Source: Echinarachnius parma (Eukaryota > Echinodermata > Echinoidea > Clypeasteroida > Echinarachniidae). Taken from it: DNA of 64,000 nucleotides. A program made the position numbers and the translations under genes. The stretch is from the NCBI GenBank assembly GCA_037951105.1, contig JBAMJV010002107.1, positions 124,001 through 188,000 of the forward strand, in the 5' to 3' direction. This document shows positions 1-64,000 of this stretch, piece by piece; the first letter of the stretch is position 1, and every line of letters starts with the position of its first letter. A model generated the notes under the pieces. The model was not told the DNA's origin. It did no database searches and was given only the letters and a program-made list of their open reading frames with translations.

Positions 1-233
1 TATAATGTTTTGCATTAATAACTTGGGTTAATGGTTTATAAGCAATATTAGCACTTTACCTAACTATGGTGAATTGTTTCTAAAAATTAGAACAAATCAT
101 AGCAAAACAAACCAAAACAAGGCAGCTAAAAAACAAACAAACATACATGCATGCATATTGCTGACAGAGATAACACAACTGAAAAATGTTTCTATCAAGT
201 TTTCTGTTTTCTTCTTCCGACACCCTGTTATAG

Positions 234-302
234 ACTCCCGGAAGAGATAGCATCATTCGATGACCTCTGACCTCCGGAAATCCACTCTCAATCTGATAGA
301 GC
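234..302 (+). repeat. Decayed half copy of DNHD1-like exon 1
   Basis: Reads ACTCCCGGAAGAGATAGCAT after TATAG, and can be aligned with exon 1 for about 70 bp. An acceptor-like AG remains; frame and donor are lost. Confidence 0.65.
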
Positions 303-389
303 ATAATATTGACACGTTTTCATTTATTTGTTTGATGTTAAATCACCCCTACAAAGCCTTAGTCTAAAGTTGGTTCAATTTGCACCTAG

Positions 390-557
390 GTTCCTGGAAG
401 AGTTGGCATGCTTTGACGACGCTGAGCTACCGGAGTCCACCCTGAACCTCGTGGAGCCGTACCTCAAGAAATCATCCTTCCAGGCCAAGAACATGATGAG
501 GAAGAACAACAACGCTGCTGCCGCTTCGCTCTGTAACTGGGTCAGAGGGGTCTGCAG
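390..557 (+). CDS. DNHD1: DNHD1-like exon 1 (window numbering)
   Basis: Acceptor CCTAG ends at 389 and donor GTAACT starts at 558; ends in phase 2. It encodes the end of the microtubule-binding region and the entry to stalk helix CC2. A decayed half copy lies just upstream at 234-302. Confidence 0.8.
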
Positions 558-3500
558 GTAACTATTGTTATTTTTAATGAAAGGAAAGGAAACCTAACAT
601 TTCACATTCTTTAGATACAATGTTGATAATAAGAAATGGAATCACCATTTTGCACAGTATGCAATAGGTCATTTATAATTTCACAATTTAAATACACTTG
701 CTTATAACACTTCTTCAACTAGTGCTCTAAAATTGTTAATTTGAAATGTAAAAAGAGAGATGGTATCGTAAATAATGTGCAATTATATTTTATTCACAGT
801 CATTTTCAACTTTGATAAGAAATCAATATACATATGAGAATTTGGTCCGCATGATATAAAACTGATGATAACATCTGTGTTCAGGTACCATAGTCCAGTG
901 GTGTGGGAAACCCTCCCTTAAACTAAGAGAAGGAACACAGACAGCCATGAATTGTATTGATCATTACCATTGATATTTCCAAATTGATTGATTACCAACA
1001 AAAATATCTGATATATTTTAATACTTTCCCATTCTAGATACCATCGTCTGATGATCTCCAAGGTAAAACCTCTCCACAAGAAGGTCGAAGAGACGAGAGC
1101 TGCCATCGAAGAGGCTGAACACAAATTATCCATGCTAGAAAACAAGAAGAAGGTATAGTTGACTTACATCTGATATCTTATATTATTATGAGAACTTAAA
1201 GTACATTTATATAAAGCACACCCTTTTGATATAACATACAAGTCATGTAGCTGTGGTTCAAAACAACTAGAAATGATGATCTCCAAAGTGAAACCCTTTC
1301 ACAGGAAGGTTGAAGAGGCGAGAGCTGCCATTGAAGAGGCTGAACACAGTCAAGCTGTCCATGCTGGAAAACAAGATGACTATCTCCATTGAGAAATTGA
1401 ATTATGAACACTTGATAGGATACTGAATTAATGACATCACACCCTTTTGCTCAAAACACAGTAATAGTTCTAAACACATTGTTCTGTGATTTCGGCTTCT
1501 GAGCTGGCTGTTTGCCTTTTTAGCAACTGCTACATGTACATGCATGTATGTCACTAATTTTTTGCCTGCCTGTATTTTTCATTTTGTGTTGATAAATAAA
1601 TGTGAGATCACACTTTTTATTTCCTGTGATATAATATTGATTGAAAGGATTTTATAACGGAAATAGCTTTTTACTGAGCATAACGAAACATATGCACTGT
1701 CATCTCCCTTATTAACCCCTTGACTACGGGAACTGAGTGGGTTGTGTACAAAGTCTATGGGGTTTTCAGAAACTCGAAGGGAACGAAACAAACAAACAAA
1801 CAAACAAACAAACAAACAAACAAACAAACCAATCATTCTCAATATGTTTCTCTTCCAAAAATATAAAACCTTAACAAGTGATAATCTATATAGCTATGTC
1901 AAAGGAGTACATATTTCCGTTGCTTTCATATTATTAATGTAAAACTGTGTTATTTTCCTTTGCCAAGGCTTTGGAGGAGAGATTGATGGACCTGGCGTTG
2001 AGTTTTGAGAGTGCAACGGTGGACAAGAATGACCAAGAGGACCTGTCCAGGAAGATGACCAAGCAACTGGACACCGCAAACAAGTTCAGACATGTAAGTA
2101 TTTCTCCTTATTATTTAGCCGCTGTAGAAGATTCTACTAGGAACAAAAATTTAGGCCCGCCCTATACAGGGTGGCCCAGAAATAACGGAACGGGGTGCTT
2201 GCTAAAATGAAGACACATGATGCCCGTCATAGCAACTAGTAACGTTCAATGCGTGTGCCATTGTTAGTACCCCTTCTCTATACACAGCTGAACGCACACT
2301 CACAATGGCACACGGTTGATCGTTACTCGATGCAGTATGGCGGGCATCATGAGTCTCTAGTATGGCAAATACCCCGTTCTGTTATTTGTGGGCCACCCTG
2401 TATTGACTCTCTCCTTATTGTTGATACAAATGTGTAGACTCTGGGCACTTACAGAGTTTCAACTCTTGGTTTGATTGTCTTACCAGTCTGAATGCTACTA
2501 TTACTAAGTTACCTTTAAATTCTGTGAAACTCTAAGGCAATATTCTTCACAATGAATAATTCTTCTAGTCATCTTATTTATTGATGCAAATGCTTGGACT
2601 CTAGGCACTTAGAAAGTTACACCTCATGTATCACTTGGTTTGTTTTTGTTTAAACATTATTACATTTTCAGGAAATTCTAAACAATAAATAATCTCTCTG
2701 GTCATCCGTTGGGTCTTAGAATGGTTGCTTTGGAAATGTAGTAAGAGTGGGGAAATATACTACAATATAATTAATGATAAATATTTAATTGTATGTGCTT
2801 GTTCAGTTGGCTTCACTTAACCAAGGGCATTATTGATCTGTTAGTTGTTAGATACTCAAATGTTTAAGTGATTATTTAAAGATGCATATCAATATTTCTT
2901 CGATCATTTCTCAGTTCCTGCAAATAGAATACGAAATTGGATTTACCATGTTTTCGCTTAGAACCCCCTGAAAATCCCATTGTGTTGATACATGGTTGAT
3001 CAGGTTCCAATCTAGGAAATGGGCTAATTTCATTTATTTGTTTCTTCTTCAGATCCTTGCTATGGAGCACCAGCACTGCATCCAGATCTGCCAGTCGCTG
3101 CCTCAGCGTGAGTTTGCCATCTCCGGAGCGGTTGCCATGGCAGCTGCCTTTGCCACGTATCTGGGACCCTATGACCCCAAGTTCAGACGATCAGTTCTCA
3201 CGATCCACTGGCCGCTTTGTCTGCAAGAACGTGGCGTACCGCTGGTCATCGATGCCATCGACCCTATGAAAGGTTCGCAAAAAATACAGTGTTGCAATCA
3301 TAGAAATTCTTAATTACCAATTGATCAATGATTTTTGGGGCATTTGTCTGTTTCTAATGGCCTTAATGTCAGATGATTGGTTCTATCCGCTGAAAGGTAA
3401 AGCACAATTTTTTTTTATTAACACGACTAACAGATGTTGGTCAATACAATTCAGATTTGTTCAGAGCAGATAGCATTCATCAGTGTAATATTTGAAAATT

Positions 3501-6500
3501 AAGATAAGCATCAACAACTCAGGAACCGGTAATTGCTACAATATGTCCTGGAATAATGGCAAAAGAAACAACCGATGGTAATTACAGTCCTTATCAACCC
3601 ATTTTAAGACAGTTTCCATTAAACTTCCCAGTTTGGATTATTAGAGTTCGGTTGTTTCCATGTAATATCAATCTCTTCTATTAAATCACAGGTTGGATTG
3701 TCGAGTGGGCCATACACACCTCCCCCAAGACCAGGGCCAACACGGGCATGGAGAGTGCTCTCCCTCCACTAGACTTTGGCCAGTTGGACCAGGCTCAGGA
3801 CCAGGAACAGGACCAGGACCAGGACCAGGACCAGGAACAGGACCAAGAACAACAAGTGCAACAACAACAAGAGGGACCTGACCAACAAGCAGTGCCAGTG
3901 GAAGAAGAAGAAGCGAAGGGAGGAGAGATGAAGGAGGAAGGGGAAGCGGAAGGATTGACGGATGGACAGAAGGATGGAAAGGTAGAAGGAGGAGAGGGAG
4001 AAGAAGGAAAGGATGGTATTGGAGAGACAGAAGAACAGAACCAGGAGGCGAAGGAGAAGGAAGAGGAGATGGATGCCTTGCTCGCTCAGACTCAGCAAGG
4101 TATGACGGAAATAAATCAAATTTGTTGAGGCATGTTTCTTCTGTAACAAATAAACTAGCAGGCTAAATTATGCTTCACATTAAATAAAATAATTTGTTGA
4201 GGAATGGCCTATTTTTTTAACCGATAAACTAGCGAGCTAAATTATGCTGCACATTAAATCAGTAGTTTCTTTCAAGGGGCCATAAAACACTTTTCCTCAG
4301 TGTCATGGTACCGACTATGAATGTTATATATCAACCAACAGAGTGCTTATAGTGTTAGTGTGAACAAGCAACAAGTTTAGTGGTTTTTTGTCGTTTATGA
4401 AACAATTAACTTATCAGATTAAAGATGAGGAACTTATAGCCACAACTTAAACAATTTCGACACAATGTTGACTAAATTAGGCTGTAATATAAAGAATCAA
4501 AGTGTTACAAAGTTGCATTTTTATTATTGTGATATATGATATTTCACAGAAATGCAAGACACGCCACGCAACGAGCGACCAACAGTCCCTGCCGAGGCGC
4601 CGCGTGGCTTCACGGCGCTGAGCGAGATAGCGGACAGCCAACATGCTTATGAAGTCGACGCATTTCCTCAAATTGGCAGCGCAGAATACCAGCGCTATGT
4701 ACAGTCACTCGTCAAACTACTTGTTGGGGAGAAGTGCGTCCACGATTGGATGACCAAGGGTATGTATTTCAAAGGTTTAAGGGATATGCATCAATTAAGT
4801 AATGTACCATCATTGATCAAATTTACTGACTCAAGTGGTCAGTCTCACCAATAGTTGAATTGATTATGTGCAAAATGAGATCATAGATATACAGTATGGT
4901 ATATGTGACAAATACTTTTTGGGGAAAGACAAATTCCAGTTTGAAATTCATATTTTTAATATAAAAAAAAAAAGAAGTACAAGACTAGTTTTTAAGCATG
5001 TTGATTTCACTAAGATCTGGTTATTGTGCCTTATTCCACTTGTTTTTATTACCTAAATGTAAGAGGAAAAAAATGCTCATAACTATATTCTGCAACGCAT
5101 GAAGATATTGCCAAACTGTTTCATGATTTTTTTCTTTGCTTTTTAATACCAAATTGACACTGATCTGGGATACAAACACTTTCTTTATTTAAGTGGATGT
5201 CATCCCAGAAATCAATCAAAAAGGATAATTGAAATGATCTGCAAATATCTGAAGTATTCATTTCTTACAATATAATATTATTATTTTCATTTTGTTTCAC
5301 AGGTCTGAGTATAAGACAGATGGAGAATCTGGCCATCCAGAAATCTTCATGGCAACGACCCCCGTACCTGATTGACCCGGATATGGAGGGCGTGCGCTGG
5401 CTGCGCAGGATGATCTACCAGCATAGGCTCGTCAACATCGATATGCATACAAGGTAATCATTTTAACAAATTAGTTTCCTTCTTTTTTGTCCATTATCTA
5501 ATCTGTTATACATGTATATTCATGCTTTTATAGAATAATGATAATGAAGCTAAAATAATGTGCTTTTGTTTCCTGCAGAAAAGTGTAATCTTTAAATATA
5601 ATTCATTTGCAAAATAAGTAGAAATTAATTGCCATGCAGATCTATTGAGTAAAAACATCTGTTTCATTGTACTGTTAAAGTAAGCTATGAATTGTTGCAT
5701 AATTACATACATTGCACATAGATTCTCATTAAAATGTTTCTCCTTTTTTTTGCATTTGTTTCATGTACCATCTCCTATTTCATGGTCTACCACATTATCA
5801 CCATGCATCTTCCTTCATCACCATGCATTTCAGATGGTAAGTACTTCAAATTGTCATAAATATAATTTCAAGACTTTGTTTTCAAAGCCCTTATAAGGTC
5901 TTTAAAGTTTGTTAAGTTATCCAAGTACATAGTGAAGATTTATAATTACAAGATCATGGATTCCTTACTCAAAGCATTTTATTTGTAATTTGTAATGTGT
6001 GATTTGAAAAATGTTTTTTTATGAAATTGTTGAACTTATATAAAGGTGTTTTAGTTTTTCTCTCTTGAGTAAGGGGGAATATAGGTCTATAATCTCATGT
6101 TCATGGATTGCTAACACAAATTATAATTTTGTATTTCTGTAAATTTGTGTTATGACAACTTGTTAATTGGATTTTTGTTATTTACATGTACATGTAGCTA
6201 TGAAAGTAAAGTATAGGAACATAAATATAGTTTGTTGAGAAGATTGTCATTTGTGGTGTATGATTTTGGTGCATAATTCATTTTTAATACCTTTAGACTT
6301 AGATTAGACATGAAATTATTAATATTTTAGAAATGTGATGAGCTTCAGAAATGGCCTCATATTTCATCTTTATCCTATTGCATGCTACTGTCATTTTTTC
6401 ATTCATAAATTGGTGTTTTGTATTTTCTTTCCATCCATCATCGTCATCATTGCCTTCATTTTCTGGATGTAGGCGACATCAACAAATCCATGTGTACTCT

Positions 6501-9500
6501 AAAGACACATTTGAATTGTAAGATCTCTTTTGGCAGTGGTATAGCCCTCACTGTACCTCTTTAACGCACAATATCCCATGTTTTGCACATTCCCTACAGC
6601 TTGAATTAAAATAAACACTCTTGGGCCATGTAACACAAAGTTTTATGATTATTTGTACAATCAACTGATTGTTCGTACCATAACTAATTGATCATATGAT
6701 GAGTAAAATAGATGATCTTACAATTAAACTTAAAAACTATTACAGGCCTTACGGTGCCCTGTACTGATAGAATAACTACTAATGGTATAAATAGCAGAAA
6801 ATATATCTGATGTATTTTTCTGGTAGCAGAGGGATTCTTACATCTGTAATCCATACATACAATAATTTTTTCTAAATTGCAAGATCTATTTTTGGAGTGA
6901 AACCCAAGCTGCACCTGATTCCCTTATATACACATTTACACAGCGCCGAGTCTCTCCCTATATTAGTATATGCACCCCTGCACCTGTAGAGTACAATAGT
7001 CAGGAAATGTGATAATAAACCGTTATAGTGCTCTAGAACATTAAATGCCATGTATGTCAGATTTTCTTTAGTTTGTAGTTCCCCAAATATCCCCTTTCAC
7101 CCAAATACTTTTACACACCCAATGCACAGCACGACGCATAACTAGCTGCTTATATGCACCCAATATTTGTATGTATACACAAATGCATGACATATATACT
7201 AATTTATAATAAAGAACATCTGAAATAGTTCAGCCACACATCTCCTCATCTTATATATTGCTTCCAAATCAGCACTGTAACATTCGTAATAGAAAGTGTT
7301 CGGGCACAAAGAACTAGTGATCAAGAAATGCGAAATGTGATTGATTTCAAATAAGTAAAATACAGAATGTACACATAGCATGCACTCTAAATAGAATAAC
7401 AAATAGCATGTAGAATATTCTGCAAATTCCTTCTTTAAATGTAGAAATGTATTAAACTGGCACATTCTGTATTATTTCACTACTATTTACCTGTGCACCC
7501 GCTTTGTTTTATTATTTTATTCACTTCTCAGGTATTATTTAGTTTATGAAAGTTTTATCTTAACACTTTAATTGCTGTATAAATACATGATTGTGGTGAT
7601 TATATTTTGTATATGCAGAAAAGCACACGTAACAACCACCCCTCTCATGTTTATAAAAATGTGTTACATTTACATTGCAAATAAGTTCACAATATAAATA
7701 CACATCTTCTTCTTCTTCTTCTTCTTCCAGGTGCAGTACAGTCCTCTGAGTAGAGTATTATCGTACTGTTGTGCGGTGCAGAAGTGCAGCGTGCAGAACT
7801 CCAGGAGAGAGCCAGGAAAATATACTTGAATAGGCAGTCATAAAAAGTGCGAAAGTGCAAGTAAAAAGCCATCTTTGTTTCTTAGTTTTGGCGTAGCTTC
7901 AGTCCTACCAGCTCGCTCCTAAAGTGGTCGATTGTAGGAGCTGATCTTGTCGAGACTGGTAGCTGGTTCCACAGGCAGATGGCGCTTGGGAAGAAGGAAG
8001 ATTGATAGCTGTTGATCCTGCAGTATTGTTGTTGAAACTGGGCTTGTTGTCGTCTAGAGCGGTATATCACAGGAAATATGTATGGTGGTCCAGATGGTAT
8101 GGCAATCAGGTTATTTACGATTCTGTACATCATAATAACCTTGAGTTGGGCTCGTCTTTCATGGAGTGTCTCCCATTTTAGGGTCTGAAGCATATGAGTG
8201 ACACTATGAAGTTGGTGGTAGTCCCTCAGTACGAACCGAGCTGCGCGTCGTTGCACCATTTCTATCTTTCTGATGTGATCTTTGGTATGTGGGTCCCATG
8301 CCGTAGCAGCATACTCGAGAGTTGGACGAACATATGTAGTGTAGGCTTGTTCTTTTATCTTTTGAGGGCAGCCATGTAGGTTTCTTTGTAGGAAGCCTCT
8401 TGTTCTGTTGGCTTTCTTGCAGATGTTATCAATATGAGGCTTCCATTCCATCTTTGAGTTGATCGTGACTCCCAGGTATTTTGCATTGTTGACTATCTGC
8501 AGCTCAGTCCCATCTAGAGTGTAGGATGATTGGATGATGTTCTTCAACTTGTTTGTCACTCTCAGAACTTCACACTTAGATGGGTTGAATTCCATTTGCC
8601 ATGTTGATTCCCAGTCCTGAAGGTGCACTAGGTCTTGTTGGAGAGCATCGGCATCAGCTTGGCAAGATATACGTCTATAAAGTAGACAGTCATCAGCAAA
8701 CATACGGACTTCTGAAGAGACACACTCTGGGAGGTTGTTGATGTAGGTGAGGAAGAGAAGGGGTCCAAGGACGGTCCCTTGCGGTACACCAGAAGTAACT
8801 CTGGTACGGTCTGACATCTTGCCATCGACGACAACTTGCTGTAGCCGATCAGAAAGGAAGTCTCGTATCCATCGAAGGAGATTGCCACGGATGCCGTAGT
8901 GACAGAGTTTAAGTAGGAGCCGTTCATGAGGCACTTTATCGAAGGCCTTTGAAAAGTCTAGCAGTATGGCATCGATCTGTTGTCTATCATTTAAACCTTT
9001 GGCTAGGTCATGAATGGTTAGAAGTAGCTGAGACTCGCATGAATGTTGTTTGCGAAACCCATGTTGCTTCTCTGAGAGGATGCCATGGCGCTCAAGATGG
9101 TTAATGACTTCAGAGAATATGACATGCTCCATAACTTTGCAGATATGAGATGTCAGTGAGATTGGTCTGTAGTTACAAGCTTCATGTTTGTTTCCTTTCT
9201 TAAAGATAGGGCTCACTATTGCGGACTTCCAGTCAACAGGAATTCTACTTTGATGGAGTGTCGACTGAAATAGGAGTGTCAAGACGGGTGCAAGTTCGGT
9301 AGAGCATTCTTTGAGTAGCCTTGATGGCAGGTTGTCCGGACCAGATGCTTTGTGTGGTTTTAGTCCTGCTAAGAGTTTTCTTACTCCTTCAGGACTTATT
9401 TGAATTGCTGGTAGCTCTGGATGAGGGCTTACACCTAGGTCAGGAATACTGTTCAAATCTTCTTGAGTAAACACAGATGCAAACTCGTTGTTTAGGAGAG

Positions 9501-12500
9501 CTGCCTTGGTGTCACCATCATTTCTCAGTATGCCATCCTTCATAAGTGGTGCAACGCCAGAGTGGTCACATCGCTTGCTTTTGATATAGGCCCAGAACCG
9601 TTTGCCACCATTGGAATTTTCCCCAGAAATGAGATCTGAGATATAGTCTTGATATACCTTGCGGCATTTCTGTTGCATGATCTTTTTCAGGTTCTTGTAT
9701 TTCTCAAATCGGTCTGGACTTCGGCTTTGTGATTCGCGTAGCCTTTTATACGCTTTCCTCTTCTTCCTGGAGAGGCGCTTCAGTTCAGACGTTATCCAGG
9801 GTTGGCTAAATCTATTTGAGGTGAGCTTTGATGGAACATGTTGATCAAGGAGACTCAGAAGCTTGGTCTTGATATGGCTCCACTGCGTCTCAACAGGAGT
9901 CTCCAAAGTGGTGTTGATGAAGTAATCGTCAACAAAATTCTGAAGATCAAGACGCACTTCTTGAAAGTTTGCTTTGTTCCAGAGATATATCTTTCTTTGA
10001 GGCGTCTTTTTGAGTTGCGCCCTTACATCTGAAACGGTAAGTACCATTTCATGGTCACTAATCCCAGGCAGGGGGACACATTTACTCACTAATGCAGGGC
10101 GGTTTGTGAGGAACAGGTCAAGAGTTGATTGTCTTCTGGTTGGGAAGTCCACAACTTGAGTAAGGCCAAGGTCTTGGAAAGTTGACAAGAATGCAGAGTT
10201 GATTGGCAGACTGTTTTGATGGCTGTCAATAGATTCAGTTTTCCAATTGATGTCTGGTAGATTCAGGTCACCAGATAGCCAGATTGTTGCTGTTTGGTGG
10301 TTCTGTATAATCTCACGTATGGCCATGCATGCTTCTTCTGCCTGCTGGAGGTTGTTACTTGGAGGGCGATACAGAGAGATAACAACCAGTTTCTGGCCTC
10401 CAGTGATGGCAATTTCGGTAGCAACAATTTCAGAGTTGGTGTTTGTGGTGATCTGTTTGTCCACAATGTCCTGTTTCGTTGCAATGAGGACTCCACCATA
10501 TCCATCAGGTCTGTCTTTACGAACAGCTGGGGTGTTGTAACCAGGTGGGATTATCTCACTGCATAAGATATCTTCTTTTAGCCATGTCTCGCAGCCAATG
10601 ATAATGTCTGGGTTGCATGCATCTACCGCTTGCCAGAAGGACTCCTTCTTGTTGCGCACACTCTGGAAATTTACAGTCAGAACCTTGAGAGGTTTGCACT
10701 TTTTCCGGCAAGGCTGCTTTAGTGCGCTCTTAGGTGATGAAGACCGTAGAGGCGGCGGGGAGTTGATGGGAGAATCTGGCAGGTTTATGGAGACTGATGA
10801 AGGGCTCGAAGAGGAGGGACAAGTGGAAGGCTGAGATCCGTTTCCGACTAAGTTTGCATGATCATCAGATATTTCAGATAGGACACTGAAACTGTTCTCG
10901 CTCTCAGTAACTACATAAGAGTCCAGCAACGAAGACCGGTTCGGTTGGTCACAGTGAGCACAAATCCAGGTCACGTTGCTGTGGTTGAGGTTGTTGTATG
11001 TAGATGAGGACATCCCCATGCAATCAATGTGGTACCACACGTTACAAGAATCACATGCTACGGCTCTACGGGCCGTGGACCATTTCACGGCTTTGGTGCA
11101 GATACCACAAGGGAATTTTGGTGTGTAAGGACCAGGGTTTAGTTCTGTGTCGTGGGCATTGGTCAAGAGGAGCATGCTCAAATAGAGGAGAACTGCTTTC
11201 ATACCATTGTAACGAAACTGTGCTTCTGATAATGATCTGAGATTGACACTGGATGCAAGGGCTGCTTGGAGGTTACCGCGTGCAGTATCATGACTACCTA
11301 CGGTTAAACCTGAGGCAGGATACCATTTAGACACAGGAAGACATTCATACGAGAAGTGTTTCATATGTGCTTGCAGAGACTGATTCCTTGTAAACAAACA
11401 ATTGACAGCAAGTGCTGGAAGCAGTAGAAGGAGAGCAAATATTTGGTGATTTCCCATGTTTAAGGAAGCTGGTTTCAAACTTGCAAAGGCTCAATATACA
11501 TGAAGACATCCAAGAGCAAGTCCAATTCAACAGAGTTTGCTGAGAGTAATATGCTCATGAAAAGAGAAGCTTAGCAATGCTTAAATCCATTGACATGATT
11601 TGTCCAAGATTATCTTCAGACAATAGGTATGGTGGTATGCGTCAACGAGTCTAAAAACTAGTACAGGGCTAGTTGAGTGTGGCCTATACAATATGCATGC
11701 AACTTGGCATGTTACACTGCAACACATAATATATTAAATGGGACTAAGGCACAAAGTCTCCAAAGTGTTACAAAAGCAGTGCATTTTGTATATCCAAATC
11801 TCACTAAGGTGCTGAATCCAACAACAATATCAACTCAACAATCAGATTCTAGAAATGTCAAGCTAATGCAACAGCATAGTTCAGAAACAAAATATTGCCA
11901 AATAAAAGTGAAAAAAGAGATAAATTTCAAGAGCTCTCTCTGAGGGGGTGCACACTGCAATTCGCCAAGCACAACTTTCGCCAAGCACAACTGTTATGAA
12001 CCAATTTCAAAAATTCCTTTTATGACAGTATTTATCAAGTATGCAGTCATTTCGAACCGTAAACCATTTACTTTTGATTTCTGATGCATGAAATGTGTGA
12101 TTTACCGTAAAATAACTCTCTTCTTTCTGAATTATAATTAAATGGAAGTAAAGACATCTTATTTTTGAGAGAAGGAATGTTCTGCTTGAATAGTTATAGT
12201 GAAGTATTCAGAATTAGAATTTATTCAGTTACCATGATCATGATTATCTATAAGGAAAAATATCTATTATTACAAAATGTTAATGAGAAATTTTGATTTT
12301 GTTGTTAACATCATGCATCATGCATGATAATGATAAATAATGTTTATGTTTGTCTAATGTTTTACCCTGCTACCATACTATAGCCATGTGGAAAATAAAC
12401 TTGGGTATGTTATACTGTACATCAGAGTTATTTTTGTGTGAAATGTGTGATATAACTGCACACTTCAGAATACAAGTATGAATACTGCACCACTAATATT

Positions 12501-15500
12501 AATAGTTTTATATTAACAGGTATTCAACAAAATGCAGTGACTGATATTTTGGTCCAGTGTTGACAAATCAGCCGCAGTGAACTATGTAGAATAAGACTGT
12601 AAAGAGGAAATAATGATAATTTATTGAATAATTATGAAATAGACTTCACATGGAAGGGCTTACAAACATCCACAAAGCCATCTGTAAAGTAAATAACTAA
12701 TATTGAACAATATTGTGTTTTTGTTCTTGTGATTCAAATGTTTTTTTAAATTCCAGATCTATAATGTGTGTTTTCCCCAATGTTGTTACTATTATCATGA
12801 ACAAACTTTAAAACTATACCCACATGTTTATTATCAATATTTTAGCATTTGCTTGATGTGTGTTTTGAAGTCGATCACACCCTTATTATCATGTTGTGCA
12901 TATTTTACAGACTTAAGACAATTTTGCATATTGATTTAAATGTGGCATTTAATTTATACAGATTTCATGGTCATTCACGGATTTTGATGTATGTTCTAGC
13001 ATTTTCATTTGATTCCAGCCCAATTATTCTCGGAACCAGATTTGATAGGGTTAAATGATGCCGTTCTTGGAGGCTTATTTTTATGAATGAGTTCCATGTA
13101 TCAGTATTAGCGTGTGTGGAATTTCCATATAAATTTTGGTAAGACTGAATGCTTTTCAATGGGTCAGGTGTAAATCAGTCGGTCGCACCACTGTATGGCG
13201 GCTTGTGGCTAGTATGCTCCCTAGGGAGTTGAGGTGGTGCATACGTCCATATTTTGTGCCAGAGCAACACCACTGGAATTGGGACGGAAGGCTTCTGGCC
13301 ACAGTTATTCAGTTAAAATTTTCCAAGCCCTGGCATTCCAGTGGTTGCAATTTCCTTATTTTGTTACATTTTCTTGTTTATTTGATTTGCAGAATAAATA
13401 ATAATAATAATAATAATAATAATACTGACAGCTTGTGAGCATGTTTATGAATCCAATATTATTAGTAAAGCATTGTGATTTAACTTTCAATCAACGCAGG
13501 TTCGACCCGTCGATGGTGGTGCGTATCGAGAAGTCCATTCTAGGAGGGCGCCCCCTGCTGTTAATGAACAGCGCAGACAAGGTGGACTCGATGTCCTTAC
13601 CCCTCATCCACCATTCAAACCACGGCACGGAGGAAGGCGGAAGTGGAGGTATGAAATTAACTAAATAGTTTTAAGGAATATACAGTCACTGGCTTTTTTG
13701 TTTAGATTTATAGCTTTTATATTGATTATTTTGTTGCCCCTTTGTTTTTGTGGACCCTCTGTGCCTCAGAATATTATTACTAGATTGATAGCGCACATTA
13801 AGTGCTATATATTATCATTATTATTATGTCTTTTGTAAATAACCCTATCTTTTATAATAGCATACCTGCCAACTGTTCCGATTTATTCTGAATATTCTGA
13901 TTTTCTGAATTTTTAGGACCTTAAAAATCAGAATATATATATTTTTTTTTTCGCCCCGTGCCGTGGCTCACGGGGGCGATTCCAAAGGTATTAGGGGCGA
14001 ATCGCCCCCGTGTATTTTTTTGGTTGGTAGGGACAGAAAGTGTTTCTCATCGTCATATGCCCCAGAAACACTCAAGGCTGCAAAGAGTGCAACCTATCAA
14101 GCTCTGTAATGGTCAGTTAATTGTTAACAAATGGCGAATTCTCCGATAAAGTGCTATATTTATGAAAATCATGTCGCCAGCATATATGGGCGTGTTTATA
14201 TTCCTTCTTATATTCCTAATGAATATTTCTGTATGTCAAATAATACCTACGGTGTTATGCCTTAAAACTAGTTGAGACTTGTTGTGAAAGTCAAAGAATG
14301 TATCACCCTAAGCACAATTCTGAATGATGGCTGACCTCTAATGTCCCCATGTCGCCACTACTGTGGTGCTCCATGTTTTATGCCCCCATGTATTACAGAG
14401 AAGCATAAACTCAATATCATCCATAATTTCCATTAGCCCATGCCAAACTCTAACATTCAAGTACAGTCACCTGTAATGTCAAATCAACACATTTCGATAC
14501 CAGCCCTCTGATGGTCTGTCGCCAAAATGGGAACAGATACGTTACCGTTTCTCTAAAAATGGTTGTAAAACAGTGGATTACTTGTTTGAAATGCATTTTC
14601 ATATGAAATGAATTATGGTGATTTAATGATCACAAAACATAAAGCGACTCCTGCTGTACTGCTTTGGGAATTTTAAGAAAAGAAGCATCTTTTCCATAAT
14701 GGCATGTGTTACGTTTCTGTTTCGACAGATACGTTACCCATATTTTATACGATTATCAAAAGCGCATCAATGAATAACTAAAACTAGTGTTTACATAAAC
14801 GTTTCAATGACTGGTTGATGAATAGTTGATGTGAGAATAGTGGTAAAAAAACATATATTACTCTTAAAAATTCACATGGAACAAAATGACCACCAGATAC
14901 GTTACGACAGATACGTTACGCAAGATTATCTCACTTTGAATGCGCACGTAGCTTCGCGCGTAACAATAGGAAACGCGCTTAAGTTTGTGCACGTGATTTA
15001 CAATTTCGACATGCTGGAGCAGAAATATCACGGCGCGGTGTTTCTACGGCCCAATTTTCCTGCATTCTGCCCCATTCTGCATGCTCTTTCTGCAATCGTA
15101 CGGTGAGTAAGCATATTAAATTATTGAATTTTATCACTTTGATTGTTAAACCTTGTGTACTGTTCTTGATCAGAGATAAAGTGTGTTTACACACATACAT
15201 TGGTTTGATATTAGATGTACTATTTGATACGATGATGCACATATCTCTGTAACGTATATCTATACCATGTGCGCTCTCACTTATTCACTGGTAAAACTGG
15301 TAACGTATCTGACCATTGTGGTAACGTATCTGTCGCGTTTGTTTTTGTGCATTCTTATCATACTATGACATAATATCATGATATATATACACTATAACGT
15401 TTAATTATCTGCAATTTAAAGTTCCACATTACAATTGTGACTACATGTATAATATTTATTCTGCAATATTTGATTATGACTGTGTATGCTAGATCATTTT

Positions 15501-18500
15501 GGATAGGCCTATACCTGCCAATTTCGCAGACCCCTAACAGTTATCCATATATCTTTCTTCATAATAACAATGCTAAACACACACACACGCACGCACACAC
15601 ACACACACACACATACACACACACACATATATATACACACACACACACACACACATACCATTTTTAATAAATATGAATTTAAATATTGTCTATCTCCAAT
15701 TTAATATCCTTTCAGATAATGGGGAAATCCAGGGCCGAGATCCAAAGGGCCTATAGAGAGAGAAAGAAGAAAAAGGATCCGAAATTCCTCGAAAAAGAAA
15801 GAAAAAGACAGGCGTACTATCGTGTTCCTGCTACACAGTTGAGCCAGTCAGCCCTTAAGGAAAGGAGGAGAAAAAGTCGTGAACATTGTAAAGCTTACAG
15901 AAAGAAGAGAAAGGCTATCAATGTCTCCTCGACGCCTGACGGTCCTGCTGTCCTGACTGACAAACGAAGGTCTCGTTCAGCTGATGAGTCCGATAAGCTT
16001 GTAGTCCAGTTTGCTTTTCCTCAGAGAAATACAAACAAAAAACGATCAAGAGCACTAAGAAAGGCAAACAAAACTCTAAAAGAAATATCTTCACAGAACG
16101 TTCGGCTGCGCAGGAAGCTAAAAACAGTACAGAAACGATGTGAGAGGCTTGTGAAGAAGAAAAAATCATCTGAGAAAGTCACAGAAGATATGACACCGCG
16201 GAGCAAAACAAAAGAAGAACTTAGACAGGCAAACATGGACAACAAAGCTGTACCACTATCGATTCGGAAAAAGCTTCAATTTTCGAATGTACTTGCTTAC
16301 CAAATTAAGCAGTCACACAGCAAGGCTTCGACCCAAAACAAGCAGCGAGAATTGCGAAAAGTCATTGCCGGGAAGATTGTCAAGAAATACAGATGCTTGG
16401 CTTCAATTCACAGAAACACTGGCATTAGACATTGCACATTACTCAAGACTGGAGAGCGACGTTCGCGCAATGCATCAATAAGAAAACTAATCGAAGAGAA
16501 GGTCGTCTCCTATTTTCAGCGAGATGATATCAGTCGATGTATGCCAGGAAAGAATGATGCCACAACCACTGAGAATCATCAGAAATCACAAAATCGCATT
16601 CTCACAGATTACTTGAGCAATATCTATGCAAGGTTTCGTTCTGACCATCCAGATACCATGATCTCTTTCTCCAAGTTTGCAAAACTCAGACCACCCCATG
16701 TAAAGCTAACATCATTTCTTTCTAGAAGTACGTGTCTTTGCACTATACACCAAAACATGGCGTTCAAACTGAAGTGTCTTCATTCACTGGGTGTTGATGT
16801 GTCCATGAATCCAGAATCAACTAGCAAGAAGGTCAATGCTGAAGAAATGACAGAAATGATATCACAGCTTGATGAAAAAACTGAGCTTGAATACGAAATC
16901 TGGAAGAAAGTAGATGTCAATGGAGTAAAAAAAATGAGAATAGAGAAGGAAAAGAAAAGCAGAGACAACTTCAGAGAAATGATGACAAAAGAATACGCTG
17001 CATTCCAGTCGCATGTAGACAGGGTAAAACAACAGTTCCATGCTTTGTCTGAGCTCAAGTCAAATCTTCCACAGAAACAGGTCATTGTCCAAATGGACTT
17101 TGCGGAAAATTTTGTTTGTCAAAGCGCACATGAAATCCAAAGTGCGTACTGGAATAGTACAAGCGTCACTCTCCATCCAGTTGTAGCTTACTACAAAGAT
17201 AACGAAAATAAGCTGCAGCATAAAAGCTTTGTCTTTGTATCTGACGTCAGTGAACACAATGCCAGGACTGTTGTTGCCATACTTCTCAAGTTAGTTCCCC
17301 TCCTCAAAGAACACATTCCAGAATTGACCAAAGTACATTATTGGACGGACAGTCCAAGTTCCCAGTACCGGAATAGATTTATCTTCCAGACGATCTGCAA
17401 GCATGGAGAGATGTTTGACGTAGAGGCTGCATGGAACTACTTCGAATGCGGACACGGAAAGGGGGTGTGCGATGGCATCGGTGGCACAGCTAAACGCCAG
17501 GCAGCGGATGCTGTCAAACAAGGCAAAGTCCTCATCCAAGATGCCACAGACTTCTTCAAATGGGCTTCAGACAACCAGAAAGAAATAACGTATCTTATGT
17601 ATTCCAGGGACGAATACAACGATGCATCGAAGATCGTGTCTTCATTTGACTGCCAAGCAGTGCCCGGGACGATGAAGGTGCATACTGTAGTCCCTGCCGA
17701 CAACAACTCCATACTCGTAAGACATGTGTCCTGCTACTGTCCCCAGTGCCTTGAAGGTAACAGTCGATGTGAAGGATGGGTGAAGCGGACGCTCAGGCCC
17801 AAAGGACAGATCTCCAAAGAAGGACCTATCACGACCGTCAACGACGGTGGCGAGGCATCAACTTCGATCAATACCATGAATGAGGGTGGCAAGGCATCAC
17901 ATTCGAAAGACAATATTTCGGTGGCTGCAGGAGAATATGTAGCTGCAATGTATGCAAATGAATGGTACCTTGGTAGAGTACTTGAAGTCGATGAAGAGGA
18001 CCAAGATGCACAAATGACTTTCATGGTAAATGTACGATCTAAACAGGGCACGAAATTCAAATGGCCACATCCATGCGATGAGCTTTGGATCCCCTTACAG
18101 GATGTGATCATCAAAGTAGCCCCTCCAACTCCGCTAGGAAAATCTGAGCGATTTTTTCAGATACCAAAGGAAACACTAGATCTCATTGAGAGTTTGAAGA
18201 CAAATGTTGACTAAATTCTGCTTTAAAACCAGCATATTACTTGCTCATGGACTCTTATTAATCAAGGTATATCTACACGTTATATGCTGAACTTTTGAGT
18301 TTTGAGTTTCCTTCTTTGAACTTGAATCATACTAAACTTACAATGAATTGGACTTGTTTTATAGCCTATGAATAAACTATGTGCCAGCAAGAGACAATGT
18401 ATACACTAATAATTTTGCTTTATTACAGGAAAAAAGTTGCTTGATTGATATTTCAACTAAAATAAATTGACCATAGACGCATCAGGTTTATCATGTTTAT

Positions 18501-21500
18501 GAGATTTTACTCTTTATTCAGTTTCTGAACTTCTACTTGAAAGTAATTTCTTCTGAATCAGATAAAGTTAAAACTAACTTTTTTATTGGCAATCCTGAGC
18601 TGATTATTTTTACTTGAAAATGAGGAGATTCACGAATAACAAGATAATTATCTTGTATGTATTTTCGGAGGGTAAGGAGAAAGAAGTTGGAGGACAGATA
18701 CGTTACGTCTTTTGATTGTTCGAGACGCGTTTGTTTAAAGTGCTTGGTTTCCATGTTGGATAATGATTCATAAGTATACAGTTAATACATAGTATTGCGT
18801 CTTTTGATGATATGTTTTAAGATCACAAAGTTGTTTCTAGATTAGAAATATGAACTATGTTGAATTTATTAACTCAAGGGCTTTGAAACATCAATGAACA
18901 ATTTTTTTCGCTTTACTGCGGAAGAAGACTATTATAAAGGTCGAAAATATTAAATTTACCATCCTCTTTTTAAACTTTAACACTTGACTTAAAATGTGAT
19001 GGGGCTTTGATCTTGTCTTTATTATCTTAAATGAGACAACAGATACGTTACCGTATACACAATGAGTGGATGAATGTACTCATAACCCAGTGTTATAAAT
19101 ATATACGTTTTATTTCAGTATTGATAATGATTATGGTAAATACAAGTTAAATCAGATATGTATTACATAGTAAAATGTTTGGAATAAAAACAATAATCTT
19201 TTATTTTGTGAGACTATACTATACATATTTACACCAAGAGTAACTTGTTGTTTCTAGATTAGAAATATGAACTATGTTGAATTTATTAACTCAAGGGCTT
19301 TGAAACATCAATGAACAATTTTTTTTCGCTTTACTGCGGAAGAAGACTATTATAAAGGTCGAAAATATTAAATTTACCATCCTCTTTTTAAACTTTAACA
19401 CTTGACTTAAAATGTGATGGGGCTTTGATCTTGTCTTATTATCTTAAATGAGACAACAGATACGTTACCGTATACACAATGAGTGGATGAATGTACTCAT
19501 AACCCAGTGGTTATACATATATACGTTTTATTTCAGTATTGAAATAATTATGGTAAATACAAGTTAAATCAGATATGTATTACACAGTAAAATGTTTGGA
19601 ATAAAAACAATAATCTTTTTATTTTGTGAGACTATACTATACATATTTACACCAAGAGTAACTATATATATATATATTATATATAAATATATATATATAT
19701 ATATACCTCTTTTTCATGGCAGTTTCATCTGGTGAAAAATGTTCCTAGGGAGAAATTTGCATTTTAAGTAAACAATCTGGAAATTCCCATTGATATTTGG
19801 TCTGTTCATACATAAACTTGATAAAAAAAAGTGAACTAGTATATATGTTACATAGTTAAGTATTTGAAAACAGATACGTTACCCTATACATGGTCATTTG
19901 TGGAGTAATCTTTACCAAATCTAAAGGTACTGCGTCTATGAATTATTTGTGTATATTGTTGTCTGTTTTACAGGCTTGAATTTCATGCTGCTTTAACATG
20001 CCTTCTGAGTTTTTGTGGACCAGAAACTCAAACTGAAATTAAACCAAACAAATGTTAGGCGATAAATCTTCTTTCCGTTCCCTTTTTCAGAGGTCAACTT
20101 AATATTGATCTTCATGTAAACGTCTTTAATGCCATAGGTTTTCAAAAAAAGATGTCTGGTTATTTGCAAGATGTCAGAAGCTGCCACTGTAACAAGTTAT
20201 ATGATATACAATGCAGATATTTTTACCTTAATCACAAGTTTGTTAAAAAATGACTTGCGGTGACGTATCTGTTAGCCTGTTAAATACTCATTTACAAGAG
20301 TCAATTTTGAGGTAATTTTCTGAAAAAATATGAGATGTTAAAAATCACCCGTTTGTTATTCCACGTTTGTCATGTATTAAAGTTTCAAATGACACGTTAT
20401 TTTCATGAGTTCTAAGGGGTCGTTATTTCACTTTGTCTCTATTAATGTTATAGCACTTAATTGGAGAATTCGCCAAATATCAAATTTGGGTTAACCAGAG
20501 CCTGTCATTTCATTTTGTTTTGCCCAAAATGCTTCAGCTTCAGGGGGCCCCCAGTGGGTACAGATTTCTGAATTTCAAATGTTGGCAGGTATGTAATAGC
20601 AGTCTGTCTTGTTATGAAGCCTGATTTCGAACATTACCGGTCTGAATGTTTTTTTAGTCGCGTCAGCTCAGTGTGCATTGCCTCATGGGCGGAATTTGCC
20701 AGTCAGTAGCTAAAGTGTAAGTGTAAGGGGGCCGACTCAACATGTTGAATTGGCCCCTACTGATCAGGCCCGACTCTAACCTAACTTAAAACCAGTCGGA
20801 TCGAGAAGTCTGCTCTGTGTAAAAAATGTATAAAATGTATGGATCTCCTTATATATTTGTTTTAAGCATACCATAATTACACTTTGAAAAAAGTAGGGCC
20901 TTTTCAAATTCTTAATCTCTTTGGTAAACAAATTTCAAATCAATAATTAAATTTCATATATTTTTTCTCCAGATGCCCGTCTCATCAAGTATTGCGGTCG
21001 CAGGCTCCTCGGCCATGAGAACTTCCGCGTCACCATAGCAACCACCGAGATGTTCCCCACCCTGAGCGCAAGAACGGCATCGGCTACGACAATAGTCAAC
21101 TACAAGGCTTCTCCAGAAATGTTGAGAGAGGAGCTGCTGGATAGGGCCTTTGCAAGGGTGATGCCCCAGCTATACCTTGAGAAGAAGAAGGTCCTAAGAG
21201 CCATCCAGCAGCACAAAGAAACACTGAAGGTTTGTGTCATATGCTTAGATAAACTTATTGGCTGATAGAAGAGTAATACAGTTATTGAACATTCACATGT
21301 CCACCCTAACCACCATACTTTTCAGTTGCAAGGTATAAATCTCCAAAAATATTCAGTGAAATAAACCAATTAATAGAAATTTAGCAAATTCAACTACAAG
21401 GCTTCTCCTGAAATGTTGAGAGAGGAGCTTCTGGATAGGGCCTTTGCAAGGGTGATGCCCCAGCTATACCTTGAGAAGAAGAAGGTCTTAAAGGGATCTA

Positions 21501-24500
21501 GTAACTTTGTTGAGATGTGCAAAAACTGATGAATGGTTGATGCAATGTATACTGTTGTTATCTCATATGTCCTCGGGGTATTGTGTGAAAATTTCAGGTC
21601 AAATGGACAATGTATGGCCAAGTAATGAGCGAAAATGCAAAGTGATATTGGGTGATATTCACCAACTCACTGCATTCACTTTGTACAGGGATGAAAATCT
21701 CGCCCGGAGATTTTCTTATCTAAATACTTCAATCATACATATCTTTGTAATGAAAGGGAAATTTGAAAAACCGAAAGCTGTCCCATGATTTTATTGTTAA
21801 TACGAATACAACAAGGTATAAAGGAACCGCTAGAATTACAATTTTATTTTGAGGATTTGGACAATGTTACTAAGTCCCTTTAAGAGCCATACAGCAACAC
21901 AAAGAAACACTGAAGGTTTGTGTCATATGTTTAGATAAACTTATTGGCTGATAGAAGAGTAATACAGTTATTGAACATTCACATGTCCACCCTAACCACC
22001 ATACTTTTCAGTTGCAAGGTATAAATCTCCAAAAATATTCAGTGAAATAAACCAATTAATAGAAATTTAGCAAATTCAACTACAAGGCTTCTCCTGAAAT
22101 GTTGAGAGAGGAGCTTCTGGATAGGGCCTTTGCTAGGGTGATGCCCCAGCTATACCTTGAGAAGAAGAAGGTCCTAAGAGCCATCCAACAGCACAAGGAA
22201 ACCCTGAAGGTTTGTACCAGACATATTGCCTTATAAAGTTTGTTTATCTCTGTGAGAATATGGGTTAAGACAGCTAGACCTTTGCTAGAGTGATGCCCCA
22301 GCTATACCTTGAGAAGAAGAAGTTCCTAAGAGCCATACAGCAGCACAAGGAAACACTGAAGGTTTGTACCAGACATATTGCCTTATAAAGTTTGTTTATC
22401 TCTGTGAGAATATGGGTTAAGACAGCTAGACCTTTGCTAGAGTGATGCCCCAGCTATACCTGGAGAAGAAGAAGGTCCTAAGAGCCATCCAACAGCACAA
22501 GGAAACACTGAAGGTTTGTACCAGACATATTGCCTTGATTTTATATCTCAGTAAGTGCTGGTTAATAATAATTCTTGTTTAAAAAAGGGTGAGAGTATTG
22601 GTTACGACAGCTAGGCAGTTGCAAGGGTGATGCCTCAGCTATACCTTGAGAAGAAGAAGGTCCTAAGAGCCATCCAGCAGCACAAAGAAACTCTAAAGGT
22701 TTGTGTCTTTTGTTCATGCAAACTTTTTGACCTAATAAAAAATTACAGGGCTTCTCCCGAATCAGAATCTCTCTGATATGATACAAAAACATTCATCGCT
22801 CTATTCCTGTTAGCACTTCATCTTCTGTGAGGTCGTGTCTTACATGGTTGTTATTCTTTTGCTAAGTTGTCTTAAGCTTTATATTACAGTTTCATTCAAA
22901 AGAATGATAAGTAAGTCTTAAAGACAGTCTGCAACAGACTTTACTTGACCATTTTTACCACAACAAAAGAGATGAATATTTCTAGTGATTTATTTTCCTC
23001 TTCATATTCAACCCTTTCACAGGTTTTGGAGGACAAGCTACTCCAAGTCCTGGAGGGTGAGGTGTCGTCCCAGGAGATCACGTCCCACACCGAGTACGTC
23101 AACGCCATCGTCGACCACAAGGAGGCCGTGTTCGCCCGTCTCGGCGAGGCGGAGAACGCCCTCTTGAGTCTTGAGCGCATCAGAGAGCAGCTGCTGCCGT
23201 TGTCGAAGCGCGGCGCCATGCTGTTCTCGGTTGTCCAGGCGCTGCGCGGCGTGAGGCGGGAGTACGGAGTATCGCTGCCAATGTTCCTGTGGATGTTTGA
23301 CCAAGCCGTGGGAGAAGAGTTACCACCCGACCTGGCTAGGGAGGAGGAATGGGATGATGTAAGTTTGTTTAATAGCTCTTATGTTTATTTTTTTGTTTGA
23401 TCATTTTCCTGTTTGAGTATGGCGTATCGCTGCCGATGATCTTTGGGATGTTTGACCATGCCTCTGGGAGCCAGGGTGCTGTGGGTGCTGCAGCACACCT
23501 TTACCAAAAACAGGGGTTGCGGGGATGCTGCAGCACCTCCACTTTTGTTTGACCAGGTGCTGACCTTGTCCATGACAACACCCCTCCCCCCACTTGCACA
23601 ACCTGCCCATACACAAATGAACCAAAGGCCAGGGACAGAGACCACTGCTAGTGTGGTGCCCTCTCAGGAAATGGGCACATGCTTCCATGACAATATTGTT
23701 GTTTTCACTAATTGTCTTTTGAATTTCAGGGGGGCGTTTCACAAAGATTCTAAGTTGAACATATTTCTAAGTTGGACCTAACTGTTATGGAAACACTCCC
23801 GGTACTATGTATCTAATCAATACCTGTTAAATTATTTCATTATTTCAGACCGGTACCGGTAGTGATGATGAAGACGAAGCGAGGGTGGTGCCCCCTCCCA
23901 GGATGGGGAGTGCCTCCACCAGGATCTCAGAGAGGAAGGTTGCCCAGGAGAACCAGGAGACACAACAGGGAGACCAGCAGGAGGGTGAAGAGAACAAGGA
24001 TGGTATGTTGACTTAAAGGGATTTGTTTTGTTTTTTGTAGTGTTCTTTATCCAGGTTAGCCTCTTCAGTGCTCTTTTTGCTCTGTTCTTCCAGAGGGACT
24101 TGCATCTAATATTACTATGTACAACTCGGCCATTTGATACACTTCTGCACTATATTGTGCACTTTCTCCACTCCCTGGGAAGCATTCCAGCAGGTGCTAC
24201 TTTATAGTGCACTCATGCTTTTGACACCCTCATGCATGCCAAGTACCCATATTGCACCTGGGCGGGGAGCAGCAATGTGGATAAACTGCCTTGCTGAAGG
24301 ACACTAGTGCTGTATTGGTGGCATCGATATGGGTTCGAACCCGGCTCCCGTGCTTGGCAGTCTAGCGCCTATCCGATCGTGCCACAACACCTCCAGTAAC
24401 ATTGTCAAAATACATAAAACTTCCTTTGAACTTTGTGGTTATCGCATACCTCGTTGTATTTGTATTACCAATAGAAGTATGGAACAGCCAGTTTTCAAAT

Positions 24501-26076
24501 TTCCAAAATTCTCTTTCCTCATAAGAAATCTTTATTAAAGTGATCTAGTAACATTGTCAAAATCCACAAAATTTACCTAGAAATCTCGCGGTTTTCACAA
24601 ATATTATTGTATTTGGATTACCAACTATAGAAGCATGTTTTGTTGTTGAGGTATTTATGATTGAAGTGTTCGTATTTGAAAGTCTCCCGGTGGTTATGTT
24701 TGATTTCTTAGCTTAGTTTCTCATTATGAATTTAGTTTTCCTCTTATACATATGTTTGTGGTGACTTTGATTCATCCAAGACTTTCCACACTTCAGTCCC
24801 AAACAAAGAAATCCTCGATGTATCCAGATTTATTTGCTCCTATGGGTGTCTAGCTGAATTGTAGAATTGAATGATACTCACCGTCATTTCTTGATTTTAT
24901 TTCTGTCTTCTCTCGAAGTTTATGGTGACGAAGCTGACTCGGATTCGGCCAAGACTCCCCGCACTTCAGTCCCAGACATTGCAATCAGCTTTATTATATG
25001 TTCCAATCCTATTGGTGTCTGAAATGTATAATTTAATGATACTCACTGTCATTTGCTTGATTTTATTTTTCTCTTCTCTCGAAGTTGATGGTGATGAAGC
25101 TGACTCGGATTCGGCCGAGACTCCCCGCACTTCAGTCCAAGACATAGCGATCCCTGATGTACCCAGCTTTATTATATGTTCCAATCCTATTGGTGTCTGA
25201 AATGTATAATTGAATGATATACTCACTGTCATTGCTTGATTTTATTTCTCTCTTCTCTCGAAGTTGACGGTGATGAAGCTGACTCGGATTCAGCCGAGAC
25301 TCCTCGCACTTCTGTCCAAGACATTGCAATCCCTGATGTACCCAGCTTTATTAAATGTTCCAATCCTATTGGTGTCTGAAATGTATAATTGAATGATATA
25401 CTCACTGTCATTGCTTGATTTTATTTCTCTCTTCTCTCGAAGTTGACGGTGATGAAGCTGACTCGGATTCAGCCGAGACTCCTCGCACTTCTGTCCAAGA
25501 CATTGCAATCCCTGATGTACCCAGCTTTATTAAATGTTCCAATCCTATTGGTGTCTGAAATGTATAATTGAATGATACTCACTGTCATTTCTTGATATTA
25601 TTTTCCTCTTCTCTCGAAGTTTACAGTGATGAAGCTGACTCGGATTTGGCAGAGACTCCCCGCACTTCAGTCCCAGACATAGCGATCCCTGATGTACCCA
25701 GCTTTATTATATGTTCCAATCCTATTGCTGTCTGAAATGTATAATTTAATGATACTCACTGTCATTTGCTTGATTTTATTTTTCTCTTCTCTCGAAGTTG
25801 ATGGTGACGAAGCCGACTCGGATTCAGCCGAGACTCCCCGCACTTCAGTCCCAGACATAGCGATTCCTGATGTACCCAGCTTCCCCACCGACGGAATGGA
25901 ATACAACAACCTGTCTGTCAACCAGGTCAAACAGCTGGTGGACTGCCTCACGCAGACGGTGTTCCAGAATGTCAGACAGTAAGTACAACCAACTAGAATA
26001 AGTTAAAAACAAAGTAACACAAACCAAATGGTAAATCATCGTCACCACTATCATCATCATCAACGTCATCTTCATC

Positions 26077-26111
<35 letters not shown>

Positions 26112-26159
26112 AATCTTCATCTTCATCTTCATCTTCTTCATCATCACCATCACCATCAC

Positions 26160-26218
<59 letters not shown>

Positions 26219-26306
26219 CCATCTTCATCACCATCATCATCATCATCATCATCATCGATCATCATCATCCACCATCTTCATCTTCATCTTCATCTTCTTC
26301 ATCATC

Positions 26307-26338
<32 letters not shown>

Positions 26339-26356
26339 CATCATCACCATCACCAC

Positions 26357-26403
<47 letters not shown>

Positions 26404-29400
26404 CCATCATCATCACCATCTTCATCATCATCATCATCATTATCATTATCATCATCATCATCAGGGATGCCAGTTTTCAGGCAAAATCCTGAATTTCAGG
26501 CAAAAACCTGAATTTCAGGCCCTGGGCACATACAAATTCAGGCTTTTGTACCATTTTGCACACAAACGAGATATCAAGACACAATTTTCAGGCTCTCGGC
26601 TTGCAGATCACTGGCATCCCTGCATCATCATCATCATCGCCATCTTCCTTATTACCATTGTCTCCTTTCACCAGCGTCTTTGTAATTGCTGTTATATTTA
26701 TCATTGTCATTGATCATTATCATTTTCAATTTCAGATCACTGTATGAAGACCATCGTCTCCTGTTTGCCACTCTGCTGTGCATCAACATCCAGTATGAGA
26801 CAACCAGCATATTTTCTGAGGAAGAATTGGCTCTGCTTCTACAAGGTAAGAAAGAGATATAAATTCTTTAATAACTAAAAAAAAGACTGAGTTAATGAAG
26901 ACATTATTCTAAATCTTAAAATATTTATCATAGTTTAGATCTTCTTGGGGGCTGATTTTCTTTTGCACGGTTTTGACCAGCTATCAGCACTTTATTTGAA
27001 TTTTCTTTTCTTATATATTTACATCACAATTTCATTAGACACTAGGTACTAGAGTTGTAACAATTGTTCAAACTGTTGTTTTACACCAGACCTGTTTGTA
27101 GATAACATTCATCTCTTTTGATTTGATTTATGCATTTATGGGTTGCATGACTGCATTTTGTTTAATTAATTTGTTTTTGTTGATTTCTATTATTTATGAA
27201 GTTTTAGCATTTTTTATGAAAGTTGTTGAAAAATCAAAGCAAAATTATAAAATAAAAATACAAACTGCTAGATAAGTATAGTTATATTTTGTTATATTCA
27301 TACTAACCTCAAGTGAGGATAAATTTGTTGGGCTTACTAATCATGGCTAACGTTATTAACGTTATCAAACAAAAATCAAGTTTTCATCAAAGCAGTTGAA
27401 GTGGTGTGGGCTACTTACATGTATATCACCCAAACCTGAACAAATCATTCTTTCTTCCATTGGTGATATATCTTGATTATTTTGTTACTCGCTAGGAAAT
27501 GCTGTTTTCAAGGAAAAAAATCAGACAGAGCCAGAAAAAGAAAGCAAAAAGTTTTTGCTATAAGTTGATAAATTCTTTCATTTAAAAAAAATTGCCTCAA
27601 GGAGTCATAATTATCTAGGATGATTTCCTGGCTTGAAGTTTATTTACCTGAAAATTTTTTGTTTGCTCTGTTTCATTTTAAAATTTAACTTTAATATTAT
27701 ATTTCCTCTCCCCAAATAGATCTTGATACCTGCCTTCAATTATAAAAATCTTTTCAATGTTATATTTTGGTTAATGGCATTTCATTTTGTTCTTTTTATA
27801 CATAAGAGTAGAATAGATTAAAGCAGTCTGTACATTTTAATCACTTAATTGTTACACATTTCTTTAAAAAAATCAAATTAAATTACTACTTTTAGATTAA
27901 TCTTTCAAGACCTCCTAATCTATTTAGTTCCTCTTTGTATAACTCTTCGTAATAGGACACAGCCTGTTTTCACCTTATTGCTGTGAAATTATCCTTCATT
28001 CTAAAATATTTTAGCATTTCAGGTCTTTATTTATGGATATGGATTATGGATTTAAATTTTGCATTTCTTAAGCAAATTAGAAATTTTGTTATGAATTGCA
28101 TGTTGATCACAAGATCTTGTTTTTGTTTCTTGCATGTTGTTTATTTCTTTTCCAAGAAATTAATATTTTGTTGACACCCTTTGATCCTAAAAAACCTCTT
28201 TCTCTCTTTTGTTTTCTGAAACATCTTTTGCACCCTTTACTTCAATCTACTTTTCACTCCCTTTCTGTGGCCGAAATAAAAACACAAATAAAGGTCGCTT
28301 ACCTTCTACTAAAACCAGCAACTTCCACCTGGGTTTCTTGGGAACTGTGCGCTCACAGCTGCCAAACGTTACAGGTGGGACTAACAACCAAAGACTATTA
28401 CTATAAACCAGGGTACTATTTAGACAAATTCCGCTTCTTATTTGCTCTTTCACTAATACGTTATGAAAACAATAATGTATCTCAAATATGCGGTTGCTTT
28501 TTGATAACTAGCATACAAATTATTTGTTGAAAAGTAATACAAACATTTGTCCAAAGTGACCCCGGTTTACAGTAAATCAGTTTGCCTTAATTGTTATGTA
28601 CATTTTCTTTTGTTGTTGGCTGATTAAGTAGAATAGTTTTGATTTCTTATAACATGTTTGATTTCCATGTGTTTAAAAGATGTTTGTTATTATTTTGTAT
28701 TAGAAAAACATATCCATTATTGATGTTAATTTAGTACTGGGATTTGCCTGTTAATGATTATATGAAGAATCCTTGCTACTCCACATTTACCAACATTCTA
28801 TGGATTATTGCATCAACCCTGCTTTGCAGATTAATAATTAATACAAACATTAAATTAAACAAATGTGTTGATTATACTATAGGAAGGTAAAATATGCTAT
28901 CATAGTTATATGTATACTGAAATACAAAGTATTAAGAAATACATGTAGGTATTATAACATATGATGTAAATGCAAACATTTGTTTTGGATTGAATCCTAT
29001 TACTTTGGAGAAAAGAACATTTATAAAGATAGAATTCCAGGCACATCAAGAAATTATTTCATTCTTCTTTTTTTTTGTTGGAACCCAATGGGTGATGTTA
29101 TTTACCAAATGGGTTAACATGTTACCAAGCATCCACACTAACCTTTGTTCTGTACTGGCCCGATCAGGCAAGTAAAATCATACATTTTGAAATTTTACTT
29201 GCCCCATTGTAAAATTTACTTGCCCTCTTACTTCGAGATGAGATTAACACATGTGAAATCACATTGTTCTCTTATAGTTGAACAATTATTTAGTTGCCCG
29301 ATCGGGCAAGCAAAATAGACAATTTATAAAATTTGACTTGCCCGACACCAATTTTTACTTGCCTGACACCAATTTTTACTTGCCCCGGGCAAGCGGGCAA

Positions 29401-31012
29401 GTGCTAGTGTCGAGCCCTGATGTTACATTGGTCTTCTTTCTATTCCTCTAGGTAACCCTGGACTAGGTACCATGGAGCTGACCCTCTTTGACTTTGGGTG
29501 TGACGCCCCCGTCCCATCCTTCTTGCCCCCGGACAAGTGGGATGACATCCTAGCAGTCTCTGTGCTTCCGGGTCCTCTGGACTCCCTGTGCATCCAGATA
29601 GCTGAGAATGCAGAGGATTGGGAAAAGTGGTACCAGGCGTCGGAGCCAGAGAAACTCTCTGTGCCACTCCGGCCTACAACATCAGCAGGTATGCACCAAT
29701 ACTAATTATTTGGATATTTGTATGGTTATGCCTTGATCCCCTCCTACCTATCTGCGGACAAGTGGGAGGACATCTTAGCCGTATCTGTGCTGCAGGGACT
29801 TTTGGCCTTTACTGTGCATCCAGATACCTGAGAACTCTTTGGCTTGGGAAAAGTGGTATCAGGCTTCGGAGCCAAAGAAACTCTCTGTGCCGCTCAGACC
29901 TACCACATCGGCAGATAAAATACTGAGATTAATTCTTGTTTTGACATTTTGGAAATCGTAAAAGGGAAGTAAGTGATGATGAAGTCTGTAGACTGTCTTT
30001 GCATCCAGATAGCTGAAAACTACCAGGATCGGAAAAGAGTGGTATCAGGCCTATAAGCCAGCGAATGTATTCTTGCACACGAAATGAAATGCCCCATTGT
30101 GGGTAAAACCTGCTCTATTCTTTTAAGCTTTTGGGGCCGCGCCAGCCAGGGTACAAACTTTTTATATCTCTAGCCATTTGTTCCCTTCCATATTGCATCA
30201 TGTCACTCTTACAGATTGGCTACATTACCCTATAGTATGAACTTTTTATAAATCAATACAAAATATTTGATGTTTTACTCTTTCCCTACCAGGCGAGGAG
30301 CGTCCGGTAGACGATGCGGGCCAGACCTCGGCCCAGAGCAGCCCGGACCTCGGCGGTCTCACCGAGTTCCACCAGCTCATCCTCCTGCGTCTCCTCCGAC
30401 CCGACCGCTTCCCGTCAGCGGCCTCCCGCTACGTCCAGCGCCACCTGACCTGCGTCAAGCCACTCCCCTCCGCGGTGGGGAGTATCCAGGGCAGCGCCGC
30501 TCGCTCCCTGGGGGTCATGGTGCTGCTGCCCCCGTCCCCCGCGGCGGGGAACACGAGGCTGGCCAGTGAGCTCAAGATGAATGCCAGGCCGGTGGATATC
30601 CTGCACGCCTATGCAAAGGTTAGCTTTTTATTCTGGGTTTTACAGCGATTTAGTTATTAATTTGTGGTAACAAGTATTTCGATTAGACATTTCTGAGATA
30701 AGGGTGAAGTGTGGTTGTAACAGCCATCAATTGTAATTGACATTTTATTTAAAAGAGCAACTTTACAAGTTAGTTGGTGTCAGCATTTAATACCAATCAT
30801 TTTCATAATTGTTCCATCTTCCAAAGAAAAAGCAATCATGTACATTTGCATTGATGATAATGGTAACACTAGTTACACTTCCCTTTGGCTGTAAAATCAT
30901 TATCTAATCACTTTTATCATATTTTTTGTTGCTGCCATTGTCATTGTTGCCCTCATCATAATCTACATTATCATCATCTACATTATCATCATCATTATCA
31001 TTATCATCGTCG

Positions 31013-31047
<35 letters not shown>

Positions 31048-34000
31048 GTCATCATCTTCTTCATTATCATCGTCGTCATCATCGTTGTTGCATTGCCATC
31101 TTCATCATCTTCGTGGTCGTCATCATCGCTTTAATTATTTGTTCATGTTTCAGAGAAAGAGCATCCCCTACGAGAGGATCGCCATCAACGAGGGTACGGA
31201 GCAGCAAGTTGCCATGGCAGTTGACGCTATAGCAGACAAGGAGGGATGGCTGATTGTGGAGGATCTTCATCTGGCTTCAGACCATCTCCTGTGCAACCTG
31301 AAGGGACAGCTGATCAGGGTTGGCAACACTGGAGGTAAGGCTTTCATTAAACCTATTTTATGAAATCTTATTGCCATGAGTATACTGTGTATGTAACTCT
31401 ATGACATTGTATTGGTTGCCATGGCAGTTGATGCTATAGCAGACAAGGAGGGATGGCAGAACCTTAAGGGACAGCTTATCAGGGTTGGCAACACAGGAGA
31501 TTAGGCCTTAATATTTTCTTGTCATCTCAATACTGCACAAATTGCCTCCAGGCAGGGGCTACAGTACCTCCTTTGAATCAAGGCTAGCCACTAAATTTCT
31601 GCTTTTTCAAGGAGATCTTTGAAGCGGCTTCCATTTTAATGTTTGATGGCAGTAGTTCCATTGTTGAATGGTCCATTAGTCCAACAAGTGACAAAATGTA
31701 TAACTGCCGTAAATACAGGTAGTCATCAAGTAACAAAGCACAACAAATTATTAATATCACATGTACACATGTACATCAATAACCTGTCCTGATTTATTAT
31801 CATTAATATGTTTTTTAAGCAAAGGTTAACATTTTTGCTTCTTTTCCTTGTAAAAGGTCCTCTTGGCCTGAATCCCATCGCCAAGGGCAACCAGTCCCGG
31901 TTCTGCATCTGGCTGACATCGGAGCCATCTACCCGTCTGCCGGATGACCTCCTCCAGTCCCTGCGCATGGTCTCGTGGGATGTGATCGGACCGCATCTTC
32001 TGGACGACCAAGAGACGAGCAGCGGTACGGGTAGCCCAGGAGGTGGTAACACAGAGGTGGTCACTCTAGCCCAAGATGACATACTCAAGACGGGTAAGCA
32101 CACTCTTCAATTATACCAAATGCATTCAAAATTTGTATTGTTTAAAAGCAATCGGAAGAGATTTAGTGAAAGGAAAGGATTCAGTGAATGCGGGTTTAGG
32201 TTGATTAACCTTGGAACTGCCAGCAGCAGTTCTCCAATATGCTAAGAACTGCCGTAATTGTACTATTTATTAAATTAATGAAATTAAAATGTACTTTTCA
32301 AGAGTGATTCCCATCTTTGTCTTGATAAAACAATGGACCTTCGGTACTCACGGTCTCACACTCTTTTTTAAATTCCTTTTTTGTTACACTACAGCAACCA
32401 TAGCAGCATTGAAGTCCATAGAATCAACACACTGGCAAGCTTTGACAGACAAGAGTACGTCTGTACGTGGCCTTGCCTACGGTGCGTGTGTCATCCATGG
32501 ATTGCTTCAAGCGCGACAGACGTTCGGTGCTCGCGGCCTCTCCCAGCGCCAGGCTTTCAGCGCAGTACAGGTCAACCACAGCATGCAGGTCATCATGGGG
32601 TCAAAGGTCATGGAAGAGGGAGGGCAAGTCGCTCAGTGCCTGGACAAACTTTGTCAGCTCATATCAGAGGTAAGCATCGTCTTTTAACAATATGTTCTTC
32701 TTTCTTCTCTGCTACACGTAACATAAAGATAAAGATCAAATTAAACCTTTTCCTTGCTGGCTCAGTTGGGCCAGTAAGATTATGATTTCATGATTTTTGT
32801 TCTGCCCCCAAGACAAAAAGAAATGTCCCCAAACCATTTTGTAACAGAAATTGTCTTTGAATGTTGATATATTGACATGAATGATTTCCACCAGGCCAGC
32901 TAGTGTTTCTGTTCAATATGTAGGGAGTTTGAATCCTAATTTGTGAATTAGGTGTTCTGCATTATATCTAAAAAATTTCCACATTATTTTCATTCAACAT
33001 TCGCACTGTTTTACATTTATTAAATTTGTTTGATTATTGAAAATCTTATAAAAGATATAATTCATACCAAATCAAATTACATTGTTTGACAGGTTGTGTA
33101 TGGCAACATGCTGACCGATCCGTGGGACCACCTCTACCTATTCACCATCGTCAAGCACGTCTTGTCCGCCACCAGCCACAACGGCGGTCATCTCAGCCTA
33201 GGTACCGTAACCATGCCGACCCCTCCGGCCAATGTGGACCCTTCCGGCTATGCCGGCTGGCTGGAGGAGAAATGGACGGACGGAGCTGGTACGACTGAGG
33301 CACTCAGTATGGATGATGGGGTCAAGAAACTGGTCAACAAAGCCAGGTTAGTTCAGATTCAACATAAAAATTTTATAGATTTGTATGGCTTTAATTGAAA
33401 AGTCCAACCTTTCAGTGAAAGAAAATGTACTAGAAGATTCATCAGTACAAATTTGAACAAATCAATCTAGACATGGGAAGGTTATTATTGTTTGAACAAA
33501 ACCTATGTACTAGTTGACAAGTCTTGAGTATATACTTTTGCTGGGGTTAAAGGTGCACCTGTAAAGTGTCAGATATTGCCCAAAATGACATTTGAGACTT
33601 CAATCCTATACCAAAATCATTGTAAGATATGTCCGAATGATGTGTGAAAGTTTCACTGAAAAAGAACACTGCTTTCCTGGTTACAAGCGAAAATTTGCGA
33701 AATTTTGCATCAGCTTTTACAACAAATTACTGTATGACGTGTATGAGGTTTATGACCGTTCATTAACGCTCTTGAGCTGAAAGATTATCAATGATAGATA
33801 TCTTTATACTAAAGGGGCATTTGAAAAAATCTAACCCTATTTTATTCTTCTCTTACCATTAGCCAAACAACACAGTAGAAGAGAAATGTGGAAGCTCAAA
33901 TAAATTTGTGTGGAGTTAGACACTTTACAGGTGCACCTTTAATGTAGAATATTTTTGTAACCCACATTTAAAAAAGACTTGAATGGGTTAATGATTTTTA

Positions 34001-37000
34001 TTTTTTTGTCAACATTGCTGCCAAGTGTGACATTGGCTAGCACACCCTGTACTCTGTTTCAAAACATTACAATCTCCATCACTGTCAAAGGGATAATATC
34101 TATATAGAAAAATATCATACTTGTATACAATTCTTCTATTGCCTTTTGGATCCTTCCTTACCTTTGTAATAGCGATGAAATTATTCAGTAAATGAAACAA
34201 ATTATGATCAATACATTGTTCTGATTTTTCATGCAGTGATCTTGACTTCCTTTCCTACCTACGAGCTCCAGCACTCCGGTCAAATGAGTTCACCGTCGCA
34301 ATCCTCCCAGCATTCCTTCGACTCGCCCAAGATCTCCAACTCTGTCGACTCAGTCACCTTCCTTTCTTACCCTTGTTTGCTAAATTAGACAACTATTGAT
34401 AAAGCTGATGATAAAGTTACCCGTTTGTCTTTTTTTCTGCAGTGGGCTCGACTTCCTGTCCTACCTGGACAGCCTCTACGAGCTTCAGCACTCCGGCCAA
34501 ATGAGGTCACCGTCGCAATCCTCCCAATCGCCCTTCGATTCAACCAAAATCTCCAATGCCGTTGACTCGATCACTGAGAGGCTGCCCTCTATAGTTGACC
34601 TCGGGGAGCTGCCGTTGCACATCGTCAACGAGGCGGAGAGATACACGTTCCCGTACCACGCACCGTCGCTGATGTCGCTGCTTAGCGCGGCAAGCGTTGA
34701 AATGCCGCAGAGCATCGGCTTTGTTCTTCTACAGGTAATTTATATATTTGGATTGTCAGAACTTTCTTTTAATTCTCTTCTTAAAAATAAAAGGATAATA
34801 TTAACCCTGGCTCAACCACAGGTACAAAGTGTTTATAGTAAATATCATTTATAAAAAGTAACACTTTTTCATTTGGTAACAATAATATTTTGGTCAATGG
34901 AAATCAGAGAGATTGTTGCAATATTCCTTTTAAATTGTCATTTATGTTCTGCTCATGAATTATTATTTTTTTTCAATTAAAGGAATATCATTTGTATGAG
35001 TTGCTGCAATGCCATAAAGGTCAATTACTCTTTAGTTTTCAAATACTCAAATAACCATGATTTGGAATAAGTCCCTAAAATCAATTCTTTACTTGACTTC
35101 CCTTTACAGGAGTGCCATTGGTACAACTCGCTGCTTTGCCACGTGCGTCAGTCACTGCATGAGTTGGAGTGCTGCCTCCTGCAGGGTCCTCATCCGATGA
35201 GACCGGAGATGAAGAGCCTAGCCCAGGCCCTGCAGCAAGACTCGGTTCCAGCCAGCTGGGTCCATCCAAACAGACAACCCAGCGGACACACTCTCATCTC
35301 TTGGGTAGAAGGTTAGTTGTCTTTTTGTTTGTTTGTTTGTCCATCTGTGTGATTGCAAGTGTGTTTTGAAAGGGTCCTCATCCTATGAGACCGGAGATGA
35401 AGAGCCTAGCCCATGCCCTGCAGCAAGACTCGGTTCCAGCCAGCTGGGTCCATCCAAACAGACAACCCAGCGGACACACTCTCATCTCTTGGGTAGAAGG
35501 TTAGTTGTCTTTTTGTTTGTTTGTTTGTTTGTTTGTCCATCTGTTTAATTGCAAGTGTGTTTTGAAAGGGTCCTCATCCTATGAGACCGGAGATGAGGAG
35601 CCTAGCCCAGGCTCTGCAGCACTGCAGCAAGACTCGGTTCCAGCCAGTTGGGTACATCCAAACAGACAACCCAGTGGACACACTCTCATCTCTTGGGTAG
35701 AAGGTTAGTTGTCTTTTTGTTTGTTTGTTTGTTTGTTTGTCCATCTGTGTGATTGCAAGCGTGTTTTGAAAGGGTCCTCATCCGATGAGACCGGAGATGA
35801 GAAGCCTAGCCCAGGCCCTGCAGCAAGACTCTGTTCCAGCCAGCTGGGTCCATCCAAACAGACAACCCAGCGGACACACTCTCATCTCTTGGGTAGAAGG
35901 TTAGTTGTCTTTTTGTTTGTTTGTCCATCTGTGTTATTTCAAGTGTGTTTTGAAAGGGTCCTCATCCTATGAGAACGGAGATGAGGAGCCTAGCCCAGGC
36001 CATGCAGCAAGACTCTGTTCCAGCTAGCTGGGTCCATCCAAACAGACAACCCAGCGGACACACTCTTATCTCCTAGGTGGAAGGTTAGTTTTTTTTCTGT
36101 CCGTCTTTTTGTTTGTTTGCCTTTTTTGTTTGTGTGCTTGTTTGTGTGTGTGCGGGAGAGAGTACTAGCGCAGGCCCTACAGCAGGACTCAGTTCCAGCT
36201 AGCTGGGTCCATCCCAACAGACAACCCAGCGGACACACTCTTATCTCCTGAGTGGCAGGTTAGTTGTTTTTCTGTCTGTTTTTTTGGTTTGTTTGCCTTT
36301 TTGTTTGTGTGTTGTGAGTACAAAACCAGGCCCTGTAGCTAGGCTCTGTGCTAGCTAGCTGGGTCCATTCAAACAGACAACCCAGCGGACACACACTTAT
36401 CTCCTGGGTGGCAGGTTAGATGTTTATCTGTCTTTCTGTTTGTTTGTTTTGTTTGTTTGTTTGTATGTTTGTTTGTTTGTTTGTATGTTTGTTTGTTTGT
36501 AAGTCTGTTGGTTTTTTTTTTTTTTTTTTGTTCGTAAAGTGATACGTTATTAATGAGCTCCGTAATTATTTATTTTCTTTGATAAAGACCTGAAGAAACG
36601 CTACACCCAGATGCAGGCTTGGATCAAGGAGGGCAAGGTCCCCCGCTCAGCCCCCCAGGAACCGGCCCTGTCCATTCCCAGCGAGCCACGCGGTCATCTC
36701 TTGACCATCTGGATGGGTGGACTGGTCAACCCAGCGGCCGTCATAACGTCGCTGCGTCAGGAGAAGGCTGCGCTGATTGGTTGTCTAATGTCGCAGGTTA
36801 GTAAGAAATATTTTTTCTGTGGCAGTTTTGATTTTTGACCATTCCTTACATTTAACCAACATCAATTTCAAGGCATTCAAATCTGTTCAGTGCAACAATA
36901 TCAAGCATTTCATTAAAAATGTGGTGTTTATATGAATAATATTGATTATTTTGCATTTTTCCAGTTTGTGCCATGTAGTTTTATCACATAGTTTTGTTTT

Positions 37001-38380
37001 AATTGGTGGTAAAAGTATGTTTGCTAGTGAAAAAGAAATGGCGATGCAACATCACACAGGTAGTAGATGTTTATGCATGTTCATGCAAATAATGTGCAAC
37101 AATGCCTATTTGTTTTTGATACAGATTGATATTTCCTGCGAGGTGTCCAAGTCGATGAGAGAAGACAGCTTTGACATCATCCACCCTGGCGGCATGTACA
37201 TGAGGGACGTCTATCTGGATGGTGCATCGTGGGAAATTGAGAACTGTTGCCTAGCAACAGCAAGGTAACCCCTCCTTGGAATTATTTGCCTATTGATATT
37301 GAAATGTTCGTATTCAAACTTAGTTTTCAGCTAGCCTTAAGTTTGTTGTTTGAATTTTAATCAGGATGGCCAACCATTAACATCTTGCATTTGCCATAGA
37401 CTCAATATATGCTCTACCAAGCTCCTGTTGTGAATGTGTTAATAGATTGAAGCACATGCAACTGAAAATATTAGTTACGAATAAAATTAATAGTGGATAT
37501 TTTGTTGATTCAATTGTCAGTTCAAGCTACCTGGCTGGTGATGCTCCTGAGTGAGTGGTGATATGCACCAAGGAAATATTAACCATAATTACAATAACGA
37601 TAGCTGTTTTTATTATTATTATTTTGTTCAGAATCAAATACATACACCAAACAAAACAATAAAATATGTTAAAATACATAAGTATTCAGACATATACATC
37701 TTAATGTCATCTAGACACCCTATTCCTATTTTGAATATTCCATCTTTATTGTAACTTTTTTCCCTTCAATAGCACCACCTTGTCACCTATGCCAAGCATG
37801 TACATCAAACCAGTCCTGCTCGACCAAGAACCAACAACAGAAGGCGGCGAGGAACCCAATGAGGATGCGACTAGCCAAGTAGCGCCCTCTGGTGGTGAAA
37901 CTCAGCCAGGTGCAGAGAGCGAGGGTGATGATCAGCGTCCAGTATTGGGTGTCTACAACTGCCCTGTGTTCCTGAACCCATCTCGACAGGTAAAGTATAC
38001 ATGTAGTTTGTGTGGGTTCTACATAGAGACCGGGATGTACATGAAACTGCAAAAACCTTCCAAATTTATCCCTACAAAACTGTGAATTATTATTTATAGG
38101 TAAAATGCAGTACTGACAAATTTGAATTTTCATTCTAAATTGGAAGAGAAATTTACAGAAGCAGTGTCTTACCTTAATTTAGTGGTGAAAGATGGTGTTT
38201 AACAATCACTGGATATACACAAAACATAAATTCATGGTCGCGTTTGATAAGTGTCACTGATAAATGCTTTGTATAAATATTATTATTATTTCCATCATTG
38301 TTCTCACCATCATTATCATCATCACCGTGATAATGATGATGGTAATGATGATTGTGATGACAAAAATACAATTAATCATC

Positions 38381-38426
<46 letters not shown>

Positions 38427-40720
38427 CCACCACCACCATCACTCCCATCCTCTAGCTATATTCATCATAATCACTGTCATTATAACTGTTTTCCATTTGC
38501 TTTATTATGATTCTATTTATTTCTCAACATTTGTTTTTATTTTAGGTGTGTGTGTTCAGCCTGGACCTGCCCTGTCCTCTCCCTGTGGAGCAGTGGATCA
38601 TGGCTGGAACAGCTCTCATTCTAGACCCAGGTAAGATTGTCTATGTCTTTTATAATAATTAATAATAATTGTCCATTTTTATATAGCGCTTTATTACAGT
38701 TAAGTCTCAAAGCGCTTGGAGCATTATTACCTTGGCTTTAGCTGAGCAGCCTTATTCAAGCGCTGAGGCGTTTCAAGGAATAAATTCCTGCCAAGTACCC
38801 ATTTACTACACCTGGGTCGAGAGCAGCAAATGTGGATAAAGTATCTTGCTGAAGGACACACTTGTCGCGGCTTTGATGTATTATGAATTATTTTGCATTC
38901 TGATATTAAAGGTACTCATACATTAAATACACTGTGTCACAGATTTTACAATACAGATCCTGTATTTACCAAGTTGTGTCAAGTAGCCAAATGACAGTTA
39001 TCCAATCCCCTTCCCCCCAAAACAAAACTAAACACAAAAACAAATATTTTTGTTTGTATTTTGTAATCCTTTGAACAAATTCATCATACATGCACATTTT
39101 ACATCTGTATGTATGAAAACTTGACCTCTAAAAGAACTGTAACATCAAAATTCTAACAAACAAAGCATTTCAAGTTGCATTTTGTTGCTTACATGTAGTT
39201 AAGTTATAATGATTTACTATGTGAACAGCTTTGTTCTGATTTAAGAAATTATGTTTTCCCTTTCTTCTCCTGTCATATTTGTAGAAGCTCCAGAGAACGG
39301 TGCCAGGAAGTGGCCCCAGCCCACACAGCCGATATCCACCAGGACGGTAGAGGAAACCAAGATCAGCGATGAAGGAGGACCATTGAGTGAAAGAGGCCCT
39401 CCCTCGCAGGCTTCTAGACGCTCCATAGGCAGCAAACCCGGCAGTGCCACGGGACTCTGGGTCAACTCGGGATCCAGGCACTCTGCCCTCAGCAGGCCCT
39501 CAAACAGCCGGCAGTCCGTCAGGTCTGAGAAGAGGGTGACCATCGAGGAGGAAGAGGAAGAACAGCCGCTGCCGACCAAGAGGGAAACCGTCCTAGAGGA
39601 GGACGAGGAGGTTGAGGACTCTGGAGACAGGATGTTGGACCTTGAGGATGAGACCAACGTTGACTTAATGCTGACGGCAAGATCTATGGAGCTGAATAAA
39701 CAGCGCCACCGTCAGACCACCTTTGACTACAGGAACTTGTCCAACAACAATGAGAACGGGTTCCCCGATCAGGAGGGTAACGAGAACGCCAACAACTACC
39801 CCGTCGATGATGAGGAAGGCGACTACGATGATGACGTAGATCGTGCTCTGGAGAGGACTTCCACTCGCAGCTCACGTCACACCGAATCAAGAGCATCGAC
39901 GGCCTCTAGAGGCTCCAGAGCTTCTTCAGGTCACAGTAGAAGTGGACAGAAAGCTCAAGATGATGGACAAAGGTCACCAGAAGTGGAGGATTCAAGGAAG
40001 ACCGATGAAGAAGAAAGGCAAAGCCCTGTACAGGATGGTGACGACAGGCACTCCCCTGCAGATGATGAAGTAAAAGACAGCTTGCCTAAAGGATCAAAAG
40101 CCAGCTTGCCCAACGGATCGAGAACCAGCTTACCCAAGGGTTCAAGAAGCAGTCTCCAGTCTAAGAAGTCAAAGAAAGACGAGGACCACAAAGATCGTCC
40201 TTCCTCCGCAGATTCCACCGGCTCTGCAGGAAACAGTGATCTGAAGCCACGTCCTCCCAGTGGCGACAGCCCCAAGAGGTCTGGACGTACCGGGAGCGGG
40301 AGCTCCAGGAAATCAGTCCGATCAGCCAAGTCCCGGACGAGCGACGATGGCGACAGAAAGTCCCCTTTGAGTGACAACGGCGACAAGTCAGACAAACCTG
40401 AAGATGATGTTGACGACACCCAGCAGGAAGACTCCGAGCCACAAAAGAAGGATCCTCAAGGCTCAAAGGAGTCTCTGAACTTCTTTGAGGAGCTCATCGA
40501 GAAGGTTGTGGGGGATGACAGCGATGATGACAAGGATGATGATGATGATGATGACGCGAAGGCGAGGTCAAGGGACGCGAAGTCGGCAGCGAGCCACGGA
40601 AGGCTGAGCAGCCAGGCTGGCAGGGCCAGTAGTCAGGGGAGAGCAGCCAGCAGAGGACTTGCTGCCAGCAGGGCCTCAACCCAAAGGAGCGTCTTCAACA
40701 AGGATGACCCTGCGTACTAG
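390..40720 (+). CDS. DNHD1: Dynein heavy chain-like protein, C-terminal part, probably DNHD1 (26 exons, 5' incomplete)
   Basis: Twenty-six exons joined with GT-AG sites and compatible phases give about 2,224 residues ending at TAG 40718-40720. Exons 1-3 hold the end of the microtubule-binding tip (LCNWVRGVCRYH) and the second stalk coiled coil. Exons 4-9 look like AAA5 (AAAFATYLGPYDPKFR, then RPPYLIDPDMEGVRWLRRM). Exons 10-17 look like the AAA5-AAA6 connection and AAA6 (RGAMLFSVVQALRG, LILLRLLRPDRFPSAA, GWLIVEDLHLASDHL, FCIWLTSEPSTRLPDDLL). Exons 18-25 look like the dynein C-terminal region, ending near CPVFLNPSRQ and EQWIMAGTALIL. The last exon adds a 478-codon acidic/Ser-Arg-rich tail not seen in ordinary dyneins. 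Acidic/Gln inserts (exons 5, 11, 12) and weak conservation favour DNHD1, a dynein relative linked to sperm flagella, over a working axonemal heavy chain. Dynein-family membership is near certain; the DNHD1 name is inference. The amino-terminal half lies left of the window. Confidence 0.7.
1038..1152 (+). CDS. DNHD1: DNHD1-like exon 2
   Basis: Starts with one base completing a Tyr-His-Arg junction (AG|A TAC CAT) and ends in phase 0 before GTATAG. Charged heptad-like sequence (KKVEETRAAIEEAEHK) of the stalk coiled coil. A frameshifted copy lies at about 1273-1380. Confidence 0.8.
1273..1380 (+). repeat. Decayed copy of DNHD1-like exon 2
   Basis: About 105 bp closely matches exon 2. Four extra bases near the GAACACAG point shift the frame, and the donor is lost. 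Confidence 0.8.
1785..1829. repeat. (CAAA)n microsatellite
   Basis: About ten CAAA units in the intron between exons 2 and 3. Confidence 0.9.
1968..2093 (+). CDS. DNHD1: DNHD1-like exon 3
   Basis: 42 codons, phase 0 at both ends, donor GTAAGT. Continues the stalk coiled coil (LEERLMDLALSFESATVDK). Confidence 0.8.
2167..2400. mobile_element. Tc1/mariner-like MITE, TA target duplication
   Basis: Imperfect terminal inverted repeat of about 30 bp beginning CAGGGTGGCCCA on both sides, flanked by TA (2165-2166 and 2401-2402). No coding capacity; the inner part is also palindromic. Sits in an intron. Confidence 0.8.
2401..3052. other. Intron remainder, nothing recognised
   Basis: AT-rich intron between the MITE and exon 4. 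I see no further gene or repeat structure. Confidence 0.5.
3053..3272 (+). CDS. DNHD1: DNHD1-like exon 4
   Basis: Acceptor CTTCTTCAG, donor GTTCGC, ends phase 1. Encodes the start of AAA5, with the motif AAAFATYLGPYDPKFRR that aligns with the family pattern following the stalk. Confidence 0.8.
3692..4099 (+). CDS. DNHD1: DNHD1-like exon 5 with acidic/Gln insert
   Basis: Acceptor CACAG, donor GTATGA, phase 1. After GWIVEWAIH the exon becomes low-complexity, first alternating Gln/Asp/Glu and then Glu/Lys/Gly-rich. Ordinary dyneins lack this insert at this point. The opposite strand is open only because of this composition bias. Confidence 0.8.
4123..4262. repeat. Short tandem duplication, about 72 bp unit
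   Basis: Two diverged copies of a stretch containing AAACTAGC(A/G)(A/G)GCTAAATTATGC in the intron after exon 5. Confidence 0.6.
4550..4759 (+). CDS. DNHD1: DNHD1-like exon 6
   Basis: Acceptor TTTCACAG, donor GTATGT, phase 1 in and out. Moderately conserved spacer in AAA5, ending VHDWMTKG. Confidence 0.75.
5303..5453 (+). CDS. DNHD1: DNHD1-like exon 7
   Basis: Acceptor TTTCACAG, donor GTAATC, ends phase 2. Contains QRPPYLIDPDMEGVRWLRRM, the recognisable AAA5 'Pro-Leu-x-Ile-Asp-Pro' segment of dyneins. The next intron (5454-13499) holds a retrotransposon. Confidence 0.85.
5454..7704. other. Intron, AT-rich, no gene seen
   Basis: Left part of the 8-kb intron between exons 7 and 8. Only short open frames on either strand with no recognisable similarity. 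Confidence 0.5.
7705..11457 (-). mobile_element. Non-LTR retrotransposon (CR1/L2-like), coding region plus 3' tail
   Basis: Antisense to the host gene. It comprises one long open reading frame (11457-7882), a 3' untranslated stretch of about 150 bp and a 3' microsatellite tail (TTC on +, GAA on -, 7705-7728), as expected for CR1/L2-type elements that end in short repeats rather than poly(A). The 5' boundary is not determined; it is upstream of 11457, perhaps near 11.9 kb. No target duplication was found. The intact frame implies a fairly recent insertion. Confidence 0.85.
7882..11457 (-). CDS. Retrotransposon polyprotein: 2A-like motif, PHD finger, endonuclease, reverse transcriptase
   Basis: 1,191 residues from ATG at 11457 (MGNHQIFALLLLLPALAV); the frame is open seven codons further upstream but only from a TTG. 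Layout: hydrophobic start (about 5-20), second hydrophobic run (about 88-99) directly followed by the 2A-like DTELNPGP (103-110), a PHD finger (117-~170, ending CAHC), a Ser/Pro-rich linker, an AP-type endonuclease (TVNFQSVRNK, GCETW, SGDLNLPDINW, SDHEMVL), then reverse transcriptase (PIFKKGNKHEACNYRPISL, LDFSKAFDKVPH, GVPQGTVLGPLLF, FADD). Order and motifs are those of CR1/L2-group elements. All catalytic motifs I could check are intact, so it may be functional. Confidence 0.95.
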   Translation of the reverse strand: MGNHQIFALLLLLPALAVNCLFTRNQSLQAHMKHFSYECLPVSKWYPASGLTVGSHDTARGNLQAALASSVNLRSLSEAQFRYNGMKAVLLYLSMLLLTNAHDTELNPGPYTPKFPCGICTKAVKWSTARRAVACDSCNVWYHIDCMGMSSSTYNNLNHSNVTWICAHCDQPNRSSLLDSYVVTESENSFSVLSEISDDHANLVGNGSQPSTCPSSSSPSSVSINLPDSPINSPPPLRSSSPKSALKQPCRKKCKPLKVLTVNFQSVRNKKESFWQAVDACNPDIIIGCETWLKEDILCSEIIPPGYNTPAVRKDRPDGYGGVLIATKQDIVDKQITTNTNSEIVATEIAITGGQKLVVISLYRPPSNNLQQAEEACMAIREIIQNHQTATIWLSGDLNLPDINWKTESIDSHQNSLPINSAFLSTFQDLGLTQVVDFPTRRQSTLDLFLTNRPALVSKCVPLPGISDHEMVLTVSDVRAQLKKTPQRKIYLWNKANFQEVRLDLQNFVDDYFINTTLETPVETQWSHIKTKLLSLLDQHVPSKLTSNRFSQPWITSELKRLSRKKRKAYKRLRESQSRSPDRFEKYKNLKKIMQQKCRKVYQDYISDLISGENSNGGKRFWAYIKSKRCDHSGVAPLMKDGILRNDGDTKAALLNNEFASVFTQEDLNSIPDLGVSPHPELPAIQISPEGVRKLLAGLKPHKASGPDNLPSRLLKECSTELAPVLTLLFQSTLHQSRIPVDWKSAIVSPIFKKGNKHEACNYRPISLTSHICKVMEHVIFSEVINHLERHGILSEKQHGFRKQHSCESQLLLTIHDLAKGLNDRQQIDAILLDFSKAFDKVPHERLLLKLCHYGIRGNLLRWIRDFLSDRLQQVVVDGKMSDRTRVTSGVPQGTVLGPLLFLTYINNLPECVSSEVRMFADDCLLYRRISCQADADALQQDLVHLQDWESTWQMEFNPSKCEVLRVTNKLKNIIQSSYTLDGTELQIVNNAKYLGVTINSKMEWKPHIDNICKKANRTRGFLQRNLHGCPQKIKEQAYTTYVRPTLEYAATAWDPHTKDHIRKIEMVQRRAARFVLRDYHQLHSVTHMLQTLKWETLHERRAQLKVIMMYRIVNNLIAIPSGPPYIFPVIYRSRRQQAQFQQQYCRINSYQSSFFPSAICLWNQLPVSTRSAPTIDHFRSELVGLKLRQN
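11458..13397. other. Retrotransposon 5' flank and intron, no gene seen
   Basis: Probably includes the 5' UTR of the antisense retrotransposon, then AT-rich intron. No coding sequence recognised. Confidence 0.45.
13398..13426. repeat. (AAT)n microsatellite
   Basis: About nine AAT units, 75 bp before exon 8. Confidence 0.9.
13500..13648 (+). CDS. DNHD1: DNHD1-like exon 8
   Basis: Starts with G completing Arg-Phe-Asp across a phase 2 intron; donor GTATGA, ends phase 1. AAA5 segment GGRPLLLMNSADKVDS, equivalent to the dynein 'G-x-PVLLENV' region. The next intron contains the 6.7-kb DNA transposon. Confidence 0.85.
13765..13830. repeat. SINE 3'-end fragment
   Basis: GATAGCGCACATTAAGTGCT then TATATTATCATTATTATTAT resembles the 3' end and ATT tail of the SINE family at 38.7 and 57.6 kb. 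Confidence 0.45.
13855..13860. repeat. Target-site duplication (left)
   Basis: TAATAG directly before the left inverted repeat; repeated at 20594-20599. Confidence 0.85.
13861..13873 (+). repeat. Left terminal inverted repeat
   Basis: CATACCTGCCAAC, perfect match to the complement of 20581-20593. Confidence 0.9.
13969..14012. repeat. GC-rich hairpin in the transposon left end
   Basis: CACGGGGGCGATTC and GAATCGCCCCCGTG form a perfect 14-bp stem with a 16-base loop, in otherwise AT-rich sequence. Confidence 0.85.
14533..14546 (+). repeat. Transposon subterminal motif, copy 1
   Basis: ACAGATACGTTACC, + orientation. Confidence 0.85.
14725..14738 (+). repeat. Transposon subterminal motif, copy 2
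   Basis: ACAGATACGTTACC, + orientation. A degenerate reverse match (GTTACGTTTCTGT) overlaps just before it. Confidence 0.85.
14894..14920 (+). repeat. Transposon subterminal motif, copies 3 and 4 in tandem
   Basis: CAGATACGTTAC (14894-14905) then ACAGATACGTTACG (14907-14920), head to tail. Confidence 0.85.
15299..15333 (-). repeat. Transposon subterminal motif, copies 5 and 6, inverted
   Basis: GGTAACGTATCTG (15299-15311) and GGTAACGTATCTGT (15320-15333), reverse orientation. A partial reverse match, GTAACGTATATCT, lies near 15249. Confidence 0.85.
15578..15657. repeat. (CA)n microsatellite in the transposon
   Basis: Interrupted CA/TA repeat just upstream of the transposase gene. Confidence 0.9.
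15719..18214 (+). CDS. Transposase-like protein with RNase H-like core and C-terminal Tudor-like segment
   Basis: 831 residues from ATG at 15719. The frame stays open ten codons upstream, but from a TTG, and the ATG follows an acceptor-like TATCCTTTCAG, so an upstream non-coding exon is possible. N-terminus very basic (RAEIQRAYRERKKKKD, about 4-60), a likely DNA-binding region, followed by a Lys/Arg coiled-coil-like stretch. Core: Asp460 in VQMDFAENF, Asp544 in YWTDSPSSQYRN, then Glu576/His579/Asp585 in FECGHGKGVCDGIGG; spacing fits a DDE/D transposase fold. A cysteine cluster (CYCPQC, about 671) follows. Residues about 737-815 (YVAAMYANEWYLGRVLEVD, then WPHPCDELWIP) look like a small Tudor/SH3-type module. 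Similar uncharacterised proteins are widespread in marine animals. Position inside inverted repeats supports transposase function; the fold assignment is inference. Confidence 0.85.
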   Translation: MGKSRAEIQRAYRERKKKKDPKFLEKERKRQAYYRVPATQLSQSALKERRRKSREHCKAYRKKRKAINVSSTPDGPAVLTDKRRSRSADESDKLVVQFAFPQRNTNKKRSRALRKANKTLKEISSQNVRLRRKLKTVQKRCERLVKKKKSSEKVTEDMTPRSKTKEELRQANMDNKAVPLSIRKKLQFSNVLAYQIKQSHSKASTQNKQRELRKVIAGKIVKKYRCLASIHRNTGIRHCTLLKTGERRSRNASIRKLIEEKVVSYFQRDDISRCMPGKNDATTTENHQKSQNRILTDYLSNIYARFRSDHPDTMISFSKFAKLRPPHVKLTSFLSRSTCLCTIHQNMAFKLKCLHSLGVDVSMNPESTSKKVNAEEMTEMISQLDEKTELEYEIWKKVDVNGVKKMRIEKEKKSRDNFREMMTKEYAAFQSHVDRVKQQFHALSELKSNLPQKQVIVQMDFAENFVCQSAHEIQSAYWNSTSVTLHPVVAYYKDNENKLQHKSFVFVSDVSEHNARTVVAILLKLVPLLKEHIPELTKVHYWTDSPSSQYRNRFIFQTICKHGEMFDVEAAWNYFECGHGKGVCDGIGGTAKRQAADAVKQGKVLIQDATDFFKWASDNQKEITYLMYSRDEYNDASKIVSSFDCQAVPGTMKVHTVVPADNNSILVRHVSCYCPQCLEGNSRCEGWVKRTLRPKGQISKEGPITTVNDGGEASTSINTMNEGGKASHSKDNISVAAGEYVAAMYANEWYLGRVLEVDEEDQDAQMTFMVNVRSKQGTKFKWPHPCDELWIPLQDVIIKVAPPTPLGKSERFFQIPKETLDLIESLKTNVD
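18694..18707 (+). repeat. Transposon subterminal motif, copy 7
   Basis: ACAGATACGTTACG, + orientation, right flank. Confidence 0.85.
18831..19664. repeat. 417-bp tandem duplication in the transposon right end
   Basis: Two nearly identical units starting at 18831 and 19248 (both begin TTGTTTCTAGATTAGAAATA). Each carries one ACAGATACGTTACC (19039-19052 and 19456-19469). Confidence 0.9.
19662..19706. repeat. (TA)n microsatellite
   Basis: TA-rich run directly after the 417-bp duplication. Confidence 0.85.
19870..19883 (+). repeat. Transposon subterminal motif, copy 10
   Basis: ACAGATACGTTACC, + orientation. Confidence 0.85.
20259..20272 (-). repeat. Transposon subterminal motif, copy 11, inverted
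   Basis: GGTGACGTATCTGT, one mismatch, reverse orientation. Confidence 0.75.
20581..20599 (-). repeat. Right terminal inverted repeat and target duplication
   Basis: GTTGGCAGGTATG (20581-20593) followed by TAATAG (20594-20599). Confidence 0.9.
20640..20830. repeat. Degenerate fragment related to the 43.3-kb MITE
   Basis: Shares CAACATGTTGAATTGGCC and AAAACCAGTCGGATCG with the element at 43303-43522. Confidence 0.6.
20973..21229 (+). CDS. DNHD1: DNHD1-like exon 9
   Basis: Acceptor TTTTCTCCAG, donor GTTTGT, phase 0 out. Encodes GHENFRVTIATTEMFPTLSA, like the dynein 'F.LY.TTKL.NP' motif, then the AAA5-AAA6 helices. Five partial copies of its 3' half follow (21391-22698). Confidence 0.85.
21391..22698 (+). 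repeat. Five tandem partial copies of DNHD1-like exon 9 (3' half plus donor)
   Basis: Units at 21391-21491 (continuing 21884-21918 after a MITE), 22077-22209, 22276-22361, 22428-22513 and 22612-22698. Each ends in CTGAAG or close to it, followed by GTTTGT, as in the real exon, but none has the exon's acceptor in the right phase. Confidence 0.85.
21492..21879. mobile_element. TTAA-type MITE (piggyBac/Kolobok-like) inside an exon-9 copy
   Basis: TTAA at 21488-21491 and 21880-21883; ends AGGGATCTAGTAAC and, inverted, AGGGACTTAGTAAC. Removing it restores a continuous exon copy. 388 bp, non-coding. Confidence 0.85.
23023..23358 (+). CDS. DNHD1: DNHD1-like exon 10
   Basis: 112 codons, phase 0 at both ends, donor GTAAGT. 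Encodes LPLSKRGAMLFSVVQALRG and SLPMFLWMFDQAV, a strong match to the dynein pattern just before AAA6. Noticeably GC-richer than the introns. Confidence 0.85.
23414..23475 (+). repeat. Short copy of the end of DNHD1-like exon 10
   Basis: GAGTATGGCGTATCGCTGCC then GGGATGTTTGACCATGCC matches exon 10 around 23262-23310; no splice sites. Confidence 0.6.
23849..24002 (+). CDS. DNHD1: DNHD1-like exon 11, acidic insert
   Basis: Acceptor TATTTCAG, donor GTATGT, ends phase 1. Acidic/Gln-rich low-complexity residues with no dynein counterpart; kept because phases fit both neighbours. Confidence 0.65.
24110..24395 (-). mobile_element. tRNA-derived SINE copy, minus orientation
   Basis: On the - strand it starts with a tRNA-like head: an A-box-like GGATAGGCGCTAGACTG and the B box GGGTTCGAACCC, with a Gly-like anticodon loop CTGCCAA. 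The body is shared with the copies at 38.7 and 57.7 kb (CTTGCTGAAGGA, CCAAGTACCCAT). Confidence 0.7.
24393..24660. repeat. Degenerate fragments of the 388-bp TTAA MITE family
   Basis: GTAACATTGTCAAAAT occurs twice (24396 and 24548), each followed by matching interior sequence of the MITE at 21492 and 49836. Confidence 0.55.
24757..25797 (+). repeat. Tandem array of half copies of DNHD1-like exon 12, ~178-bp unit
   Basis: Acceptor-containing units start at 24919, 25085, 25264, 25443 and 25620, then the real exon at 25798, with a more decayed unit from about 24757. Each keeps CTCTCGAAG plus the first ~80 exon bases, then passes into intron sequence without a donor. Confidence 0.9.
25798..25978 (+). 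CDS. DNHD1: DNHD1-like exon 12 (last, complete unit of a tandem array)
   Basis: Acceptor CTCTCGAAG, donor GTAAGT, phase 1 in and 2 out. It begins with DEADSDSAETPRTS and ends in LSVNQVKQLVDCLTQTVF. Upstream units of the array keep this acceptor but lose the second half and the donor, so this unit is taken as the real exon. Confidence 0.75.
26040..26461. repeat. Long (ATC)n microsatellite
   Basis: About 420 bp of ATC with ATCTTC and ACC interruptions. Long open frames in it (poly-His, poly-Met) are artefacts. Confidence 0.95.
26462..26622. mobile_element. Short hAT-like MITE inserted in the ATC microsatellite
   Basis: CAGGGATGCCAGT at the left and its complement (CACTGGCATCCCTG) at the right. 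Flanks are ATC repeats on both sides, so the duplication length is ambiguous. Confidence 0.65.
26736..26845 (+). CDS. DNHD1: DNHD1-like exon 13
   Basis: Acceptor AATTTCAG, donor GTAAGA. LYEDHRLLFATLLCINIQ matches the dynein 'LFE.DKLLF.FLL.I' segment at the AAA6 entry. Confidence 0.85.
26846..29118. other. Intron, AT-rich, no gene seen
   Basis: 2.3 kb of the intron before exon 14. Scattered short open frames with no recognisable content. Confidence 0.5.
29126..29419. mobile_element. hAT-like element next to the exon 14 acceptor
   Basis: Right end (inverted) CAGGGCTCGACACTA, left end diverged CAAGCATCCACACTA; ATGTTAC duplicated outside (29119-29125, 29420-29426). The interior repeats ACTTGCC many times on both strands. 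Confidence 0.6.
29452..29688 (+). CDS. DNHD1: DNHD1-like exon 14
   Basis: Acceptor CCTCTAG, donor GTATGC, phase 1 to 1. Contains WDDILAVSVLPGPLDSL and WEKWYQASEPE, matching the AAA6 'W..I..L..LP.F..L' and 'W..WY....PE' patterns. A hAT-like element ends about 30 bp before its acceptor. Confidence 0.85.
29745..30060 (+). repeat. Two decayed copies of DNHD1-like exon 14
   Basis: 29745-29925 and about 29985-30060 match parts of exon 14 (GAAACTCTCTGTGCC, GCATCCAGATA) with frame breaks. At the copy's end the donor AGGTATGC has become AGATAA. Confidence 0.75.
30293..30618 (+). CDS. DNHD1: DNHD1-like exon 15
   Basis: Acceptor CCTACCAG, donor GTTAGC, phase 0 out. FHQLILLRLLRPDRFPSAA is the highly characteristic AAA6 'LR.LRPDR' motif. 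High GC relative to flanking introns. Confidence 0.9.
30950..31090. repeat. (ATC)n microsatellite
   Basis: ATC/ATT repeats ending about 60 bp before the exon 16 acceptor. Confidence 0.9.
31154..31334 (+). CDS. DNHD1: DNHD1-like exon 16
   Basis: Acceptor ATGTTTCAG, donor GTAAGG, ends phase 1. GWLIVEDLHLASDHLLCNL matches the dynein 'G.WV.LQN.HLA..WM..L' motif. An ATC microsatellite precedes it by about 60 bp. Confidence 0.9.
31407..31505 (+). repeat. Decayed copy of DNHD1-like exon 16
   Basis: GTTGCCATGGCAGTTGATGC and GGGTTGGCAACACAGGAG match, with an internal deletion. The donor GGAGGTAAGG has become GGAGATTAGG. Confidence 0.8.
31857..32093 (+). CDS. DNHD1: DNHD1-like exon 17
   Basis: Acceptor TGTAAAAG, donor GTAAGC. 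QSRFCIWLTSEPSTRLP matches the family 'FR.WLTS.P...FP' pattern, followed by a Gly/Ser-rich loop. Confidence 0.9.
32395..32669 (+). CDS. DNHD1: DNHD1-like exon 18
   Basis: Acceptor CACTACAG, donor GTAAGC, ends phase 0. Helical region ARQTFGARGLSQRQAFS, corresponding to the segment after AAA6 in dyneins. Confidence 0.85.
33093..33346 (+). CDS. DNHD1: DNHD1-like exon 19
   Basis: Acceptor TTTGACAG, donor GTTAGT, ends phase 2. VVYGNMLTDPWDHLYLF matches the dynein 'YGG.VTD.WD...L' motif. Confidence 0.85.
33551..33938. mobile_element. TTAA-type MITE with perfect 20-bp inverted repeats
   Basis: AGGTGCACCTGTAAAGTGTC and its exact complement, flanked by TTAA (33547-33550, 33939-33942). 388 bp, non-coding, in the intron before exon 20. 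Confidence 0.92.
34236..34372 (+). repeat. Decayed copy of DNHD1-like exon 20
   Basis: After ATGCAG, TGATCTTGACTTCC continues like exon 20 with a deletion and no donor. Confidence 0.8.
34443..34734 (+). CDS. DNHD1: DNHD1-like exon 20
   Basis: Acceptor TTTTCTGCAG, donor GTAATT, ends phase 0. Encodes a Ser/Gln loop then PQSIGFVLLQ. A decayed copy with acceptor only lies 200 bp upstream (34236-34372). Confidence 0.85.
35110..35311 (+). CDS. DNHD1: DNHD1-like exon 21
   Basis: Acceptor CTTTACAG, donor GTTAGT, ends phase 1. WYNSLLCHVRQSLHELE and VPASWVHPN match the dynein C-terminal 'N.LL..I..SL..L' and 'VP..W' motifs. Its 3' half is tandemly repeated downstream (35312-36415). Confidence 0.85.
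35312..36415 (+). repeat. Tandem array of exon 21 3'-half copies, ~185-205 bp units
   Basis: Further units begin near 35369, 35567, 35772 and 35956, with more decayed ones near 36150 and 36320. Each contains CAGACAACCCAGCGGACACA or close to it and ends in a GTTAGT-type donor plus a (GTTT)n run. An AG before GGTCCTCATCC could act as a cryptic acceptor, but the frame would differ. Confidence 0.9.
36425..36535. repeat. (GTTT)n and poly(T) tract
   Basis: Expanded version of the GTTT run found at the end of each array unit. Confidence 0.85.
36588..36796 (+). CDS. DNHD1: DNHD1-like exon 22
   Basis: Acceptor TTGATAAAG, donor GTTAGT, ends phase 0. DLKKRYTQMQAWIKEGK then LLTIWMGGLVNPAAVITSL match the dynein C-terminal 'DL..R...L..W' and 'W..GFF.P..FLT' motifs. 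Confidence 0.85.
37125..37264 (+). CDS. DNHD1: DNHD1-like exon 23
   Basis: Acceptor TTGATACAG, donor GTAACC, ends phase 2. GGMYMRDVYLDGASWEIEN matches the dynein 'DGVYI.GLFL.GA.WD' motif. Confidence 0.9.
37773..37989 (+). CDS. DNHD1: DNHD1-like exon 24
   Basis: Acceptor CAATAG, donor GTAAAG, ends phase 0. LSPMPSMYIKPV and YNCPVFLNPSRQ flank an acidic insert; both match conserved C-terminal dynein positions. Confidence 0.9.
38370..38445. repeat. (ATC)n microsatellite
   Basis: ATC/ACC repeats about 100 bp before exon 25. Confidence 0.9.
38546..38630 (+). CDS. DNHD1: DNHD1-like exon 25
   Basis: Acceptor ATTTTAG, donor GTAAGA. VEQWIMAGTALILD matches the very C-terminus of ordinary dyneins ('HWI..GVALL'), so everything after this is an added tail. 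Confidence 0.9.
38650..38880 (-). mobile_element. SINE copy lacking the tRNA head, minus orientation
   Basis: (ATT)-rich tail at the left (AATAATTAATAATAATTG), then TATATAGCGCTTTATTACAG and the shared body CACCTGGGTCGAGAGCAGCA. Same family as 57.6 kb. Confidence 0.7.
39285..40720 (+). CDS. DNHD1: DNHD1-like terminal exon 26: acidic, Ser/Arg-rich tail
   Basis: Acceptor ATTTGTAG; open for 478 codons to TAG at 40718-40720. The tail is hydrophilic and probably disordered: acidic runs, Arg-Ser-rich stretches and a short internal repeat of the type KGSKASLPNGSRTSLP. I see no known domain. A minus-strand reading frame opposite it is a shadow. Confidence 0.85.
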
Positions 40721-40735
40721 GAAAACTGAACAATA

Positions 40736-40891
40736 CAGTGGAACCGTGTTTTAAAGAGCTCTGATATAACAAGGCAATTCTGCTTATATCCAAGCTCTTG
40801 CTATATGTTTGTATCCTGATAAAACAAGATACCTGATATAACAAAGTAATTTTAATTTTACCTAGGTACTCGTTATAACCCGGTTCCACTG
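40736..40891. mobile_element. pogo/Tigger-like MITE in the 3' UTR
   Basis: CAGTGGAACCG at the left and the complementary CGGTTCCACTG at the right, flanked by TA (40734-40735, 40892-40893). The interior repeats GATATAACAA. 156 bp. Confidence 0.8.
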
Positions 40892-42308
40892 TACCCAGAT
40901 CAGCTATTAAACATTTGAAACATTTTATGAAAATATGATTGTATTCAAGTGAAATGAATAGAAGATAAAATGCTTACTAATGTGTGAGGAATGGTTAAAT
41001 AATACAAAAAGACAAAAAACATTGACATTGCCGTTCTTTGAATAGAGGAAAAACAAAACACTTGTCAAGGGGATGCTACATAAAGAGGTGAGTTCAATCA
41101 CAAAGTTGCCATTAAATGTCAGAAAAGTCAGAAAATATGCGCATTTGAGCCAACGAATTGTGCATTTAGGTGCGACGGATTGCAACCCATTATGCCATAC
41201 CCCACGGAGAATAGTTTGATGATGCATTCCAATCTTACATACAACATCTCCAAACTAGAATGTGTATATGAATCCTGTATAAAAAGTTATGTTTTTTGAA
41301 GTGATATACATGTATGCCATGATAATGGAATGATTTGTGTACTATATTTCACTTTGTAACATACCTTTTGTGGAGCATGCAATAAGCCTGATGCAAACAC
41401 GACTTTGTACTTTTTTAAAGATATAATTGAAAATAATGTACAGTATAGTTTTCATATGTTATTTAAAATTATTTCAGATAAACACGTAGTATACTTATAA
41501 TTCAAGATTTTGTGAAATTAATATTTTTTCTTTGTTTCTGAGAAATAATTTCCTACAACTTCAGATAAACAAATTTTCTTCTGACTAATTGTCTTTGAAA
41601 TAAGAAAGTGCTTTCAATGAGTTACATTCAGTTGTATTTACATTGTATGTATAAAATGTCTTTATACTTGTACATATAGTTATATTGTATTAAAAACAAA
41701 GAGTGTATAATATTATTTTGAATTTGTAAATGAGCTATGAGTATTATAAGATATTTCTATTTCCTGAAAAGTGTGAATAGTTCTTGTACATAATTTTGTA
41801 TGATATCTATAAGTATAGATGTATGTGCATTAATTATTAATATTATGAATGTCTATTTGAAAATAATTTGAGTGATCAATTACAAATTAATTCTAAATGC
41901 TATTGGTAACAATATTTCAATCCGTCCGTTCACTTACTTTTGATTATATTAGGAATGTCGGTAAGCTAATCCTTATTGACTTGTCAGTTTATGCAGAGTT
42001 AGCTGTATACATGTATGCATGTATACATTCCTCCGTAAAATCTTTCACAAAATCTATGCAAAGTATTAAAAAGAAGTTATTAAACAACAACAAAAATCAC
42101 ATGTTAATATTTGAACCGTCCACTTTATACTGTATATCAGATATTTATGTCATAATTTCATGAACTTGTATTCATAATGCAAGGGATCAGATCACATTTA
42201 ATACATTTTCTTATGATTTCATATACAGAGCCGTCCAATTCATCAAAGTTGTATCAAGTTGCAGTGAAGGAATTCAACAATCTAATTTTGAATATTTTGT
42301 ATTGTTTT

Positions 42309-42314
42309 AATAAA
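42309..42314 (+). promoter_or_regulatory. Candidate poly(A) signal AATAAA
   Basis: AATAAA followed by a T/G-rich stretch (TTTATTGACTTTGACTTCAG). It is the best candidate 3' end for the + gene; weaker A-rich alternatives exist upstream. Confidence 0.45.
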
Positions 42315-42690
42315 AGTTTATTGACTTTGACTTCAGTTTGTCTTTTTGATTTATTGTTTTTTTAGTAAACAAATGTACTAATTGTGACTTGATGTATCAA
42401 AACCCAGCATTTGTCGGTAAAAATAGAAATGCACATTTCTACGACATGAGAAAGGCCTCATCACAAGCTTTCATTTCTTCTAAAACATCGGGCAATATTC
42501 GGCAAAGACATGATTACTTAAATTTTACAAACGTAAGTCTTTTACATACATTGGGTGAACTTAAAATGCCAATTCCTTTAAAACATGAATTACTGGTAAA
42601 TGAAATGCAAAATTAAATTTGATAATTATGGCAACAAGAACAATAACAACAACAACCAACAAAAGTGTATTTATTTATGAACATTAAACA

Positions 42691-42696
42691 TTTATT
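42691..42696 (-). promoter_or_regulatory. Candidate poly(A) signal of the WD40 gene
   Basis: TTTATT on the + strand, that is AATAAA on the - strand, with another at 42670-42675. If used, the 3' UTR would be about 2.3 kb and the two convergent genes would end only some 350 bp apart. A nearer signal around 44068 is equally possible. Confidence 0.25.
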
Positions 42697-42793
42697 TGTT
42701 TGCAAAATATAATTCTAGAGACGGATATTTGAAGTGAAAGACTGTACAACAATCCAGTGAATACTGCTGGAATAAAAGGGATACTGGCTCACA

Positions 42794-43052
42794 CATTTAA
42801 ATACACGACTTGTACATATTTACACACACACACACACACAGTATTATAATACTATACACACAGAGTAAAACCAAGAATACGTAAGAATAGATATTAAAGT
42901 ATATTTGTTAAATATTGACAGACACATGTACTTATACAAGTCTACAGTAAACATGCATAAACATTTAAATACACGACTTGTACATATTTACAAACACACA
43001 TTATTATAATACTATACTATACACACAGAGTAAAACCAAGAATACATAAGAA
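42794..43052. repeat. Tandem duplication with CA tracts, ~167-bp spacing
   Basis: ACATTTAAATACACGACTTG and AGAGTAAAACCAAGAATAC each occur twice. Lies between the two convergent genes. Confidence 0.8.
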
Positions 43053-43302
43053 ATTATGTTTGTAAAATAATGGAATAATCAGTCCAGCACCAATATCTAT
43101 ACCAACAATCAAAATATTAATTCATTAAAAAAGGTTCTTTAAAAATATATATATTTTCTTTTTAGAGCAATCTTCATAAATTATTCATACAATTTAATAA
43201 TTTTAATATGGTGGTGTCCATACAGTCAAACAGCCATCGACAATTATGGCCCCGTTTCATGAAACCATTCCAATTGTAAATGTCCAATTATTGTAACGAC
43301 TA

Positions 43303-43522
43303 AAGCCCGGCACAGACAGAGCCGACTCGACCCGACTGGTTTTCAGTCAGGCTAGAGTCAGCTTCGCTCAGTCGGAGCCGATCCAACATGTTGAATTGGC
43401 CTCGAATGACCTCCGACTGGCACTTGACTGGAAAAACCGGAGTCCTGAGGCAGCACATACTGAGTTAATCAGGCTGAAAACCAGTCGGATCGGGTCGAGT
43501 TGGCTCTGTCTGTACTGGGCAT
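43303..43522. mobile_element. TIR MITE with TA target duplication
   Basis: AAGCCCGGCACAGACAGAGCC against the complement ATGCCCAGTACAGACAGAGCC, extending into CGACTCGACCC; TA on both sides. Non-coding. Confidence 0.75.
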
Positions 43523-43524
43523 TA

Positions 43525-44100
43525 GGCAACATCATTAATGCTCAATGCTAATTGAATGTTGTCTTTTCTTCCAGTAATTTAATAGACATTTAAAACAATT
43601 GGAAAGCTTTTATGATACAGGGCAGAGATTGGAATGTTCACAAATTAAAAACATTGAGTCTTTGGTTCAAACTTAATATCTACTAGATATTATTCAACTT
43701 TATATAATCATGTTAAATATCATGTTAAATCATGTTAAATATAAATACACATGCGTACATGTAGTGATGATTTGAGAAGACCGAGATGTGAACAATTAAT
43801 TGTGTAGAAATTAAAAAAGTAGAGTTGAAAAGCATCAAATACTTGACTATGCATTGTTGAACATCTAGCCTAAATCTGGCTTGCTAATGTGAAGCCATAA
43901 TGCAAACTAACTCAAACAGAATCATATTACCTGAGGCAACAAGTTATTTATAATTATAATACACGTACACCTCTCATATTACCAAAATATATTAACAATG
44001 CCCTATGGGTTTAATCTCAAAATGCATCTTTCCATTTGATAGTTTACATCATTTCTATCATTTCTATCATTTATTAAAGCTGACTTGAGGCTAAATAATC
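43525..44100. other. Probable WD40 gene 3' UTR or intergenic, no feature seen
   Basis: AT-rich sequence without recognisable genes. Confidence 0.4.
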
Positions 44101-44109
44101 CATAAATCA

Positions 44110-45010
44110 TAATCGTCAACCAGAGACATCGGCTGGTTGGTCTTGTGGAAGTTAGTGATGATTTTCTTGTCCATTGTAGTTTTCCAACAAACTAGTTATA
44201 CTAAGTAAAATGTCCAATTCCATTGTCAACATAATAATTCAGCTGGTTTGTCTTAATTGTAAGTCTTTGAAACTTTCGTCAAATGGTGTAAGTTTTCTCT
44301 GTCTTCTTTGCGACGGATTGGGAGACTATTTTTTTACATGTCAACGTGAGAAATTCTCCAAGCTAAAAATCGTCATCGTCGACCAGATAATTTGGCTGGT
44401 TGGTCTTGTGGAAGTTAGTGATGATTTTCTTGTCCATTGTAGTTTTCCAACAAACTAGTTATACTTTATTAAAGTAAAATGTCCAATTCCATTGTCAACA
44501 TAATAATTCAGCTGGTTTGTCTTATTAGAAGTCTTTGAAACTCTCGTCAAATGGTGTAAGTTTTCTTTGTCTTTGACTTCTTTGCAACAGATTGGTAGAC
44601 TAGCTAGTATCTAACATGACAACGTGAGAAATTCTCCAAGCTAAAAATCGTCATCGTCGTCAAGATAATTTGGCTGGTTGGTCTTGCGGAAGTTAGTGTC
44701 TTGTCCAGTGTAGTTTTCCAACAAACTAGTTATACTTTAAGTAAAATGTCCATACTATTGTCAACATGAGAATTCAGCTGACTTCCATTTAATAAATGGA
44801 AGTCTTTGATACTCTTCACAAATGATGCAGCCTCTCTTCGCAGTAAACTGGCAGACTCGACAAATCCTCAAAGCCTCAAAGCGTCGTCATCAACCAGATA
44901 GCTTGGCTGGTTTGTCTTGTGGAAGTTTGCGATGCTTTAATCTCTTTGAAATATGAGTTATCTGGTAATCAGGCAACCTAGTAAAATGACAATTTGAAAT
45001 TCAACTCTCC
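44110..45010 (-). repeat. Tandem copies of the WD40 terminal exon end plus 3' UTR
   Basis: Units near 44110, 44365, 44641 and 44880 repeat the stretch around the stop codon (on +, ATCGTCATCGTCGACCAGAT and GGCTGGTTGGTCTTGTGGAA), the real one being at 45015. Confidence 0.85.
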
Positions 45011-45014
45011 AAGG

Positions 45015-45176
45015 CTAAAAATCGTCATCGTCGACCAGATAATTTGGCTGGTTGGTCTTGTGGAAGTTTGCGACGCTGTCTCGCTTCTCGTCCATGCGGG
45101 CCGGCTTCTTTTTCCGGGTGGCTAGGCGGAACGCGTTCCACACCCGCAATGTTCCGTCCCATGCACCTGAGATGTA
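45015..45176 (-). CDS. WD40 gene terminal exon 13
   Basis: Acceptor TTTTCTCAG; 53 codons and TAG. SGAWDGTLRVWNAFRLATR closes the propeller; the C-terminus is basic then acidic (VDDDDF). Copies of its 5' half lie upstream and copies of its stop-codon end lie downstream. Confidence 0.9.
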   Translation of the reverse strand, partial: YISGAWDGTLRVWNAFRLATRKKKPARMDEKRDSVANFHKTNQPNYLVDDDDF

Positions 45177-48100
45177 CTGAGAAAAAGAAAACAAAAACAA
45201 CAAACAAAAATGAAGAGGATAAGATGAATTTCCAATCCATAAAATCATACTAATATATAGAGTAAATTCATGAATTGAATCGACCCAAAAGAGGCAGGCA
45301 AGCTTCTTTCTTCGGGTAGCTAGGCGGAACGCATTCCACACCCGCAATGTTCCGTCCCAAGCGCCAGAGATGTACTGAGAAAATGGAGAAGAAAACAAAC
45401 AAAACATGGAGAGATTGAGATAAAATTATAATCTAGCAAAAGGGTATTAGATAAAGAGAACAAATTAAGCAAACAGAGAAATTTATAAATTAAATCAATT
45501 GATCCAAATTAAACAGGCCAGTTTCTTTCTTCGGGTAGCTAGGCGGTATGCGTTCCACACTCGCAATGTTCCGTCCCACGAGTCCGAGATGTACTGAGAA
45601 GAAGAAGGAAAGAAATTAAGAAATTGATAAGATATTATATTCAGTTGAAAACATAGCATTACTCAAATAAGATGTGGCATATCATGACAGGCCCACAAAG
45701 TACTTGTAAAACACAAGAAATTATTGTACATATAATGAAGAAAAGAAAAAGCATGATAAATCTCTTATCTAGTAAACGCCTGGCAACAATTTAAAAAGAT
45801 TCTGTGTGATGTCAGGCTGACTTCATACTATAGGTAATAAATACCAAGAAATTAACAGAGAACATTCAGAACATTCAATATAAAATGCAACATAATCATG
45901 GATACATGACACAGATCTGAATAAAACTCTAAAAATCTAAAAGCAAATTGAATCATATTACGAACTGTACTAGATGGATCTTCGACTGCGCGCAGTCGAA
46001 AATGATGCCTCCGTCATTGCGCGATTTATATCAAGCCCAAATTAAACATACACAGAATTAATTCTGTCGACTCAATTTTGATGGCAATCTGTCTATCAGA
46101 TCTTGACATATCACAACTACAGTATGACCTATATATAAGTGACCTTGACCTTTGCCCTCATGACCCCACATTTTATTAGCTTATTAGCTCCCCAAAATTC
46201 AAATTATACATGTAGGTACCAAGTTTGATGGTTATTGGTCAACTGATACTTTGACCTCATGACCCCAAAATCTAATGACTACAAATGCTCCCTAAGATAC
46301 ATTCAGGTACCAATTTTGATGGAAATCTGACATTCAGTTCTTGAGATTTCCATAATCACAAGCTATAAAAACACATATAACGATTTTAGATTATAATATT
46401 TTTTCATTTTGTTCAACATGAAACATAAAATACTTTGATAAATGACACTAGATCTTGATTTATTATAAAAAGTGATAAATGACAAACAAAATTACCTGGT
46501 TTCTCTCTGGTACGTGGATGATGCACCGGATGGAGTCGGTGTGGCCAAAGTTGGTTTGTAGGAGCTTGTTCTTGCTCGGGTTGTACACTCTGGCAATGGG
46601 GACAAATAGAAGATAAGCAATGTATTATTAAAGGTAGTGTTGAGTATTGGTATTTCCCGAAGTGCCCCCCTGATATTTTTTGGTGAGATAATGAAAAACT
46701 GACTGTCAAATTCGAAAGAACATACAATTTTAATGACAGAATAAACTTTATTTGATCAAAGTCAGTTCAGAAATGGCTGAAATATCCATAAATATATTTT
46801 TATTCAAAATGTTCTTCACCGGGCGATATTTAGACTTTTTAGAAAAATTTCAAAAAATGCTTGAAGACTATTTTTAAAAAAATCAGAATAGGTTTTTAAA
46901 AAGTTGTTGATGATATCTCTATTGTATCATTATTTTAACAAACATTAAATGCACAATTTTATATGAAAAAAGGCTAAAACCAATGATAAAAAAAAAATAG
47001 CGCCCTCTTGAGTTGTAACGACTCTTTTTGAATGATAACAGGGGTTTTACTTAGTTGTTTGTAATTGTGTATACTCTTCGAGCATGGTGAAGTTATAACT
47101 ATTACTTTGTACCGTAATGGTGCAGGTTTTGGTTACTAAAGTTAAGTTTGTCCAATACTCAACTATCCCTTTAACAACACGAACAATTTCATCACTGACA
47201 ACAACAACAACTACAATACACAGTTTTACTACTACTACTACTACTTCTGGGAGTAATATTTAGTAATAACATTGATACAACAATTATGATAATATCGTTA
47301 ATTATGATTTGATGGACTCATTCTATGTCAAACATCGATCAGATAAAGATAAGACACAGCTGGCTCAACATCAGCACTAGTCTTCTTCCTGGAAGCCACT
47401 GAACTTCAGGTTTGGAATTAGATTTATATTATGACAATTATAGACTTTTTTATAGACTTTTTTCAAATGTTTACATCAAACAGTACGTGTTTGCATTTCG
47501 CACCACCAAAATAAAAAGTCTTGAATCAAGAATCTTGATCTTAAGTTGTGTAATAAGGCAATAAGGACAAAGCTCTTTTTTAACCTCAAGCTTTAGACAA
47601 GAGAAAGTGCTAATAAATACTCACTTGATGACATTGTGCACCCCAGCCACGATGCACTCTGATACATGGTCCAGACACATGGCCGTGACAGGGCCGTGTG
47701 CATTGATGATTTGCTCGCAAGTCATACCATCACCACTCTATAATCGCAAGATCATGGAAACAAAATTAAGGATTGGTAAATTTAAAATCTTTATAACCAA
47801 AAATGGATTATCATTAAATCTGACTTGATTTGTTTTAGTTAAGTCAACTTAATATATGGTCCAGACACATGGCTGTGACAGGGCCGTGTGCGTTGATGAC
47901 CTGCTCACAGGTCATACCATCACCACTCTGTAATGTCAAGATTGCAACAGCAAAATTTAGAAATCAGCAAGTATTTAAAGATAATAATCACAATCAATGA
48001 TTAATCTAATTAATGAGAAATCTAAAATTATATCTCCAAGCAAATCAACTCAATAATTGGATAGACACATGGATGTGACAGAGCTGTGTGTGTTGAGGAT

Positions 48101-51100
48101 TTGCTCACAGGTCACCATTCTGTGTCGGGAGTCAGGTTCAAGATCGTAATCACAATCAATTATTATTAAGTCTAAATACATTTTTGCATCCAAAATCAAA
48201 CTTCTGTAACTATAAAGATTTCACTGACAATCACTCTATTGAAGTCTAATAATAATCTTTGTATGCCAACCGGGACACTTCTGCAAATAGCTCAATATGG
48301 GTGCATGAGTAGCAATGTGTCCTTAAATATTTGAGACATAATTATGATGAAATTGTGGAGTGATCATCATTTCCCATAATTTCATAAATTCAGAAACTGC
48401 TTTGTACTGTGAGAATTCGAACCTACCCATAGTCTGATGGTGCCATCCTCAGACGCAGTGATCCAGTTGTCACCAAAGTTGCTCCACTTGACCTGCATGA
48501 CCTCACTCTCATGACCCTGTAGAGTGTTGACCAGGCTCATATCGTCTCCCCGCTCACTGAAGTGTCTGATATACACCATCTTGTCTCCAGATGCACATGC
48601 AAACTCATTCCTGAATAACAAATTAATAGAGAACATATCACAAAATAAACAAAAACCCTAAAGCAATGTCAAAGTCATTCCTGTGCAATAAATAGAGACA
48701 AGACAACAAAATGAATTGATTAATAGTCCTCTGATGCGTCAATCCAGTTGTCCCCAAAGTTGCTCCATTTGACCTGCGTAACCTCACTCTCATGACCCTG
48801 TAGAGTGTTGACCAGGTTCATATCGTCTCCCCGCTCACTGAAGTGTCTAATGTAAACCATCTTGTCTCCAGATGCACACGCAAACTCATTCCTGTACAGC
48901 AAATTAATAGAGAACATATAACACAATAAATGACAACCCTAAACCAATTTCAAAGTCAGTCCCAAGCAACAGATAGAGAAAAGACAACAAAAATAATAGA
49001 TTAATAGTCTGATCGTGCGGTCCTCAGACGCCGTGATCCAGTTGTCCCCAAAGTTGCTCCATTTGACCTGCGTGACCTCACTCTCATGACCCTGTAGAGT
49101 GTTGACCAGGTTCATATCGTCTCCCCGCTCACTGAAGTGTCTGATATACACCATCTTGTCTCCGGATGCACATGCAACCTCATTCCTGCAAAATGATATT
49201 AATAATAATAAATAACATTCAAAAAGCGCTTAATACATTAAGTTTCTAAGTGCTAATGGACAAAATACTATCAAGAATGGATCACAAAGATAAATGACAA
49301 CTCAAAACCAATTTCTGTTACCATGAACAAAACTCACAATAAAAGTTGATAGAAGGACCGAAAGTCATGTAGTCATTTATAACTCAATGATGAGCAGCTT
49401 GTTACAACATGTTCATGTCAGCTCGCTCAACGGTTTATATGTTTGTACCAATGCACATGAAAACTCATTCCTGCGAACATAAACAGAAGTTAAAATCAAG
49501 AAGATGGTTAAAAAGGAAGGAATGAAAGTAGCCTTTTAAAACTTATATTTGCAAACATTTGCACCTAAAAATATTACCATCCCTTATCCTTTGGTAAAGT
49601 TCAAATCCACGAAAATGATCTTGTGCACTATCTCAACTCCCTAGGAGCATACTAGCCACACACTGCCATACAACACTACAATGTTAGTCATAATTGTACA
49701 TACCTTCTGTGACTGTAGTCCATGTCGTTGACGATGCCATCGCAGGCAAGCTCTTCTACGTCCAGACCGTCTTCGGACAAGTTCCTGAATCGATCCACAA
49801 GCCTGAAACAATGAATAATGCAAAGCATGAATTAAAGGGACTTAGTAACATTGTCCAAATCCTCAAAATAAAATTTTTATTCTAGCGGTTCCCTCATACC
49901 TTGTTGTATTCGTATTAACAATAAAATCATGGGACAGGTTTCGGTTTTTCAAATTTCCCTTTCGTTACAAAGATATGTACGATCGAAGTATTCAGATCGT
50001 GTACAAAGTGAGTGCAGTGAGTTAGTGAATATCACTTTGCATTTTCGCTCATTACTTGGCCATGCAATGTCCATTTGACTTGAAATTTTCACACAATACC
50101 CTGTGGACATATAAGATAACAACAGTATACATTGCATCAACCATTCATCACTTTTTGCACATGACAGCAAAGTTACTAGATCCCTTTAAAGCATGGAAGA
50201 TTTACGATGTTGTTCTGAACTGTCATACAATTGTTAACTTCCCAAACTTCATAGTTATTAGAAAATTGGTCAGATATTCATAGACTTCCTTCATCCCTTT
50301 CATGAACTAACTTTAAACTGTTCATACGATTCCATATCCATACTTCTACACCCTTTTGGAATTTTCACATACGATCACTTCAATAAATATTCATTAATCG
50401 TTTATGACATTGCACCAGATAACTTTTAGGAAAATTTCATGAAATTCAAACTTACTTTCCCTCTTCCAGGTCCCAAATGAGGACTCTTCTATCCCAGCCA
50501 GAAGTTACCTGCAGAAAAAATAATGAATACAATTAAATGATAGACAGAACAAGTTCCTCGAAAGAATACCAACAGTCCTTCTTAGGACTCACCAATCCTC
50601 TCCTTATACATGGTGCAATCGCAAACCACACGTATTAGAACAAATTTTGTAGAAAACTTCATACTCTTAAAATGAGTATTAGGTTACCAATGTAAATTGT
50701 TTCATTGACAACTAGATGGATCTTCGACTGCGCGCAGTCGAAAATGATGCCTCCGCCATTACGCAATTGATTTATGTCAAGCCCAAATCAACATGTACAC
50801 AGAATTAATTCTGTCAACTCAATTTTGATGGTACTCTGTCTTTTAGATCTTGACGTATCACAATTATGAGCTATAAGTGACCTTGACCCTTGCACTCTTC
50901 CCTATTATACATTCAGGTATCAAGTTGGATTGAAATCTGATATTCAGTTCTTGAGATTTCCAATCTCAAGCTACTTTTACATATAATGAGCCCTGTGACC
51001 TTTGACCTTTGACCTCATGACCCCCAAAATCTAATCAGTTCATTGGCTCTCCAAGGAACATACATGTACCAAGTTTGGTCAGAATCTGTCAATCCCTTCT

Positions 51101-54100
51101 TGAGATAACGCGATCACGACCTATTTTTGCATATATAATGAGCTCTGTGACCTTTGACCTTTGACCTCATGACCCCAAAATCTAATCAGATCATTGGCCC
51201 CCCAAGATACATACATGTACCAAGTTTGGTCAGAATCAGTCAATCCGTTCTTGAGATAACGCGATCACGAGCTATTTTTGCATATATAATGAGCTCTGTG
51301 TCCTTTGACCTTTGACCTCATGACCCCAAAATCTAATCAGATCATCGGCCCCCCAAGATACATACATGTACCAAGTTTGGTCAGAATCAGTCAATCCGTT
51401 CTTGAGATAACGCGATCACGAGCTATTTTTGCATATATAATGAGCTCTGTGACCTTTGACCTTTGACCTCATGACCCCAAAATCTAATCAGATCATCGGC
51501 CCCCCAAGATACATACATGTACCAAGTTTGGTCAGAATCTGTCAATCCCTTCTTGAGATAACGCGATCACGAGAACGGGACGTACGTACGGACGGACGGA
51601 CAACCCGAAAACATAATGCCTCCGGCTACTTCGTTGCGGAGGCATAAAAATTAAATGACTCTGGCTACTTTATAGCGTATATGCATAATCAAGCAATGCT
51701 TTAATAACTAGTTTTGGTAAACGATTAATCAAATGAAACAAAGAGACCAAATTCTATTCAAAAAATAAAGTATAAACAATTCGTAAAAAAATTAAATATT
51801 TCTTCATTATCATAATAATGTAAGTTACAGCTATTTCTAATTTCAAAAGGTGAACATTAGGAAGATGAAACAAATACATTTTAAGTGAATTGATACAAAT
51901 TAAAGTACTAAGTAATACGTTATTCTCACCAGATAGGTAGTACTGTATCCGTGCTGCTTCCCCACAAGAAACATACTGGTCACGCAGCTACTGTGGCCTG
52001 TAAGCACGTTCTTACAAACAAATCCCGCCACGCGGTTCGTTACCGAGTCATCCTAAACGTGAAATAAAGAAAAGAAACAGTTTTGTGTGAACAAGGCTCA
52101 AATAATGAACATATAATACTGGTCACGCAGCTACTGTGGCCGGTAAGCACATTCTTACAAACGAATCCCGCCACACGGTTCGTTACTGAATCATCCTAAA
52201 CGTGAAATATAGAAAAGAAACAATTTTGTGTGAACAAGGCTCAAATAATGAACATACTGGTCACGCAGCTACTGTGGCCGGTGAGCACGTTCTTACAAAC
52301 AAATCCCGCCACACGGTTCGTTACTGAATCATCCTAAACGTGAAGAGAAAGAAAAGAAACAGTTTTGTGTGAACAAGGCTCAAATAATGAACATACTGGT
52401 CACGCAGCTACTGTGGCCGGTGAGCACGTTCTTACAAACAAATCCCGCCACACGGTTCGTTACTGAATCATCCTAAACGTGAAGAGAAAGAAAAGAAACA
52501 GTTTTGTGTGAACAAGGCTCAAATAATGAACATACTGGTCACACAGCTACTGTGGCCTGTAAGCACGTTCTTACAAACGAATCCTGCCACACGGTTCGTT
52601 ACTGAATCATCCTAAACGTGAAATAAAGAAAAGAAACAATTTCGTGTGAACAAGGCTCAAATAACGAACATACTGGTCACGCAGCTACTGTGGCCGGTAA
52701 GCCCGTTCTTACAAACGAATCCCGCCACACGGTTCGTTACTGAATCATCCTAAACGTGAAATAAAGAAAATAATTTTTTTTGTGTGAACAAGGCTCATAT
52801 AATGAACATACTGGTCACACAGCTACTGTGGCCAGTAAGCACGTTCTTACAAACGAATCCTGCCACACGGTTCGTTACTGAATCATCCTAAACGTGAAAT
52901 AAAGAAAATAATTTTTTTTGTGTGAACAAGGCTCATATAATGAACATACTGGTCACACAGCTACTGTGGCCAGTAAGCACGTTCTTACAAACGAATCCTG
53001 CCACACGGTTCGTTACTGAATCATCCTAAACGTGAAAGAAATGAAAGAATTTATTCAATATTAACGAGGCACCCACAAAATAGTTGGAAAATAATGATTA
53101 CATAACTATGTCATGCTAACTTGTTCTATAAACACAATACACCACTATACACAGTTTGCTGGTCAGCCTTAACATGACTGAAATGGTAGAAGGGGACATG
53201 AACAATGCTGCCTATAGTGAGTGAAAGGAGTCCAAATTAACTGCATTATTTCTTGCTAGGCTTGTCAGGCGAACAAAAATATTCATTCTGGCTAGAAAGG
53301 AAAAAAATTATGGCTCACACAGTGGCGCAGTGTGGTCGGACTAATTGGGGGGGGGGGGGGGCACGCAAAATTATTGGGGGGCACACCATATGTATTTCTT
53401 TGTTTTTTCAAAAAATGTCCCTGTATGTTTCCTATCGTTTTTTTCTTCAAATAATTGGGGGCACATGCTCCCCCCCCCCCCCCCCCCCCCCCGCTATATG
53501 CGACTGCTCACACCAAAAGATGACCCATGTAAAAAAGTACTGCGAGTACTGAGGAAAAACCGCAGTAGTACTACAGTAGTACTGCGGTATTACTGCATTA
53601 GTCGTAGTACATGTGGTATTACTGCAGTACTACCACAGTACTACTGCGGTACTAACACAGTACAAATGCAGTACTGGCAGTACTGTCGCACAATTCGCGG
53701 TACTCGTACTCTAGAAGTACTGCGGTAGTACTGTGGTAGTACTGTGGTAGTACTGTGGTAGTACCGAAGTACAGCAGTAGTACCGCAGTACTATCGCAGT
53801 AAATTTACCAACCAATTTACCGGAGTAAATGTACTGTGAGTACCGCAGTACAAGTACTGCGGTACTACTGCGGTAAGTTTACTGCAGTTGTACTGCAGTA
53901 CTTTTTTTACAAGGGGAGAGATAGGGATACAAAGCTGTACCTCTGTGTTTTCTAGTGAGATGGTTTCTTCAAATTCCGATGAGTTGTCAGAAGTGGATTC
54001 GGAGAAGTGGTTTTGCGCCGTCAGCAGGATGCGGTATTTCTTCATGAGGTCTTCGTCATCTGAGGGCTTCATGTTCCTCAACGCATTGACAGCTGCATCG

Positions 54101-57100
54101 TCAAATCCCCAGATATCTAAAAAAAAATAAGATGGAGATTACTGCATTTCATACGAGAATAGACTTTGTGGTAGTTCATATAATTGTTTAGGACTTCAGA
54201 AGAATGCTTTATTTCTTCATAAGGTCTTCGTCATCCGAGGGCTTCATGTTCCTCAACGCATTGACCAGCATCGTCAAATCCCCATATATCTAGAGAAAAA
54301 AACGATGAGAGTCAAGATATGTCACAAACACTTTCATCTACTTAACATGAATTTAGAACTTGTGGTACTTTATTGTTGTAGCAAAGAAAATGGGATTCCA
54401 ACGGAATTCGAAACCGAGACCCCCGGATTGCTAGACCGGTGCTCTAACCGACTGAGCTATAGAAAACCCTAGTACGGCGTTTGTCCCTCAAACCCCTTAA
54501 TTTTCATTGCTCGTGTGGTCAGAAGCTATTATAAACCTGACATAAACCAGAAGGATAGAAATCAACTTGTGGTACTTTATAATTGTAAGATATGATCTGC
54601 AATCAGAAAGATGCAATATTACATGTACTTTATCAAATCTTCTTCATCCACAGGTGTTGTGTTCCTTAGCTTTTTCACAGCCTCAACATTAAATTTCCCA
54701 ATATCTTGAGGAGACGAACAATTAAATTGAGAAATCGAGAAGAAACAATACATTTGAACAGACCTTCCAGGGTTTTTATCATTACAAAATTGCATCTTGC
54801 TGTTAACAGAATATGTCATTTTTTCATTACATTGATAAAAAGGGACTTGTTTTAAATTAGCAATGGCTTTGAACTTCATTGCATTTGTTGAATAACTTTT
54901 GAATGTACATACATGATTTACAATAATGCAAATATGATGAAAAATCAGACTCCACTTACAGATGTTGCCGTCTTCGGAACCCAGGAGGAGCATATCCAGT
55001 GCTTCCACAAATAGGGCCTTGAGGACGGCTGAGTTGCTTTGCTTGTAAGTGGAAGCGGAGTCGGCGGGCTTGTTGTAGGAGTAGTGGCTGGGGGTGGGGT
55101 TGTGGAGGCTGCGAACGAAAGCAGACACCTGAGGGGGCCGGTCCTCCCGCTTCAGGTTGCGCAGCTGCGCGAGCTTCGACTTGGCTTCCGTCAGCAGGAA
55201 CGTCTCTTGGCTAGAGAGAAAGGATTTAGATGAAAGTCAACACTTCAAATCCTGACAGTGGCTACTAATAAAAACTCTTTGACAAAACATCAGGGAATTT
55301 TAATTTTTTTTTATTATCATGCACAAAATGAGGTTTCGCCTCTTGTTGCATTTCTACCTGTAGAAGAGTTTTCTAATAAAATATAATATTAATTCAAACA
55401 TAAAAAGCTGACCAGAAATATATAATATAATTGAAAAAGAGCAAAGAAAATGGGATTCCAACGTCAATCAATATAATATTCACTGTTTGTCTGTACTTGA
55501 AATGATAAAACTTGAATGACTGTTTTAAACTACCACCAGTGTTGGGTATCTCGAGATCAATCTTGATCTCAAGATCGGCATCAGTAATCTCGATCTTGTT
55601 CTTGATCTCGGAATTGTCGCTCGAGTTCAACATTCTTATTACGTAAAATATCAAACGAAAAAGCTTTTAAAATCGTTCACCAATCGGCGAAAACACGACT
55701 TTGAGGAGCGGATGCACCCAGGCCCCCCGGGCCGCTCATAGTTGGACGGAAAATCAAGTGGCCGAAATTCAATGTTGTGATTTTGGCATTTTGTTTACTA
55801 CACTTTGGAACATGTGCTGAGCTGCAAGTCTCTACATGAAAAATTACGCAATCCTGATCGATCCCCAGGCGTGCCCGGCCCGGGCCCTGGCGCGGCGCAA
55901 TACGCACGTGCACTAGCAAGCAAGCAGTGTAAAAGTTGTAAACACACATACCGGGCGCCGGGCCAGCCCAGCCAAGGACAGTCGCTGAGTCGTGACCGTG
56001 ACCAGGCATGCTTCTGAAGGTCTGATTGCTGTTTTTTTACAACTTCTGATTAGTGAATAGCTTTTACGATCATTGTTTAGCTATGATGGATTCTACTTTT
56101 TAAACTTTGTTTTGATATTAAATTAACCTAGAGCTACAAATTGATCATTGTTTGTCCTTATTTGCCCACCATATATTCTTGGCAGGTTATAAGTGGTTGA
56201 ATTATAATGAACTTATAAGCCATAAATCAATCTTCTTTGAATGGTTGTGAGGTATTCTGTTTCCTTTCCTTCCTTTTTTATTCTTAATTAAGCCTGGTCT
56301 CATGATCTTGATCTTGATCTCGGAGGTTCTGATCTCGATCTTGAGCTGCGGATCTTGATCTCGGACTGTCTGATCTTGATCTTGATCTTGGACCCCACAC
56401 TGACTACCACCATGATACAAACCCCTTGAAGAAGAAGTTTATGGTACACCACATCAATAGTGTCCCTTGGAAGAAAGGTGGTCTATAGAAGAAAGCACTC
56501 ATCGATCAATGTTTTTATCAGTATACTCTGTTCCCCGTCATGAATATCAGAACTGATATGATGAATGGTGAGTGGGTCTAGCTTCTTTGTTAGGATAGCT
56601 TCTTCCAAGTGAGAATATTCAAAGTGGTGTATCTGTACATATCTCCAATCTCTGTGGCCTCTAAATATCAACTGTTCGCCGAGTCAATCACCCATATTTG
56701 TACGCACTGTGAGTGAGGTTTATTTATGCAATAATACGGTCATCAAGCATCTTCAGAGTGCAAGCGATTATTATATACAGGATCCTATGCGTGCAGGCAC
56801 GCATCGCGGAGGAACGCTTGGCCAATAATTATAAAATTATACCTCTTCACGTTACCCTTTACCATGGAAACCTTCAAAGATACAGACTTCCTGTTGATCG
56901 ATTTTTTAATAGCTTACCTGTACATGAAGTGGTTGGACTGTAACCTCTCCCAGTTATTGGCCTGACCATCGCTGCCACCATCGAAGAACAGGATCGGATC
57001 TTTCTTGGCTGGAAAATAATCAACCGATAACATTTTATTTATGAAATATATCCATACAAATCCAAACAAATATTGCACTCTAGATACAAAACACTACTTT

Positions 57101-59206
57101 AATGAACAGAGGATATTACAGCAGGAAAAATAAATTTTGCTGATGGAAATTATAATTATAAATAACACAATAAAAATAACTGAAATTATTATGATTAGTA
57201 ACAAATTGTAACAGAAACAATCGATACATTCTGCATTTTACAGAAACGTAAAAATAAGCAAATAACTACATCAAGGGTCCGTTCAGAATTTACACCGAAC
57301 ATTTTGCTTGTTTTCCTGAAAATAAACTAGGTAGGCTTATATTTCAAGTACAATGCACTTTAAATACATTCCTAGCTGCTATATTTGTGAGTCACAAGTT
57401 AAACACCTTTCATTTCTAGAGTTCGCATTCAATTTGGGCACATTATGAAACAATGGAATGAATACACTTACTGTATGTGAGGCATTCTACAGCATGCTTG
57501 CACTTGAGAGTTGTAATGCAGCCATGGGGGTTGTACTTCCACATCAAGATGTGTCTTCTACTCGAACTTGCTGCAATGAGAAATAATAATAAAATAATAA
57601 TAATGGTGGCTACTTATATAGCACACGTTCCGTCTTTCGATGCTCGCGGCGCATCACTATTATTACCCTGGTCATCGGATACATACTGCGCTCAAGCCAG
57701 CACACAAAGTGCACATATTCCACTCCCTGGGGAGCATTCCAGCCAGGCAACCTCATAGGTGCACGAAGCGCTAAGGAACTCCATTCCATCCTTCCTGGTA
57801 CCCATTTATACACCTGGGTCGAGAGCAGCAAATGTGGATCTTGCTGAAGGAAAAATGTAATAGGCATACCTTGGGTTCGAACTCGAGACCTCACGATTGG
57901 AAGGCATGCGCTCTACCAATCTTGCCACACCACGGGAATAGATGAAAAATCAGTATATTCTTGAGAAGAATTCTGTATTCCCTGTATATTTGCTACAATT
58001 AGGAATAACATGCAGTCGTATGTAGATTAGACTTACTAGCTAGCATGCAAACAAACACAATTGCTGGGCTTGCTTGTCTATTGCAAAGATTCTACCTTCA
58101 TTGGTTATGCTCCCACATTGTGCTAAGGAACTTACAGATACTAACAATTAGGCCTACAGTTATAACATCAACATCTCTCATGTAGTTTGAATATACTCTA
58201 TACTAATAGCCCGGTCACATATCAACGGATTGCGTAAACGGACGTCAAACGGAGAGCTAAATTTTTCCATCCGTTCGTCTCCGTTCGTACGCGTTTCTTG
58301 TCCGGTGATGTACGTTGTTCTATGTTTTGTACACAAAGCAATGGAGACGACTTTCATCACCGGATAATTTCATTTCGCAAATTTTCTATTCGTTGGGCAT
58401 TCGTTTCCGCTATCCGTTGATATCTGACCGGGCCATTTACCTATGACTTGGTTGAGTTCTGGGATGTACTTCATGTGCTGTAGATGGTACTTCTCATTCT
58501 CTTCATCCGGATGAAATGTCCCGATGAAATCTGACACCTAAAATTTAAAAAAAAGAAGAAAAAAAAGAAGCATAATTCGATACATGATCATGGTGCTACA
58601 TATCGTAGTATTAGTTGTATTATTTTCTGTTCTGCGCTTAGAAACATCAGTATGAAGCGCTATATGAATATTATGTATTATTATTATTATTATATCCTTT
58701 TTTTAAGACTTGCAGGGAAGCAAAGAAAAAGAAGAAAAGACACACTTGCCAAAAAAGAGAATCGGTTATATTTGCCAAAAAGTCCCACAAAAAATTAACT
58801 TAATTTATAGGTGTTGAGATATCATGAGAAAAATGCCTGGCTCTATTATTTTGACTCACATCATGACAAAATGGTGCATACAACTTTTTCACACAGAAAT
58901 GTAAACTTTTACTTGCATAAATTATTTTTAAATTATGAAAGTATATATTTCATCAAAATATATGAATAGAGAGGTATAATTATGCAATCCGAAATCTTGC
59001 TTTAATTGTCCCAACTTACATTCTCCCCCGATTTGGGATCATAGAGCGCAGCTACCGGAGACGTCCCACTAGATATCCAGAGTGTCTTGTTCTTAGGGAC
59101 GTAGCACAGATCAGTGATGGTCGACAGGAATCCATCCAATCGATGGGTCAGCTTGCCGTCTTGTGACCAGATCTTGACCACCTTGTCAAACGAACCCGTA
59201 ACCAAC
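45015..59206 (-). CDS. WD40-repeat protein, C-terminal part (13 exons, 5' incomplete)
   Basis: Thirteen minus-strand exons with GT-AG sites and matching phases give about 575 residues ending in an acidic DDDDF and TAG at 45017-45015. WD repeats are visible as TGSFDKVVKIW, LLLGSEDGNI then YIWGF, TSGWDRRVLIWDL, TASEDGTIRLW, VAGVHNVIKVYNP and SGAWDGTLRVWNAF. A non-WD linker of about 100 residues, including KLAQLRNLKRE, sits between the two blade groups, so a double propeller is likely. WD40 proteins are scaffolds; function and partners cannot be read here. Several ciliary WD40 proteins have this layout, and the gene converges with a dynein-like gene, but a ciliary role is only a guess. I do not recognise the orthologue. 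The 5' exons are right of 59206, perhaps outside the window. Confidence 0.85.
45293..45593 (-). repeat. Two copies of the WD40 terminal exon 5' half
   Basis: 45293-45374 and 45513-45593 keep the TTCTCAG acceptor and about 80 exon bases (GACGGAACATTGCGGGTGTG) and then diverge. Confidence 0.85.
45970..46382 (-). mobile_element. Helitron-like element, 3' end copy A (truncated)
   Basis: On the - strand it ends with the hairpin TTCGACTGCGCGCAGTCGAA, eight bases, then CTAG and a T. The body matches the first part of copy B at 50712. Confidence 0.65.
46496..46589 (-). CDS. WD40 gene exon 12
   Basis: Acceptor CATTGCCAG, donor GTAATT, ends phase 0. Encodes VYNPSKNKLLQTNFGHTDS, a blade boundary. Confidence 0.85.
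46632..47170. mobile_element. TTAA-type MITE, second family
   Basis: AGGTAGTGTTGAGTATTGG against the complement AGGGATAGTTGAGTATTGG, flanked by TTAA (46628-46631, 47171-47174). 539 bp. Confidence 0.85.
47625..47737 (-). CDS. WD40 gene exon 11
   Basis: Acceptor GATTATAG, donor GTGAGT, ends phase 2. HGPVTAMCLDHVSECIVAG is a WD blade. Two truncated upstream copies lie at about 47858-47935 and 48057-48125. Confidence 0.85.
47858..48125 (-). repeat. Two truncated copies of WD40 exon 11
   Basis: 47858-47935 retains an acceptor-like TTACAG and about 75 exon bases; 48057-48125 is more decayed. Neither has a donor. Confidence 0.8.
48427..48610 (-). CDS. WD40 gene exon 10
   Basis: Acceptor TTATTCAG, donor GTAGGT, ends phase 0. 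FACASGDKMVYIRHFSERG and WITASEDGTIRLW form one blade and more. Two upstream copies (48728-48895, 49010-49187) keep the acceptor but not the donor. Confidence 0.85.
48728..49187 (-). repeat. Two near-complete copies of WD40 exon 10 without donors
   Basis: 48728-48895 and 49010-49187 keep acceptor and frame for about 55 codons, then run into ATTAATC-type intron sequence instead of the GTAGGT donor. Confidence 0.85.
49197..49262 (-). repeat. SINE 3'-end fragment
   Basis: ATTAATAATAATAAATAAC then AAAAAGCGCTTAATACATTA matches the SINE tail region. Confidence 0.5.
49704..49802 (-). CDS. WD40 gene exon 9
   Basis: Acceptor TGTTTCAG, donor GTATGT. Encodes the loop VDRFRNLSEDGLDVEELACD before the next blade. 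Confidence 0.85.
49836..50185. mobile_element. TTAA-type MITE, second copy of the 21.5-kb family
   Basis: AGGGACTTAGTAAC at the left and CTAGATCCCT at the right, flanked by TTAA (49832-49835, 50186-50189); opposite orientation to the copy at 21492. 350 bp. Confidence 0.85.
50456..50508 (-). CDS. WD40 gene exon 8
   Basis: A 53-bp exon, acceptor TTCTGCAG, donor GTAAGT, ends phase 2. VTSGWDRRVLIWDLEEG is a textbook WD blade. Confidence 0.85.
50712..51648 (-). mobile_element. Helitron/HINE-like element, copy B, with 151-bp internal repeats
   Basis: The + left end is CTAGATGG plus the hairpin TTCGACTGCGCGCAGTCGAA (that is, a Helitron-type 3' end on -, CTAG followed by T). Four tandem units of about 151 bp (repeats of CATATATAATGAGC at 51130, 51281, 51432) contain TGACCTTTGACCTCATGACC. 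The right end has another hairpin, ATGCCTCCG and CGGAGGCAT. Non-coding. Confidence 0.7.
51930..52052 (-). CDS. WD40 gene exon 7
   Basis: 41 codons, phase 0 at both ends, acceptor CGTTTAG, donor GTGAGA. Encodes VLTGHSSCVTSMFLVGK. It is the only unit of an eight-unit array that has a complete 3' end and donor. Confidence 0.8.
52100..53040 (-). repeat. Seven tandem half copies of WD40 exon 7, 138-139-bp unit
   Basis: On +, ACTGGTCAC recurs at 52118, 52256, 52395, 52534, 52672, 52810 and 52948. Each unit keeps the CGTTTAG acceptor and about 28 codons (mostly synonymous changes) but not the exon's end or GTGAGA donor. Confidence 0.9.
53320..53505. mobile_element. hAT-like MITE with poly(G)/poly(C) interior
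   Basis: GCTCACA duplicated (53313-53319, 53506-53512). The left end CAGTGGCGCAGTG and right end GCGACT are weakly complementary. A 17-G run and a long C run face each other inside. Confidence 0.5.
53529..53910. repeat. GTACTGCAGTAC-rich palindromic satellite with inverted ends
   Basis: About 380 bp made largely of AGTACTGC(A/G)GTAGTAC variants. It begins GTAAAAAAGTACTGC and ends GCAGTACTTTTTTTAC, an inverted pair. It lies 31 bp beyond the donor of WD40 exon 6. Confidence 0.8.
53941..54116 (-). CDS. WD40 gene exon 6
   Basis: Acceptor TTTTTTTAG, donor GTACAG, ends phase 0. Begins IWGFDDAAVNALRN and ends in an acidic loop. Two related sequences lie upstream in the transcript: a truncated copy (54180-54296) and a diverged open copy (54628-54705). 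Confidence 0.8.
54180..54296 (-). repeat. Truncated copy of WD40 exon 6
   Basis: Keeps a CTCTAG acceptor and the first ~90 exon bases with a small deletion; no donor. Confidence 0.8.
54374..54563 (-). mobile_element. tRNA-containing retroposon with 17-bp target duplication
   Basis: AACTTGTGGTACTTTAT occurs exactly at 54357-54373 and 54564-54580. On the - strand the insert contains the tRNA-like TAGCTCAGTCGGTTAGAGC (A box), an AGC-type (Ala) anticodon loop CTAGCAA and a damaged B box GGTTTCGAATTCC. A 24-bp piece (AGCAAAGAAAATGGGATTCC and on) recurs at 55440. Confidence 0.75.
54628..54705 (-). pseudogene. Strongly diverged but open copy of WD40 exon 6; possible alternative exon
   Basis: After TCCTCAAG the - strand reads (Y)IGKFNVEAVKKLRN then VDEEDLIKY, against IWGFDDAAVNALRN and DDEDLMKKY in exon 6. 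About 27 codons remain open despite heavy nucleotide divergence. GT dinucleotides follow (GTACAT, GTAATA), but a stop comes four codons on. Could be relic or mutually exclusive exon. Confidence 0.5.
54960..55210 (-). CDS. WD40 gene exon 5
   Basis: Acceptor CTCTCTAG, donor GTAAGT. Carries the non-WD linker (LTEAKSKLAQLRNLKRE, then a Pro/Tyr/Ser-rich segment) and the start of the next blade, LLLGSEDGNI. Markedly GC-rich. Confidence 0.85.
55537..56402. mobile_element. hAT element, non-autonomous, perfect 8-bp target duplication
   Basis: ACTACCAC at 55529-55536 and 56403-56410. Ends CAGTGTTGGGT and, inverted, CAGTGTGGGGT. Both subterminal regions are packed with GATCTTGATCTCG-type repeats. The middle is GC-rich with no credible coding frame. 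866 bp, in the intron between WD40 exons 4 and 5. Confidence 0.88.
56918..57008 (-). CDS. WD40 gene exon 4
   Basis: Acceptor ATTTTCCAG, donor GTAAGC, ends phase 2. DPILFFDGGSDGQANNWER is a degenerate WD blade. Confidence 0.8.
57100..57470. other. Intron, no feature seen
   Basis: AT-rich intron between WD40 exons 3 and 4. Confidence 0.5.
57472..57570 (-). CDS. WD40 gene exon 3
   Basis: Acceptor TCATTGCAG, donor GTAAGT. RRHILMWKYNPHG looks like the end of a WD blade. Confidence 0.8.
57585..57935 (-). mobile_element. Most complete tRNA-derived SINE copy, minus orientation
   Basis: On -: tRNA-like head (GGCAAGATTGGTAGAGCG, Gly-like loop CTTCCAA, B box GAGTTCGAACCC), body, then an (ATT)n tail at the left (AATAATAATAAAATAATAAT). 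Shares its body with 24.2 and 38.7 kb. Confidence 0.8.
58209..58433. mobile_element. TIR MITE beside WD40 exon 2
   Basis: GCCCGGTCACATATCAACGG and its near-perfect complement at the right, extending about 35 bp. The target duplication is unclear. Confidence 0.75.
58441..58537 (-). CDS. WD40 gene exon 2
   Basis: Acceptor AAATTTTAG, donor GTAAAT, ends phase 1. Encodes FIGTFHPDEENEKYHLQHM. A MITE ends 7 bp beyond the donor. Confidence 0.8.
58628..58695 (+). repeat. SINE 3'-end fragment, plus orientation
   Basis: TGCGCTTAGAAACATCAGTA, GAAGCGCTATATGAATATTA and a (ATT)n tail. Confidence 0.6.
59020..59206 (-). CDS. WD40 gene exon 1 (window numbering)
   Basis: Acceptor TTTTTTAG, donor GTAAGT, ends phase 0. 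VTGSFDKVVKIWSQDGK is a WD blade. A truncated copy with acceptor only lies upstream in the transcript, at about 59336-59400. Confidence 0.85.
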
Positions 59207-59335
59207 CTAAAAAATCGCCACAATGATAAAAGAGAATTATAGCAAAAGTAAAAGTCATAACAATACAAAATATTCATCATAATTAGGAAGCTGGTGATGG
59301 TCGGTGATGGTCAGTGATGGTGGATCGGGAATCCA

Positions 59336-59400
59336 TCAAGTCAGTTTGCCGTCTTGTGACCAGATCTTGACCACCTTGTCAAACAAACCAGTCACCAACC
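59336..59400 (-). repeat. Half copy of WD40 exon 1 with acceptor only
   Basis: TTCTTCAG then GTTGGTGACTGGTTTGTTTG, matching about 65 bases of exon 1. Confidence 0.85.
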
Positions 59401-59656
59401 TGAAGAATTTGCCAAAATGATACAATATTAAATAAATGTTCTGATGAGGTGTTCTGGTAAAGTGGTCACAGACCCATGAATGGTGAAGCGTTTTCCAATT
59501 ATATATTTTTTTCTGGAAACATATTTTTCTAAACATGTTGATGGAATGGACTACTAAAGCTGTTACCTTTCATTCATAAGAATATTATTTTTGGGTGGTG
59601 GTACCCTAGCCCAATTGTTAGAAGAGCAGCACTAATGGGTACTTTTATATAATTAA

Positions 59657-59691
59657 CTAGCTGCCTCGGCGCTTCGCGCCTCGGCAGCTAG
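59657..59691 (-). mobile_element. Helitron-like 3' terminus, third family
   Basis: CTAGCTGCC and GGCAGCTAG enclose a GGCGC/GCGCC stem. On - it reads hairpin, GAGGCAG, CTAG, then T, as in Helitron 3' ends. Confidence 0.5.
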
Positions 59692-59729
59692 AATCGGCGC
59701 TCCGCGCCTCATTATTGAAAAATGAAATT

Positions 59730-60800
59730 TAAAAAAAAAAATAATAAATAATAATAATAAATGTAAAAAAAAAAAATTTAAAAAAAAAAAAATAATAATT
59801 TAAAAACAATTATTTATAAAATGATAGTAATGGTTGCCATCATCATCACCAATTTTACCACTACCATTACTACCATCTTCATCATCATCATCATTGTTAT
59901 CATCACCTTTATCCTCAGCAGTATTGATTATTGCCTTCTTCAATACCACCACCACTATTAATTCATTATATCCATCATCCCATCATTACTACACCACTAT
60001 CGTGTTATCATTTTACCATATTTATTACTATTACTTTATTTTCTTCTGAATTAGCACCTGCTTTTTCGTTGATATAACTTTTTCGTATCACCATTAATGT
60101 ATTTTGATCACCATAATCATATTATCATGTACACCTTCACCACAACCACCATTTTACTGTGTCGTCAAAACCATAATGTTCATTATCATTGATCATTGCC
60201 ATCATCACCTTCTTTTTTATAGATCATTACCACTATCGCCATCATCAGCTTTTTGTTCAAATTCAGTTCATTCTGATCGGTCATTGCATTCATCACTACT
60301 ACTACCAACATCATTGTTACCACCATCATTAACACTACACCATCATTTTTACCATTATTAACATAATAACTATTATCTCATCACCAGCACAATCACATCG
60401 TTGTTTTTATTTTCATTTTATTCATATCAATAATGTATTTATCATTCATCATGTTTACTCTTACCACCACCATCATCATTATTGTTGTTGCATCAATTTT
60501 CATCTTCATCATTATTGATAATTGCTATTATCCCACCATTAACATTATCATCATTATGATCATCACTACCAACACTATGTCTGCATCATCATTTTCGTCA
60601 TCATTAAATATTGTATCATCATTGCCACCACCACCACATCATTCTTACCACTATTATCAACACACCATCATTATTACAACCATCATTTTTAGCACCATCT
60701 TATTTATTGGTATTTTTATCACTATACCTTCAACATCATCATTATCACCACTACCACCTGTATCATTATCATTATCATCAATATGGCTGAAATATCAACA
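59730..60800. repeat. Degenerate ATC/ATT/ACC-rich low-complexity region
   Basis: About 1 kb of diverged trinucleotide repeats preceded by A-rich tracts. Open frames here are repeat artefacts. Confidence 0.85.
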
Positions 60801-61181
60801 AATGCATTTGATCTTATAATTATTTGGGGCCCAAATAATTAGATATTTAAAAAAAAATTAAAACATAATGCTTGCACTTTTTCAAAAATCTTCGAAATCG
60901 TTTTTTAATTATTTGTTGATGATTTTTCCAATTAAATATTATTTCAATCAAACATATCATGCATAATTTTGAATTGAAATGGTTAAAACTGATGACATTT
61001 CAGAAGTGCCCTCTTGTGTTCAAAATGGCTCTTTTTGAATGATAACATGCTTTTTACTTAGTCATTTTGCAATTTTGTATATTTTTTTAGCATGGTGGAG
61101 TTTACTATTAGTTTAGGCTATAAGGTTACTGTCCAGGTTTGGTTACTAAGTTTAGCCATACCAAAACTAAACTACCCCTTT
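60785..61181. mobile_element. Partial copy of the 46.6-kb TTAA MITE family
   Basis: Shares GGCTGAAATATC, CTCTTTTTGAATGATAACA and ACCCCTTTAAC-type ends with 46632-47170; the left end is missing, abutting the ATC region. Confidence 0.7.
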
Positions 61182-61204
61182 AACGTGCAGATTTTTAGCG
61201 TATA

Positions 61205-61395
61205 CATATATGCACATGCCCATACATAAATACACATGCAAACATACGCATACATACACAGATGCATGCACTCACACACATACATATGCATGCACATACC
61301 CATACAAAAGCGACACAAATGCACACCTACATAAATATACATTTCCATACACATTACACACACATATGCATGGACACACATACAGTACATATGGC
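61205..61395. repeat. CA/ATGCA-rich simple repeat
   Basis: ACACATACATATGCATGCAC-type interrupted dinucleotide repeats. Confidence 0.85.
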
Positions 61396-61399
61396 GGTG

Positions 61400-64000
61400 G
61401 TGCATGCATGACGTGTCTCTGAGGAGCTCCGAATTTTAGTCTTTTTAAATCACTTTTTATGCGGTCTTTTTAGCCAAAACTTGTTTTTTTTAAATATATA
61501 TTGCTCTGTTAGAGCTTTTTAGTCGTCGGAGAGTTTTTGAAAGAAGTTTTTGATGTGGAAAAGCGAATTTTTAGCGTTGGAATTTGTAAGTCGACGCGGC
61601 AGCAGAGTGAGCGAGGATACCAGCGGGTGCGACGCAAATCCATCGGGAGTCTGCGGGGCGACCGGCCAACGGAGTTTTCGCTAATACTACACGCAAACCT
61701 GGACAACTTTGTGCAATTTGTTCAAGCCAACTTTCAGCCATCCTTTTTAAATCGTGTATGAATTGAAACAATAAAGTTATTTGTAGACTTTTGGTGTACT
61801 TTTTAACTTATGAGTGGAGATATTTAGTGTGTTTTTAGCAAGTTTGATTTTCGCGGGAAAACGGCAGCCATTTTGGATTTTTAAATTGGAAAACCGGATT
61901 GGGATATATGGACCAGAATCAAAGCCTATTCCAAAGGATTTCAACTGAAGTTCAGCAGTGAAGACAATTTAAAGGGAAGTACACTTTGATATAAATTATT
62001 TTTGAATATCTTGGAGTGATTGTTTTGTGTGACTTTATCAACATGAAGAGCCCTACTTTGATTAGAATCGCAAACTTAATGTTTTGTTGCCTCGTTTTGA
62101 AGCAGACCCTTTCAACCACAAAGAAACTCGAAATGTTTTCTCCATATGGAAACCAGTGGGAAAATGGATTATCACATACAATCCAGAGAGAAGACTGTAT
62201 GTCCCATTCTACAATCTATGTACACACTTATAGGATCCTGTCTAGACTAAACTCATTAAACATAGAACTACGACCAAACAAACAAATTGGATTTTGTCTC
62301 ATCCTATTACTGTCTGGTGATGTGAGCATGAATCCAGGCCCACGAGGAGTGGACTTGAGCCTTCCCAAGTGCGAGACTTGTCAGACAGTAGTGAGGAAAA
62401 ATCGCAGACAAGTTCAGTGTTCAGATTGCGAAGATATTCATCATGCAACATGTGCAAACGTCCCACCAAAAGAGTACAAGAATGTTATAAAGCACAAACT
62501 GAATTGGTACTGTCCTGCATGTAAACCAGAGCCGTGTGGCATGTGCGAAGAACTAGTCACAAGTCAACAGAAGGGGGTGGAATGTGACAAATGTTCCAAG
62601 TGGGTCCATGCTTCCTGTGGAGGAGTAAATGATGCAGAATACTCCAACTTAGAAGGGAAAAATTGTATCTGGGTGTGCCCTATATGTGACTTTATGAATT
62701 TTTCAGATACTCTGTTTAACAATTCCCTGCGCAGTACTACAAGCAATCGATTTTCTGCCCTGAGTGATAACGATGATGGAAATACTAGTCACACTTCTGA
62801 AATTCCTGATTCTAACATTTCTTCACAAAATCAGCATTCAAAGAGGAAACCGTTTAACAGCAAAAAGAAAGACAAATCACGCAACAGTAGAGACTCATTG
62901 AGAATTATGACAGTCAATTTTCAAAGCATCAGAAATAAAATAGCTGACACTAAGGTGCTAATAGATGAACATGACCCAGACATAGTGCAAGGGGTGGAGA
63001 CCTGGCTTACGGGAGATATCAACAATGCTGAGATCTTTTCGGACTCCTACGACGTCTTCAGAAAGGATAGGCAAGTTGGAGTGCATGGTGGAGTATTAGT
63101 GGCATGCAAAAAAGATCTTATCCTGACAAGAAAGGAGGAGTTTGAGGTGGACTCAGAACTTTTGTGGACTCAGTTAGAATTAAAGGGACGCCACTCACTC
63201 CTGATTGGTACTGCCTATAAACCTAGGCATGATGATAAAAACTTTGTTAGTGAACTTGAGATTTCTCTTGATAAAATCAGCAGGAAGGGAAGAGGATATA
63301 ACATTATACTTGCAGGTGACTTCAACCAGCCAAACATCGACTGGACGAACTCTGTTGTAGTATCAAACCACTCAGCCTCAAAGGATACTGCAGAATCCCT
63401 TCTGCAGACGGTTACCGGTTTTGGTTTAAATCAGTACGTCAAGAAGCCAACCAGGAAAGAAAATATCTTGGATCTTGTATTTACCAACAATGACAGTCTA
63501 GTTAAAGGCATTAGAGTTGAACAGGGGATCAGTGATCATGACATAATCATAACTGAGGTGGACCTAAAAGCCAAATGGAAGAGAATACCAAGAAGAAGAT
63601 TTTTTGTCCGCAAGAAAGCAAACACAGAGATGATAAATGAAGAGTTGGGCGATTTTCAAGAACAATACTTCAGCATGGATCATGCCTCGGTCCAAGAGAA
63701 GTGGGATCTGCTTGAAGGAGAAATTAAACGGGTCATGGAGAAACACATACCACAGAAAGCTGCAGCCAAACCAAATAGCTTACCCTGGTTTAATAGAACA
63801 CACCACAGGCTTAGGAGAAAGAAGCAGAGAGCTTATAACAAAGCAAGGAAATCTAGAAAGACCGAAGACTGGAATACCTTCCTGTCCTGTCAAAAAGAAC
63901 TGAGGAAATCCTTAAGTAAAGCTGAGCAGGTGTTTGTATCAGATCATCTCACCACAGCAATGAAAGAAAATAAAAAACAGTTTTGGTCATACATGAAAAA
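61400..64000 (+). mobile_element. Second non-LTR retrotransposon, 5' part, truncated by the window edge
   Basis: A long coding frame (62043 onward) preceded by about 0.6 kb of probable 5' UTR with several T-rich and short repeated phrases (TTTTTAG). The 5' limit is estimated from where simple repeats end. Related to, but clearly different from, the element at 7705-11457. Confidence 0.8.
62043..64000 (+). CDS. Retrotransposon polyprotein (partial): 2A-like motif, two PHD fingers, endonuclease
   Basis: 652 codons open to the window end without a stop. ATG at 62043 is the first in this frame after the presumed UTR. Layout: hydrophobic stretch (about 82-91, GFCLILLL) leading into the 2A-like DVSMNPGP (93-100, DNA to 62342); PHD-like Cys/His cluster 1 (CETCQ, CSDC, HHATC, CPAC); cluster 2 (CGMC, CDKC, HASC, CPIC); linker; AP-type endonuclease from about residue 287 (MTVNFQSIRNK, VETW, LAGDFNQPNIDW, GISDHDI); then the basic segment before reverse transcriptase, which lies outside. 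CR1/L2-group-like order. No frame break seen, so it may be a young copy. Confidence 0.92.
   Translation, partial: MKSPTLIRIANLMFCCLVLKQTLSTTKKLEMFSPYGNQWENGLSHTIQREDCMSHSTIYVHTYRILSRLNSLNIELRPNKQIGFCLILLLSGDVSMNPGPRGVDLSLPKCETCQTVVRKNRRQVQCSDCEDIHHATCANVPPKEYKNVIKHKLNWYCPACKPEPCGMCEELVTSQQKGVECDKCSKWVHASCGGVNDAEYSNLEGKNCIWVCPICDFMNFSDTLFNNSLRSTTSNRFSALSDNDDGNTSHTSEIPDSNISSQNQHSKRKPFNSKKKDKSRNSRDSLRIMTVNFQSIRNKIADTKVLIDEHDPDIVQGVETWLTGDINNAEIFSDSYDVFRKDRQVGVHGGVLVACKKDLILTRKEEFEVDSELLWTQLELKGRHSLLIGTAYKPRHDDKNFVSELEISLDKISRKGRGYNIILAGDFNQPNIDWTNSVVVSNHSASKDTAESLLQTVTGFGLNQYVKKPTRKENILDLVFTNNDSLVKGIRVEQGISDHDIIITEVDLKAKWKRIPRRRFFVRKKANTEMINEELGDFQEQYFSMDHASVQEKWDLLEGEIKRVMEKHIPQKAAAKPNSLPWFNRTHHRLRRKKQRAYNKARKSRKTEDWNTFLSCQKELRKSLSKAEQVFVSDHLTTAMKENKKQFWSYMK

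Follow-up and report, generated by a model that had tools for sequence, protein, structure and literature searches.

A probable Sola-like DDD transposon with a predicted Tudor-like tail, nested in a CATACC MITE of Echinarachnius parma

The window analysed here is a 64,000-nucleotide stretch of the Echinarachnius parma assembly (contig C2106:124001-188000; assembly of 1.2 Gb in 14,790 contigs). It holds two transposable elements, one inside the other, whose parts are as follows (window positions):

13855..13860, unstranded: left copy of the 6-bp target duplication TAATAG of the outer MITE, read from the sequence (right copy at 20594-20599)
13861..14132, unstranded: left part of the outer MITE, with the terminal inverted repeat (TIR) CATACCTGCCAAC at 13861-13873; delimited by alignment of ten MITEs and blastn
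14129-14132: AAAT, the last 4 bases of the MITE's left part and the left duplication of the inner element
14133..20474, + strand: inner, autonomous-looking transposon of 6,342 bp; the other copies with junctions read end here or at most 15 bp inside, none of them at CATACC
14133..14144, + strand: left TIR of the inner element, GGCGAATTCTCC, perfect over 12 bp, with similarity to about 26 bp
14534..15332: left block of candidate sites, CAGATACGTTAC at 14534+, 14726+, 14894+, 14908+, 15300- and 15321-
15249-15256, - strand: extra core TACGTTAC in the left block
15719..18214, + strand: transposase gene, 831 codons in one open reading frame (ORF), with 93 relatives
17078..17518, + strand: predicted RNase H-like core, residues 454-600, with D460, D544 and D585
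17894..18211, + strand: predicted C-terminal Tudor-like barrel and short helix, residues 726-831
18695..20271: right block of candidate sites, at 18695+, 19040+, 19457+ and 19871+, and one with a mismatch at 20260-
20463..20474, - strand: right TIR of the inner element, pairing with GGCGAATTCTCC
20475..20593, unstranded: right part of the outer MITE, with its TIR at 20581-20593 (-); delimited by MITE alignment and blastn
20475-20478: AAAT within the MITE's right part, the right duplication of the inner element

An earlier note on this DNA had described one 6.7-kb element of unassigned superfamily, defined by CATACC ends, a 6-bp duplication and an 831-aa protein. Its structural observations were borne out: the 13-bp outer TIRs are identical at 13 of 13 positions, TAATAG flanks both, a second inverted pair (27 nt, 93%) lies at 14132-14158 and 20449-20475, and the 831-codon ORF is intact from its ATG start. 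What did not survive was their union into one element, since the inner pair proved to be the terminus of a separate nested transposon that owns the gene. The note had also placed the locus in an intron of a dynein-like gene. A dynein-like gene nearby is hinted at by one Dynein_C match at 36936-37265, 16 kb from the element (E 4.5e-4, below the curated cut-off, and the sole dynein sign among the 20 window ORFs scanned), and the intron itself is weakly suggested at most.

The nesting is visible in other MITEs. We aligned ten that have sequence in common with both ends of the window element. Five of these (L017, L034, L044, L046 and L050) read straight through AAYAAATATCAAATTTGGG at the insertion point. 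In the window this sequence is interrupted: AACAAAT is followed by the 6,342 bp delimited by GGCGAATTCTCC and GGAGAATTCGCC, and these by AAATATCAAATTTGGG. The remaining five MITEs have different sequence at this point. The simplest reading of this alignment is that the inner element inserted into a CATACC MITE and duplicated AAAT. A few bases outside the insertion point, on the left, the window's MITE is missing about 15 bp that the aligned MITEs have, and for that reason it has no exact empty counterpart among the ten.

Other copies of the gene end at the same boundary. Among 17 end pieces from ten other full-length copies, 15 reach the junction, which in every case lies at the inner end or at most 15 bp further in; none of the 17 contains the outer TIR in the orientation to be expected. 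Because these copies end at the inner terminus and not at CATACC, the gene belongs to the inner element. Once more 3' pieces and the termini of three broken copies had been included, both junctions were read at 11 copies of this family (family 1). Exact 4-bp duplications of varied sequence flank six of the 11: AAAT in the window, TCCA at C3344, ATGT at C9557, AGCA at C5374, ATAT at C10038 and AATA at C3120, whose 5' end is 7 bp short. Duplications are absent at C5924, C8861, C13599 and C999, where one or both ends are truncated, and at C6732, whose ends are nevertheless intact; overall, copies without a duplication, in this family and in the second one described below, mostly have truncated ends. 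Thirteen places in the assembly carry the element's last 150 bp. Thus, the element first described is a composite produced by nesting, and its superfamily seemed puzzling because the ends of a MITE had been paired with the gene of a nested element that has its own 4-bp duplication.

Searched with the protein, the genome yielded 57 matches, including broken and diverged copies. Eleven full-length copies, the window's included, were displayed at 100% identity, and two of them have one internal stop. The ten other full-length ORFs differ from the window's at 1-4 positions in 2,496 nt, a sign of recent activity. In addition, a public 6,543-nt contig encodes the same protein with one residue changed. 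A second family, with 38-40% protein identity, was found at C5036, C659, C1143 and C7569 (the last also present as C1203, one insertion in two contigs). Its elements measure 5.92-5.96 kb, have imperfect TIRs (GGCTCAAACCCACTA/GGGTCAAAACCAGTA) and have nine 3' ends in the assembly. Two of its four independent sites show 4-bp duplications (TATA, and AGAT at C7569, where the register is ambiguous by a base or so); C659 and C1143 show none. A search for relatives of the transposase retained 93 of 8000 scored candidates; the family is represented in echinoderms, molluscs, lancelets, a hemichordate, a cnidarian and insects, under database names that carry no hint of transposition. Searches for relatives with DNA context returned none from viral contigs (28 pattern matches), genome contigs (164 pattern matches) or a plasmid tblastn.

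Three acids stand out in the protein. Among 56 aligned sequences, D460 is conserved in 55, D544 in 56 and D585 in 55, and all three sit at the expected places of an RNase H fold predicted by AlphaFold. The RNase H-like core matched integrase and Mos1; Foldseek by itself found nothing at E ≤ 0.001, and its top-ranked chains were of the Argonaute type. With the window's protein, all Pfam families stayed below their curated cut-offs, no family was matched by more than 4 of the 56 sequences at E ≤ 0.1, and a sequence search of the PDB with one protein returned nothing. On the conservation and the model together, the protein is a DDD transposase (D460, D544, D585) with a predicted RNase H fold.

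Beyond this core, the transposase appears to end in a Tudor-like barrel. Attention was drawn to the tail by weak PDB matches, obtained with the profile and with the tail alone (E 0.34 and 0.056), of which the best were Agenet/DUF724 proteins. The modelled tail has the barrel fold of a Tudor domain and, searched alone, it found the Tudor domains of PHF1, PHF19 and MTF2 in 7 of its best 10 matches, with nearly the whole domain covered. Five conserved aromatic residues, Y745 (aromatic in 46 of 49 sequences), Y750, F768, F780 and W782, would suit a methyl-lysine cage, an assignment that draws on conservation rather than on mapping to a solved cage. SH3-like barrels can also bind DNA, as in the C-terminal domain of retroviral integrase, and the tail may be such a domain and no histone reader. 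We regard this as a real possibility, if a somewhat improbable one, given the share and coverage of the Tudor matches and the aromatics of the putative cage. A comparable arrangement is found in Gypsy-10_Ec32 of Ectocarpus, which has been claimed as the first Tudor-bearing transposable element (PMC12477816). There, too, an integrating enzyme carries a C-terminal Tudor-type domain, but Gypsy-10_Ec32 is an LTR retrotransposon without the structure of a TIR element and belongs to another host group. Our literature search found no DNA transposon with a built-in Tudor reader, although one may be described in journals outside that search.

The non-coding parts of the inner element carry a repeated site on both sides of the gene. 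All ten exact occurrences of CAGATACGTTAC in the window lie in these parts, and the candidate transposase site can be written CAGATACGTTACC. Its core, TACGTTAC, occurs 11 times in the window's element (shuffle mean 0.15, at most 2) and 11 times in the second-family copy at C5036 (shuffle mean 0.07, at most 1); outside 13501-20900, the other 56.6 kb of the window have none. One of the 11 sites arises from a 417-bp direct duplication inside the element, which contains the sites at 19040 and 19457. Measured from the left end, the 5' sites lie at 406+, 598+, 766+, 780+, 1117-, 1168- and 1189- in the window's element and at 403+, 594+, 765+, 1117-, 1139-, 1511- and 1533- in the second family. Four of seven agree in strand and to within 5 bp, which 1 in 100,000 random placements equalled, with the tolerance and the 300-1580 range chosen by the analyst and the test confined to 5' sites of two families. 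Blastn between elements of the two families aligned only 125 bp, inside the gene. Five loci at a greater distance have 0-2 copies of the core each, so the array is claimed for the two families and not for the whole lineage.

Such a pattern would be expected of sites whose positions a transpososome maintains. Short repeated sites often belong to host factors, and TACGTTAC might instead mark promoter or enhancer elements. We think this unlikely: both families have 11 sites, placed on either side of the gene, and their 5' positions are partly kept where blastn finds no other non-coding similarity.

The Sola superfamily is said to go back to Bao et al. in 2009. In two published accounts, Sola elements have a DDD transposase, 4-bp duplications, lengths mostly of 2-9 kb (PMC10741241) and TIRs of at least 11 bp (PMC10741241, PMC3627910). 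The inner element shares the DDD transposase, with its putative catalytic acids, and the 4-bp duplication (in 6 of 11 family-1 copies and at two of four second-family sites), and its 6,342 bp and 12-bp perfect TIR lie within the published ranges. Close to its 831 aa and 12 bp is the Sola2 of a slime mould, with an 888-aa transposase and 12-13-bp TIRs; in contrast, the 4-bp duplications of that Sola2 are described as AT-rich (PMC3627910), whereas two of the six here (TCCA and AGCA) are not. The passages of PMC10741241 and PMC3627910 that describe Sola mention neither a Tudor-like tail nor an ordered TACGTTAC array. Judged by these published descriptions, the inner element is most probably a Sola-like transposon of the cut-and-paste kind that was active recently, and the modelled tail and the candidate site array would be its new parts, for which we found no description in Sola.

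Its resemblance to other groups is weaker. Dada elements have no TIRs, target small RNA genes (snRNA or tRNA) and have a long gap between the second and third catalytic acids (PMC3706591); the inner element has a 12-bp perfect TIR and duplicates 4 bp rather than 6-7 bp, and the doubt that the earlier note had voiced about Dada was justified. Mos1 and other Tc1/mariner elements duplicate TA, unlike the varied 4-bp sequences here. Retroviral integrase and Ginger-type elements (PMC10045372 and PMC10741241) differ from an element with GGCG..CGCC ends, and a Pfam scan of the window's protein matched no integrase family at E ≤ 1. The inner element might also stand for an undescribed superfamily of DDD transposons with 4-bp duplications, separate from Sola. 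The Pfam results, the absence of any transposase name among the relatives and the descriptive nature of the likeness to Sola speak for this. We nonetheless consider it distinctly improbable, as the DDD acids, the 4-bp duplication, the 6.3-kb length, the 12-bp TIR and the single 831-aa ORF all fall within the range of Sola.

The outer element, 387 bp without its insert, belongs to a large family. Other copies of its ends had been called for, and about a thousand are present: CATACCTGCCAAC occurs 516 times forward and 525 times in reverse (1,041) in the 1.2-Gb genome, against 2+2 for the pattern read backwards. From 100 listed places among the 1,041 we took every inverted pair less than 2 kb apart, which gave 33 elements, 210-1,389 bp in length; single ends were set aside, as were two wider pairs with 15 and 27 kb between their ends. 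These and the window element have exact 6-bp duplications in 28 of 34 cases, exact 7-bp duplications in two and one mismatch in six in four. The CATACC ends are therefore the signature of a large MITE family whose insertions duplicate 6 bp and loosely favour targets near YAATWG. All 34 have CA..TG termini, the elements having been found by this TIR, and such ends might point to a hAT identity. A joined-flank query for an empty site with a single TAATAG returned the filled locus and four short partial matches only; no autonomous partner was found in our searches, and a literature search for the TIR letters led to unrelated papers only. IS3EU elements likewise make 6-bp duplications but end in TA..TA (PMC10045372), where the MITE ends in CA..TG, and with Dada the MITE has the 6-bp duplication alone in common. 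That one 6.7-kb CATACC element encodes the transposase, with the MITEs as internal-deletion derivatives cut at the inner inverted repeat, is extremely improbable: outer ends and duplication are perfect in the window, and by blastn the MITEs share its outer 267 and 120 bp, but the other gene copies lack CATACC and carry their own 4-bp duplications at the inner end.

A weaker lead concerns the target sites of the inner element. The idea of insertion at hairpins arose when C9557 and C3120 were seen to have inverted flanks and C3344 to have a stem-loop next to it. We folded 100-bp joined target sites as DNA (15 sites, 11 from family 1 and 4 from family 2) and compared them with a GC-matched background of 125 kb from one genome. 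Six of the 15 fell in the lowest 5% of the background (Fisher 8e-5, KS 0.016), compared with 0 of 27 CATACC MITE sites with an exact duplication (Mann-Whitney 0.008). Leaving out the three sites that were noticed first reduces this to 3 of 12. At 0.30 the window's own site is unremarkable, and nine of 15 lie above 0.05. Insertion in or beside hairpins is thus a hypothesis drawn from the same data.

Together, these results show that the locus is a nested pair, a 387-bp CATACC MITE with a 6-bp duplication invaded by a 6,342-bp Sola-like DDD transposon that duplicates 4 bp and carries repeated TACGTTAC sites and a predicted Tudor-like tail; the account that follows is, taken as a whole, probable. 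The transposon entered the MITE and duplicated AAAT. Its transposase would bind the candidate TACGTTAC sites on both sides of the gene and pair the two GGCG ends, D460, D544 and D585 would do the cutting, and the cut ends would be joined to target strands 4 bp apart, by cut-and-paste. The C-terminal barrel would touch chromatin, most likely a methylated histone tail, and this contact may bias the landing site, so that the putative Tudor-type tail could give chromatin-guided targeting. In these respects the inner element works like, and probably is, a Sola-type element. A bolder reading, which we hold only tentatively and think unlikely, is that of an animal cut-and-paste lineage with its own histone reader, with dual target cues (a chromatin mark through the Tudor tail and hairpin-prone DNA) and an ordered site array that kept its number and 5' positions while the other non-coding similarity of two families was lost.

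The case is an example of two nested transposons passing for one member of a new superfamily. It also establishes the true termini and target duplication of elements whose transposase family is spread over several animal groups. Should the tail bind histones, our literature search holds no earlier DNA transposon with a Tudor reader of its own, and chromatin-guided transposition would be directly testable, because nine of the 11 near-identical genes have no internal stop.

The inner element, a Sola-like transposon, carries a 417-bp tandem duplication (window 18830-19685) that includes one TACGTTAC site, the repeated unit of its site array. Among pieces read from the host genome assembly, several copies with near-identical genes (pieces L093, L095, L096, L100, L101, L118 and L121) fall short by 1-15 bp at one end or at both, with no target duplication flanking them; some of these trimmed copies look as if they had integrated imprecisely or at one side only. 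Stem-loops, perfect or long, contain or adjoin insertions of the element at L102/L103, L087/L088 and L120. One relative of its 831-aa transposase, P0009, is a database entry assigned to a bacterial MAG (Sedimenticola), in which it is probably animal contamination.

Two further features were recorded in the window:

7882-11490, minus strand: open frame of 1,202 residues; its domains are a PHD finger, an endonuclease and a reverse transcriptase
36936-37265, plus strand: weak Dynein_C match (E 4.5e-4, under the curated cut-off)

The open frame is probably a non-LTR retrotransposon with its own PHD finger. Beyond the weak Dynein_C match, no sign of dynein was found among the 20 window ORFs scanned.

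The CATACC MITEs, represented in the window by the outer element (13861-14132 and 20475-20593), form, across the TIR places in the genome, at least two groups that share their TIR and differ in their interiors; there are also outliers, among them L009 of 1,389 bp. No autonomous element that mobilises these MITEs, with a 6-bp duplication and CA..TG ends, was found. At L052 (G000:C679:9481-9912), CATACCTGCCAAC occurs seven times in the same orientation at a spacing of ~70 bp, and this array is possibly a satellite derived from a MITE end.
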